Source of the DNA: Batrachochytrium dendrobatidis JAM81
Lineage: Eukaryota; Chytridiomycota; Chytridiomycetes; Rhizophydiales
Direction of reading: 5' to 3'
NCBI RefSeq assembly: GCF_000203795.2
Contig: NW_006281110.1
Coordinates: 335,854 to 399,853, forward strand
DNA length: 64,000 bases
In this document: in pieces, positions 1-64,000 of the stretch
Layout: each line of letters starts with the position of its first letter
Position numbering within the stretch: the stretch's first letter is position 1
Notes under the pieces: model-generated
The model's input: only the letters and a program-made list of their open reading frames with translations
Databases searched by the model: none
What the model was told of the DNA's origin: nothing
Program-made: the position numbers and the translations under genes

Positions 1-124
1 GAGATGAATAAGGAATGAAATGGGGTGGAGATTGGATTGCAGTATGTGGCACTGGGGCCACTCTAAAAATGAGTTTTTAAGAATCAACAAGAGAATTTTG
101 TAAAAATTAAAAAGTTGACAAGAA

Positions 125-1518
125 ATGGGTCGTCCGTTTGTGTTGGATTGGGTTACGTCGGTTTACGATTCTTTAGACTCGCATAGCGAGTCTGTATTAC
201 CAACTGGTTCCCAACAAGGTTCCCGAGAGGGAACCCAACCAGGTTTTCAACAAGGTTTTCAACAAGGTTCCCAACTGGGTTTTCAAGAGGGATCCCAAGA
301 GGGATCCCAAAGTTTTCAACAAGGATCCCTATCGGGATCCGAATCCTTTCCTACTCACATCTGGTCTGACAACTCCAACCATCCCATCTACTCACCTCCT
401 CCTCATAATCTAACTTCCATTCGTCATCTCTTATCTGAAACTCGAAATCTCACCGTGGTCGACTTTAAAATGTATATTCATCTATTACTCGGTCGCATGA
501 CCATGTCTGCTAAAGAAGCCATCACTGAATTATTATGGTCAACTCTATCCCCACATCAACAACAGTTGTTTGCATTGCCTTACTTTGGAAATCGTTGGTC
601 TGATGATGAAATCTTACAAGGTTTGCAATCACCTTGGTTATCCAGAACTCAACAAATGCATTCTAATCGCGAATTGGCTCGAGTGGCTGCTACATCTCGT
701 CGAGGCTTGGATCCCACTTCTCATGATTCGACTGCTTTAAATTCACAACCTGCTCGTTCTTTTTCTGGCTCTGTCACTTCCTTCTTGAGAGGTAAGTCTT
801 TTTTTATTAGTCTTTTATCCACTAGAAATCTCATCTCAATATTATAGACGTGTCCATATCTGATAGACCTCCTCCGCGTCCATATGTACAAGTACCAACT
901 TTCAGCTCTGCTGAATCTACAGTTCGTCATGCTGCTATGCGTAATGTGTCCCCAACTTCCCCATCACGCTCTGCACCAGCTACCAACACTACCAGTCAAA
1001 ACATATCGACCTTCCTCTCTCCATCTGATCCCCCCTTTTTACCTTTTAATCGTCTAGATATAGGTAGATCACGTTCCATGGCTCTTGAAGATCAAGTCTT
1101 TGCTGTGTTGATCGAAGCCATTGTTCGCGCTGAACGCGCTGATAGAGCAAATGCTACCACCTCAACTGCAAATCCTTCCACTCTTGCCAGATTGCCTTCT
1201 GCTACTTCTCCCTCTACCCAACCAAGAGAAACTGACCCTTTGAATTCACTCTCTGTATATGGTATGCAACATCCAAGACTACCCTCTGCAACTCCCCCCA
1301 TCACTCCCGTTGCCGGTCTGATCCCTGGTCAGATTCTACCTACTGCCATACCCTCACTGTCTTCACTGGTTCCAAGAGTATTACAGGATACTTCCATCGT
1401 AATACGTCCATTAACTCGTACCCCTTTGACTGCACCCTTGGCTTCTGCCTCATCAACCTCTCCCATCGCATCAAATAGATCGACCGATGTGGATTCATCT
1501 GAAATTATCAGGCTATAA
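125..1518 (+). CDS. Hypothetical Gln/Gly/Ser-rich protein, two exons
   Basis: I do not recognise this protein. Exons 125-791 and 848-1518 join through a 56-bp GT-AG intron (split codon, phase 1) to give 445 residues. Residues about 27-75 are a degenerate tetrapeptide repeat of the type G-S/F-Q-x. Residues about 90-175 look like the only folded part: they contain a run of alternating hydrophobic and polar residues (LTSIRHLLSE, MYIHLLLGRM, EAITELLWSTL). The second half is Ser/Thr/Pro-rich and probably disordered. There is no signal peptide or membrane segment. The first ATG after an upstream stop was taken as the start. Its 3' end faces the 3' end of the oligopeptidase gene 295 bp away. It is probably a real gene, because the reading frame stays open across a well-formed intron, but function is unknown. 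Confidence 0.6.
203..350 (+). repeat. Degenerate 12-bp coding tandem repeat
   Basis: About twelve imperfect 12-bp units (consensus near GGTTTYCAACAA) run head to tail inside the hypothetical gene at 125-1518 and encode Gly-(Ser/Phe)-Gln-x tetrapeptides. Several units are near identical at the DNA level (for example around 241-275 and 289-310), so recent duplication is likely. Confidence 0.75.
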
Positions 1519-1812
1519 CCTGTCTTGGTGTATTGATTTTAAAATTCCTTTCGCATATAATTTGATGTTCTTGTTCTTGGTTTATTCTCAATCTTTTAAT
1601 AAACAGCACTCGATCAAAAAACGTGTTTTTTGAGAGCAAAGGTAGAAAAAGCAGATTGGAACAGTTAGTTTAGGACAAGTAAAAAAAACGAGAACATGAC
1701 AAACTCAGCGAAAGCAGGTGAGACCAGGTGTTCAAGTGAACCATCTAGATCGACTAGTACAGCAAGAGCACCATCAAGTCATTCTAAATGCTTCCACATC
1801 GCTTAACATGCT

Positions 1813-4800
1813 TTAAGCTAAAAGCCCCTTGGCTCGACGCTGAGTATCCATACATTCCACAAGGAATGCAAAATCACTGGCAACTTCCATGTATCGTGCA
1901 TAGCGACCAGAAACTCCAAAATGTCCCGCTCCCATCGTGCAGTGAAGCAGAATCTGAGTCTTGCCGCGGCATACATCAAGCGCACGCATCTTGGCTACCC
2001 ATTTCGCTGGCTCCCAGTATGCAACACGAGGATCATTCAATCCTGCTTTAACCAGTATATTCGGGAACTGCTTGTCAGAAGGAATGTTGTCATAGGGTGA
2101 ATAAGAACGCATATACTCAAAGTATTCCTTGTCGTTAGGGTTACCCCACTCCTCATACTCATTGATCGTCAACGGAATCGTAGGATCCATCATGGTATTG
2201 ATGACATCAACAAAAGGAACACCTGCAATCACAACATGCGCAATGTCTGGCTTCATATTCACCACTGCCCCCATCAACAATCCTCCAGCAGAACGCCCTT
2301 CAATCGACATGAGCTCGTGCTGAGTGTACTGAAGTTTAACCAGTTCTTGGCTGCATGCAATAAAATCTGTAAACGTATTTCGCTTGCTCTTGAATTTACC
2401 CGTCTCGTACCATGCCTTGCCGCAAGAACCACCACCGCGGATATGAGCAATCGCATAGACATAGCCACGGTCAAGAATCGGGAATTGAATAGCACTGTAT
2501 GCAGTAGGAATCGAAATACCATAACTACCATATCCATACAAATGCAAAGGGTTGGTACCATCCTTTTTGAACAGGTCCTTGCGGTACATGATCGATACAG
2601 GAATAGTTTCGGGTGTAGGAGTGTTAAAAGGCGCTTCTGTCTTGGTAGTCTCAGGAATAGGAACATAGATACGCTCAAGAGTGTACAACGAAGAATCAAA
2701 TTCACCAGGAACCTTGACTTCCTTGAGCTGGGTGCTTGTACCAGTCGCCATATCAAACTCCCATACTTGGCTAGGAATAAGCGGGGTAGATATTTCGTAT
2801 CTAACAGTGTTGGATTTTGTATTTTGATGGGACAATGAGTGCAAGTTTGCAGTATACAAGGCATGCTCAATAGCAATGGGGTCCAGTTTTCCTGTCAGTT
2901 TTCCGTTGGCAATAGGTGTAACAATGATCTTCTCAAAGCCGCCCACAATGGCTCGAATGACCAAGTAATCCTTAAACAATAACACATCTTGGATGTTACG
3001 GAAAGGATCATAAGGCGTCAGTTCAGTCCATGCAGATGCATCTGTGTTACTCTCGTGGCAGACCATTAGCGTGTTGTTGAGACACTTTCCACCCATATTC
3101 GTCATGATAACAAAATATTCCCCATGATCGGCAATAATGTACTTGTGTTTGTTCACTCTAGGCATAAAAGTCTTTAGCGCAGACCCCTCCTTGGTAAGAT
3201 CGATGTAGCTTACTTCAGAAGTCACTCCAGAAACAGCATAGATAAACAGGTAACGCGTAGTTTTGGATATGCCAACATTAAACTTGGAATCGGGTTCGTG
3301 GAACACCAAGCGAGGGATTTTGGACGCAGCACCGACCGTAAATGCTACAACATTGGCACTGAAAATCGCGTTTTCAAGCAATAACAATCAGCAATCATGA
3401 AAATGCATCTATACAAAGATGAGCTTGAGATATAAAGATACTTACGCTCGATCGATATCATCCAGAGTTGTCAAATAAACAGTCTTGCTATCATTGGCCC
3501 ACTCAATGGAAGAACCAAACTTTCCTTCAAGAGTTTCAGACGTGAGAGCCTTTCCGGTCTCGAGATCCTTGAAGAAAATAGTATAGTGCTCACTGCCAGT
3601 AGTGTCAAGTGCATAGGCAAGGGTCTGTGATAACCAAATAAATACTGTTAGATCATTACGGCAAGCGCTTCAAATCAGACAACGCTTCCAATACAGAGCA
3701 CTGTATTTCTGATATATACAATTAGAAAGTATATGGTGATTACCTTGTGATCAGGGCTTACGGAAACATCACCCATAAACTGATATTCAAATTCAAGTTT
3801 GTTCTGGTCAAGATAAACCTCTTCGACAGCATCAGCAGTATCCTTCTTACGCAAAAAGATACGATACTGCTGGCCTTGAACAACTTGACTATAATAGCTA
3901 TAGGGTGCTTTGTAAACAGGAACAGAGGAATCATTTTCGTTGATCTTGGCAATCATCTCTTTGTACAGAGTCTCACTCAAAGATTTGGTTTTATCGTAAT
4001 GGAAAGCTTTAGAGTAAGCGTTTTCAGCCTCTAAATACTCAATAATTTCTGGTTTCTTGTTTTTGGGAGACTGGTCTTTAAGCCAGTGATAATCATCGCT
4101 ATATTTAACTCCATGATATTCATGCTAATCATTGGATAGTTTAATTATAAAATGAGATGGTCAATTGATAAATATCTAAATACATGTCGCTGCTACACAT
4201 CAAATACTTGAAAGCAAATTAAATTAATATACCTGAATTGGAATCTTTTTTGCAACTGGAGGTTTTAATGCATCCAAAGTGGCAGCAGCTTTTGAACTTG
4301 CTAATGCAGGTTCTACGCCAGTCTCAGCAGCTGCAGATACAACAGTTTCGGTTGATTCTTTTTTCATACCAGGGATTGCAACACCAATAGCTGCCGCTGC
4401 AGCAGTCGCAGTTGCAGCTGCTGCAACACCAAGTCCAGCAATAACAGATTTATTTTCACCTTCGGGTTTAGCTCCCATGCCTGGAATCTTGACATATGCA
4501 ACAGCAGCCTTGATAGATTCGACTGTCTTTTCTGGAGCTGCAATTATATCGGCAACAATAGATTTGCTTTCACCTTCAGGCTTGGTTTCCATGCCTGGAA
4601 TCTTAACATCTGCAACAGCAGCCTTGATAGATTCGACTGTCTTTTCTGGAGCTGCAATTATATCGGCAACAATAGATTTGCTTTCGCCTTCAGGCTTGGC
4701 TCCCATACCTGGAATCTTGACATCTGCAACAGCAGCCTTGATAGATTCGACTGTCTTTTCTGGAGCTGCAATTATATCGGCAACAATAGATTTGCTTTCA

Positions 4801-5978
4801 CCTTCAGGCTTGGCTTCCATACCTGGAATCTTGACATCTGCAACAGCAGCCTTGATAGATTCGACTGCCTTTTCTGGAGCTGCAATTATATCGGTAACAA
4901 TAGATTTACTTTCGCCTTCAGGCTTGGCTTCCATGCCTGGAATCTTGACATCTGCAACAGCAGCCTTGATAGATTCGACTGTCTTTTCTGGAGCTGCCAT
5001 TATATCGGCAACAATAGATTTGCTTTCACCTTCGGGTTTAGCTCCCATACCAACAGCTGCCGCTGCAGCAGTCGCAGTTGCAGCAGCTGCAACACCAAGT
5101 CCAGCAATAACAGATTTATTTTCGCCTTCAGGCTTGGTTTCCATACCTGGAATCTTGACATCTGCAACAGCAGCCTTGATAGATTCGACTGTCTTTTCTG
5201 GAGCTGCAATTATATCGGCAACAATAGATTTGCTTTCGCCTTCAGGCTTGGCTTCCATACCTGGAATCTTGACATCTGCAACAGCAGCCTTGATAGATTC
5301 GACTGCTTTTTCTGGAGCTGCCATTATATCGGCAACAATAGATTTGCTTTCACCTTCGGGTTTAGCTCCCATACCAACAGCTGCCGCTGCAGCAGTCGCA
5401 GTTGCAGCTGCTGCAACACCAAGTCCAGCAATAACAGATTTATTTTCGCCTTCAGGCTTGGTTTCCATACCTGGAATCTTGACATCTGCAACAGCAGCCT
5501 TGATAGATTCGACTGTCTTTTCTGGAGCTGCAATTATATCGGCAACAATAGATTTGCTTTCACCTTCGGGTTTAGCTCCCATACCTGGAATCTTGACATC
5601 TGCAACAGCAGCCTTGATAGATTCGACTGCCTTTTCTGGAGCTGCAATTATATCGGCAACAATAGATTTGCTTTCGCCTTCAGGCTTGGTTTCCATGCCT
5701 GGAATCTTAACATCTGCAACAGCAGCCTTGATAGATTCGACTGCAGCAGCCGGGGTAGCAGTAGCGGAATCCAGCACGGCAGATGTGGAGTCAACAGCGC
5801 AAGAAACATCACCAGTTTTTGGAGCAGTATCAGCATCCAATGCAACAGTGGGTAATGAGTGGTTACTGGGGTGAGCAGGAGCAACTACAGAGGCGGCAAG
5901 AGCAGTAGTTGGTGATGTAGGGCCATCTCGATGTTTTTTACCGAAAACGGTCTTGACTTTGCTAAGGAAGCTCTTCAT
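1813..5978 (-). CDS. Oligopeptidase B (S9A serine peptidase) with a long repetitive N-terminal extension
   Basis: Four exons on the minus strand: 5978-4233, 4124-3744, 3624-3446 and 3358-1813. They sum to 3852 nt (1283 residues) with the frame kept throughout. Residues about 571-1283 are a full-length oligopeptidase B, a cytosolic peptidase that cleaves short peptides after Arg/Lys: N-terminal PPVAKKIPIQ, then DDYHWLKDQ, the beta-propeller, YGYGSYG, nucleophile Ser1125 in GRSAGG, Asp1211 in GLNDPRV and His1248 in GAGHFG. The Ser-Asp-His spacing matches the family. The PPVAKKIP start of the peptidase lies at the end of exon 1, so the extension and the enzyme form one gene. The extension starts with a basic amphipathic stretch (MKSFLSKVKTVFGKK), then an acidic linker, then ten 38-residue repeats (VESIKAAVADVKIPGM core) with three Ala-rich inserts. 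The start at 5978 was preferred to an in-frame ATG at 6350, whose product looks non-coding. Confidence 0.85.
4440..5745 (-). repeat. 114-bp coding tandem repeat array with poly-Ala modules
   Basis: Units of 114 bp (38 codons) are repeated about ten times with very high nucleotide identity. The distance from one copy of the AGTCGAATCTATCAAG segment to the next is exactly 114 bp where no insert is present. Two units carry the same extra block encoding ENKSVIAGLG plus an Ala/Thr run, and the same block recurs at the end of the array, giving a higher-order pattern. The array encodes the N-terminal extension of the oligopeptidase B gene. Confidence 0.9.
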
Positions 5979-6512
5979 TCGAGTAGAGAAAAGAAGAGAA
6001 GGACGGATAGCAACAGTGGTGGACTGTAGAGGATTAAGCAAGTGCGTACAGTAGATACGATTTGAATGCAAATGAGTGCGATAGATCCAACGAGGGCGGA
6101 GATTAGAAAATAAAAACCCCGACGATGGCAACTTGAAACAAACCCACAATGTATAAGGCGGAGCTACAAAAGATAAAGAATTCAGATAACGAATAACTGA
6201 CGAGTTTCTTGTAGAATAAAAGAAATCAGGAAAGAAAATGTTGGAGTAGAGATTCCAGATAGCCAAACCCGGAAAACTCGTAAATTTGATCGACGTTTGA
6301 ATCTGAGATTTGCAAGATTGTTGAGCGAGATCTGCAAGATTACAAGCCATTGTGTCCGTAGTGTGTGGCAGGGTTTTAGAGTTGAATGTTCATCTAAGCG
6401 TCTGGTTTATTTTGAGATCTTGGCAAGTCCATCTCATGTCACATCCGTTACCAATGAATCGCTCTTAAACTCTAGTTTGATCTTACTGTAAGACTTTATA
6501 CTGAATCATTTA
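5979..6512. other. Intergenic region between oligopeptidase B 5' end and KIF6 3' end
   Basis: This stretch should hold the promoter and leader of the oligopeptidase gene and the 3' region of the kinesin gene. An in-frame ATG at 6350 opens a 124-codon extension to the oligopeptidase frame, but its product is rich in Phe, Tyr, Leu and Ser without family resemblance. I treat it as non-coding. I see no clear TATA box or repeat. Confidence 0.4.
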
Positions 6513-9500
6513 TTACATGTCCGATCTATACTGTGATCTAGAAACCATTGCAAGTGGTGAGGATGTAGTAGACTCGAGTTGTGATCGAGAATGTGATGGT
6601 TGGAGTGGAGTGGATATACAAGTGCGACTGGATCCAGTCTTGAAAGCCTCGGCTACTCCTTGACGAGCACTGTAGAATGCTGCAATGTCATCCTGCAATC
6701 CGTCTCTATTACAATGCTGCTCATCCCTTAATGATTGCTTGTGACGCTCTTGTAGTAGAGACACATACTCACTGTTACCTTGCTCACCCAATACATGGCT
6801 GGGTTGCATTGACCTTTTGTATTGCACATCATGTTCTGGATCTCTCAATCGAAAGCTTTGCTTTCCCGCATGTCGAGCTGCTGTTCCGTTGCATTCATCA
6901 AGTGCTAAAGTGGACAATGGCAATGTCGAGATGCTGTTGTCTTGGTTAGACTGACGGCTTGAATTTCTAGATTGCTCTGGTCTTTCAAGGCTCATCGCTT
7001 GACGTTCTAGTGAATAAATCGACTGTCGATCTATAGGCGTGTTTCTTGAACGACTCGAGTCTCTGTTTAGCTTGTCTGTATATTCTACTGGTGAATACGA
7101 TTGCGTTAATAAATGGTTTTGAAAACTCCATGCTGATTTAGACGGCACATCCACCAAAGAGTGTCCGGATTTGAGTTGCTGAATCTGTCCTTGTGGTCGA
7201 CTCTGTGTGTTGTCTGGAATTAAAATAGTCGAGGTGGACATGGATGAAGGAGGTCGATCTGCATTAGTCTTTTGCTGTTCTGATGATAAAACTTGATGCA
7301 ACTTTCTATTTTCGTTGGTTTGAAATGGTCTATTTTCAGCGTGTAATGGATGGGATGGACTGTGCTTGGATTTGGCTTCCACAGCATAATCTGCCGCATC
7401 TGTCAACGATGCTCTCATTAGAGATTGTCTTGCAAGAGCTCCTGCAGCAGGGGCTGTCATGGGTCCATCATTTTGAAACATACTGGAATTAACACTTTTA
7501 GACTCGCTCATACTTGCTGGAGAATCCTGTTTTAAGCTAAATGAAGTCCTTGCACTAAAGTATACATTGATATACCAATGCTCAAAATCACGAGTCAAGC
7601 GATGGCGAGCTTGTTCTAAAAGATGCTGAAGATGTTCAATCTCCAATTTGAGATCCTTTAATTGTTGATAAGCTTGCTTGTACTTTTTTATATTTTCAGA
7701 TAAAAGTATACGCAGTGTATCTGCATCTCCATTGATTGGATTCTCCAGTTGCTCCTTCATTGATTCTACAAGAAACTTTTAATACCTCTCACAAAAATTC
7801 AAACTAGATAGGCTCAATCCATTACATTTATACTTACTAATGTTCGTTCGCAATGTATTGGCATGCTCTCCAAGAGATTTTGCTTCTGCATATTTCTCTT
7901 TTAAAACTGATTTTTGTCCATCAATCCACTCACTAGCTGGGTATTCGCGTCGAAAAATCTCAAACGCATTTGCCTTTTCTGTCGATAAACTTGGAATACT
8001 GGATGCTAGATCTGGATTCGAGTTCATCAGTTTACTCATGGATTGTACTAATGTATTCAAATTGATTCAAAATGTAAAAAACAAAACATGGTTAAACAAA
8101 TGCAATTCTATATTTTTAAACAATGTCAGGGTTAAAAGCATAAATGTACCTGTAGTGGTTGGCTTTGGAGTTCCTAGACATTCCAAAGTAGTATCTGTGC
8201 TGGATTGGTTCTGGATGGTTTTTTCCTTTATTGATGGCGTACTACCACACTTTTCCAATTGTGCCTTGAGTTGAGCAATCATTCCCACAAGAATATCTAA
8301 ACACAATGCATTATTAACGTCAAGCGCACATCGATATCAGTGCATTACATTTTGCATGGAAAAATAAATTTAGTTGAAAATTACTATACTTACTAATCTC
8401 ATTGTCGCGATGTGCTACTAAAACTTTTAGTTTTTCAAACTGCTGGATCTGCTCGGCATTGAGTCCTTGATCATTTATTGTCATATCCTTTAAATTCATT
8501 TCTGAAATTTCATTTCTAGTAGCAGAAGATACATCCAAGACTGAATTGTTTAAAGTGGAAGATTGGTTTGTCCCTTTGATGTATGATTTCAAAATATTGA
8601 ATGCATGCTGAATTTTTCGGAAATCTGTCATGATAATTGTTGCATCTGTAGAGTTGTTGGCAAGAAAATCGTCTACAGTTTGCTTTACCCTGAATGCATG
8701 CACGTTAACATGGGTAAATGTTGTCTTTGCATTATCAGTCAAGTAAACGAAATTAAAAATGTACCCACCTTTCTAACTCGTAGGATGGAAGCGTTTCGCC
8801 ATCATCTAATCCAGTTTCACCACGCGCAATTGCCAACTCGGCTTTCAATCGTGCAATTTCTTGCCTTAGCCGCTGTATTACTAACTGAGGATCCAATTCT
8901 TCATTAAGAGTTGCATTGTTGGAAATCAATGCCACGCGCTGTGCAAATCTACATGTAGATATAGATTCCTATATTATCAATCATGATGTTGATCATTCAT
9001 GGATTCATTAGATTCAATGTGAATTAGAATGTGCGGCATTCATAACTTGATATTAAAATTTATACTTGCATCAATCAATGGATCTTCGACAGCTACAGTA
9101 GCAATCATGGTTGTTTTGCAGTTTCCGCCAAGTGAGTCTCTTAACACACTTGTCATCATTGAATTTCGATAGGGAATATGTGATCGCTTTCCAAGAGAGT
9201 GTTCATGCAAGGCAACAATCACTTGCTCCAAGTAATGCAGCGATAGATTAATATGTTTAGCTTCCCGTAATAAAGCACCATCAATTCCTGTTCGTCCAAC
9301 TCGTTCAGATCTAAACGTTGTAATGGCAATAAGCGTTGAATTTATTATACCATCACTTGACCATTTAAAAATGCAATGCGCTTACCCAGCAAGATCAACT
9401 AAATGAAGTTTACTTTTTCGAATGACATCTTCTCCATTGACTCTTGTAGTCACACCAATAATAAATATGCAGTGACTTCGTGAGGATGAAGGATTGGAAG

Positions 9501-10527
9501 GTGTTTCAGCAATCATGCGATTTGTATCGCCTACAAATAGTAAGTTGAGAGCCTCTTCTTCGTTAACAGTTTGAACAACGCTCAAATTACGTAGATGAAC
9601 CATCTCATCTGCATCTTCTTGCATTGTAACCTTACTAAATGTATTCAAGTACAAACATGAGATATGACCAAAGTTAAATACTCATTACTCTCGCATACAT
9701 GTATTTAATGTCGATGCATACTTACGGTAAATCCTCCAATTTCTTGGCATCACGAGTGCTATCCAACAAATCGTACCCAATCTCGTTGTATATTTCAAGG
9801 TACGAGATGTGAAATGTGTACTGTACATGTGTGTTCTGTAAATCAATGTAATTGAATTAATGATGAATGTCAACCACTTGAGATCTAACCAACTGTGTAT
9901 ACTTTTTGTGCCTCTTTAAACATAAACTGGATGGTTCGTGGAATTAAACCTCGATCTGCATACCGTTCGGCACCACCTGTAATCGTAAACGTCTTTCCCG
10001 AACCGGTCTATTTTATTCAATGCACATGTCATAGGTTTGATTTGTTAGTTGCTTGAATCGTCTGAAACATTCAAAAACAATCCAAGTACCTGACCATACG
10101 CAAAAATGGTTCCATTGTAGCCTTGTAATGAGCTAAGCATAAAGTTGAGCAAAAATATTTAGATTGAAGAATTCGTTTACATGGATACGCATTTTCAAAA
10201 AATCAAAAGTTCAACTCACCTTTCAATAACTGGTTTGGCAACAGTATCAAACACTTCCTCTTGTTTGACATCCATGTCAAACAGTCTATCAAATTTGAAC
10301 ACAAACGACTCCTTTTGGTTATTGATTAATCCAGCCGTTTCGTCGCGTGGAACTAGAAATCCAAGACGCGGACGAGAGTGTGGGTCAGATGCATCTAGGA
10401 CGGGAGGTGAGCTGATCCAGTAACGACCTGGAGTTGTCTTTAGCTTTGAGTTTGGTCGTTGAGGTCTTATTCGAGCATATATCTTTATAGAAGATGCTTC
10501 TGCCGAGTCGCCGCCTGCAGCAACCAT
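6513..10527 (-). CDS. KIF6: Kinesin-9 family motor protein, KIF6 type
   Basis: Eleven exons (10527-10220, 10132-10090, 10007-9903, 9835-9726, 9634-9386, 9310-9047, 8948-8769, 8689-8394, 8296-8150, 8047-7838, 7765-6513) give about 1054 residues in frame. The N-terminal motor has the P-loop GQTGSGKT (about residues 116-123), switch I NPSSSRSH (about 236-243), switch II DLAGSE and the neck-proximal FAQRVALI. It keeps KIF6-type features such as KESFVFKFDRLFD and GDTNRMIAETP. The coiled-coil tail matches the KIF6 order: ELERVKQTVDDFL, RDNEINILV, AFEIFRREYP, then KLEIEHLQHLLEQ-type heptads, then a Ser-rich C-terminal end with DDIAAFYSARQ. Kinesin-9 motors act in cilia and flagella. The exon 6/7 junction (9047/8948) is the least certain: it gives one residue more than the usual SISTCRFAQR segment. 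The divergent start is 378 bp from a small gene at 10906. Confidence 0.92.
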
Positions 10528-10905
10528 TATAAACTGTGCTGATTTGAGCTGCGCAAGGATACAAATGTGGCGAATTTAAAGTAAAAGTCACGTGTAACAG
10601 AATCCGTTGGATTTTCGTTTACGTCAAGCAACTTTCTACTTGCTCGTATACTGATTACCTGTCAACCAGAACCTATAATTTGACTCGAACATATGCTACG
10701 CCAAGCATCCATTTCTAAAATCCTTATTTCAAGAGATCGAATAGGTCCACCCCTGATGTCACTAGTTCCTTTTCTTGTCAAGAGGACTGTACGTGAAGCC
10801 TACCCTGGTTTAATTCTGATGTACAGCCGTACTCGATAATTGGCTAATGTCCAAGATAATACAGATGGATAATGCTAATTCAATATCATGGTTTTTATTA
10901 TTAAA

Positions 10906-11285
10906 ATGTCGAATCGACAGATCAAATTCCCAATGATGTTTGATCAGCATCGTCATGCATACATCAAAGTGGGTGAGAACAAGCCTGAAACCCAACCTAT
11001 GAATAACACTGCGCATACTCCAATCACCAATGATATGGAAGATGACATCTACTCTGCTGAAAAGGATTGCATGGCAGGCATGACTGAGGAACAAAAGATG
11101 GAAATCAAAAAGGAAATTCGTGATCAAAGTCGTCGAACTTATTCCATCGGATCTGCAATCATTGGCGGAAGTTTTGGACTTGTTTTGGTAAGACAATAGC
11201 AAAACTAAAAGTATTGCTTGAGAAATCAAATGACTGATCCATACCATTGGGTTGAATCTAGGCTTGCATGTGGTATTTCAAATAA
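10906..11285 (+). CDS. Small single-pass membrane protein, unknown function
   Basis: Exon 1 is 10906-11187. A GT-AG intron joins it in phase 0 to a seven-codon last exon at 11262-11285, giving 101 residues. The N-terminal two thirds are hydrophilic and include an acidic/basic segment (EEQKMEIKKEIRDQSRRTY). The C-terminus is one hydrophobic helix (GSAIIGGSFGLVLACMWYFK), so the protein would be tail-anchored with its N-terminus in the cytosol. Reading through the intron instead would end the protein at VLVRQ and cut the helix short; the splice restores a full membrane segment, which supports it. An in-frame ATG 18 nt upstream (10888) could also be used. I do not recognise the family. It is transcribed away from KIF6. 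Confidence 0.6.
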
Positions 11286-11717
11286 TTTTAGCTTTTGCAA
11301 GTGTCAATGGTTTGAAGTGCATCAAAATTAAAATTTAGAATTGCTTTCGATTTACAGCTGTATTTGCGTGGAATGAATGGCTAGACAATAATGGCTCGTT
11401 CCATGTTTGTTTGGTATCAATCTACTGGATAGCGTTGTGTTGTGGACTGTGACAAAGCACAGTAGTATTGTTCGTGGTGATTGGTATGCAAACAACAGCT
11501 GCATTACTGAAACGTACAATCATTGATTTGTTGAACCAAAATGTGGTCGTGTACAAAGATTGAGAGCAGTCAAACCCAATAGAAAAGCGCATCAACTACT
11601 CAACCACTGTTTATTTCAAAAATAGTCCCAGAATAGATAAAAAGTGTTTTTAATGTAAATAGTCAACAAAACATGTATTGGCAGATCTGAGCTGAGCCAA
11701 AAAAAAGCGTCCGTGAA
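11286..11717. other. Intergenic, no gene seen
   Basis: This 432-bp gap between two convergent genes holds only their 3' regions. I see no open frame with coding character, no MITE ends and no RNA gene. Confidence 0.5.
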
Positions 11718-13166
11718 TTATTCATACACAGGTCGCTTGTAAAAGAAAATCATGGGTACACATAGTATCAAAAGAATAAATAATACTATGCATTCCCAGA
11801 ACCAACCACCAACATGGTATACCAATGATCCCACGATTGGGCCAAAAAGCAGTCCTCCAGAAAATGCTACATTGAAGAGAGAGTAGGTACGAGCAAATGC
11901 GCTACGTGGAACACATGCAGAGATCTCAGGCATCATAGGAGTCATACCAATTGACGAGATTGACATGGTGAATGTAATGAGAATAATCAAAAAGGAAACA
12001 ATGCCTTGATAGAGTGCAAGGAAAGGTGCAAGCACAGCACACACTGCAACACCAACACCCGATACAACACGGAATCCAAGTCTGTCATAAACATAGCCAG
12101 CAATCGGTGTACAAAATAAACTTGGGATCACCATACCCATAAATACCAACCCGATACGCTCGACATCGTATCCATACCTGTCACGTAGATGCAATGCAAG
12201 TGTAGATTCAAAAGCAGCAGTTGCACATCCCATGACAATGGTGACCAAACTGATGATAATGATGGGCGGAAGAGTAAGAATTTCCCAAAAGGTTTCGGGA
12301 GCTTTTCGAACTTTTGGAAGAGTTTCTGCAGTTTTGGCATCAGAAATGGACTTAACATGAACTGCCATTTCATTTTCCTCAGACTTTACCGCAGTCGAGT
12401 CAAAAGTCTCATCCAAGTCTGCAGCCTCTAAAGATGGCTTGCTAATTGGAAGCTCTACATATATGAGCATTACTATCAAATCAATCAATGTCAAGGAGCA
12501 ACAAAAGATAAAAGGAGCTTGGTATCCAACTCGAGTGTATAGTACAGCTCCGATAGGTGGACCAGCAAGCTGACCAGCTGCATAGGCACCATATATGATT
12601 CCCATTGCAGCTCCTAGATCGTTCGAATCATGTGTGTCGGCAACCAAGGCAAGACCAAGTGTCCAGACAGTACCAGTAGATATTCCCTGCAGTAATCGAC
12701 CAAGAGCAAGCACCCAAAAGGTTTTGGCAAACATGAACAGAAGGGTAGATGCAATTAGACCAACAAGACCAAATATCATAGGCAGTCGTCGGCCTTGAAG
12801 TTTGTCGCTGATAATACCAAGAACTGGCGACATGGTCATCAATCCAATCGAATAGCATGCCAGCAACCAACCAATATCGGTATCATGACCACCATACGAT
12901 TCAATAACCTGGGGAAGGACTGTTCAGGCATGACAAATAGTCCAAGTATAAGGGTTGTATTGTATCCATAAAGTAATTTTAATGTTAGCAATAAGAATCC
13001 AAATGATGAAATTTATCAGCGAAATAAACTTGCAGGACTATACTCCAACATGCATTGAGAATGCCTTACATGGAATAATGATGGTGTAGGCAGCCATATC
13101 AACAAATGAGCCTAAAGTCACCATCGCTACTGTTAATCGTTTCGATGAACGCCAGTGCACTGTCAT
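11718..13166 (-). CDS. MFS transporter, DHA1/vesicular amine transporter-like
   Basis: Two exons (13166-13070 and 12919-11718) join in phase 1 to give 432 residues. The join restores the first membrane helix (MAAYTIIIP followed by FLPQVIESYGG). The protein shows about 12 hydrophobic segments. The loop 2-3 motif is GIISDKLQGRRLPMIFG, and the antiporter-type motif C in TM5 is AGQLAGPPIGAVLYTRVG. This places it among drug/amine:H+ antiporters of the major facilitator superfamily, close to SLC18-type vesicular amine transporters. A charged central loop (about residues 200-240, rich in Glu and Asp) separates the two six-helix halves. The last helices contain FNVAFSGGLLFGPIVG. The substrate cannot be read from sequence. 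A MITE-like element lies 135 bp upstream of the start codon. Confidence 0.85.
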
Positions 13167-13300
13167 ATCGAGATTTAATGGCAAGATCACTTGAAAATAA
13201 AAATAGTCGGATAATGGTAAGCTTTATATAGCACGTGCTTTAGTATTAGCGGCCATTGAACAAAAGCTTGACTATATTGCGGTTATAAAAGCATAGAATT

Positions 13301-13802
13301 TACAATCGTATTCGTGTAGAATGAAATATTCGTATTTATCTATTTTGTCTTGGAATCATCAATGGCTATATATTCCTTGATTTTTTTTACTATAAATCAA
13401 CTGCTTCTTTGATAAACACTTTCAATTAGACGGTAGAACAATATCTATTGTATGATACAATTAAACTCGTTTTCAATTGAACCTTTTTTTAATCTGCTTT
13501 TTTTAAACCCACCCTTTTTGTCTTTTGGCATAGCCGTATACTGTCAGTCATCGGATTCATCCATTATGATCCGCATATTGAGTTTGACTGTTTTCAATCC
13601 AATTCATATTCTAAAATCACATGCACTTGCGTTCACGTTCAACAAGGTTGCACATTTCAGGAGTGCAACTATACATGTCAATCACCAAGAAATTAGTCAA
13701 CTAAAGGGTTTATAGAATAAAATGCTGTCCAGTAAACTGACTCCATGAGATTGTGCATTCTGACACTTGTTTAGTGCTTCGTTTTATACGAATACAGTTG
13801 TA
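13301..13802. mobile_element. MITE-like element, copy A
   Basis: Left end TACAATCGTATTCGTGTAGA at 13301 pairs with the inverted right end (reverse complement TACAACTGTATTCGTATAAA) ending at 13802. Both ends carry TA. The interior shares segments with other copies in this window, such as a stretch ending in ATTTCAGGAGTGCAACTATA and the right sub-terminal GTCCAGTAAACTGACTCCATG. No transposase is encoded. Confidence 0.7.
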
Positions 13803-13933
13803 ATAGTTGAAAAAATGATTGTATTTTTAAGCTTTTTAATGCAATAGCAAGCCAGTCAAAATCCAAACTGTTGGACTCAATCTACTACAATTACTATCAA
13901 ATTCATATAAACCATTTATTTGAATTAGCTTTA

Positions 13934-16900
13934 TCATAGATTATTGGTACTGCCAGTAGTATTGGCCTTGCTATTTGCTCCTTTGTCCTTGCGTATTGAT
14001 GGAAGCCATGATGGCCATGTACCACTCGAGTTGTTGTCTTTGGTTTTTCCACCAAGACTTGATGATGATCCTACTCCTTGTTGAAAAGCACTTTGATCTA
14101 CAACATCAGCAGTCATTGGTCCTTTGGTAATGTCTTCCCTAATAGGCACTTCCATATGGAGCGCAGGCAACGATGGTCGTTTGCCCTGCATAGATCCACC
14201 TATAAAGCTGCCCAACCCAAGTTTCTTGCCTGTCCACGCTAGTGTTGAATTATGTGGCACAGATGGAAAGGTGTCTTCTTTCACGACATGTCCACTGCTC
14301 GTTGTTCGAGTACTTAGCTGTTGCTGTAGTTCTGCCTGATTCATCAATTGGGTCTGCAGTGCCTGGTTAAACAAATGTAAATCTGCATTTCCGTGTTTTG
14401 TCAACTCACCCGGCAAGTCGGTGTGTTGATCAATACTTCCATGGGTGCTGTCTTCGTCCTTGACTAGCTCTTGTGATGCTAGAATATGAACTTGTACTGG
14501 AATATTTGGATCTTTGACTTCTGTTGCTAATGCATGCGTATTTATAGGTTGAGAATGTTCGTCATTGCTTGTGGAGTGTGTTGATGTCTTTTCGGTTTGA
14601 GAAATCCAAGTCTCGGGCATAATAGTCTTGAGAACTTGATTCGAGTCAAAGTCTACAGCTGTAAACAGATAAAAATAGCCTGTCCCAAACAAATTAGAAT
14701 CTCCAAAATACTGGAATAGATCTGCTTCTTCTATAATCTATATGTTCAACAATACATGAACAATCATCATAACAACATATATTGAGTATCAAGTATAATA
14801 GATTGAATACATTTATAAACGTTAGTGTCAAATACAATCAACACTAGGTGGTGTTCAACAAGGCCATATACAACACATCATTGAACGTACTCTGACATCA
14901 TCATCATCAAATAGCATCCATTGATTTTCGCTCTTAATTAATGCTACATAGTGTCCAGATTGTGGACTACTGTTTACATAAACCAACACATTTCACGTCA
15001 AAATGTTCAGCGAGGTATAGTACAGCGTATATACAGCCAAGTGTTATTCAATCTATAGATTTACACACAAACCTTCCAATATGTACAACTACACCATGCA
15101 ATTGATATAGCCGATCAGCATTTTCTGCACCGTCAGCCTATTGAAAACCCATATCAGTGCCATGTTTTGATACTGTATACGTATTTTCATAACGACTTAC
15201 TAACCGTATTAAATAAACGAAGCTCCAAAGGAAAAGAAACTTGGTATGATAGTTTTGAGTATCGACCCAATTGCTCTTGAAATTTGAATCTTTTCAAATG
15301 AACGGCAAGAACATTGGGTAGTCGCTTAATCTTCATCCTACAATCAGATTGAAAAACGGTTACAAAGTAGTCATATTTACATAGAGCTAATCTATTATTT
15401 ACCTTTTTTCAGCTTCTTGAAGACTATTACAAGTATCACAAAAAAACTTATTTTTGCCATACAACACTTCGGATGATGAAAAATTGCGTAGACAAGAAGA
15501 TATGGACGAGTGCTGATCAATATCAATTGACAGATCCAAAAATGATTCGACACGATTTGTAATCTAACAAGCGCATACACACATGTAGACAGTAGGTAAA
15601 ATAGTACATACAGTATTTATAATTTTCAATAATGATGTATACTCCACAATGCCAACTTACACTTTCACAATTCAAGCATTTAGTTTCGTTTGTCAACTGA
15701 CCCTCAAATAAAGCATGTATCCAAGTGGGTGCAGTTTGTTCCTTGACTAAAGTAAACAAATACACATATTGAATATTGGCATGCTATTATAGAGCAATGG
15801 ACTTGCAAAAAATAAGCATATCTTGTTATTTGAATGCACAGAGTCAAACTTGCCTTTTGAATTTGGAAGAATTGGAAGATGCAACGTCTTGAATGCATCC
15901 ACCATTTCTGTTTTTTGATTCAAAAGAATCTCTGCAATGGCATTCAACAGATAATTGAACATTTCATGTGCGTCTTGTTGCATGGTGTTATTAAACAGCT
16001 CTAAATGCATGTCATCATTGGAGTGTCAGTACACGACTGTATGATATACTTTAAAACTAGTCAAACTGACCATTTTCTTCTTTAAGTTTTGATATAAAGT
16101 ATCTTGGAGAAAAGACACCTGTTCGCTTTTTTTGTGTTGAAATAGCAACAAACAACTCTTGCATGGCGTGCAAGATTGAGTTTTGAGCATTTTCACTATA
16201 TGGCAGTTTTTTGACCACAGAAGCAATACGAGTTCCTGTCCAAATACCGCGTTCAGACGTAACAGTTCCAGAAGGTTGAGGCACTCCAGACACTGCATTA
16301 TGAGTTCCTGTAGGTACAGAAGCAGATGTTCCAGATTGTGCAACAGAAGCAGCAGATGACGGTATAGATGGTTGAGCTGATGATGGAGTAAGTGCAGATG
16401 TGGGTGTATTGACAGAAGCCGTACTTGAATGTGTATTCATTGCCAAAGTAGAATGATTTTGCAAATTAAATAGCTCTACTGTTGCAGTGCCTTTATAAGG
16501 AGACTCTCCTGTAGTTTTAGAGTCTTGATCTGTTTGGTCCTTGTATGAATGCGATTCTAGAGCACTTGTGCGTGATGAATGCAAACAAGACAGATCCAGC
16601 TGTTCTGTCATGGCAGCCAATTGACACGCAGACTCGGGAAAGTTATAGCACACAACACAGTTCCGAAATGGTTTACAAAAATAAAGGACTTGCAATACTG
16701 AATTGCAATAGCAGGTGTTTCCAAACTATGGGTTGATGCAGTGTTGTTGAAAAGTGGAGTGTCGGATCATATGCACAAAGTAATCCAAAAGATTTAAAAT
16801 AGTGAGCCAAGTGATTACTAGATGAATAGGACAGTCCAATCAATTGACGTTGGATCAGAGGCTTTTGAATATTTGAATGTAGCTGATGAAAATACATACA

Positions 16901-17047
16901 TTCTCGAATCCATAGTATCGCTCCTCACCGCAGAGTTGATTTTCGGAGATTTCGCTAGTGGAGATCCCTTTGTTCTATTATAGATACAGTATAAGTAAAT
17001 ACATGGACAAGTGTAACATATGATGGAGCCAAGTTTAAGATTGTCAT
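13934..17047 (-). CDS. Ubiquitin carboxyl-terminal hydrolase, USP12/USP46 (Ubp9/13) type
   Basis: Nine coding exons are clear: 16974-16900, 16725-16071, 16000-15854, 15746-15661, 15563-15403, 15337-15205, 15137-15073, 14969-14891 and 14737-13934 (735 codons). The catalytic Cys box is [12 protein letters not shown], followed by [20 protein letters not shown], the zinc-binding CLNCES and CDTC pairs, [10 protein letters not shown], the catalytic His in [10 protein letters not shown] and the WMLFDDDDV strand. This order and wording is that of USP12/46, deubiquitinases activated by WDR48/WDR20 partners. Two additions stand out: a Ser/Thr-rich insert of about 130 residues between the Cys box and QQDAHE, and a disordered C-terminal tail of about 240 residues. 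The intron after 15854 has a GC donor. The start is not certain: a short exon 17047-17018 ([10 protein letters not shown]) is the best candidate but uses a weak GTTACA donor. Confidence 0.88.
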
Positions 17048-17270
17048 TTGAAAGAATCCATAGCTGGACAGATATCCAAAGGGCTAAATTGGAACCAAAA
17101 TAAAGCCAAGTATAAAACATTGCACTTGTCTAAAGATATCTTATTGATAGACCAAGTGAGGATAGGAAGGAGTAGAGGGGATCTTGAAATGGAAGAAGTA
17201 GATGAACAACACAACCAAACTAGAGCCTGGTAGAGAATCCAGTTACCAACGTGGTAATGAACGATTTCAG

Positions 17271-17314
17271 ATTCAAGCAGTACGCATGCTGTTGCGCTTG
17301 CATACTGCTTGAAT
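17271..17314. repeat. Hairpin-forming inverted repeat
   Basis: Arms of 19 bp (ATTCAAGCAGTACGCATGC and its near-complement at 17296-17314) with two mismatches flank a 6-bp loop. It lies upstream of the USP gene in a gene-free stretch and does not resemble the MITE ends. Confidence 0.6.
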
Positions 17315-17707
17315 TGTTCAAGATATTAAATAGCAGTAGATTAACTATATGCAATAGTAAGACACTCGAGTGTCATGACAGCACATGAACATAGAATGAC
17401 ATGTGCAATACACCAACCATGCCATTAATCCATCGCAAGAACGACATTGTAATGCTCAACAGTTTTTGAATTCAAGTCAAAGTTTGACGCCGAGTTTCAA
17501 CCTGCAGTTGACTAAATATCTGTTACGCTAGCCTGGTGTTGATGAACAAACTGATTGGCTTTTTCAAGACTGATGAGATACGATTGGATTGATTTGACAA
17601 GATGTTTCCTGTTGGAATTGTTACTTTTTCAAGTCAAATTGTTGCTAAACTGGCAATTCTATCACATTTCACAAACACTAGAAACTGACTTGTTTTCCAA
17701 GTCTATT

Positions 17708-17905
17708 TTAAATAAAATTCACGTAAAATGACACTTTTCTGTAATGATTGTCTTGGAATAAATAATTATTGAATATTCGTTGTTGTTGATTTCTTTTTAT
17801 TGAAACTCTATTTTAATATCAGATACGCTCTAGTTTAACATATCTCAAGACTGTTTATCATGTATTCCGACATTCAGTGTTTCATTTTACGTGAATAGGA
17901 TTGTA
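17708..17905. mobile_element. MITE-like element, copy B (short)
   Basis: ATTCACGTAAAATGACAC at 17717 and the inverted TTCATTTTACGTGAATAGGA ending in TTGTA at 17905 form inverted ends of the family. The extreme left end is degraded (TTAAATAAA in place of TACAATYYT). At about 200 bp it is the shortest copy and has probably lost the centre. The rest of the 17048-18222 gap shows no gene. Confidence 0.6.
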
Positions 17906-18222
17906 AATGTCTAATAACTAGACTCGGTCACACCATGTCCATTCTTTTGAATTTTACCAATCTGGCTTGACAAACTATGATGTTGGACAAGGCATCAGTA
18001 TTATAACCCATACACTCAAGTAGACTTTACAAAGTCAAAGCAGGCTAATTGCTACAGTAATACTGACTCAACAAGCAGTGGATGGTTATGTCGACAACTT
18101 TCATGGATTGTGGCGTGTTAATCTTGATTTAGACCCACGGTATATCTGAAGACCAAATCCACTCCAGTCGCCCGCTTTACTGTTTTAATTTAAACTCTAT
18201 CAACTCTACCCACCACTCAACA

Positions 18223-20557
18223 ATGTCAGAAGATACCCGCCAAAAAAAGAAACGAGACGAGCAGCACTTGAAGCTTATTCAGGAGATACTGGCTTTGCCA
18301 GATAATCAAAATTGTGCAGATTGTGGTGCTCGTGGTAGGAAATGACTGAAAATCTTGCTAAAGTATACTAAAATCATTGTCAAGTAGCCTGATTTACTTT
18401 GAATTTGGGTCCACGACATTTTATAGCTCCTCGCTGGACTTCGGTCAATATTGGCTGCTTTCTTTGTAAGCATACCAAACCATCACAATACAACTGTATA
18501 TAGTAATGATCTCATCATAATTTATTTTTATACCAAGGCATTCGTTGCGCTGGTCTTCATCGCAAACTCGGAACACATATAACCAAGATTAAATCCACGA
18601 CACTAGACACGTGGTCTGCTGAACAGATCGAGGTACTTTTGCTTTGTAATTTTGCATTATATATGCAAGAGTCAATGTACACCATCCGTGTGTATGTTCA
18701 TGCCAGATTGCCTGACCAAATCCATAATGAATGAAATTAGTTTGTTCGTAGCATGGGCAATCGCAAAGTGAATGAATACTATCTATCTCGACGAAATGCT
18801 CCCGTGTTTAATATCAATGATGATAGGTAGACAATGCATTTCTTCAAGATATATTATTTATGAGTGGATGAGTACTAACAGACTTTATTTAGGGAAATGG
18901 AAACATATCTTCGTCAAAAGTATGAAAAGAAATCTTATTGCGTCGATGGACCAGTAAGTTTCGATGTTTGATACTGCGTTGATCATACTACAATCCTGTT
19001 GTGCATACACTAATCCTGAGCTATATAGGATCCACAACAGCAACTAGTTCAACAAAAGAAACAAGCGCAACCCCAGAGCTTTGAAGTTCCTCTTCCATCA
19101 ACTCGAACAAAAACAGTCCAGTTTCTCGGGGCCAACACCAACAACGCGCTTGGATCAACTCAACAAAACCAACGTCAATCTATTGATGCCAATGATCAGC
19201 TAGTCCAACAGCTTCGGCAAATGGGTTTTGAAAATAATGAGCACAATCAAAGTGCGCTCATGATTACTGATCGCAACATCGACCAGGCAATTAGCTTACT
19301 GTTGGAATGGGGTAGTAACAGTCGCAAGGCATCCAATTCTTCTGCCAAGGATATACCTGCTGCTAATTCATCCAATTCAACAGTTAAAAGTATCAATAAC
19401 TCTCAAGCTCAAACTCAGTTGAATACTAATCATGCTGTTCCCAATGCATTAAAAAATGTCGATCTGCTTGGAGATTTGTTTGGAAACACTATCGAGAGTA
19501 CAATGACCACTTCACAATGGATGCCAAATCAGAATCTTGGTGGTCAAAATAATCCATTTGGATTTAGCTATCAGCTTGATCAGGGTCAAAATGAATCTAA
19601 CAGATATCAGTATAATCTTCAAGCTCAACAACATCAGGCACAGTTGTTACAAACTCAACAGGCTCAAATTCAAGCTCAGATTCAAGCTCAACAGAATCAA
19701 CAAAATCAGATTCAATATCAACAAGCCCAACAGAGTCAACAAGCTCAGATTCAAGCCCAACAGAATCAACAAAATCAGATTCAATATCAACAAGCCCAAC
19801 AAGCCCAACAAGCTCAGATTCAAGCCCAACAGAATCAACATAATCAGATTCAAGCCCAACAAAATCAACAAAACCAGATCCAAGCTCAACTTCAACAGCC
19901 TCAAAAAAGTCAAAGTCAGCAATCTCAAATGCAATCAAATCAAACTCAACTCCTGTTTAGCCAGATTCAATTTAATCCAGAGACTCAATTTCAACAACAG
20001 AATATGCAATCAGCATTTCAACCACTACAACCTCAATCAATTCAAGCTCCACAACAGCAATCAAAAAGTGTTGCAAAGAGCTCCATCATGTCTTTGTATG
20101 GACAGTCTCAGCCGATCCAGCAACAGTTTCAAGAATTCGAATTTTCCAATCAACAGCCTACAGGAACGTATGGTAACTATGGACAACAAACAACTCAGCC
20201 GCAACCTCAGAGCATTCTTGGTACTGTTCGCGTAAACCCTTACATTCAAAGCCAGCAGCAATCTCAGCAAATGCACTACCAACAACAGTCACAAGCAGGA
20301 CTTTCTTATGCAAATGTAAGTTGAAAATTTAACTTTTATGAAAACCAACTTGTAATGAACACGATAGCTGACATGTGTATACCCTAACACAATTATAGCC
20401 GTTCAATACAGCCAATATCCCACGTAGCGGAGCGGCTAATCAGACACAGGATTCCATGATGGGTGATTTATTTAAACCTCAATCTCAGCAGCCAGCACAT
20501 ATCATGCAGAATGCCAAACCCGATCTTTTTGCAGATCTTGCATTCATCAGAAAATAA
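18223..20557 (+). CDS. ArfGAP zinc-finger protein with UBA domain and Gln-rich tail (GTS1-like)
   Basis: Seven exons (18223-18334, 18427-18465, 18538-18632, 18741-18826, 18893-18953, 19029-20315, 20399-20557) give 612 residues in frame. Residues about 10-130 are an ArfGAP domain: CADCGARAPRW, then CIRCAGLHRKLGTHITKIKS completing the CX2C...CX2C zinc finger with the catalytic-type Arg, then LDTWSAEQIE and NRKVNEYYLSR. A UBA domain follows (QLVQQLRQMGFENN ... NIDQAISLLLE, about residues 185-225). The remainder is strongly Gln-rich, with QAQQNQQNQIQ-type repeats in the middle. ArfGAP plus UBA plus poly-Gln is the layout of yeast Gts1, so a role in Arf GTPase control and endocytic traffic is likely. 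The Gln-rich part has prion-like composition. Confidence 0.9.
19620..20075 (+). repeat. Gln-rich coding repeats
   Basis: Imperfect tandem CAA/CAG-rich repeats with a recurring 60-70 bp pattern (CARGCYCARATTCARGCYCA and AATCAACAAAATCAGATTCA) encode the low-complexity tail of the ArfGAP protein. Two neighbouring units around 19690-19750 and 19755-19815 are nearly identical. Confidence 0.8.
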
Positions 20558-21036
20558 ACCCAAGACCAAATTAACAATTTTTTGAATATCAATCAGCGTA
20601 TTGCAGATATCGACAGTGAGAGGAATCATATTTTTTGGTTAATAAAAACCTCCATGTCTCGACCACTTTGATAGCATCAAGCATATTGCTGTATTTCCGT
20701 TTGTAAAACTGCACAATCGGTTTAGGTTAGCATACACTAGATAGAATGCTGAATATCGCATGAGGCCCAAATGAGAAGTATTGTTTTATATTCAATTGAG
20801 ATGAGTAGCAGATCGTTTAGCAAAGTAACCGCGATATATGAAATACGAGCAACAGATTCTTCTGCCATTCAAATCAATAATTTATTGGCATTTACAAAGA
20901 ATAACAAATGGTTGAATGAATTTGAGCATCCTTTCAAACACGTGATACACACCGATGATTATCAACATTCATTTTATTTCATTCCTTCATTCTCGTCCTG
21001 CTTGTCGCTAGCTGTAAAACTTGCAGTATTCTGATC
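20558..21036. other. Intergenic, no gene seen
   Basis: This is the spacer between two co-oriented genes and must contain the 3' region of the ArfGAP gene and the promoter of the exonuclease gene. The 87-codon open frame at 20771 has no coding character. Confidence 0.45.
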
Positions 21037-22397
21037 ATGGTCAAACTGTCATCTAATTGGAAAGCTTTGTCCAAGGTAAATCAGCCCCGAACTTGATTCA
21101 TTATACGAAAAATGAATTTTTATATTGACTGTTTTGCATAGATATTGAAAAAAAAGCAGCCTGTTGCCAACACTGCCAAGGTTCAGCATACCGACTCTAA
21201 ACCGAACCCCAGTGCTATTGAAGCCAAGACTGTTGATGATCTTAAACTAGAACCTGTGAAACCATTGATTCCCGAAACAGCAACTTGTACAAGGTGTGTC
21301 AGTCTAATATTCTAATTCATGATGCTTTGGCAACCTGTAAATTAATTTTTGTATTTCGACAGCAAGCCTAATGAAACTAGACTAAACGCCGAGCTTATCT
21401 TTGATCATACTGTCCAGAATGAAACCTCTGATACGATAAAAATGCATATGGATATTCTCAATAAAATCATGGACTCTGGAGAATCCTTACTTGGACTACC
21501 CTCTGATGATGAAGCTGATGATGGCAGTACTGCTAAACCAGCTATTCGAAAACGCAAGCATGTTCCAGTGCCCAGTCAAAAGTCTCAAGTAAAAGAAAAT
21601 AGTCGTGTTTCTGCGAATGAAACAGATGCAGTAAATCAAGGTACTGGTAAGCGACAAAAGATGGAATCAAAGACAGCAAAAGAGGAAATTTATGGCCAAA
21701 CAAAGTAAGCAATTCAAGATTTAGAGCTGTGCTCGCATAAACATGCATTTTCAAAGTAGTATAATAACCTTTATATTGTTTACAGAATTGGAAAATATGT
21801 TGCAATCGATTGCGAAATGGTGGGTGTAGGATTGAAGGGCTCTCAGTCCATGCTTGCCCGAGTTAGCATTGTCAATTATCACGGTCATGTCATTTTAGAC
21901 GAGTTTGTTCTTCCTGAAGAGGATGTGACGGATTATAGAACTAAATATAGCGGAATTCGCCCAGCACTTCTCAAAAGCAAAGGTACGGCGCTTACATAGC
22001 TCCAAACAGTGCCATAATACTGTTCTACTCATGATTTTTAATTCTATATTGCGTGTTTTTTCACTATAACTTGCTTATAGGTCGAGCATTCAAAGAAGTA
22101 CAGCAGAAAGTTGCAGATATTCTTAAAGATCGAATAGTTATTGGACATGCAGTCAAGCACGACTTTGAAGCACTTATGCTAACCCATCCATCGCGTTCGA
22201 TTCGAGATACCTCTACATACAAGCCATTCCGCAACCCAAAAACAAATTCAATCCAGTCACTAAAGAAATTAGCTGCAGAGTATCTAGGACTGTCTATTCA
22301 AAATAATGAGCATTCATCAGTAGAAGATGCGCAGGCAACCATGAAGCTATATCATTTACACCGAGCTGATTGGGAGCGACAGCTTCAGCGGGCTTGA
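21037..22397 (+). CDS. REXO4: RNA exonuclease 4-like DEDDh 3'-5' exonuclease
   Basis: Five exons (21037-21075, 21142-21293, 21363-21704, 21786-21982, 22081-22397) give 348 residues in frame. The N-terminal half is Lys/Ser-rich and charged, typical of a nucleolar tail. The C-terminal half is the exonuclease: Exo [13 protein letters not shown], Exo [15 protein letters not shown] and Exo [17 protein letters not shown] supply the DEDDh residues. [19 protein letters not shown] between Exo I and II is characteristic of the Rex4/ISG20 group. Yeast Rex4 acts in pre-rRNA processing; the same role is inferred here. The next gene on the minus strand ends only 142 bp downstream, so the two are convergent. 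Confidence 0.9.
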
Positions 22398-22539
22398 AGC
22401 ACTGGTAGCTCAGCAATCTTTGGTAAAGCATTATAGCTTGGATGCGTTCACTTTTGAGTTGATTGTCCTTTTCGTTTAAAAGCATCATGACAACAATATA
22501 AAATATTACCCAAAACTCATCAATTTTTAATTTTGACTA

Positions 22540-25500
22540 TTATTTCTGTACCACCTGTTCAAAAAGTTTGGTTTCATCAAATAAAATGGGATATTTGTGC
22601 CATTGAAATTCACCAGCATTTGCTTCCTGAATAAGATTATAAAGTGTTCCCTCCAATACTGCTTCTACAGCATTTTGGAATTCCTCGCATCTAGATGTGG
22701 TTGGATGTATTAGTTCAAACCAAAATTGCATCAACTGATCAATCTACATCATAAAGCAGTAATACTTACGTAATGATGGATAAATCGGATACAAATTCAC
22801 TGTGATTTTTTTGAGATAATCGGTCAGGCTTGTCAATGGTTTTTACTGCTGATGCAGTGCAAGCCGAATCAGTACTTTGAAGAACTATGCCTAAATTGGG
22901 ATTTGAAGCAATTTGGGCATAGTAAAACAGCGATCCATTTAGTGTATCTGTAGGAATTCCAAGTACATCTGGATCTTGGAAAATATCGCTTAATAGTGAC
23001 TGTATCATTGACTGAACTGCATTCTTTTCTTCCTGGTTAGACACAATGTCATGATTTGGCTCAAAAATGCGCACTTGTTCTTGTTGACGGTTCTGATAAA
23101 ACTGATCGTATCCTTTAAATAAACGACGAAATTCTTCAGCCTTGTATGTTCTTGCACGAATTGAAACAAATTTCTGAAATGAAACAGGAACTCTACTCGA
23201 CTCTAATGGAACACAATCACTGACACCTGTCAAAAGGTCCCAAACATAAAATCGTGCAATTAGCATATTCAAGTACGATACATTTTGTTTTCAAATTCAG
23301 ATTGATTAAAAGATTACCAGATCTTGCCGAGTGAGGTGACAATCTGACGCTATCGTGAGTAGATTCAACCTTGACTCTTCTTTTTGATTCGGAGGTTGTT
23401 GACTGACTTTGATTAGGGGTTGGTGACGAAATGGCAGGCAGTGTTCGATACTTTAATCGACTGATATCTACTCCCAAACTGCCTACCGTGTTGTTTAGCG
23501 ACAAGCAGCGATCCTTGGTCTGTATAGAGTCGCGAAGTGATACTGCTTCAGAAACGCCAGTACATTTTTCTTGTTTCGAAACTATATTAACACCATCTCT
23601 TTGAGCAGACAGTGTTTCCTAAATACACAGTATGAGTGTTTAGTGTACTACAACAGCACATATATCAAACACAAAATATGTATATACCATTTCTGTGGCA
23701 TTGCCAACATTGCACACAATATCCATATCGTAAATTCTGCAATCATGTTTTGGACTAAAAACAACTTTGCAGATTCGACTTTCACCTGGTTTTAATCGTC
23801 CTTCCAATGGAGTAATCATGATTTCTGATTGCATACAGCAATTAGATGTGATAAAATAAAAATATTAGATATCATACGCCATCAAGATTAAATACATTCA
23901 TCAGCTCGTTACCTCCAGAAGGCCAATAGGTTGGAACACTCCATTTGAAAAAAATATCAGCAGTATTACTCGTGTTGAGAACCCCAATAACCTGTCTCAT
24001 TGTAGATTCTAATGGAACATGTCCAAAGTTAATATTTTCCTATACATAATAACAATGAAATTAGCAAATGTGAATCAAAAGGCACGATTGTCTTGATTTG
24101 AATAGGGTAGTATATAAGTGCAATGATTACCAGAGATAGAGCAGCAATATGATTTTGAGCGTATGACGTCTGTGTTTCAAAAGTACTGACTTGATATGAT
24201 TTAGGATCAAGCCTTTCTTCATTATGTATATCCTGTTTAAAATAAATGGTGAAAGCATTAGAAATAATACTAATTTTACCAGCTGAAATCAAATAACTGG
24301 TATACCAATGGTCGCTCGCCCTTTCCTTTCAGTGTAACCATGTATGATTTTCCAGAAACAATTGAAATTGGAATGTCAATCTACATAACGTAATTGTTTG
24401 ATAAAAATGATTAGACTTGACATTACTTAATCGGCTATTGCACCATTAGCTAATCAACATATTGCAATTTCAACTGAATCATTACCTCGTATATCTTTTC
24501 TTCCAATGGGTGAAAAAGCCATTGCACATATTCATATCCTCCTGGCGGAATACACCCAGATGTATGTAGGCATTTGAAAACTTCAAAATTGTGGTTATCT
24601 TCCTTTAGCTACACTCGCATGCATTCAAATAAAAGGATACGTACTTAGTAATCAATCAGTAAAAAATAATCTACCATTGAATCACAAGCAAAAACATACT
24701 CGTTCAAGGGACGATGTATCGATACTATATTCAAGAGATACCGCACCACGATTCATTAGACGATATGTTTGGATTGGAGGATCCGTGGTTCCAATAAAGA
24801 TCGGAACTAATTCATGAGTGGCAGCTTGTATTTGCAAATACTTTTTGGCTGGTGGAACAGAGTATCCCGTAAAATTAATCATAATTTCCTTTCCTATGTT
24901 TATTGATGGAGATACAGCCAGCATTACACATTAATCAGTCAATTGAATTCAGCCATATAAACACATACGTTCAGCGTATATTTAAAGTATTACCTGATTG
25001 TGATGTGCCGTTATAAAGCTTAAACACTACGGCTAGTTTATGCGAGCCTGCAAACTCGTGGCTATAGGACATGATAGCATTGACCGATTCTCCTGGACAA
25101 AGACTTCCATGCTTTGGCGTTACACAAAAGATATTATTATCTAATATCAAATTTTGATGAAGTTGCTCTTCAGTATAGTCTCCTGGATCGGCCCAATGCT
25201 CAATCTCCACCTATAATATTCAAACTGTATTGGTAAAAGCTAAATCATGACAATTACTTTGTGGTACTGTTCTTCCCTACCTCGAGATCGTTGGGGAAAT
25301 GAAACACCCAATCAACTGACACAACCCCGCTGTTTGTCAATGTTAAACTGAGCAGTGTCGGTTTGCAGCTAGAACACAGCGATAGTCAGACAGCTATACA
25401 TATATCTTTAACAAATGGCAACTGAAATACGTGTTGAAATAGCTTACCTGACTGAAGTAGCGCCAAAATCAAAATTAATTTCGTTTTGATTTGGAGTGAG

Positions 25501-28500
25501 TTGCATAGGCAAATCGATCGGAAATGAATTATTATCGTCTAGAGTTTGCTCAGCGTATGCATTCTGACCTGTTTCTGGTTCTCGAAGAATTTCATTAAAC
25601 TTGTTCAAAGAAAACATTTCCCATAGTATAGTTTTGCTAATTCCTAATTATTTATACAATGCATTGCTATTAAAATAAATATTACGCTTCATGGCAATTA
25701 CAATGTATATACAGTACCCTCGCAGTGAATATATGATGCTTGAACGACAGGATGAACTCCAACTGCGACAACATCGCATAAATGATAGCGCTGGACCTAG
25801 AAGCCCGTAAAATGCGTAAATAAAAATACATCTTTACAAGTAAATAATGTTAAACTATTTGAAATCCTGAAAGTCGGATCAAAACCCACTTTTCTCTTCT
25901 TTTGCAATACACTTGGCGTCAAGCGTCCCTCTGTATCTGTAAGTGTATGATCTGAAAGGGTAAGTGCAAGTGTTAACTGTACGAGCAATAAAAAGCAGTG
26001 CTATCACATATATAAATTTTATTACCTTGAATTCGATAATACACATGAAACTCTTGTCGAGTTTGTTCGTGCACACATGCTTTGATTTTCAGAGCTTGGT
26101 TTGACCGAGCCGGCAAGGATCGTAGTTTTTGAACAATTTCCAATTCAGATACTGAAATGATAAAATATAGTTAGCCTACATTTCGGCAGTCTTATATCTA
26201 GTAAATCAGCAATGTATTCATTCATTAGAATTTACCCGTAATATCATTCTCCAATAACTCTTCTACTATATCAATTTTCCCATGCGTGCCTGTACTTGGT
26301 TTTTTGCGATATATCTCAAGAGTGTAAAATACGTCACATTCACTTGGATTGAACAGTAAAATCTCTTTTTCAGAAACAGTGTTTACAAGTATAGTTTCAA
26401 AGTCGACCACTTGTGGCTTTGCAACAATGGTTCCTATAATACCACGTCCAAATACGGTGAAACTTGCTTTTTTCTTGACAATAGCAGATGTTTCGTCTGG
26501 ACGTACAATTAAAAAGTTAAATTAATTGTTGGGATTATATAATTTGAGTATGACCAATAGATCTTACTTGTAATTTCGTGCGAGTAGTAACAGGGCAATA
26601 CTAGCGAGTAATTGCTAGTGCAATTGGGAGCAAAGGTGCAAATCAAATTCGCACTGCTGTTTGAAGCCAAAATACCGCTCAATGGCTCAATGGATACAAC
26701 TGAGTTGTATTGTTCCGGAATATGCCACTATTTTTGAAAAAAATCAAAGCAGTTGATTAGAATCGTTATAAACTAATCTATGCGGTGACAAGAATCAACA
26801 AACCTTGTAGTTCACCAAGATGCGAGATGTGTTGCGTATGACAAAGTGACGCACTGCAATGGCTCCAATACACGTTGGTTTGAAACACAAGACGCCATTT
26901 CCATCAAATGTAATCCGTGGATAATGACCTACTCCATGCATTTGAAGACCCTGTTTCAAATAAATCATTTTTAATCAGATGAATGCAGTGTGCAATACAA
27001 GCCAGCTTGATGAATAAAAAGACCAATCTAATACTTGCATAGCTATTGCCAAGTGAGTTGTTAAAATAACACTTGAGGGCTTGTAAATACTCTTTTTGCT
27101 CGGATGGAGAAAATCGAAAAACAATTAGTCGAGATTCGCCCTTGTGTAAAATACCATGTTGAGGCTTCGCCGAAAATACATTGTTGGATTTTGAATTAAA
27201 CTCGGAAATAGCATTGGTTTCGGTATTTGGCTGGCTGCTGTTTTCTAGGAATGAAAATTTGACAAATGTGTCGCCTAAATTGGTTACTTGTACCGTGCGA
27301 TATACAGATTTGTCTACATGACATGCGGGAAAATCAAGCTTTGTAGCTCCAAACGAAATTTTTGGTATAAAAGTATCCTCTCCAGCAGTAAACGTGTTTC
27401 TAAAACACATTAATGTAGATCATTATGTTAGACTATTATCTGTATATTTGGCGCAAATCAACGACTAGCAATATTAAATATGGATGATTTTACCCCGCAA
27501 CTGTTGGAGTCAAACACCATGATGGAGTGAACGTGTCTTCGTTTACCAATCTAAAATTTCGCATGCTTTTATAATAGACAAAGCATTCCAGCTGAGCACC
27601 ATAAAATGAATTATCTACTGTTGGTCGAAAATTAACTTTAAACTGCATAGTACTTTTTGCTAGGATATCAGCAACTTTGGGTGTCACTGAAAACGTTGGC
27701 TCCTCGCTGATAGCATATATACATTCACAAATTTATCAATATTTGATCAAATCATACATACTGAATTTCATGACTTCAACAGTATGCAACTGATCATTGC
27801 AGAAAACAATAGCATCAACGCTTACCCATCAGCTTCTCCAGGAATAACCCATACGCACGACATTTTCCCTTTGGTATTGTTAGAGATACAAATAACTTGA
27901 GGCTCAATGATTCGATAACGCGAACATGCACCAAAATCAACATAGCTATTGACAAGAGAGGCAGCTACTGTCGGTCCAGTATTCTCGTAAAAATACTCGC
28001 TTCCAACAAGGCCGTCAGAATACGGCGAATCAACCAAGGAAGAATGCGCTATAATATACCAAATCGGTTGTAAATATAGTTGAATTTCTACACAAGATCA
28101 AGATCAAGTGAAACTGAAAATAAAAGCTGCAATCCTGTCCAAGTAGTTTATATACAACATACCATGCTGTTTTGCAACAGAGTCATTGGTAAAGGACAGT
28201 ATACCGTTATTGAGAAAAATAACACCAGTTTTTAGCATATCTTCGAGTTGCTCTGGACCATATTGCCAGAGTCCGTTTTTAACACGTTGTTGATAGTTGG
28301 AAATGTGGTGTGGCTTAAATGTTGCTGGTCGACGTTTATCGTTATAGCATGTACCAATAAAGTCGACGTGCTGATATTACAGTTAAAATATTAGTGCATA
28401 ACCAACAAACCCGATAAAAGTCAATGATGGTTAGATCATACCAATGCATCCTGATGCTCTACAAGACAATATACACGCCTATAGTAGTTGATTGGCTCGG

Positions 28501-30654
28501 TTGGAGAGAATTTGACTGTCAATGCAACCGATGAATTTGGACCAATTATTCCACATATCTTATCAACTTGAAATGTACTAGCAGGTTCTGCTAAAAACTA
28601 AACAATGGTAATACTGTAAGTTTAATTAAACTGCACATATATAGGGTCAATCAGCTACTATACTGTGGTTTGTCATCAGTTTTACCTGATAAAATGCACT
28701 CGTGTTGGCATTGTTTTGAAGATATAATGCTCTTGTGACTGTCGATCCAGCAGGTGTGTCATGAAAGTTGACCACATCCGGATTCAAGGTAACTTTTGGT
28801 CCAGTTCCACAACCTTGACAGGTTACAACAATTGTATTTCCAGAAAGAGTGTTGATATTAAAGTAATCATTGGAATACATTCCAGAAGCCATTGGCGTGT
28901 ATTTAATCTATCATTGCAGTAAAGTATCAGTATATCATAAAAGCAAATTCACAGATCGACAATCTATTTTTAAATAGTTCAATCCATTACCCCAATATCA
29001 AGTTGTTTTTTGCTAGCCACTGTACCAGATAAGATTGAAAATTCAAAATATGAATCAGTATTTCGCTCCGACCGAGTAATGCAAAAATTGGCTGGGACCT
29101 ATAGTTTATTGGCATTCAGTATTGGCGATTTATACCTCATGTTTGACAAACAATCCACTTTGTTCAACGCAAACAAACCTACCGCTGAATGGTTCTTGAG
29201 AACAATCTTTTTTTCAGCGCTTTTTCCAATGAATACTTCGCCAAAATCGAATATGTTTGTGTCAGATGCAAGAGTCAAGTGCGAGTACTTTCCAATTCCA
29301 TTCACGGTCATGGCTTGTCGAACTTTGGATTTTTCCCAATGCGATTTATCTCCAAACGAACATACTACTGTTGCTGTGAATACAGAAGCGTCCTAAAGCC
29401 AATTATTTAAAACCAAAGTTTTAAAATTTAGACAGTAGTATACCATGGCAATCCTATGGTTATTATCATCCCACTCTAAATTATGCAAACGCCATTCAAG
29501 TCAACTTACTACTGGAGTAAATTCAACCGTTATAGTACAACTGTTTCCGTGAGAGAGTGATCCATTTTGAGGAGAAATTGCAAAAGGTGCACTGATTTCC
29601 CATTCAAAGTAACTGGTTAGCTCTCCTGTATTTTTTAGTTGGAATGTCCTTTTTGCTGTTTCGCGAACTGGGCATAATGAAAAATCGATTGTTTTTGGAA
29701 ACTCTAATACATGCTCGGGAAGTGTAGCCTTGATGGGTAAAAAGAACTTTCCAAAAGACGTAGTAAACTCAATGACATCATGGTAGCACTCCTACAGATT
29801 TTTGGAAAAATAACAATCGTGTTGAATTGCAGTCAACGTATATTAGTAAAGATATTGCATCACAAGTTTAGTATATATAGCTAGATTCAATTCAACTACC
29901 TTGGCAACTGGTCGAAATGTGATTGGAACTGTCCAACTCATTCCTGCACTGAGCGTTTGGGTTTCGGGAAATTCCATAGAAAAATATCGAGTTTGTGGCA
30001 GTTTATACTTGATTTTTTGAGTTTTCATCACTATGTTTTTGACGGACAAATATTTTACATGTTCACCGCCAGGTTCCCTAGATACCATATAGCACCAGGC
30101 TAGTTAGTGACCATGAGAAGTCGCGTAGAGTAATACCATTGAACTGAATTTACAAAATAAAGCCATGGCATTATCAAGACGAAGCAGTTTATCATTTCCA
30201 AGTATGGAATGTACCATCTAGCAAAATGCACCATTTCAGCACAGTCGATTCCAAATTGAGTTTTTCTTTCTGCTCTACTTGGAGTAGGAATAACATTTCG
30301 AGCATGCAAATGCTGGCCGGTTGTTCCTGCTTCTACTGCCTGTGCAGCTATAGGCATTGATGAGGTAGTTGTTTCAATAGCCCCTTGTCGAAGACGTGAG
30401 GCAGGCAATGGCTTTGTCAGTATGAACGCGTTCAAGCTCGGTGATTCTGCTTGATATACTGATACTTCTGGTCTAGTTTTTGTAGATTGGTCTGTACGAC
30501 CAGCATTCGCTATACAGACCGGATAGGCTGTTGACTGAGACAAAGGAACTACAGTATTATTTTGTCCCTTGGGAGTGGATGAATTTATTAACGTATTACC
30601 AGTAGAAGTCAGAGGTCCAGACTGACTAGATGTTGGTGGTTGTACAGTAGCCAT
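22540..30654 (-). CDS. CFAP65: Cilia- and flagella-associated protein 65 (CCDC108/FAP65)
   Basis: A very long gene in roughly two dozen short exons with introns of about 60-100 bp. I could not fix every junction. The first exon (30654 to about 30211) has a Ser/Thr-rich leader ending in KTQFGIDCAEMVHFARW. It is spliced in phase 2 to EPGGEHVKYLSVKN...TQKIKYKLPQTRYFS, which corresponds to the WTPGGEY...KNLVLKN segment that opens CFAP65. Many beta-rich MSP/ASH-type modules follow (for example YHDVIEF, ANIFDFGEVFIGK-like, VNFHDTPAGSTVTRALYLQNN and LDFPACHVDKSVYRTVQVTN). The C-terminal exons (EKNAVQSMIQSLLSDIF ... NAVEAVLEGTLYNLIQEA) match the alpha-helical CFAP65 tail. In animals and Chlamydomonas the protein is part of the axonemal central pair apparatus, so the gene supports a motile zoospore. 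Confidence 0.85.
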
Positions 30655-30721
30655 ATCTGGTGAATTACTGATATCGACGTTTAAGAAACGACCAACTTTT
30701 TGAAAGAATAGATATTAATTT

Positions 30722-31135
30722 TACAGTTGTATTCACGTAAAATGAAACATTTGTATTTGTCTTGCAGTCGGAGTCTCCATTTTTGTTTTTGTATTGGATT
30801 TGCACAACCAGGAATATCAGACACGATCATGTCATTCAAGAAACTTGTATTCTAATCTCAAACATGTTTAATAAAACAAAGATCGCTCATCTTGGAAATG
30901 CAGTCGTTGTTTTCATGTCGATCATCCAATATTTGTTTTGAAGAAAAGAGTTGAAGATTGGAAGTGGAATGCATTGGAGCAAAAATGTAAACATTCGTTT
31001 AGTCTTTTTGTACAAGAATGAGCACAAAAACAGTAAACCAAAGGGTTTAAAAAGCAATATTGTCCAGTAAATGCAATGAGAATCAATTCATGAACTTTAT
31101 TATTCTAATATTCCATTTACGTGACTGCAGCTATA
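30722..31135. mobile_element. MITE-like element, copy C
   Basis: Left end TACAGTTGTATTCACGTAAA at 30722 pairs with an inverted right end (reverse complement TATAGCTGCAGTCACGTAAA) ending near 31135. The interior has the family segments GAGTTGAAGATTGGA, TTTGTACAAGAATGAGCACA and ATTGTCCAGTAAATGCAATG. It lies 68 bp upstream of the CFAP65 start codon, within its likely promoter region. Confidence 0.75.
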
Positions 31136-31353
31136 ATACTAGAAGGTATTTGTACAAGAGAAGCATTGTAATTTATATGGAATATTGACCAATAGTAGCA
31201 ATATGACTAATAACCAAATTCATTAAAACATTCATCACTAACTTGGATTCCAATAAATTCATCTTTTAAATCTAAAAGAGCTTGTTAAATTTCAAACTTG
31301 GATAAGCATCGGTCAACCTTTATTCCTCAATATAGACCAACTTGCTTAAATCT

Positions 31354-32147
31354 ATGGTAGTGAAACATTGTTGCTTTATCTCGAGTGTACATTGCTTCAC
31401 CTGTACTGCACGTTGTATACTAACTGATATCTCGAATGGCTAGATTTACTCACTCTTCATATTCAACAGGCATTGCGCCTGCATATTCCAAACGGATTGG
31501 AATAAACCCTCTACCTCAAAGACAGAGTCATCCGATGCCACAACAGGGACAACTATTGGACTTTCAAGAGATACAGGAGCACAGTCTGGTGGTCTAGTTG
31601 GCTCGATAGACAAGCAGATGGAGGAGACTGCTAAACTAGTCTATGGTGTCGTCTTTTCATTGCGAAACATCATCACAAAAATCAGTCCAAAACAAGGGTA
31701 TGTGCTTGCATCCATTGATGCTACCATCTCATGTCTAGTTGGAATAATAATACGATCTGGCATTGCTAGACTTATTTCAGATTGATTCAAAGTATAGAAA
31801 TGATTCAATGCAAGTCTGCTATTTAAGCTTTGAGTTGGCTATTGAAAAATCACTTATTTCAACTGTTTTTGGGTTACTATGCAAACAATAGGGACAATTT
31901 CATTTCGTATCGGACAAACGCATACAAGTTGCACTATTACGAGTCAGGCACAGGACTCAAGTTTATTCTTTTGACAGATCCAAATTCAGATAACATGGTA
32001 GAAGTCCTTCGTGCTATTCATGCTCAGATCTATGTGGAATATGTATCCAAAAATGCACTTCTTCCTGCAGATGGACCAATCAATAACGAGTTGTTTAGAA
32101 CTAATCTGTTGCGATTTGTGCGTGCACTCCCCAACTTTGGTGAATAA
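31354..32147 (+). CDS. TRAPP complex subunit TRAPPC1/Bet5
   Basis: Exons 31354-31356 (ATG only), 31444-31697 and 31892-32147 give 170 residues. After the initiator Met the protein reads IYSLFIFNRHCACIFQTDWNK, the opening beta strands of a longin/sedlin-type TRAPP subunit. Then come LVYGVVFSLRNIITKISP, AYKLHYYESGTGLKFILLTDP, EVLRAIHAQIYVEYVSKN and NELFRTNLLRFVRALPNF, all landmarks of TRAPPC1. This subunit belongs to the core that serves as Rab1/Ypt1 exchange factor for ER-to-Golgi traffic. A Ser/Thr/Gly-rich loop of about 40 residues after DWNK is longer than in yeast and human proteins. The start depends on a start codon directly followed by an intron (ATG|GTAGTG); no better upstream ATG was found. 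Confidence 0.85.
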
Positions 32148-32521
32148 GATTGTTTGGACTCAATATATAAACAGTATTGGCATATGTTTTTATGGGCTGG
32201 AATGGGTTAGGACGTGTGTACTTGCAGCGTATCAGTTGGACAATTGAGGCGGCCGTTTCGTATACACGCTTCAAACAATAGTGTATTGACAATCCGACAT
32301 TTTCAAAATCGTAAACAAGGTTGCATTATCCAACAAAGAAAAGAAAGGTAGATACATGTAGGAAGATGAGTTTATTTGAAAGCTATAGATGGACGATAAA
32401 AGAATACGGTCGATTGTTTTATTGCAATCAACAGCTCACAAAAAACACGAGTCCTATTAGCTGCTGGTTAAATCGACGTGCCGTCAAAAAAACATCACAA
32501 ATACATTGTTTGATGAATAGC
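32148..32521. other. Convergent intergenic region
   Basis: This 374-bp gap holds the 3' regions of TRAPPC1 and the aminotransferase. Short open frames here have no coding character and no repeats are visible. Confidence 0.45.
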
Positions 32522-34371
32522 CTAGTCGAGAACCACAGACCACTTGTGTGGAATCTCGCCGTACTGGATTCCCATGATGGTATCGGCAAAACGCTTGGTG
32601 AGAGGACCTGCCTGGGAAGTGGAATCCTTGGGATCAAGAGGAATTGTCAAGTCTTTGTCCTGGTAGCGAATGCGCTTGATGGGGCTGACAATGGCTGCAG
32701 TACCAGCACCAAACATTTCTAGAACACGGCCCTCATCAATGGCCTTGGAAAGAGTTGTCATGGAAATTTCTCCTTCAGTAACCTTGAACTCGCCCCATTC
32801 TCTAGAGAGTTCTAAAATAGAATCACGAGTAACACCTGGAAGAATTGTACCGTCAAGGGGAGGAGTACGGAGTTCCTTAACACCATCCTCGTTGATCCAG
32901 TAAAGGAAACAGTTCATGGTACCGACTAAGAATTTAAAAAACAGCGAAATGGCAGCATTAATATAGCACCAGATACAAATGTAAACAGCGAGTCAATATA
33001 CTGCCAAGCCAAGTAAATCAAATTACATTAATCTAGCATGACAGATTGATATAGTACGTTACCTTCAGTAATGTTATGGTTGGGTCCAAAAAGCCAAAGA
33101 ATTTGCTGATAACCCTCTTTGGCAACCTCGATCTGGGGACGAATTCCAGGAGCGTAGTTGGCACCAAGCTTAGAATCACCAGTACCACCGGGCCATGCAC
33201 GAACGTGGTCCTTGGAAGAGTACAATGACACTGCAGAGAATCCAGTTTTGTAGTAGGGACCAACGGGAGATGCAATCAAAAAGAACATGGAGCGATTGGA
33301 TGGACCAACACCTGCAATAATCAAAGTCGTGTCAATACAAAGTTAATGTAAACGACAGCCAAATTTGAATAAAAACCACAGGTTCCATTTCAAAGGTCTA
33401 GTCGCACGATCAACCCCACAAACTGAAATAGCTTTGAACAGCAAAGACATGAAATGTGCTGGTATGATACAAAACTAAATAGCTAGATTTATAAATGAGT
33501 AGCTTACCAAGTGACTCTTGAGTGGCTATAGCAGTAGGGCGTAGATACAGCGAGTATCCACGCTCGCTAGGGATCCAGTTGGACTCGACCTTGACAAACT
33601 GTTTAATCAGCTCAAGCATCTCATCATGCTCAAATGTTGGAAGAGTTAGCCGTTTACAAGATTTGTAGAAACGGTTGACGTTCATCTCTGGACGGAAAAG
33701 ACGAATCTTGCCTTGCTTGTCCTTGTAGCTGATTTTTATACATCAGATTACAACAATCAGTTTCAAGCTGCACTCGACAAAAAGCAAACCTCGTGTAAAT
33801 GAATCAATGCATTGACCTACGCTTTCATGCCTTCAAAACACTCGACCGCATAATGGAAGACAGTTGCAGATGGTTCCAAAGAAATCTTTCCATACGGTTG
33901 AATTTTGGGATTGGCCCATCCTATGCAATTGAAATATTCATTCACCAAATATTAAAAAGTAGAAATGTTTAAACGTTAGTGCATGATTGAAAACCTCATT
34001 ACATTCAACAAGTGAACAGGCAGATCTAGTCAAACTAAATGGTTCAAAAAGCAGTCAATACAGCCAACTGTTTGACATGAATAAAGTGCATTACCTTTAT
34101 GGGAAGTCCAATCGGCTATCAGCATATGATCCGAAAAAGTCTGACCAAAGACCAACTGGTTCAAAGGCAACATCTTCTTTGGAGATTGAGTGAGTTGAAC
34201 TTGCAAATTCTTGGCCAGAAGTGGAGCAGGAGTTCCATCGAGCGATCCGGTGGAAAAAGAGCAAACGGCAGATGGTAGAGTCCTGCAAAACAAGGCATTG
34301 GTCGCAGAAGGCACATATGCAGACAGACGGCGAGAGGAAGCAGATACAACTCGAGCAGCAGGACGAATCAT
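32522..34371 (-). CDS. Branched-chain amino acid aminotransferase, mitochondrial
   Basis: Five exons (34371-34095, 33920-33821, 33728-33508, 33311-33063, 32925-32522) give 416 residues in frame. The N-terminus (MIRPAARVVSASSRRLSAYV) is rich in Arg and Ser and lacks acids, as expected of a mitochondrial targeting peptide. The fold-type IV PLP enzyme follows: VFHYAVECFEGMKAYKD, YSLYLRPTAI, the PLP-binding Lys in GGTGDSKLGANYAP, LYWINEDG, TLPGVTRDSILEL-like (ILPGVTRDSILELSREW) and MFGAGTAAIVSPIKRI. The enzyme interconverts Leu, Ile and Val with their 2-oxo acids using 2-oxoglutarate/glutamate. A MITE-like element begins 55 bp upstream of the start codon, leaving little room for a promoter outside it. 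Confidence 0.92.
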
Positions 34372-34425
34372 TATTGGACTATTTGGTATTGAGTAAAGTT
34401 GCAATTGATTTTTATATTTCCAATT

Positions 34426-34787
34426 TACAGCCATATTCACATAAAACGGAATACTTTCATCGTAATCTGGATAATGGAATGAACATTCGTTGTTTTCATA
34501 TTACAAATCAACTCAAATATAATCATAAATGTCTGGATTTTCATGCCGTACAAAACCATATTTTACTAAAGTGATTGTCTGTTGGTTCAGGAATAATCAA
34601 TACAAAACTACTCGCGACATTGTTGGACAGTAACAGACCATGTTTAACCAGTGAATGTGTGGCTTTGTCAAGCAGTTCAGAAAACAAAATATTGTTCTGT
34701 AATCTAACCAATCATTTCAGGACCAGTTGTCTATTATACATTTTGGCATCTTTATTTAATACTCCATTTTACGCGAATATGGCTGTA
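34426..34787. mobile_element. MITE-like element, copy D
   Basis: Left end TACAGCCATATTCACATAAA at 34426 pairs with the inverted right end (reverse complement TACAGCCATATTCGCGTAAA) at 34787. Two mismatches in 20 bp and TA on both sides. It fills 362 of the 469 bp between the aminotransferase start codon and the stop of the Artemis-like gene. Confidence 0.8.
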
Positions 34788-34840
34788 AACTGTCAGGAAA
34801 TCTGATTAAATTTGTACAGAAAAATATACATTTAAAAGCC

Positions 34841-36546
34841 TCAATATCTTGTACACCGAAGCCGCTTAGACTGAAAGTTGTCGAGATCCAGAAAGCTACG
34901 GCGAACATGGGCAATAGCATCTAAATTTGGACCAAACTTGAGATCTGGCACAGTCGTTTGAGACTCCATACATGGTAGGGCTAAACAAATTGGCTCGGAC
35001 GGTCTTGGGCTTGACTTGTCAAGATCTGCTGTTGTGACACTCTTATGCTTCAATCTTCTTGCCTGCAAAGCAGTTTCAGTTGAATTCAAGAGCATAAAAT
35101 GCTTCATTATCTGCTTTGGGAAAAACATAGCATTGCTACTGCTAGTCACTGTAGGATATACTCGTTGTGGCTTTAGTACAGCAACAAATTCGATCAATTC
35201 GGATAATGATGAGTGCATAGAATACAAAAGTCGCCATGACATGCTATCACGAAGGTCCTGAACTATAAAATCTTTAAATCCTGAAACCCTTTTCCAATAT
35301 GTGTGATGAGAGATGGCATCACTGTCGCTACCGCGTCCCCAAAACATGGCAGATGGATGAATATTCAATAAGCATCCTTTGGTTTTAGAAAGCTCAGCTT
35401 TTGGACACATATCTACAAAAAATCGAGCTTCTTGCTCGTCTGTTGTTAAAAACTGTGAGACAGTACACTCATGCAACCACTCTTCGTCTGCCTTTTTGCA
35501 TTGGTCCATCAGCTCGTACTTTATTTTTCGTGATGCGGTGACATAGATCTACAAGTTTGAATACCAGGCATATTAACAAGTTGGATTGCAGTTTGTTTAA
35601 TTCTTATATCAAGATATAACTATTCAAATCAAGATAAATCAGTTGCTTACCTTTGTATTAAAGTGTCGTGCTAAACAAACCCAAAGATGCTCATATCCAA
35701 TTGTTTTTGATTGTAGATATACATTTACAGATTCAGAGTACGTTTTAATGACCTCTATAAGAGCATTGGCTGATTCAAGCTATATGATTGAAATATACAA
35801 GTATTTGAATTTGAATTTTTATCGAGTCTCGATACTCTAAAAGCACACAATGGTAGAAACTCGAATTTGTCTACAGTTTGAAATGCACTCATATAAAACA
35901 TACCCGAGTAGGTAAATTCATCCAGTTTGGATGTGCAAACGTGGTATCCAGATACACTGAATCTATAGATAGTCTGTCTATAGCAAAGGACAGTGAGTCA
36001 ATACGTTTTTCAGATCGAAAGTCTCCAGTACACAGTATCGTGCCATTGTCTCCTATTATCAGTATCCTAAAATTGATAGATTGATGCATGAATAGCCCTG
36101 TTTGAATAAATCCAAAATATATGAAACTATAAACAATTTGATAATGCATACATGGCAGATCCAGGACAATGATGCGCTGGAAGAAATGTGATTTGAAGAT
36201 GTTTATTGTTGGCCAGTTGAATATGAAATGGTTTGTTGAATACGATTGGAAACAGATTCGAGGCTCCCATTGTAGTCTGCAATAGCTTTGCTGTAACTGG
36301 TGTGCAATATACTTTATTTACACTGAGAAGTGACACCAATCCAACCATATGATCTACAAAGCACTAGCGTGTTTAAATGGGATAGACTCGAGTGTGTAGC
36401 AGATTGGTGTGCATGATACACTTACCAGCATGAGCATGAGTGAGTAAATATGCTACTGTATGGTGTTTGTGCTGAAACATGTCAATTTGAATCTCTGGAT
36501 ACTTTCCATGAGCAACAGTAAGTTTTGGTTGGAAAAACTCTTGCAT
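34841..36546 (-). CDS. Artemis/SNM1-family metallo-beta-lactamase nuclease
   Basis: Five exons (36546-36426, 36353-36152, 36066-35904, 35779-35651, 35548-34841) give 440 residues in frame. KYPEIQIDMF at the start corresponds to the opening of DCLRE1C. The zinc-binding motif 2 is LLTHAHADHMVGL, interrupted by an intron; then VYCTPVTAKLL, LPAHHCPGSAM (motif 3 His), ILCTGDFRSEKR (motif 4 Asp) and SVYLDTTFAHPN. The beta-CASP part has TIGYEHLWVCLARHF, IHPSAMFWGRG and YSMHSSLSELIEFV...VYPTV. The family repairs DNA ends and cross-links. Resemblance is closer to Artemis than to Apollo or Pso2. The tail after residue about 340 is poorly conserved. No upstream exon is needed, but an earlier exon around 36600-36640 cannot be excluded. 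Confidence 0.85.
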
Positions 36547-36885
36547 TATGCATATGCCTACTGATTAAACAGCCAATGGTTTACCTCTGATGGCTGATAA
36601 CCCATTATTCAAGAATTTCCCGTTGAGTATGTCGATAAATGGCTAGAAATGAATTGCATTATCGATTGTCAAGACATTTAATCAATCTTGTCAGGGCATT
36701 TTTCGGCGAAATGAAAATAGCCAAAATTGTAAATGGCCTTTTTGTTCAAAATCACATCTTCACATCAAAACCTGCACTATTGCAATAGATACACTGTCTA
36801 ATCCAGCCAAGTATATAAGATTAAAGTACTCTTAGAGTATTTATAGACACTGGTGATCACTTGTGAATAACACCTCAGCAGCGCA
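36547..36885. promoter_or_regulatory. Divergent promoter region
   Basis: The 339 bp between two divergent genes must drive both. A TATA-like run (AAGTATATAAGATTAAAG, near 36809-36826) lies about 65-75 bp upstream of the plus-strand start codon. The rest is AT-rich with no repeat end. Promoter assignment is inference. Confidence 0.35.
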
Positions 36886-39800
36886 ATGAGTACTATCACG
36901 ACTCGCGACAGGCGACTACCTAACGCAGGGTTAGGAACATTAGCACGAGTCAACTCAGCAAAGGATCTCGCGGTAGCATCTGACATTAAGCCAGGACGCC
37001 AACGAGGAGGAATCAAGTTTCATGCCAACACAGACAGGATCAATATAGTCAAAGATCCTGCCATGTATCGGGCTGATCGTGAAATGAATCTGGCTCACTT
37101 TAAGGAACTCATGAATATATTTAGGGTAATATATTAAATCAGAAGCCAATTATTTATCAATACATTGAAATACAATATTGATATGTTATATAGCTACAGT
37201 GCAATGCATTTAAATATACTGATACCTTGCTTTAAGACATTTGACTATATACTTTTTAAATTTTTCAGCTAATATCTTTGCTTTTTCCATGAATAGCTGT
37301 CATCCAATAGCAACACGGGGACAATGTCACTAGAGGACTTCAAGAGTGCATTTGCAACAGTTCTGGGAAAAGGACTCACAGATGAGCAGATGAGCATTTT
37401 ATTCATGAAAATAGACGCCAATACCGACAATGAAATTGATTGGGATGATTTCAGTACATACATGCTACTTCGCGCTGAGGGTCAAAAGCTGATGCTCGAA
37501 GAAGCAGAAACACGTCTTTTCGATGCTGACATCACTCATTATCCAACCGCAGCAGCTCACAAAGACATTATTGTTCGGATCCAGTATATTGAATCGTTGA
37601 AGCGATACATGAGCTGTAGTCGCGAAGGAACACTGTGTTATTGGAATGATCGATTGAAGCTACAACGAGCTTATAAAAATGCTGGACAATTATGCCAAGA
37701 CCAGATTGATGAAAAAAGAAACCAACAGGCAAAAACTCAGTCTGGATCGCAACATATCCGATGGATTCACGATGCAGTATTTATGGAAAACGTAAACAAA
37801 GTTGCACTGGCTTCAGATGATCATCAAATCACAATTCATGATGGAACTACACTTGAAAAAGCACTCTGTTTTGACCTTCAAAATGTCAACGTTCTTACAT
37901 TGGACTATTGGACTGATAAAAACAATTCCAACTCGACGGAAAGTATGCTATTTTACGGAACAGACTCGGGATATGTCAATGTGTTCACATTCAACAATGA
38001 TAAAATGTTCAAAATTGGTGTCCGCCAAAAAGACCATGCAGAACACATTTTTTTGGAGAAAAAAGGTGCAAGCAACAAGGCACTTAAAAATTGGGGAACG
38101 CTTTGGAAACGTAGAGCGCATGGGGATTGGGCAGTCAAGGTCAAGTACATACATGATCTACATGCAATTATTTCCTGTTCGCCAGATCCTAAAGAATCGC
38201 TCGTTGTTGCTATTATGGATTACAATCGTAAATGGAAAGTTCACGTCTCGCCTGTTCATAAAGGTGTCAATGCTTTTGCTTATTGCCGAACTCCTGTAGC
38301 TTTAATTACCGGCGGTACCGGTAAGTTTAAAAAGTAAACCTGCCTATTCAGGTTGGTTTGAAATGATACTATAAGCTGAATTACATTAAACTGCTACTTG
38401 AAACTCCTGATTGGCTTTAAATGTGGATACTTATTAAACTTGGTGTAATGATTGCAGATCGTCAACTCCGATTGTGGAATCCTCATCGATTAAACCACCC
38501 AATAGCTGCAATGAAAGGACACAATTCTCCAATTATTGACATCACAGTAAATGAACTTAATGGCCAAGTGATTTCACTTTCTGTCGATACAAACATCAAG
38601 ATTTGGGACATTCGCAAACAGCAATGCTTGCAAACCATTTCTGATTCATCTTTCCAAAAAGACGACCTTGTGCCGGCCATCATGTTCAATCCTCACGCAA
38701 AAAGTATTATTGCAGGAATTTTCCATCCCATTGCTTATCATTTGAAGGAGCAGACGGCTGTCACGGAAACTCCCAAAAGCCATGACTTTCCTATCCGATC
38801 CGTCATGTATAATCCCGCGTTTAAACAGGTTGTTAGTGGATGTGATGGCGGCGTCGTGAATGTCTGGGTAAGCCTTATTTTGCCATAAATCTACCGAGTT
38901 TATATCCACTGATTGTCTTGTTTTATAAAGGACGCTTTATCCGGACAAAAAACGTTTAGGTTTTCCGAGGTACATGGAAAATCAGAGATCACTGCAATGT
39001 CATTCGATGCTAGTGGTCGTAGATTGGCAACTGGAGGAAGAGGTAAACAACTTTCAATGTTTTAAAGATGAAATTGTCTTTTAAGCATAACCGTTGCTTT
39101 TTTCAATGAATTCAGATGGGACAATCAAGATTTGGAATTTTAACAATGGCCAACTACTGCAGGAACTGGTGAAAAAGGACAAGACAGAAGTTACTGGATT
39201 GGCTGTGAGTTGATTGATCAATGCGCTCTAGTTACTGCTGATATCATCAATCATGAATAGCTTTTGGTAAACTTACAATTTTTAACTGGAATAGTTTATT
39301 GATATGAGAGACTCGATGTATTTTGTGGCAACAGGATGGAATCGAAAAATCACAATGTTCATCAATGACCCTGACTCACTGACTGTATATCCGACATTTA
39401 CGTGGCCAGATCCAACTCTAAGCGGAGGTAATGTCGGGCGACATGAAGACGATATTTTGTCAATGGCCTTTTGTCCTCCTAATATTTTAGCAACATCGAG
39501 CTACGATGGCGAAATTGTGATTTGTAACTTGCACTCTGGTCATGTACTACACAAAATGCGACCTATTGGAAAAGAAGAGCAAGTCAATCGATTGAAGAGT
39601 AAATCAATAGATAAAGGTAAGATGATTTGCAGATATTTTTAACGAGTCAAATCTAACCCTAAATGACCAAATCCAGTACTTTTTCTACCCAAGCGTAATA
39701 AAATGCGCGAAGCTGGATCGTTGGTATCGGCCGGATCAGATGGACAGATTCGTTTCTGGAACATTATTCTAGGGACACTTCTTTTAGAAATAGATGGAAC

Positions 39801-41055
39801 TCAAGGTCGCAATGAAGGCGTTTTCACCATGATATCCAATACACCCAACACCTTGCTGTTTACAGCTGATGCTCTGGGATGGGTGAATGTGTTTGATATT
39901 AAGGAAACAGCAATCAATGAATACTCTCCTGCAGCAATGCCTTTGGTTGTTTCATTCCATGCACACGTTAGATCAGTGACAAGCATGGACATTATTGAAA
40001 GTCAGGATGTGATTATTACAAGCTCGGCTGATTGCACGATCCGGATGCATACTGTAAGCCATTTATAGTTTTTGACTTTAATCTAGGTGTATATACTGAC
40101 TTGATTGAATGGGATCTGTATATGCATTTGAATGTGCAAACTCTGGTGTAATCAATAGTTTAAAGGAGAGTATATTGGCATTTTTGGACAATCCACAATG
40201 TGGGAGCTTGGTAATCCCCAAACCTATAAACATCCACTACGACCAGTAGATGTATTGGAAAAGGCAAAACTTGAGGCTGAACGTGCAGATGCATTGGCAG
40301 AACAAGCAAATCGTGATGCGTATCCTACAGATTTGACTTTTACAGGAGCTCATTCAAGTAATCGTGCACCTTTGTCGAATTATATAGCAAATGGACCAAA
40401 GTCGTCATTGTTGGGTAGTCTTTCCAAGTCTATGAAATATGAGGGCCAGAGTAGGCTTCGACAAAATGATGCTTTTGCCACGACCCAATCCGTCAACAAA
40501 TTAATATCGAGTGGGTTCGAGTCTACTGGACTTTATGAGCTTGGACGTGGCAAAACGATTACAATTCCACCATTATTGACTCAGACTACTACGATTCCAT
40601 TCAGTCAAATTAACCATAGCACGCCAATGTTGAATACCGAGGTGTCACATACACAGTCATTTTCTACCCAGCTGGGTAAAGCAACACCAGCCATCAACCA
40701 ACAATCTTTAATGCAACTACCTCCAATTAAACCAATACAAACGTATAATTCAAAAATAGAAAGCATCAACCTAGGAACTACATTACGATCTTATACACGC
40801 ATCAAAACGGCCGATCTGTTCAAAAACAACAATAGCTCGTGGTATGCTCGGTCACAATATGCACACAACACGTTTCAAACCCAAAATAAACGTAAAAGCC
40901 ATTTAAAACCACTGAATATTGGTCAAGGAACTGGACTTCGTGTGTATTATAGTCTACAGCCATACGAGTTGAAAGATGTTGACAGCAGTCGTTTGACAGC
41001 AGCAGAGTTGATTGGCGTTGATTCAACTTGTAAAACCGAAGATTCAACACCTTGA
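36886..41055 (+). CDS. EF-hand and WD40-repeat flagellar protein, WDR49/CFAP337-like
   Basis: Eight exons (36886-37125, 37297-38320, 38458-38867, 38931-39042, 39116-39204, 39295-39616, 39677-40053, 40159-41055) give 1156 residues in frame. An N-terminal basic segment is followed by an EF-hand pair; a canonical loop DANTDNEIDWDD is at about residues 120-131. Many WD40 repeats follow, with blades such as DRQLRLWNPHR, DTNIKIWDIRKQQ, DGTIKIWNFNNG and GQIRFWNIILG. The propeller region closes with GEYIGIFGQSTMWEL, a signature of WDR49/WDR64/WDY proteins. The C-terminal 270 residues are low complexity. Members of this group sit in axonemal structures, so a flagellar role is inferred. It diverges from the Artemis-like gene. 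Confidence 0.8.
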
Positions 41056-41253
41056 AAGATAGTTTCAAGTTTAATAAAAACAATATTTTTAAGTTTTGAA
41101 ATCAGATAAAATCGTTTGTGTTAAAATCGAATTCATAGCAATGCGAATCAACTCATTCGTACAAATGTGAAAGATCCCGTGGTTCTCGTGACTGTGTAAA
41201 AGGTTTAAAATTTGATCGTGTTTTGACAAGTCCAAGATTCAAAACCTGCGCAC

Positions 41254-42668
41254 ATGGCACATGTTGATGATGACGATTGGGATGATCTCTTGGACGGTAA
41301 AAGCATTCTATTCAATCCTTATTTAAAATGGAGTTTTATTTAGAATAAATATGTTTATACTGAATCTCAATCGGATCTTTGAGCAAATGTTTGAACTTGA
41401 AGTCAATGAATGCTCGGATATCAACTCAATCATATAAATGGATTACTTTCTACTAATCGAAATAGGATTGTTGCATGCTAACACATTCCATTGATTCAAA
41501 CCTGTACAGGTGTTTTGGACGAGTTTGCTGCTCCAGTACCCATGCAACAACAGCCATCAGCTGCTATAACAGATCCTCCCAAACAGTCGGATATGTCCTG
41601 TGCAGCTTCTGCTACAAATCTTGATAGCACCGAGGCAATGGATCAAGAGTTTATGGCCCAGCTTGCAAAAAATATGGAAATGCTTTTACAGCCAGCTTCA
41701 AACTCGTCAGCAACATCTCATACCCAGCAAAATGCAATTGCCGATTTGTTGAAAGACTCGAATGGAGATGCAGATACAATCAAAAATCTGGAGGAGCTTC
41801 GGACCGCATTTGCTGGCCTTTCCAAGACTACAGAAAAGGAAGGTGTTGAGCCAATCCGTGAACCCAAACAGTTTCAAGATCATGTAGCCCAAACCATGAA
41901 CAAGCTGCGTGAAAGTTCTGACAAAGCAAAGGTAAAAACTATTTTTAGACTATTATTCTCTTGTCGATATTTCACTTTGATGCCTAATGAAATGGGCTTT
42001 GATGTATCTAACAACTCTATTGAATGGGTGAAATCACTTTAAAATAGGCTCAGGCCAACGAAGATATGCGGGGTGGATCTTCATTGGATGATCCTTTGAT
42101 GGCCGACATGTTAAAAGAACTTGAGGGGATGATGGACTCGGAAGGATTTGAAGATATGTTTGGAGGATTTGTAGACCAGTTGATGAAAAAAGAGTTTCTA
42201 TACGAGCCTCTAAAAACTCTTTCTGAAAAGGTATGCGTCAATGCATTTGAAGATGGCTGATTATTGAGTTTGATTTAATTCAATGTTTTTGTATAAATGC
42301 ATTCGAATATGTATATAGTATCCTCCATGGCTGGAAGCCAACCGATCTTCTCTTACTGAGCATGATCGTGTCAGATATGAAAGCCAACTCGAGGCAATTT
42401 ATGAAATTAAGTCGATATATGAAAAACTCCCATCAGATGAGCCTACTTCTGAACAGTCCAAAGAAATCATGGATTGCCTTGCAAAGGTTTGTGTTGGCGA
42501 TTGGTACTTTTAAATTACGGATTGAATACTAACCTTGAAGGATATATTTTGTAGATTCAAGGATTTGGAAACCCACCAGACGAATTGATGAAGCAAATGA
42601 TGGGTGGAGAGGGAGTAGGGTCAGATGGCATGCCAGATATACCTGGAGAGAATTGCAATCAAATGTAA
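41254..42668 (+). CDS. PEX19: Peroxisomal biogenesis factor 19 (Pex19)
   Basis: Five exons (41254-41296, 41510-41931, 42048-42230, 42319-42486, 42555-42668) give 309 residues. The acidic N-terminus DDDDWDDLLDGVLDEF is the Pex3-binding start of Pex19. The middle has LMADMLKELEGMMDSEGFEDMF and EFLYEPLKTLSEKYPPWLEA, the conserved helical domain that binds peroxisomal membrane proteins. The last four residues, CNQM, form a CaaX farnesylation box, as in yeast and human Pex19. Length and architecture are those of the family. Pex19 is the cytosolic chaperone and import receptor for peroxisomal membrane proteins. NAD kinase follows 319 bp downstream on the same strand. Confidence 0.95.
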
Positions 42669-42987
42669 TTAAATATTTTCAATATGGAATAGTTTTGTAT
42701 TTTTGTAAGAACAGCGCTGGAGATACAATAGCAATCTTTCAGCTTACCATCACGTCGACAACAATAGAATATGCGGATTAACATTGGATTACTATACAAA
42801 GAATGACTGTTTTGATTCTTTTTGTATGCGACGTGTAAAGTAATGTTGAATTGCAATACTTTTCATTCTATCATAAAGCGATCTTTAGATTTAAAAAGCT
42901 TATTGTTCATGTGCTGATCGTTCGACCAATGAATTCATCTTTATCAACAATTTTATATTTTCAAACATTTCAAAATAAATTCTTGCC
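42669..42987. other. Intergenic, no gene seen
   Basis: AT-rich spacer of 319 bp between PEX19 and the NAD kinase gene. It contains no repeat ends and no convincing open frame. Confidence 0.4.
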
Positions 42988-44946
42988 ATGTATAACCGTA
43001 GTGCATTGCAATCTATTCACCATGTTCAGCATAAGATTCCATCAATACAACTGACTACAAGACTACTTCAAACGGCTTCAAAACTGCCCGCTATGGTGCC
43101 CTATAAACTGATGGAACGCTCACAGTCAATTCATGATCACTCACATTGTCGCACATCTCAATCTACACCATCGCAGAGTAGACTCGAGGCAGACATGAAG
43201 GATCGGGCCAGAAGGTGAGTCAACTAGACCACTCCTACATGTGCTATCAAGTCGTATTATTCAGCAGAATGAATCTTGTGGATAAATCTAAATTTGTCGT
43301 TTTGATAAGGCTTACATTTGCTATTGAAACTTGCAATTCCAGACCACAATCCGATGAGTATCAGCTGCTATGGACAGAGCAACCTCGAAATGTCCTTGTC
43401 ATTAAAAAGAAAAATGACACCAAGACAACCGAGGCCATGAGGGCAGTGATAAGGTAGAGTGTCTGCATTTCAAATGCATTGCATAATCCGTAACAATATT
43501 GCACTAAAATAGATTATCATCAATTCATGCTGTATTATTTTGAAATATTAGATGGTTTGAGAAAAATCAGCCTGCAGTGAATATTTTAATAGAAAAAGAA
43601 TCCATACCAGACATTAGTACTCAATCGCAATCTGCCAACTCAATACATGTGATTGAAGGTCGCACTGGAGAGCAGTCGGATCTGTTATCTGCAGTGGATT
43701 TTGTTGTTACACTGGGTGGTGATGGCACGTTATTGCATGCATCCTCACTTTTTCCATATCGTGTTCCGCCCATCATATCGTTTTCTTTGGGATCGGTTGG
43801 GTTCTTGTTGCCGTTTGGTAAATACGATTTCGTTTAAAAGATGCATGTCTAGTGTTTGTGTTGTGTAGAGGCAAATCTGCTATCTTTTATTGCAACCTAA
43901 AGCTCTATCAACCATGATTACCAACATTAGAGTTCTCGGATTATCAGATTGCATTGTCACGCATGTTTGGCAAAGAAGGTGTGCCAGTTATGAACCGGAT
44001 ACGTCTTGCATTTTCGCTGTATGACAGCAAAGCAAACAAGAAATTGTTTAAAGGTATTGTTTTATTTTCAACTCCAGAATCAATCGTTTAAGCAGATTGC
44101 TTCGAGTTATTCCAACTTTTGAGTGTATTACAGATTACAAACATGTAGATCTTCAAATTATGAACGAGTTGACGGTTCACCGTGGAAAGCATGCTCAACT
44201 TACTGCGGTCGATATTTTTGTTGGTAACCAATTTTTGACTGATGTTGTTGTAAGTATTAAATCTGTTTTATGCAATCCAGATGATTAGATTTGAATGGAG
44301 TAAAATGCAACTGACACATCAAACCTATATTAACCTATTTTGTTGTTGTTTTGGAATACATCTTGTATAGGCTGATGGGTATGTGCTTATTTTTATGTTC
44401 TGGGTCATTGCATTATTAAATGAATGGGTACACCTTCAAGGCTGATCTAACTCGCGATAATTGATTCATCTGACTTGGATGGCAGGTTGATTATATCCAC
44501 GCCTACTGGATCGACGGCATACTCACTCTCAGCAGGCGGCCCAATTGTGCATCCGTCTGTTCAAGCACTTTTGCTCACACCCATATGTCCTAGATCACTA
44601 TCATTTAGACCCATTGTTCTCCCTGCAACTGCTGAAATACGCATAAAAGTAAGTTGTCACTTTATCCTTTTGATGACACACCATGCTGTTTGCAGCTCAC
44701 TCTTGTCAATACACGACATTTTAGCTTTCTTCCATGGCGAGAGGAGATGCAGAAGTGACGGTCGATGGCCGTGATATGTGTTTACTTGAGCCCAACCATT
44801 ACATTGGTTTACGACTCTCAGAGTATTATATTCCTTGCGTCAGTCGTATTGCTGCTGGATCAGGTTGGGCAGACGACATTAAACAAACTCTAAGATGGAA
44901 TCAGAGTTTTTTGAATGCTGGATTGTTTTCGTCCAGTTCTAAATGA
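42988..44946 (+). CDS. NAD kinase
   Basis: Eight exons (42988-43214, 43343-43453, 43552-43817, 43931-44053, 44134-44249, 44371-44378, 44486-44648, 44725-44946) give 411 residues in frame. The core has [26 protein letters not shown] (the GGDG nucleotide-binding motif), [25 protein letters not shown] and the NE/D-type loop. It continues with [26 protein letters not shown] and the C-terminal AEVTVDGR strand. The sixth exon is only 8 bp (GCTGATGG), yet it is required to join FLTDVV to ADGLIIS in the right frame. The enzyme makes NADP+ from NAD+ and ATP. The N-terminal 75 residues are Ser/Arg/His-rich with few acids and could target mitochondria, but no domain is visible there. Confidence 0.92.
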
Positions 44947-45168
44947 TTTTGAAATCAATACATGATTTAAAATAGCTTGAATGTGTAAAACGCACAAGAA
45001 AACAGTGCATCTGAATCAAAATGAATCAGATTGTTAAATAAGTCCAAGCATTCATACACATGCAATCTGAATAGGTTTGGATAAGATATCTTGCTGATTT
45101 TCATTAAGATGGTCTTAAAAGGCACTGAAAAACAAAGGCGTCGATATAACGGAAACCCCAAACCACAT

Positions 45169-46821
45169 CTACATGGCACTGGCTCCAGTAATAATGTCGA
45201 TCTAAAAATATAAACAATCAGTTAAAAACAAGTTACAATTTAAAAGTACATGGTCAATTCACGTACAAGTTCGTTTGTAATGGTAGCTTGACGAGAACGG
45301 TTATAGGTAAGAGTAAGCTTTTGGATCATTTCTCCAGCGTTCTTGGTAGCATTTTCCATAGCAGTTCGTTTTGCAGACATTTCGGAAGCATATCCTTCAG
45401 CCATAGCCCAGTAGAGAGAGTTTGCCATGGTGAATTCTTCGTAGTTTTTGAGGAGCTCATCCTCAAACTCGTAAGCAGCAAGCTTGGCTGTTTTCAAGTA
45501 TTCATTGACAGAATAAGTTAAACATTCAAACCACACAACAAACTGATTTATCAATACAACTTAATGAACATACGAGCAGCAGCAAGACTCTTGGCACTGG
45601 GAACGGAGATGATGGTGGCATCGTAGGCAATCAAGGACTTGAAGTGGTTGTAGATAATGGAAGCAGAGTCAAATGTAGGTTTTTCAGCAAGAACAATGTC
45701 GCCAATCAGAGCAGCCTCGTACCAAGTGGGAATGTTTTTGGTCACACCGTCAATGGAGATCAGAATGTTTTCGCGATACTCGCGAGCAATCTGAGTACGA
45801 GCCCTAAGACCAAGAATAGCGTTGGATGCTTTGGGATTTTGAGCAATAAAACTCTTGGTAGCTTTGGAAACGGACGAATGAATACCACCGCAAAGACCAC
45901 GATCAGAAGAAACAGTGATAACAAGTGCATCATCACCCTTTGTAGCGGGTACATCAACATGCTTGAGCATATCTATTTATACAGTATTTTATCATTTCAA
46001 ACAAGCAGCCAGTGCAATGAGTAGTGCAGTCAAAACAAGTGACAGAATAAAAGAACTGACCAATTCATCCCACAACAAAGTGGAGATGAGCTAGTCATAG
46101 TGCAGTATGAGATTCTTCATATTCAATGTATGGAATACAATTGAATATGAAGAATCTAGATCTGACAAGAAATTTCAAGCAACTCACCCGTGGCAGCACC
46201 ACCATAAATACGAGCTTGCCCCATGATTCTCTGAGCACGAGTGACTTTGGTGGAAGCAATCATCTTCATGGACTTTGTGATCTTTCCAATACTTTGGATA
46301 GACTTGAGACGCATGGAAACTGTATTACATAATAGAATGGTTAGTTCAATACATGATGGAAGTTGGTTGACAACCATTAGCAAATGCACAATAGGACTTG
46401 AGACAAAAGGACACTTGATGGATGAATATGTGCTGATCCAGTTGTAGGACATGTCAATGGGTAGTGTGATGACCACATATGATGTTGAATTGAAACCAAT
46501 GCATTCATGCATTCGGTTGGGTCAAACCCTTAGCGTCAATAGGATAGCAATCAAGAATGGCATCATCATTTCACACAGGAAAACAGCGTACTAAACTACG
46601 CAAGAAATGTTATATCCAAGACGGAGTGACAGGACATGCACTATAAGAGACTCGAGTGATATCAGACAGTAAAGATCTTTTACAAGTCAAGAATGCAGAT
46701 CCTTGAGCAACTTACTCTCTTTAAGAGTAGCCATGTTACGAGAAGGCTGAACACCAAAGACACCCGAAGACAAGGTAGTTAATACGGCAGCCGAAGCCGA
46801 GCGAAGACCAGCAATGAACAT
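45169..46821 (-). CDS. ATP3: F1Fo ATP synthase gamma subunit, mitochondrial
   Basis: Five exons (46821-46716, 46319-46188, 45972-45574, 45487-45267, 45201-45169) give 296 residues in frame. The presequence [17 protein letters not shown]...RNMATLKE is followed by the N-terminal helix [21 protein letters not shown]. Then come [14 protein letters not shown], a conserved Rossmann-like middle domain, and the C-terminal helix [31 protein letters not shown]. The tiny last exon supplies [10 protein letters not shown], matching the canonical C-terminus. The gamma subunit is the rotor shaft that couples proton flow to ATP synthesis. An in-frame ATG at 46872 would lengthen the presequence by 17 residues. 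Intron 2 carries a striking hairpin (46110-46157). Confidence 0.93.
46110..46157. repeat. Perfect inverted repeat in an ATP3 intron
   Basis: AGATTCTTCATATTCAA (46110-46126) and its exact reverse complement (46141-46157) flank a short centre that itself pairs (TGTAT GGA ATACA), leaving one bulged base. The total is 22 base pairs around a 3-nt loop inside the intron between 46188 and 45972. Confidence 0.85.
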
Positions 46822-47027
46822 GATGGACTCGTTGATGGTAAGTGAACTTGTAAAGGAAAGAGAAGTCGCCAAAGAAAATTTTGATTTTGAAATCCAACGA
46901 AAATGGCAATTGATTTCAACACATTATTCTTTATTATATCACACAGAAAGGTAAAGTAAATTCATCTTATTTGATTACAGTATTTAAAATCACGAAAATT
47001 CAATCTCTTTGAGTTTCATCTTTAAAA

Positions 47028-50000
47028 TCACGAAAATCCAATCTCTTTGGGTCCCATCGCATCTGCATCTAGTATTATCACTGGCTGAGATAATCGTCTT
47101 TGAGGCCATAATCGAGGATCTCCAAACTCCACTTCAACTACCGTAGGTTGAGCATCCAACATCACTGGTGTCACAGGTCCAATCACCTCTTTTTCATCCT
47201 CATTGTAATCTTCTTCATCTTCTGCATTAGCATTAGACAAGGCAACAAACGACGATGCTAAATTGAGACTCAGTCCTCGTTTTAACGCAAGCCTCACCTC
47301 ATCCTGTGCATTGTTGTTATCATCAAGGTAGTGCTGATTTGGATCTAAAATATGATCTTCAAGATGTTGTGTCATCACAGTAAATTCAGACAGTGAGGAA
47401 GAACTAGACATCGTGGCTGTATTAAACTCTTGAAATAAAATAGATGGCACAATCGGAGATGTCGAGCTGAGTGTGGTCGCTGTCGATGAGTAACATTCGG
47501 AACTGCTGGAAATAGCCTTGGCATCAAAACTGGTCTGAGTGTGCGATTGGCATGCATTCACAGTAGTGTGCGATGTAAACTCTGATGAAAGCGAGGCTGT
47601 AGCTATCGGGGATGTATTAGAAAATAGTGTTTGTGGAGAAGCAATCACTCCATTTCGAAGCACATGGTGAAAATGATTTGAACCATTGGGAGGTGTCACT
47701 CCTGTATTATTATCATTCGGACCTACTGGTGTGCGTCGTCCCGCTGAAGAAACAAACGATAGTTTGGGTGATGCTGGAGGCTGTGTTAATATCTGGGGTG
47801 AATCAGACACTGATGATGTAGGTGATGGACAAGTCAGGCATCCCAAAGCAGAACTGGCACCAGTAGAATACATGTGCATAGACAGTGGCATCTGAATCAA
47901 TGATGGTAAAGTTGCCGCATATGCTGTATCGGTTTGAAAGCTTGGTACTTCCAAAGACACGTTTCTGTGCAACGAATCATCCACTATATCAGCATCACTG
48001 GAGCGTGTCGATCGCACAGACTCAATAGAAAAGCTGGGCTGAGGATTCAATGGAGAAGGCAATGTATTACCAGTGCTGCTTATTGACAGGGAACTAGAAA
48101 ACTTGAAGCTCGACAAAGACAATGGCCGACGTATTAGTCGAAGTCGTTTAGAAATAATGCTCGATGCAGATCCTGGGTTGGATTGAGTTGTACTCATAGT
48201 AGGCGGGGAGGACAAGGGTGCAATTAAATGAGATTGCAACACATCACCAGAGTTTGATGCACTGCCGGCAGTCACCAGATCAGTCATATCATCATCACTA
48301 TCCGACTCAATCGCGCCGCTATTAGAAATCTGACTACGACGATTTATGGCTAGTCCAGACATATTTTCAAAAAAGTGCAAAAGTCTACTAGAACGGTTAT
48401 TAGATTTAGCATCGTCTAAAGCATGAGAGCTCGATAAAGTATCTTCTGGTGGTTCAAGTGCTCGTGAAATAATAGTCAGTTGTTCAGGTGATAGATATGG
48501 CAAAATATGAGAGTACAAGGGTGGTATGAACAAGGTAGAACTAGAATGGTTTGCACTGGAATCTACATCTGATGCCACGAGTAAGGGATTAGGCAGAATA
48601 GAAACTTCAGAGACTGATACCGACTCAAAATCCACACACGACTGAGCGTCGTTGACTGTAGAAGCGAGATACTCGTCAAATTCAACGTCATCAATTGAAG
48701 GTGGAATAATATGTGGCCAAGACTGGTAAGATGTAACAGATGAGATTCTACGGCATAGCTTCCAATATTTTTCAAAATTGACGAGCCCGTTGGAAAGACA
48801 GTTGGCATTGATCTCATAAATACTAGAAATATCCTTGATAATCAGTCCTAGAAAGGGAATGATTGCAGTTTTAGAGACTGCTTCAGTATTACGATACGAA
48901 ACATAGTTGCACTTGAAATCAAAGCATGTTTCAATCTCTGTAAGCATATCCATCACCCGTGGTGATAGACCAGCAAATGTCTTTTTCAAGCGATAAACAG
49001 GACTGGCACTTAGCCCGGAAAGAACGGCCATCGAAGTATTATAATTTCCAAAATTAAAGCAATGCTGTGCTACACGGATTAATTTAGATAGTGCTTTTGT
49101 GCGTAGCTTTAGATCTTCGTATGAACAGATAACAGTCGACACCCAGAAACCGACTTGATTAAATCGTTGGATAAAGGCAGTCAGATTCGTAGTTCGAGAG
49201 TCTCGAGTATTCATGTGGGTGTCAAAACAAGAGTCTGGAGAAATGAAATGCACAAACTCGGATATATGGATTGCTTTAAACATGGCCCAATCTTTTTGAG
49301 TGAGATGTCTAGCAATAAATCTCGATGGCAAATTGAGAATATCAACATCAGATTTGAGAGCATCGCGCAGCTCAGTCAAATTCATGCTTTCGCAAACAGA
49401 TGGTCGTTCTAATGTAGATGACCTATATGAGGGTGTATATTTAAGCGTATCTTGTTGAATCTCATGATTGGCATCCATGATTGCCACCAGACTACTAACA
49501 TACGACTTGTCATTGGTAGCTTGAATAATATGTACAAGATCCTTGAGCTTTTTATCGGCCACAGGATCGTAAAAGTCGTAGCTATACTGAGTGATCCACT
49601 TTTTGAGAAGGGAAAAGATGCGATGCATCAATACAACGGGTAGTTGCTTTGTGACCAAAGCGGAAATCGTAGCTTCCATTGGATTATGGGACAGTCCAAT
49701 ATAGCGAGCAGTTAGACAATCTAGCACTTTGGATGCATTAGTGAATAGTCGAAACGTCAACAAAAATGCATCCGCATATCCAGACAGTGGTTCGGAAAAC
49801 AGACAATCTACCAAGGCTTCTACCGTTCCAGAAACAGGCTGTAATTCCCCATTGATTGTGGATCTAGACAAGCTTCTATTTTGATCCATATCTAGAACAC
49901 GCAAAACAGGTGTTGCATCAAGACTGTTCTGATTGCTACTTTCATCAACCAAAACATCAGCCAGTTGAGCTGATTGAGCCTTTGCTTGACTTTTCAATTC

Positions 50001-50882
50001 CAACGTCTGATCAGTTGGCTTGGAATCCATTGTTACTGTAAATACACTAGCTGTATCCTCCTGTGTAGTTGACACTTTGGTGGAAATAGACACAGAATCA
50101 GTATCCTCTGGCTTGACAGCAATGACAGTATCAGGTGAAATGGTTTCTATTGTTGATGCCATAGCAACAGTATCTGCTGAAAAAAGCTGCGATGATGACA
50201 AGAAACTATCTGTTGGCGGTGTTGGCAGCGGAGAAGACTTGCATGTAGAAACAATGGATTGCGACAAAGTAGATGTAGGTAAGCATGGTGATATTATATG
50301 CGCAACTGTATTAGAAGTCACTGGCTTGTCTGAATTGAGTTGCTGCTTTTTTAAATTCAATGTAGAGATTGATGGCAACTGTGCTGTGGTCGTTGGAAGA
50401 GATGCCAGAACGGAGTTGTTTTGACCAAAGTTGCCAGTGCTTTTGGATCTGCGAATAAACCATTTGCGAGACTTTGAAGACTGCTTATTATGCGCGGGCT
50501 TGTCATTTTGCTGATTGTAAATGGAAGGCTGGACTGCATCGTTATTGGTACCACGAGATGCAGTAAATCCAAGTCCATTATTTCCAGAAAGAAAACTAAA
50601 AAAAGAACCTTCTTTCTGTGTAGAGTTGATAGATTTACTGTCTGTTTGTGCCGATAATGACAAAACTGGAACAGATTGTTTTGACGTTAGAATGTGCTTC
50701 AGAGTGCCAAGATTGGATTGCGATCGTTTAAAAATCGAATTCTGTGTGTGCAGCTCGGAATTGAATGATGCCTTGGATTGCTGTTGTGCTATAGGCTGGA
50801 ATTGTTGGTGAGAGAGTGCTAGCAATGATGTGACAGTACGCTGTTGCGAGGAAGAAACAAGATCGTTGTCATTTTCAGCCAA
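47028..50882 (-). CDS. Ras guanine nucleotide exchange factor (RasGEF_N plus RasGEF)
   Basis: A single uninterrupted exon encodes 1284 residues. Residues 1-330 are Ser/Thr/Gln-rich and disordered. The RasGEF N-terminal module starts near residue 340 (ELQPVSGTVEALVDCLFSE, then YADAFLLTFRLF). The CDC25 catalytic domain spans about 515-750: FIARHLTQKDWAMFKAIHISEF, FNQVGFWVSTVICSYEDL, FNFGNYNTSMAVLSGLSASPV, PFLGLIIKDISSIYE and NFEKYWKLCRRISSV. The C-terminal 500 residues are low complexity, ending in PRLWPQRRLSQPV and a short tail. There is no SH3 or PH domain. The protein should load Ras-family GTPases with GTP. The lack of introns in nearly 3.9 kb contrasts with most neighbours. Confidence 0.92.
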   Translation of the reverse strand: MAENDNDLVSSSQQRTVTSLLALSHQQFQPIAQQQSKASFNSELHTQNSIFKRSQSNLGTLKHILTSKQSVPVLSLSAQTDSKSINSTQKEGSFFSFLSGNNGLGFTASRGTNNDAVQPSIYNQQNDKPAHNKQSSKSRKWFIRRSKSTGNFGQNNSVLASLPTTTAQLPSISTLNLKKQQLNSDKPVTSNTVAHIISPCLPTSTLSQSIVSTCKSSPLPTPPTDSFLSSSQLFSADTVAMASTIETISPDTVIAVKPEDTDSVSISTKVSTTQEDTASVFTVTMDSKPTDQTLELKSQAKAQSAQLADVLVDESSNQNSLDATPVLRVLDMDQNRSLSRSTINGELQPVSGTVEALVDCLFSEPLSGYADAFLLTFRLFTNASKVLDCLTARYIGLSHNPMEATISALVTKQLPVVLMHRIFSLLKKWITQYSYDFYDPVADKKLKDLVHIIQATNDKSYVSSLVAIMDANHEIQQDTLKYTPSYRSSTLERPSVCESMNLTELRDALKSDVDILNLPSRFIARHLTQKDWAMFKAIHISEFVHFISPDSCFDTHMNTRDSRTTNLTAFIQRFNQVGFWVSTVICSYEDLKLRTKALSKLIRVAQHCFNFGNYNTSMAVLSGLSASPVYRLKKTFAGLSPRVMDMLTEIETCFDFKCNYVSYRNTEAVSKTAIIPFLGLIIKDISSIYEINANCLSNGLVNFEKYWKLCRRISSVTSYQSWPHIIPPSIDDVEFDEYLASTVNDAQSCVDFESVSVSEVSILPNPLLVASDVDSSANHSSSTLFIPPLYSHILPYLSPEQLTIISRALEPPEDTLSSSHALDDAKSNNRSSRLLHFFENMSGLAINRRSQISNSGAIESDSDDDMTDLVTAGSASNSGDVLQSHLIAPLSSPPTMSTTQSNPGSASSIISKRLRLIRRPLSLSSFKFSSSLSISSTGNTLPSPLNPQPSFSIESVRSTRSSDADIVDDSLHRNVSLEVPSFQTDTAYAATLPSLIQMPLSMHMYSTGASSALGCLTCPSPTSSVSDSPQILTQPPASPKLSFVSSAGRRTPVGPNDNNTGVTPPNGSNHFHHVLRNGVIASPQTLFSNTSPIATASLSSEFTSHTTVNACQSHTQTSFDAKAISSSSECYSSTATTLSSTSPIVPSILFQEFNTATMSSSSSLSEFTVMTQHLEDHILDPNQHYLDDNNNAQDEVRLALKRGLSLNLASSFVALSNANAEDEEDYNEDEKEVIGPVTPVMLDAQPTVVEVEFGDPRLWPQRRLSQPVIILDADAMGPKEIGFS

Positions 50883-51034
50883 TGATTGTGGACCGATTGT
50901 TTTTTGCTTGAGTTTAATAATGATGGATATAATTTTTCCAAGAGTGGTAAAGATATCGTATGCCTATATCATTCAAGTAGTAAAAGTAGTATTTGCAGTG
51001 TTAGGGTATGCAATTAGAATTGATCTAATACAAT

Positions 51035-51460
51035 TACAGCCGTATTCACGTAAAATGGAACATATAAAGTGGTCAGCAGTCAATCTCATGAAATGATGAT
51101 TCCACTAAATCCAATCAACAATGTCACATTCCAATTCTTGTATAAAAATACTAAACAAATGTTTAAAGCAGTATCCACATTACAGCTCCAATAAATCCAG
51201 TATATGGATTGCAATGAATGAATCTGGTTTTAAACTTGGCGATCGTACAATGTATGACTGCCAAATAAGCAAGTTTAAAAAGGATGGCTTGATATTGTCA
51301 TCATCATAGTTGTCGTGTTTGGAAAAATAGAGTGTCGACTGCAACAGTCAATTTCTAGTAAAGCAATAAATATTCAAGCACTGCCTATTCAAAACAAAAT
51401 AGCGGCAGTGACTACAAGATAATGCAATAATATTGCATTTTACGTGGTACAGCGGCAAAT
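51035..51460. mobile_element. MITE-like element, copy E
   Basis: Left end TACAGCCGTATTCACGTAAA at 51035 is intact. The right end (TGCATTTTACGTGG around 51434-51447) is damaged, so the end coordinate is approximate. The interior carries family segments in reverse orientation, such as GGATTGCAATGAATGAATC and CGATCGTACAATGTATGA. It lies 152 bp upstream of the RasGEF start codon. Confidence 0.7.
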
Positions 51461-53425
51461 TAGCCGAACTCAATAAATAGCATAATAATTACATTGGGTG
51501 ATATAAACCGATACTCGGATTGGAGCTCGCTCTCGCTTAAAAAAATGAATGAAAAGGAAGACCGATCTGGATTGTGCGAATACTTGAGAATCAGATGAAT
51601 TGCAAACGAAGAGATCAATTGCTCCTATTGTTCCAAAATATGCAATGTTTGCATAGTATTGAAACGTAAATTTGAAAAACGTCACATGGTTAGTTGCTTA
51701 TAGATATGCAAATTGAACAAAAAATTAAAATAGGCGGGCAATAAACAAGAGAGATGAAAGCATCAAATACTGCATGAGTTATGCAGTATTTGGCATTGAC
51801 CGTTGCAAGCGGCAAGAGTAAATGGGATTCAAGTTTGTTGAATATTACATGACAATAGATAATGACCATTTCAAGGATAGTTTACATCCGAACACTCTGC
51901 CTAGATGCAACGTTTTCCTTGCCAACTTGAGTCTTATTGCATCTTCAATGGGTCGATTTAAACTCTGTTCAGACCAGATTGAATAGTTGGCATTCCCCAC
52001 CAAAACGGGAAGCTCTTATTACAGCCTCTTAAATTTTCAATTTACTCTTATTTCAGGGCCACCACACAGACCGACAGCTGTTTGCCCAATCGGAGTAGAA
52101 TAGCAGCATAATGCTGCCGTCATCTCTCCATCTCCTCCGTGCGACCCATATACAACCACCCATACAGTTAGATCAACCATCTAAACCTGCTGGGTTAGAA
52201 ATCAGCACTTGTTCAGAAGTGGGCGGAGGAGCGGAGGTTTTGTGGCTAGATCATCAAATAAACTCGCTACATTATAACGGGTGTATGCGAATGGATGGGC
52301 CAATGTGTATCAAGAGTAAAGCAAATAATGGTAAAACTCGTCAACAATGCATTACCTTGGCATCCAACAAGTCCAACGACACCAGATTCAAAAAGATAAA
52401 CGCAGGTGTCTGTTCCGTCATTAGGGATGGATTAGCCATAGTCAGGGTCTATCATCCATTGAGCATAGTGCATAGATGGCAGTGTACATAAATCAGAAAT
52501 GTGGGTTAGCATTGTGGAATAATCGGAGCGATTACGAGTACAAATTGGCGTGTACAGAAAGTGTCCAGTAATAATGCGAGAGTTGGTGACAATCCTTCAA
52601 TCATATGCATATCAACTCTATAGAAAGGATGTTGCGTAGCAGAGTACCAAGTATCTATGATATCCGTACTCGGTGATACTGCATGATCCGAATACGATCC
52701 TATCGTATGTCGATAGGGAAATCCATCAAGCATAAAGTAATTTGAATGAGCAAGTAATTACATTGACTGGATATAGGAATCCTCGAGTTAATGCCGGAAA
52801 ATCAATAGTGTCCGAAGGTTGCTGGTAGGATTCAACTATAGGAAATCCTGTATCCATTATAGGACGCTGTGTTTGAGTATAATTCAACTGTTCAATTTCG
52901 TTTGCAATCGGCTTGCCTGCCACATCAATATTGGAAGTCGATGGCATTTATGGTGAGTTTCAAAAAGGCGAAAATTCAGTTTGTGGATCCGAAATTACGA
53001 GAAAAATGACTAATGAATATTGAAAATTGCCAATTCGAAACGGTTTTGAATCTGCAATCAACGGGTCATCCTCAAGGGTTATGTGCTGGTATAGCCAATT
53101 CATAGATGCTGGTATGGCCATCTTCATGCTCACAATGGACAGCTTACTTTGACTTTAGCACCATTCAAACCTATTGTGGCTTGGAAAAGTTTGTACGGAT
53201 AGGGAGGTGCTGTGTTATTAGAAATACCTCTTCCTTTTCAACTACAGGTATCTACTGACAATTGTATTTGGTTTGTCCTTGTCAAGTCTATGACCTGCTG
53301 TGTTTTGCTATAAGCTCATGCATTGTGCTGAATAATAATCAGCCATTCATTCATTTTATTAATTTGCATTGATTTTTAATATATAATTGATTAATCAACA
53401 GAAGCTTGGATAAAAGCTAGTGTAT
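51461..53425. other. Gene-poor region with two doubtful open frames
   Basis: Nearly 2 kb without a recognisable gene. A plus-strand open frame at 52111-52491 (126 codons) and a minus-strand pair of frames at 52947-52726 (starting MPSTSNIDVAGKPIANEI) and 52733-52506 could belong to unknown small genes. The minus-strand pair reads protein-like (SPSTDIIDTWYSATQHPFYR), but I found no GT-AG junction that joins the two in frame. I leave them uncalled. Confidence 0.35.
51764..51792. repeat. Perfect 12-bp stem hairpin
   Basis: CAAATACTGCAT and its exact reverse complement ATGCAGTATTTG enclose the loop GAGTT. It stands alone in a gene-free region between MITE copies E and F. Confidence 0.6.
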
Positions 53426-54060
53426 TACAGCCAATTTGTGTAAAATATAACACTAGCAACGGCTCTTGCTCTGGAATAGACAATATTCGAGTGTTTATCG
53501 TCTTGCTACTACAGACTGTCTGCTTTTTCAATAGACATTTCCAATTCTCCAATCAACACAACTGCCATCATATGATGTTACAACCATACTAGTTTTGGAC
53601 CTGCCCTTTCTCATTTGATATAGCCATACATTGTATGATCACCAAATTTGAAATCAGATCCATGTATTGCAATCCATACATTGTGTTTGATTGGTCTGAT
53701 GTTATCAATACAACTCTACACACATTTGTTGTATCTTGGATCAGATACACTCGCGTTCTAGCTCAACAAACTAGTGATTGCACATTTCGGAAATGCAACT
53801 GTTGTTTCAACGAGTCATTCAATGTTTGATTTGTAAGAGTTGAAGATTGAACAAATACGAGATTTACTGAAACTGATGTAGCATTTGCTCAGTTGTTTCA
53901 TACAAGAATAAGCACAAGGACCAATGAATTTTATCAAGGAGTTTAAAGGACAATACCCAATAAATTTAGTGGAAATTAATACCCAATCATTTCATGAGAT
54001 TTGCTGCTTATTATGCACTTTAGCATCCTTATTTACTGGTTTTACGTGAATATGGTTTTA
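53426..54060. mobile_element. MITE-like element, copy F (longest)
   Basis: Left end TACAGCCAATTTGTGTAAAA at 53426 pairs with an inverted right end (reverse complement TAAAACCATATTCACGTAAA) at 54060. The interior includes all segments seen in other copies: GCCATACATTGTATGATCAC, CATTTCGGAAATGCAACTG, GAGTTGAAGATTGAAC, ATACAAGAATAAGCACAAG and CAATACCCAATAAATTTAGT. It may approximate the full-length form. Confidence 0.75.
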
Positions 54061-54168
54061 AACCATTCGTCCTTGTTTTTATTATATTGCTTGTGCTTGA
54101 AGCAATTACTTTGTATATTGCCTTTGGTATAAGCATCTTGATCCAGGAAATCAAGCAAATGTCACATT

Positions 54169-55523
54169 TCAGGCCTTATCATTCCCACTAGCCTCGATAG
54201 AAAAATCAACATGAGTACTGTGTCGTTCCGATAAGGGTTCAGCTGCGGCTGCCACATTCGATGATTCTAATTTAACTTTTGGCTTGAAGCCAACTCCCTT
54301 GGAACATATTTGAGTGGAGGATTTGTTCTTATGATGTCTTAGATCTTCAGCAGAAACCTTGGCCCTGTCCTTTCCAATAATGCCAGCCATTGCCTTGTCA
54401 TTATCAGGTCGATGAGATACAACCTTGGGTCCGATTTTTTTGAACTTGGACATTTTAAACAGCTCATTAAGATTGCTAGTGTCGCTTAATTTGGCTTTTG
54501 CAGCTGGTCGTTGTCTTGAGATTGCAATCTTTGCAGTCTGTTTCTTGGCCGTTTTGGTCTGTCCAAATCAAGTTATGAATGAAAAGGAATAGGTTAGTCT
54601 TGTGTATGGCTTCATTAGATGGCATGGTATGTTTCATCCTATAGCACTGCCCCATCACGATCAATGTACATGAATACCAAATTACCTTGTTAATTTTCTC
54701 TTGCTCCTTTTGTTTGCTCTCGAGCTGGTCAAGCCACTCGCGCTGGTATCTGTCAGTCATAAGACAAGAAACAGGGGTAGATGGACTAATAGTATGTATA
54801 CCAAATAAAAGCAATACTTTTAGCAAATACATCAAAGCCGATATATTTACTAACATATGATTGATGGCATAAATTTAATTTACCGAGTTGGTTTTCCATA
54901 AGTAAAATTGACATTGGTATCACTGGGCAACGGACCTCGAGTACGCTGTAAACCACGCTCCTGACCACTAGCTTTTCCATTATACAGTGAATGGTCCCCT
55001 GATGCACAGCGAATTGGGTTTTCTTCACGATATTCACGAATAGATTTAGGTGAAATGATTCCTTTTTTAGCTGCATTACGATTCATGGTAATGTAGTCGA
55101 GAGCAGGAGCAGAGTGCTTTGCTGTAATAGTGGCTTTGGAGCTTTGATTTTGCGCAACTATAAGTAGTCATTGATTATTTAAATAGTATTAAGTAGATGT
55201 ATGGAATACAAGGAGGAGTTGAGTGAAATATACACAACACGCATACTTTCATCTATTTCAAATACATTGCTGTATCAAAATAAACTTTATATAAAGTAAT
55301 ACCAGCCTTCAATAGAGGACTTACTGACTCCTGTTTTTTCCGTAGAATCACGTTCGATTTGCTTGCCGTATACATGGTCCTCGCCTGGAAGATCGTAAAC
55401 AGTCTGGCGTGTTTTGCCTACAACATGCTTCACCAAAAGTGGGTTGTGAGGATGTCGCCCGTTTTGTGTTTTTTGCTTACTATGGTTAGTATTAGTCGTT
55501 GCAAGTGCGGTTCGACCTGCCAT
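54169..55523 (-). CDS. CFAP77-like axonemal protein
   Basis: Four exons (55523-55325, 55157-54884, 54749-54686, 54558-54169) give 308 residues in frame. The order VVGKTRQTVYDLPGEDHVYG, then DYITMNRNAAKKGI...SIREYREENPIR, then NFTYGKPTR and RYQREWLDQLESKQKEQ is the pattern I associate with CFAP77, a microtubule inner protein of flagellar doublets: short motifs ending in YGKP and a conserved LN/MNR...A...G helix. The last 130 residues are Lys/Ala-rich and basic, with no family match. Assignment rests on motif spacing recalled for the family, not on an alignment, so treat it as probable. It would be the fourth flagellar gene in the window. Confidence 0.65.
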
Positions 55524-55735
55524 TTTAGTATATACTGGATTCGTAAAGGTGCGTTTACAAAGTCTGTGTCGCTATTTAATATAAAAGTATGATCTACACG
55601 ATTAGTATAGTAAGAATTTGGTTTAAAAGTTAAAAACTGGTTTAAATAAAACTTTGAGCGATTGTTTTTTATTATAGATAATGGCAATTGAATCTGAACA
55701 AACTGTTTTGAAATGTGACAATGACAGTATATATT

Positions 55736-56212
55736 TACAATTGTATTCACGTAAAATGTAACACTATTTTGCAGTCACTGCCTCTATTTGCTTCAAAATA
55801 GACAATGATTGAATATTTGCTGCGCTTTCCTACTATTTTTTTATATAACCGTGCATTGTAGAATCACCAGACTCGGTCATTGCAATTCAGATATTGGGGT
55901 TGACTTGCCAATAAACCTCCTGTATCCTAAAAACTCGCATGTTTACGCTCTAGTTTAAAAAACAAAAATCGTGTCCAGAAATGCAACTATGCATACCAAC
56001 CACAATGTTTTGTGAGAGTTGAAGATTAAACAAGTGAGATGTATTGAATCAGATGTGAATATTGATTTAGTTGTACAAAAATGAGCATAGAGAAGAAATT
56101 TCGGTCAACTTTAAAAGGTTTAAACAATACGATATTGGCCAGTAAATTTAACGAGATGTTTATCATGCATTTTAGCACTTGGTCAGTATTCAATTTTGTG
56201 GATTCAGTTGTA
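55736..56212. mobile_element. MITE-like element, copy G
   Basis: Left end TACAATTGTATTCACGTAAA at 55736 pairs with a diverged inverted right end (reverse complement TACAACTGAATCCACAAAAT) at 56212. Internal family segments include GTGCATTGTAGAATCACC, GTCCAGAAATGCAACTATG, GAGAGTTGAAGATTAAAC and ATTGGCCAGTAAATTTAACG. It occupies the region between the divergent CFAP77-like and NOP58 genes. Confidence 0.75.
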
Positions 56213-56316
56213 AAACAAGGTCACGCAACGGAGAATTTGTATTCTACCAATACATGATCAGCTCGTGACTGTATGCTGCATATTTCATTTTTTACAATAC
56301 AACAAGTTGATTTCAG

Positions 56317-56352
56317 CCGAAAAATTTGGCAATTCGCCAAATTATTTTTCGG
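56317..56352. repeat. Inverted repeat upstream of NOP58
   Basis: CCGAAAAATTTGGC (56317-56330) and GCCAAATTATTTTTCGG (56336-56352) form a hairpin with a 3-nt bulge around the loop AATTC. It lies 53 bp before the NOP58 start codon, in the probable promoter or leader. Confidence 0.6.
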
Positions 56353-56404
56353 GGATAGTTTTTTCTTAAAATTTTCAGAAAGTTTTTTCAACGCATTCAC
56401 GACC

Positions 56405-58348
56405 ATGTTGGTGCTATTCGAAACACCTGCGGGATATGCCCTGTTTAAACTGCTCGATGATGGCAAGATGTCTGCTCCGGATGATATTTACCAGAGCTTT
56501 GAGACTTCTCAGGCTGCAAACAAAACGTGAGCATGCTCTTGATCGATAAACGAACTGCATTTGATCTGGCTGTGGTATCATTATAGCTGGATTTGCTCCT
56601 TTTTCTTTCCGTTTTTTCTTGTAACGATTGTCAAATTTGGCTTGAATGCCATCTTTTGAGATTCTACATGAGTACAGCAATCAAAATAGTTGATATTCTG
56701 TGATTGCTTTGATTGCTGCTACCATCATGAATGACGATGAAATTTTTATGCTGCATGTCATGCAGTATGGGAGAGCATGCAGTAATCGTATTTTCAGGAA
56801 CAGAGCTTTTTTAAAATACTAACAAACCCTCCTTTTTAATTTATTTTAATCTATGCATCAGTGTTAAACTCAAGGCATTTTCCAAGTTTGAAAACACAAC
56901 GGATGCCTTGTCAGCCGTAACCGCTCTCGTTGAAGGAAAAATCTCCAAAAACCTCAAGAGCTTCTTGAGCAAGGAAATTGCTGGCAAGGACCTGTCTGAT
57001 ACGCTTGCTGTTGGTGACTCGAAACTTGGTGCAGCTATTGCAAAGAAACTTAACATCAAAGTCGTCTCTGATAATGCCGTCAATGAACTTTTCCGTGGCA
57101 TCCGATCACAGCTCTCATCTCTCATCACCGGTCTCGCCGAGTCCGACATGAATGCAATGGTTCTTGGTTTATCACACTCCTTGTCTCGATATAAGCTCAA
57201 GTTTTCTCCTGACAAGGTTGATACAATGATTATTCAGGCGATTGCTCTTTTGGATGATCTGGACAAGGAGCTCAACACATATGCTATGCGTGCCAAAGAA
57301 TGGTACGGCTGGCATTTCCCTGAACTGGCAAAGATCATTGTGGACAATCTGGCGTTTGCCAAAACAGTCAAATTGATGGGCGTCCGTACCAATGCTTCCT
57401 CTACAGATTTTTCTGCCATTCTTCCAACTGAGCTTGAACAAAATCTCAAGGATGCTGCCGAGATTTCAATGGGAACTGAGATTTCTGCCGAGGATACCGA
57501 AAATATTTCATATCTTTGTGACCAAATCATCTCTATTACAGAATATCGTGCACAGCTGTTTGACTACCTCAAGAACAGAATGGCTGCCATTGCTCCTAAT
57601 CTTACATGTCTTGTTGGCGAGCTTGTTGGTGCTCGCTTGATTTCCCACGCCGGATCACTTCTTAACCTTGCCAAGCAGCCTGCTTCAACTGTCCAGATTC
57701 TTGGTGCCGAAAAGGCTTTGTTTCGTGCACTCAAGTCTAAGCATGCCACTCCTAAATATGGTCTGATTTATCACGCTTCTCTTGTTGGCCAAGCTGGACC
57801 CAAGATCAAGGGAAAGATTGCACGTACCGTTGCTACAAAAGCAGCTCTTGCAATTCGTTGTGATGCTCTTGGTGAAGGTGAAAACTCTGAAATCGGTATT
57901 GTGCAGCGTGCCAAGGTTGAGGCCCGTCTTCGTCAACTTGAAGGCAAGGCTGTCCGTGTCACAAATTCTGCTGCTGTCAAGGCAAAAACACCTCAAAAGC
58001 CAGCTGCAAGCATTGCCACTGCCAACATGTAAGTTTTGATTGGATGAAAAATTATTGCAATGATTCACTAAATTGAAGTTGGATTGATGCTAACTTTGCA
58101 CTTGTTTAAATGAATTTGAATTATACAGTAGCAGCTATAATCCTTCAAATGATATTGTTATTCCAGTAACTTCAATGGAGGTTGATGAGCCAGTTAAAAC
58201 TCCAAAGAAGAAGTCCAAGGACGCATCTAAAGAAGATTCAGAAGCGGAACCCAAATCCAAAAAGAGACGTGCAGAAGAGGGTGAGTCCGTGGAGAAGAAG
58301 AGCAAAAAGACCAAGAAGAGCAAAAAAGGCAAAGACTCTGAAGAGTAG
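56405..58348 (+). CDS. NOP58: Nucleolar protein NOP58 (box C/D snoRNP core)
   Basis: Three exons (56405-56526, 56862-58028, 58129-58348) give 502 residues. The N-terminus [20 protein letters not shown] is that of NOP58 rather than NOP56. The coiled-coil segment includes [11 protein letters not shown] and [20 protein letters not shown], then [16 protein letters not shown]. The RNA-binding NOP domain has [60 protein letters not shown] and [13 protein letters not shown]. The C-terminal tail is a Lys-rich KKSKK-type repeat, as in other NOP58 proteins. It guides 2'-O-methylation of rRNA with fibrillarin, NOP56 and SNU13. Intron 1 (335 bp) is longer than average; I looked for a box C/D snoRNA there and found no convincing C and D pair. 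Confidence 0.97.
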
Positions 58349-58550
58349 ATCTTTGTAGTCGAGTTTAAATAAATTGAATGTTCAAATACACTGCCATTAA
58401 ATTCTTTACGTTGAAGATTACAAAAGTCTAATTGGCGCGTTGATAGAAATTAGACCAATACTATATTATGGACCCAATGATTTAATACTTGAACAGTAAG
58501 ACTTTCAAAGTAATGTAAAACCAACAAGCTGGTATGAGGAGTAAATGAAT

Positions 58551-59842
58551 TTAATGCTCCAAAACTATGACATTTGAATCAAAAGAGTTTTTGTCTACAG
58601 CAAACATGCGCAAGATATCTGCTTCCAGAAAATGCACATTTCCTGGAATGACAAATGAATGCAAAGGACCGCCAAAATCTACAGTCAGAAGCTCCTCCAT
58701 TGTACCGGCGACAATTGATTGGTCCTCTGACCCGATCCGAGCAAGTCCGACTGCAATAGTGCTTGGAGTGTATACTGTTTTTTAATGATTGGCAATTATG
58801 CATGAAAACAAGAGCAGACATGAGTTGATTTGACATTTGTAGATACACTAGCTTGACAAGTCAGGTTGAAATAGGTTACCTTGAAGTCCACGTTTTTCTT
58901 CAATCTCTAAAAGTTGCTCAACTGCCTGATTTACAGTCATATACCTTGGTGGCTCATAAATCTTGCGTCCTCTACAATCAATTAGATGACCAAACTATTC
59001 AATATATTGTGTAATTCGAATGACATCAAAATATAAATCCAATCGCTCACCTGGCCATGTTTTCGCTGCTTTGCTCCTTCACTTTGATGTCTACAAGGAT
59101 CAACAAATCGATCAGTATTGAGTAAAAACTCGTAAAAAACAAGGATACTACAAAATGGTAAATAAGAGAGATTACCAAGAAGACATAGAGTATGCAAGCC
59201 TAAATCTCTGTTCTGTTTAATCTTGTCATAAAACGAATCGGGACGCCAGTTTTCAGTAAAGAAGACGATCGAGATTGTTTGGCCATAGTTGTAGAGCTGA
59301 AGACCACAGCAGCCGATAGCGTTCATAATAGAAGCATTGTGTATGCTGACAACTTTAATGCCTCGTTCTTTGGCTCGAACTACCAGATCTGTATGTGTTG
59401 TTGCTCTATAACATATTCAAATAAGATTCATTTAAAGGAAATAGTATGAGTTGGATTGATCGAATCAATTGATGGTTGATTATAAATACCTACCCAAAAG
59501 GATCGCCAACCACCAAAAAGGCGATATCAACATTTTCAGCATTGTTGAAAATAGCGTCGGCCTCTGATTCAACCATCTCTCTATCAGCAATAACAATCTC
59601 TTTTCCATAAAATGCTTCCTGTTGAATAGAAAATATGATGTTTAGTAGACAATCAAAAACTACAGTTTGCATTGATATCATTGATATATTGAGTTTAAAC
59701 AAACCAATTTTTCTTTTGAAACCATTAGAATGCTGGTGTAGGCTTCTAGATAGATTCGTTCGCATGACTTGACAATCTCCAGTCCTTTGACTGTGATGTC
59801 TTTTTCGTCGGCAAGACCGAGGCCAATAATATAAAGAACCAT
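58551..59842 (-). CDS. DPH5: Diphthine methyl ester synthase (Dph5)
   Basis: Six exons (59842-59705, 59618-59494, 59405-59176, 59090-59051, 58971-58880, 58774-58551) give 282 residues, the normal family length. Landmarks are [41 protein letters not shown]-type [84 protein letters not shown] and [15 protein letters not shown]. The enzyme uses S-adenosylmethionine to methylate the modified histidine of elongation factor 2 during diphthamide synthesis. A longer in-frame ATG at 59911 lies inside a mobile element and is unlikely to be used. The element's terminal repeat begins 14 bp upstream of the start codon. Confidence 0.95.
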
Positions 59843-59856
59843 ATTCTGACTTGAAC

Positions 59857-60353
59857 TACAATCGTCTTGACGTAAAATATGAATACCAGGTAAAAATGCC
59901 AATCTCATCAAATGATTGATACCAATTTATTGAGTATTATGTCCTGAACTCATTGACTGGTTCTTGTCCTTGCTTCTGTAACAAGTACCAAATGAATGAT
60001 CACATTGCAGTTTAGTGAATTGCACATTCTTGACACTTGTTCAATCTCCAACTCTCTTTTTATTCAAACATTGAGTGACTCGGAAATAACCATTGCATTT
60101 CTGATATACGATCTTTATTTTGAATTAGAGCGCGAACGTATCTGCGAGTTTCTAGACTACAAAAATGAGTTTGTACAAGTACTAAAGATCCAGGATGTAT
60201 TGAGACTGATGTGAATATCTGGTACTTGTTATAAAAACGAATACAAGAACCGGTCAATGAGTTCAGGACATAATACTCAATAAATTGGTACCAATCATTT
60301 GATGAGATTGGCATTTTTACCTGGTATTCATATTTTACGTCAAGACAATTGTA
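59857..60353. mobile_element. MITE-like element, copy H, with 114-bp inverted arms
   Basis: Arms 59854-59967 and 60243-60356 are reverse complements with about three mismatches in 114 bp. They start TACAATYGTCTTGACGTAAA, related to the ends of the other copies but with TCTTGACG replacing TATTCACG. Arm text such as CCTGAACTCATTGAC and CCAATTTATTGAGTATTATG matches right sub-terminal parts of copies F and G in looser form. The high arm identity suggests the most recent activity of the family here. The centre holds only a short open frame without coding character. Confidence 0.85.
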
Positions 60354-60669
60354 GTTGGCTGTTGTAGGATTTGTGCAAGTGGACAAATAATGCTGGTAAC
60401 AAATTCATGGTTTTTCCGATACCAAAAGTGTTGTGCAATTCTTTTCTATCCACGCATCATGTTCCGAATTCGGGCTTCTGCTATTGTAAGAATGGATACT
60501 GATTCTTAATAGGCATAGTCAATATATGAATACTTATGAATAGGGTTGAGCCAACTAGATATTATTTCCAAACCAATAGCATTTACTGATCTATCATTTA
60601 TATGGCGTCCAACCACATTATACACTATCATCACTATATTAGCCCTTGAACATCAACCGCATCTCCAGT
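60354..60669. promoter_or_regulatory. Probable fumarase promoter region
   Basis: About 316 bp between the MITE end and the upstream fumarase start codon. AT-rich, no open frame or repeat. It is the only non-element sequence available as a promoter for the mitochondrial form of fumarase; assignment is inference. Confidence 0.35.
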
Positions 60670-62696
60670 ATGGCTACCTCTGTTCGCAGCTTCTCTGTCA
60701 CTAGTGCTATCCAGGCAAGTATGTTGTCGATCGATTCATCATTCTGAAAAGACTCAAAGCCGCACGATCACCTTTAAAATTCTTGCTTTACAACAATCAA
60801 TTTGATCTTCTATACTCGTCTAACCAGCACTATATCCCAATTCAAAATGACTACACAGAACTCTTTTAGAAAGGAAAAGGATACCTTTGGTGATATTCTT
60901 GTTCCTGCTGAAAAGTACTGGGGTGCCCAGACTCAGCGTTCGCTTCAAAACTTTGATATTGGCGGCTCATCGGAGCGTATTCCTGAGCCTGTCATCAAGG
61001 CATTCGCTATTATTAAAAAAGCAGCCGCAACTGTCAATATGGAGACTGGTCTTGACCAGACTGTTGGAAAGGCTATTGTTCAGGCTGCAGATGAGGTATG
61101 TGTTTTAAATGCTGATTGTCCAATACTTGTGATCTAGATGCAGACTTGCATTTGACGAGGTTTTAATAATGGAAACATGGCTGATTCATGACCGTATGGT
61201 GTAATGAAAAAGGTGATTCAAGGCAAGCTCAATGATCATTTCCCCCTTGTCGTCTGGCAAACTGGCTCTGGTACCCAGACCAACATGAATGTCAATGAGG
61301 TTCTTGCCAACCGCGCAATCGAGCTTCTTGGTGGTGAACTTGGTTCCCAAAAGCCTGTCCATCCAAACGACCATGTCAACAGTGGTCAGTCCTCCAATGA
61401 CACGTAGGTTCACATACTTTCCAGAACTGTAGATTTCGAGTTTAATCTGGATTGCATGACCCATTCAATGATATGCTTCACAGTCCATGATCATCAATCT
61501 CATCCCTTACCGTATGTGTATTTGACTAGTTTTCCTACTGCCATGCATGTTGCTGCTGCCCTTGAGTTCAACTCTCGCCTTCTCCCCGCTTTGCAAGTTC
61601 TTGAAACAGCTTTGGCCGAAAAATCCCAGGCTTTCCAGCACATTATCAAGATTGGTCGTACCCATCTTCAAGATGCTACCCCTCTAACTCTTGGTCAAGA
61701 GTTTTCTGGATACACTCAACAAATTACCTATGGCATTGAGCGCGTGCGCTCCTCGCTTCCTCATCTATACAATCTTGCTCAAGGCGGCACTGCTGTTGGT
61801 ACTGGGCTCAATACTAAAAAGGGATACGATGTCAAGATTGCTTCTCAGATTGCTCATGATACTGGCCTTCCTTTCCAGACTGCACCTAACAAGTTCGAGG
61901 CTCTTGCTGCACATGATGCTATTGTCGAAGCTAGCGGTGCTCTCAATACTCTTGCTGTCTCTCTCAACAAAATTGCCAACGATGTTCGCATGCTTGGTGA
62001 GTGTAACCGTATTTTAACCAGACGCAAATGTGTTGAACCTGTACAAGATTTAAACAACTGATTTGTTTTTTAAATGCGCGTATAATAGGATCTGGACCTC
62101 GTTGTGGCCTTGGTGAGCTTCTTCTTCCTGAAAACGAACCAGGGTCATCCATCATGCCCGGAAAAGTCAATCCTACTCAATGCGAGGCTATGACTATGGT
62201 ATGCTCTCAAGTTATGGGAAATCACGTCGCCATTACCATATCAGGAGCACAAGGACATTTTGAGGCAAGTCAAAGGTTTAATCAATAGAAATTGCTGTTT
62301 GGCTGCATACCAGTCTTTTTTTGTATGCATAATAACTGTAATATTTGAATGGGTCAAAATCAAACACTACAGCTTAACGTGTTCAAGCCCGTCATGATCA
62401 AGAATCTACTGCATTCTACTCGCCTGCTTGCCGATGCCTGCCTATCCTTCACAAAGAACTGCGTGGTAGGCATTCAAGCCAACGAAAAGCGTATCGAATC
62501 GCTTCTGCATGAATCCCTCATGCTCGTTACTGCTCTCAACCCATATATTGGATATGACAACGCTGCCAAGGCTGCCAAGAAAGCCCACAAAGAAGGCACC
62601 TCACTCAAGCAGGCCACTATTTCTCTGGGTTTGCTTACTTCGGAACAGTTTGACCAGTATGTTCGTCCAGAGACCATGATCGGCCCCAAACCATAA
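60670..62696 (+). CDS. Fumarate hydratase, class II (mitochondrial, with a possible cytosolic form)
   Basis: Six exons (60670-60714, 60859-61095, 61213-61403, 61530-61996, 62089-62264, 62373-62696) give 479 residues in frame. Exon 1 encodes [15 protein letters not shown], a mitochondrial-type presequence. Core motifs are [66 protein letters not shown] and the superfamily signature [16 protein letters not shown]. The C-terminus has [16 protein letters not shown] and [12 protein letters not shown]. The enzyme hydrates fumarate to L-malate in the TCA cycle. Introns 1 and 5 use GC instead of GT donors (AG|GCAAGT). An in-frame ATG at 60847 inside intron 1 directly precedes exon 2 (MTTQ then NSFRK), so intron retention or a later transcription start would give a form without the presequence. 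Confidence 0.95.
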
Positions 62697-62897
62697 GATT
62701 AGCTTGTCTTGTGAAATTGGAGTATTTTGGGTTTTTCTACAATGACCTCACGTTTATGCTTTTCATTCGTTCAATTCTGGCTTGAACTCCCATGCTGGTT
62801 CAATAAATAATTGTTTCTACAACTATGCATGTTTTTACTAGATTCTAATTTTCTTGACATTAAATACGACTGTCTCACCAAAATTTCCCTTTCAACC

Positions 62898-63355
62898 ATG
62901 TCGTGCAGTCCTCTCCGTGATTGTGTTGATGCAGCTGCATTTAAATCTCAACTTGAGCCTGTCTATACAACTCTTGCTCAAGTAAGATCCGGTAAGATAT
63001 GTAAACTGATTGCAATTGGATTGGTTTCTACAACACTACTCATGCTGTAATCTTGATACTTTATGACATGACTAGAAATAAACAAATGTGACTGTATGCT
63101 TTCTGAATTCCATGCAAAGGTACTTGAAACGCTGCGAGTTTTTTTACATTTGTTATTAAAGTTGGGTTATTGTTGGTTTAGGCAAACACAATGGATGCTG
63201 CAATGTCATCAATGGTGCATGACATGCTCGAAGCCGATTTGAAAATGATACAGACAAGTTATACCCAGCTTGAATTATCTACCAAGTTTATTCATACTTC
63301 AGACAATCACATTGTTGATCCAATTAAAAATGGCATTCCAATAGAGCAGACATGA
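62898..63355 (+). CDS. Small hypothetical protein, two exons
   Basis: Exons 62898-62981 and 63182-63355 join in phase 0 to give 85 residues beginning MSCSPLRDCVDAAAFKSQLE. The intron has GTAAGA at its start and TTTAG at its end. The product is acidic and mostly helical (AAMSSMVHDMLEADLKMIQ), without a signal peptide or membrane helix. I do not recognise it. Its small size, single helix-rich fold and position right behind fumarase (201 bp) give no firm clue; it could be a subunit of a small coiled-coil complex. Confidence 0.5.
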
Positions 63356-63484
63356 CACTCGATGATGGGTTTGACATTCTAGTACAGCATGCATTTGTTT
63401 GAAAATAAAATGAACCATAAAAGTCAACATCGGCAGTGTAGGGGAAGCAAGAGGCAAATGAAATAATAAAATTAGTGGGATCAC

Positions 63485-64000
63485 CTAAGCACTGGGGCTG
63501 TCTTCCAGACCCATGGCAAGCATTCGCTTTTTCATTGGAATTTTAGATCGTGGGGTTCCTGGACTAGACGGCACCGAAAGTTGCAATGGGATAGCTTGAT
63601 GCTCATCCATATGTGGTGATACCGTTTCTTGTCTTTCCATTGTCAATCCCTAATTTGAGGTGGTATCAAAAATATTCATGTTAGACGCAGGAGATAGGTT
63701 ACAGACAAATAGGCAGTACCAGTTAAAATCAGCATTTACATTCAAAGCACCTACTAGCGACTCTGCTGAAAAAGAGCCGCCATGTAGTGACCGAGATTGC
63801 TCAGCAATACGAACAGGAGTTGCATTGTTATTCCCATTTGATAATTGTGTAGTGCCAGCAGAAATTATATTTTTTAGCCGTTGAATCTCTAGATCTGTAA
63901 TAGTTGGAACAAGAGTTAGCACACCTCAAATTATTCAACCTGAGCAATATAAGCACTGTTAAACTATCTTGCCTAAATCTACATTTTTTTGGTTAGCCAT
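63485..64000 (-). CDS. Partial hypothetical gene at the window edge
   Basis: The 3' end of a minus-strand gene. The last exon (from about 63660 to the stop at 63485) encodes GLTMERQETVSPHMDEH ... KIPMKKRMLAMGLEDSPSA. An upstream exon contains TITDLEIQRLKNIISAGT and a Ser/Asn-rich stretch ending near SLVGALN, joined most simply by a GTAAAT donor (phase 0). A possible start ATG (MANQKN) sits exactly at base 64000, but I could not find a junction linking it to the rest. The 5' part may lie outside the window. Function unknown; a short helix is the only visible element. Confidence 0.4.

What the first reader, a model, noticed from the sequence alone, without database searches (positions are those of the whole stretch)
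1813..5978. Oligopeptidase B fused to a 570-residue repetitive N-terminal domain
Seen directly: the last residues of the long repeat-encoding exon (PPVAKKIPIQ) are the conserved start of oligopeptidase B. The next exon continues with HEYHGVKYSDDYHWLK after a phase-0 GT-AG intron, and all four exons sum to an exact multiple of three. Known family members are about 690-730 residues long; I recall none with such an extension. Ten helical 38-residue repeats with poly-Ala spacers could anchor or cluster the enzyme, for example on a membrane or lipid surface, but that is inference.
Basis: partly seen in the sequence, partly recalled or inferred. Interest (0 to 1): 0.85.

Follow-up and report, generated by a model that had tools for sequence, protein, structure and literature searches.

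The report
Oligopeptidase B with variable repeat tail
In the amphibian chytrid fungus Batrachochytrium dendrobatidis, an ordinary-looking peptide-cutting enzyme carries a long front tail of near-identical repeats that differ in number and sequence between gene models of the species; what the tail does is not known.

Summary
Minus-strand exons 5978-4233, 4124-3744, 3624-3446 and 3358-1813 join to 1283 codons plus stop. The repeat exon ends, in frame, with the conserved start of oligopeptidase B (OPB), which exon 2 continues without a gap. The enzyme part keeps the Ser-Asp-His triad and the P1 Glu; a homologue with the same enzyme part is modelled like solved OPBs. The array has nine full 38-residue units (not ten), one partial unit and three 32-residue Ala-rich units. 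The organism is Batrachochytrium dendrobatidis. Two public gene models of that species already show the repeat-OPB protein, with five and four full units.

'Fusion' is doubtful: the two closest other relatives have 84- and 118-residue front tails without these repeats, and 14 of 18 OPBs with a locatable start begin within 2-19 residues. Simplest reading: an in-frame minisatellite grew inside a front tail of a canonical OPB. No homology between the tails could be shown. Helices are predicted only at very low confidence, and anchoring is untested. No transcript or protein data could be examined.

The parts
4233..5978 (-). Exon 1 (582 codons): N-terminal tail with repeats and first residues of OPB
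5751..5978 (-). Non-repetitive head of the tail, residues 1-76, beginning MKSFLSKVKTVFGKK (basic, Ser/Thr/Ala-rich)
   Evidence: best codon-usage score of six frames (5978-5745) in the sense frame, +0.195
4482..5699 (-). Array residues 94-499: nine 38-aa units and two of the three 32-aa Ala-rich units
   Evidence: TRF 4438-5744 with partial edges
5376..5471 (-). Ala-rich 32-aa unit 1 (residues 170-201)
5052..5147 (-). Ala-rich 32-aa unit 2 (residues 278-309)
4386..4481 (-). Ala-rich 32-aa unit 3 (residues 500-531)
4233..4265 (-). Conserved start of OPB (KPPVAKKIPIQ, residues 572-582) inside the repeat exon
   Evidence: aligned with solved OPBs from the first residue and with chytrid OPBs
4125..4232 (-). 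Intron 1, 108 nt, phase 0, in-frame TAA two codons in
3744..4124 (-). Exon 2 of the peptidase
3446..3624 (-). Exon 3
1813..3358 (-). Exon 4 with the alpha/beta-hydrolase domain; Pfam S9_N 573-982 and S9 1061-1273 over exons 1-4
2290..2292 (-). Catalytic Ser1125 (GRSAGG)
2158..2160 (-). Glu1169, in the place of SpOpB Glu576 (P1 specificity)
   Evidence: role from PMC9917282 passages
2032..2034 (-). Catalytic Asp1211
   Evidence: alignment; residue number
1921..1923 (-). Catalytic His1248
   Evidence: alignment; residue number
5979..6350 (-). Upstream in-frame stretch used as coding in model P0002; more likely leader
   Evidence: codon score -0.069, still the highest of its six frames

Best explanation
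One gene of Batrachochytrium dendrobatidis makes a canonical oligopeptidase B with a long N-terminal tail. A coding minisatellite (114-bp and 96-bp units, both multiples of three) grew and keeps turning over inside the tail by unit gain, loss and exchange, while the enzyme stays nearly unchanged. The enzyme part would cut small peptides after Lys or Arg (inferred from family and conserved residues). The tail hangs off the outside of the catalytic domain as a flexible, helix-prone chain that does not fold with it. It is tolerated at several lengths and works at most as a spacer or loose tether for whatever the basic N-terminus binds. Shown: the joined reading frame, the enzyme family and its active-site residues, array differences among three sequences of the species. 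Inferred: transcription and translation as one protein, the recombination mechanism, the tether role.
For: Joined frame and splice seam; OPB start in frame at the end of the repeat exon and seamless in alignments. Pfam S9_N 8.8e-75 and S9 2.9e-57; best PDB sequence match is OPB 7ywp at 3.6e-135. AlphaFold model of P0001, whose enzyme part is 100% identical to the window's: confident over the enzyme, below 50 over nearly all of the tail; overlays 7ywp with target TM 0.95. Array turnover: full 38-aa/32-aa units 9/3 in the window, 5/2 in P0002, 4/3 in P0001 plus a truncated first unit; of 9 distinct units in the window 4 are shared with P0002 and 1 with P0001, while the enzyme is 100% (P0001) and 94% identical (P0002, whose model also lacks 43 residues). 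Synonymous bias among units: 8 of 14 changes against 4.03 expected, P 0.010. Repeat found at one locus of the genome. Tails of 84 and 118 residues in the two nearest relatives.
Against: No RNA or protein data examined. One antisense frame shows the same synonymous count (8 of 14, P 0.029) and a positive codon score over the array. Tails of the relatives show no significant similarity to the window's tail (1835 of 2000 and 124 of 2000 shuffles at least as good at the N-terminus; 98 to 757 of 1000 for the units), so a common origin of the tails is by position only. Two other Rhizophydiales in the set, Globomyces and Gorgonomyces, start within 2 and 4 residues. P0001 begins inside a repeat unit. 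Array differences could partly be assembly errors; the differing unit sequences argue against that as the whole cause.
Confidence: 0.6

Rival explanations
1. The tail is a real functional membrane or organelle anchor: the basic N-terminus and/or the Ala-rich units insert in or lie on a membrane, and the array sets the distance of the enzyme from it.
For: No acidic residue in the first 17 residues; hydropathy peaks of 1.81, 1.81 and 1.84 over 19 residues at the three Ala-rich units; a 24-residue stretch of the 38-aa unit has a helical moment reached by 2% of shuffles, one of nine segments tested. Entophlyctis OPB also starts with a basic stretch.
Against: N-terminal moment not significant (0.093 in the window, 0.066 in Entophlyctis). 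A crude insertion energy is at best -0.02 for the last Ala-rich segment. Poly-Ala is a weak membrane segment (general knowledge). Low model confidence.
Confidence: 0.15
2. Two products share the locus: a separate repeat protein (intron 1 retained gives a stop after IQVY) and a shorter peptidase started at Met538 or from another promoter.
For: In-frame TAA directly after the exon-1 donor and an ORF that ends there; Met538 would give 746 residues.
Against: The OPB start is encoded in exon 1 in frame with the repeats and joins exon 2 seamlessly. Both public gene models join them, though as predictions these are not independent proof.
Confidence: 0.12
3. The tail regulates the enzyme in cis, for example by offering Lys-containing linkers as pseudo-substrate to the active site.
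For: 63 Lys/Arg in the tail; OPB accepts peptides up to 30 residues cut after basic residues (PMC3827171 abstract as shown in the listing).
Against: No contact of tail and enzyme is modelled with any confidence, and array length varies.
Confidence: 0.05
4. Assembly or annotation artefact: the array or the junction is wrongly assembled.
For: Tandem arrays are prone to misassembly (general knowledge); among 120 listed OPB relatives, six long ones carry unrelated Pfam domains and look like run-together models (not examined further).
Against: Three sequences of the species show the same junction with the same tail end; the junction is inside one exon.
Confidence: 0.05

Closest known systems
Oligopeptidase B (peptidase family S9A), e.g. 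Serratia OpB 7YWP, Trypanosoma brucei OPB 4BP8/4BP9, Leishmania OPB 2XE4
   Same: Whole two-domain fold, triad, P1 Glu pair, N-terminal PPVAKK-like start
   Different: 571 further residues in front, mostly tandem repeats
Batrachochytrium dendrobatidis BDEG_27323 (P0002) and O5D80_001744 (P0001)
   Same: The same gene: repeat tail joined to the same OPB
   Different: 5 and 4 full 38-aa units instead of 9; P0002 starts at the upstream ATG and lacks 43 enzyme residues; P0001 starts inside a unit
OPBs of Entophlyctis helioformis (P0003) and of an unnamed ENA record (P0004)
   Same: Nearest other relatives, 59% and 55% identity, with front tails
   Different: Tails of 84 and 118 residues, no 38-aa repeats, no significant similarity to this tail
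Intragenic coding tandem repeats of fungi (adhesins and others; seen in listings only)
   Same: In-frame units that differ in number between sequences of one species
   Different: Here on a peptidase with no dibasic-rich processing sites in the tail (2 in 571 residues); no signal peptide was tested for

Membership tests
Oligopeptidase B (S9A) | S9_N beta-propeller plus S9 catalytic domain over full length | tested here: met
   Pfam 252.4 and 194 bits over cut-offs 24 and 22.6
Oligopeptidase B (S9A) | Catalytic Ser, Asp, His | tested here: met
   S1125, D1211, H1248; invariant in the 40-row alignment as S873, D959, H996 of P0001
Oligopeptidase B (S9A) | Glu for basic P1 residue (SpOpB E576, TbOpB E607) | tested here: met
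   E1169, with E1171 in the place of E578; role from passages of PMC9917282 and PMC3778648
Oligopeptidase B (S9A) | Closer to OPB than to prolyl endopeptidase | tested here: met
   Seven OPB sequences at 416-455 bits, the best prolyl endopeptidase 198.5 bits; eight OPB entries are the top eight folds
Oligopeptidase B (S9A) | NCBIfam equivalog NF007511 (oligopeptidase B) above its cut-off | tested here: inconclusive
   481.7 bits over nearly the full model but cut-off 1313; Entophlyctis and P0004 also fall below it
Oligopeptidase B (S9A) | Cleavage after Lys/Arg in small peptides | not testable with these tools
   Needs an assay
Known repeat or lipid-binding helix families (for the tail) | Match to a Pfam or PDB family | tested here: not met
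   DUF7514 passes its cut-off by summed score only, no stretch on its own; no PDB match at E 1
Membrane-anchored protein | Transmembrane or significantly amphipathic segment | tested here: inconclusive
   Hydropathy 1.81-1.84, crude energy about 0, N-terminal moment not significant

The most novel reading that the evidence does not exclude
A fast-evolving, length-variable helical array ties a conserved OPB to a membrane or other surface through alternating amphipathic and Ala-rich hydrophobic helices, so that strains of one fungus differ in how far and how densely they display an otherwise identical peptidase.
Probability: 0.12. Interest if true: 0.6.

Novelty: new variant of a known kind. Interest (0 to 1): 0.35.

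Why it matters
If the tail is made, this is an OPB of about 137 kDa (predicted) in a family of about 80 kDa, with a tail that differs between sequences of one amphibian pathogen while the enzyme does not. It would be a natural test of whether coding minisatellites on a conserved enzyme are tolerated noise or tune its placing, and the array could serve as a strain marker. If the tail is neutral, it is an ordinary intragenic repeat expansion.

Tried and rejected
Two joined genes: the repeat was sought in the window's genome and found at this locus only, 8 matches, all inside it (counts are lower bounds by the tool's note). Repeat relatives elsewhere: none among 7990 scored candidates of 320-1018 residues; this search had no positive control, because both Bd models lie outside that length range. 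No relative in viral contigs: 2 pattern matches, none confirmed. Known repeat family: only DUF7514 and weaker hits without a passing stretch of their own, plus RIP/P131 at E 0.057 with one stretch; NCBIfam LplB at 5.4e-4 below cut-off; taken as composition. Processed peptide repeats of the Kex2 kind: only two dibasic sites in the tail. Homology of the tail to those of Entophlyctis and P0004: not significant. Upstream start at 6350: codon score negative but the highest of its six frames; similarity of the upstream stretch to the P0004 N-terminus reached by 79 of 2000 shuffles; its start context (A at -3, G at +4) is better than that of 5978 (C at -3) by the recalled Kozak rule; but it lies only 163 bases from the upstream gene's stop (6513) against 535 for 5978. 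Left open, 5978 preferred. The bacterial promoter scan found nothing and does not apply to fungi. The proteomics paper PMC4457425 (passages) lists BDET_08575, a prolyl endopeptidase raised 9.3-fold by thyroid hormone; the genome has at least four other S9_N loci and I could not map that number to this gene. In print: searches listed no paper on this tail; only PMC4457425, PMC5567314, PMC9926174 and PMC3502224 were opened at passages.

Full report
What is there. On the minus strand, exons 5978-4233, 4124-3744, 3624-3446 and 3358-1813 join through three GT-AG introns into 3852 nt, 1283 codons and a stop. Exon 1 holds the tandem array (TRF 4438-5744, unit 114 bp). Parsed as protein it has a 76-residue head, a partial unit, nine 38-residue units, three 32-residue Ala-rich units and a 40-residue end piece before KPPVAKK. 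The last 11 codons of exon 1 are the start of OPB: the PDB alignment to Serratia OPB starts at this PP and runs gaplessly over the exon 1/exon 2 seam, as does the alignment with the chytrid relatives. The second Pro of this start is invariant in the 40 aligned rows.

Is it coding? Openness is a poor argument here, as two antisense frames over the array are open as well. Better evidence: among the nine full units, 14 of 114 columns vary, 9 of the 14 at third codon positions and 8 of 14 changes synonymous against 4.03 expected by position shuffles (P 0.010); but one antisense frame, which shares its wobble positions, also gives 8 of 14 (P 0.029). Codon usage learned from four other window ORFs favours the sense frame in the non-repetitive head (+0.195, the other five frames negative), in the array (+0.341, antisense frame +0.274) and in the end piece (+0.331, antisense frame +0.330). 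So head and OPB start settle the sense frame; the array alone does not.

What the enzyme is. Pfam S9_N and S9 cover residues 573-982 and 1061-1273. All seven OPB sequences in the PDB listing outscore every prolyl endopeptidase, 416-455 against at most 198.5 bits. Ser1125, Asp1211, His1248 and the P1 Glu1169 are kept (roles from passages of PMC9917282 and PMC3778648). An AlphaFold model was made of P0001, whose enzyme part is 100% identical to the window's, with a 40-row alignment. It is confident over the enzyme, with pLDDT below 50 over residues 1-4, 6-161 and 173-314, and overlays closed Serratia OPB with target TM 0.95. The NCBIfam OPB equivalog model matches at 481.7 bits, below its cut-off of 1313, as do the OPBs of Entophlyctis and P0004; I read that cut-off as set for close bacterial relatives.

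Whose gene. The best hits are O5D80_001744 and BDEG_27323 of Batrachochytrium dendrobatidis. Both models already join repeats and OPB. The window lies in a genome of 23.49 Mb in 33 contigs. The arrays differ: full 38-aa/32-aa units 9/3 in the window, 5/2 in BDEG_27323, 4/3 in O5D80_001744 plus a truncated first unit. Of nine distinct units in the window four recur in BDEG_27323 and one in O5D80_001744. The enzyme part is 100% identical to O5D80_001744 and 94% to BDEG_27323, where the model also skips 43 residues. The array thus changes much faster than the enzyme, unless assembly errors explain part of it.

Origin of the tail. Of 44 relatives examined for the start motif, 18 had it in the strict form. 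Among these 18 are the two Bd models, Entophlyctis with 84 residues in front and P0004 with 118, and 14 others with 2-19; 12 of the 44 matched only a looser, later motif and 14 neither. A figure legend passage of PMC9926174 names Bd, Hp and Eh as the closest relatives of Bsal, although NCBI files Entophlyctis helioformis under Chytridiales. Globomyces and Gorgonomyces, which NCBI files under Rhizophydiales like Batrachochytrium, start within 2 and 4 residues. So tails appear in the nearest relatives and not throughout the order. No significant similarity links these tails to the window's; that they are one old tail is an inference from position.

What the tail does. The single-sequence model of exon 1 has mean pLDDT 35.9. 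The P0001 model draws one helix of 23-25 residues per unit, at pLDDT around or below 50. A 24-residue stretch of the 38-aa unit has a helical moment reached by 2% of shuffles, one of nine segments tested; the N-terminal 18 residues are basic but not significantly amphipathic (0.093; Entophlyctis 0.066). The Ala-rich units peak at hydropathy 1.81-1.84, with a crude insertion energy of -0.02 at best. I therefore commit to a flexible, helix-prone spacer that is tolerated at several lengths, perhaps a loose tether (0.6 for the whole reading, the tether role being its weakest step). Anchoring stays possible (0.15).

Start codon. ATG 5978 gives 1283 residues. ATG 6350, in frame, is used by BDEG_27323, has the better start context by recalled rules (sequence), and its stretch has a negative codon score that is nevertheless the highest of its six frames. 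It lies 163 bases from the stop of the upstream same-strand ORF at 6513, which has a KIF9-type domain. I prefer 5978 without proof.

Verdict. Real feature, correctly seen; canonical enzyme with an unusual, fast-changing tail; already present in databases as hypothetical proteins and, in the searches made, not described in a listed paper. Function of the tail unproven.

Noticed in passing
L037 (G000:C21:1215500-1220500): A second OPB-like gene in the same genome: GRSAGG, a split EWGNPND motif and a long non-repetitive stretch before the S9_N start. Summed tblastn bits are higher with a bacterial OPB (P0127, 549) than with the window's enzyme (388).
   Followed up: partly
window 3085-3213, minus strand: The BDEG_27323 model skips 129 nt here (GT-AG, in frame) that encode 43 residues aligned with other OPBs: a wrong intron call or an alternatively spliced exonic intron.
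   Followed up: partly
window 4237-5874, plus strand: An antisense frame of 545 codons is open over the array, a by-product of units free of stops in that frame; a second antisense frame is open at 4356-5855.
   Followed up: partly
window 19029-20324, plus strand: ORF with a UBA domain followed by a long Gln-rich tandem repeat.
   Followed up: no
window 200-340, plus strand: Short Gln/Gly/Ser-rich tandem repeat in ORF 119-847, with a sub-threshold Yae1_N match.
   Followed up: no
G000 C9, C11, C27: Three further loci with S9_N matches beside C4 and C21.
   Followed up: no
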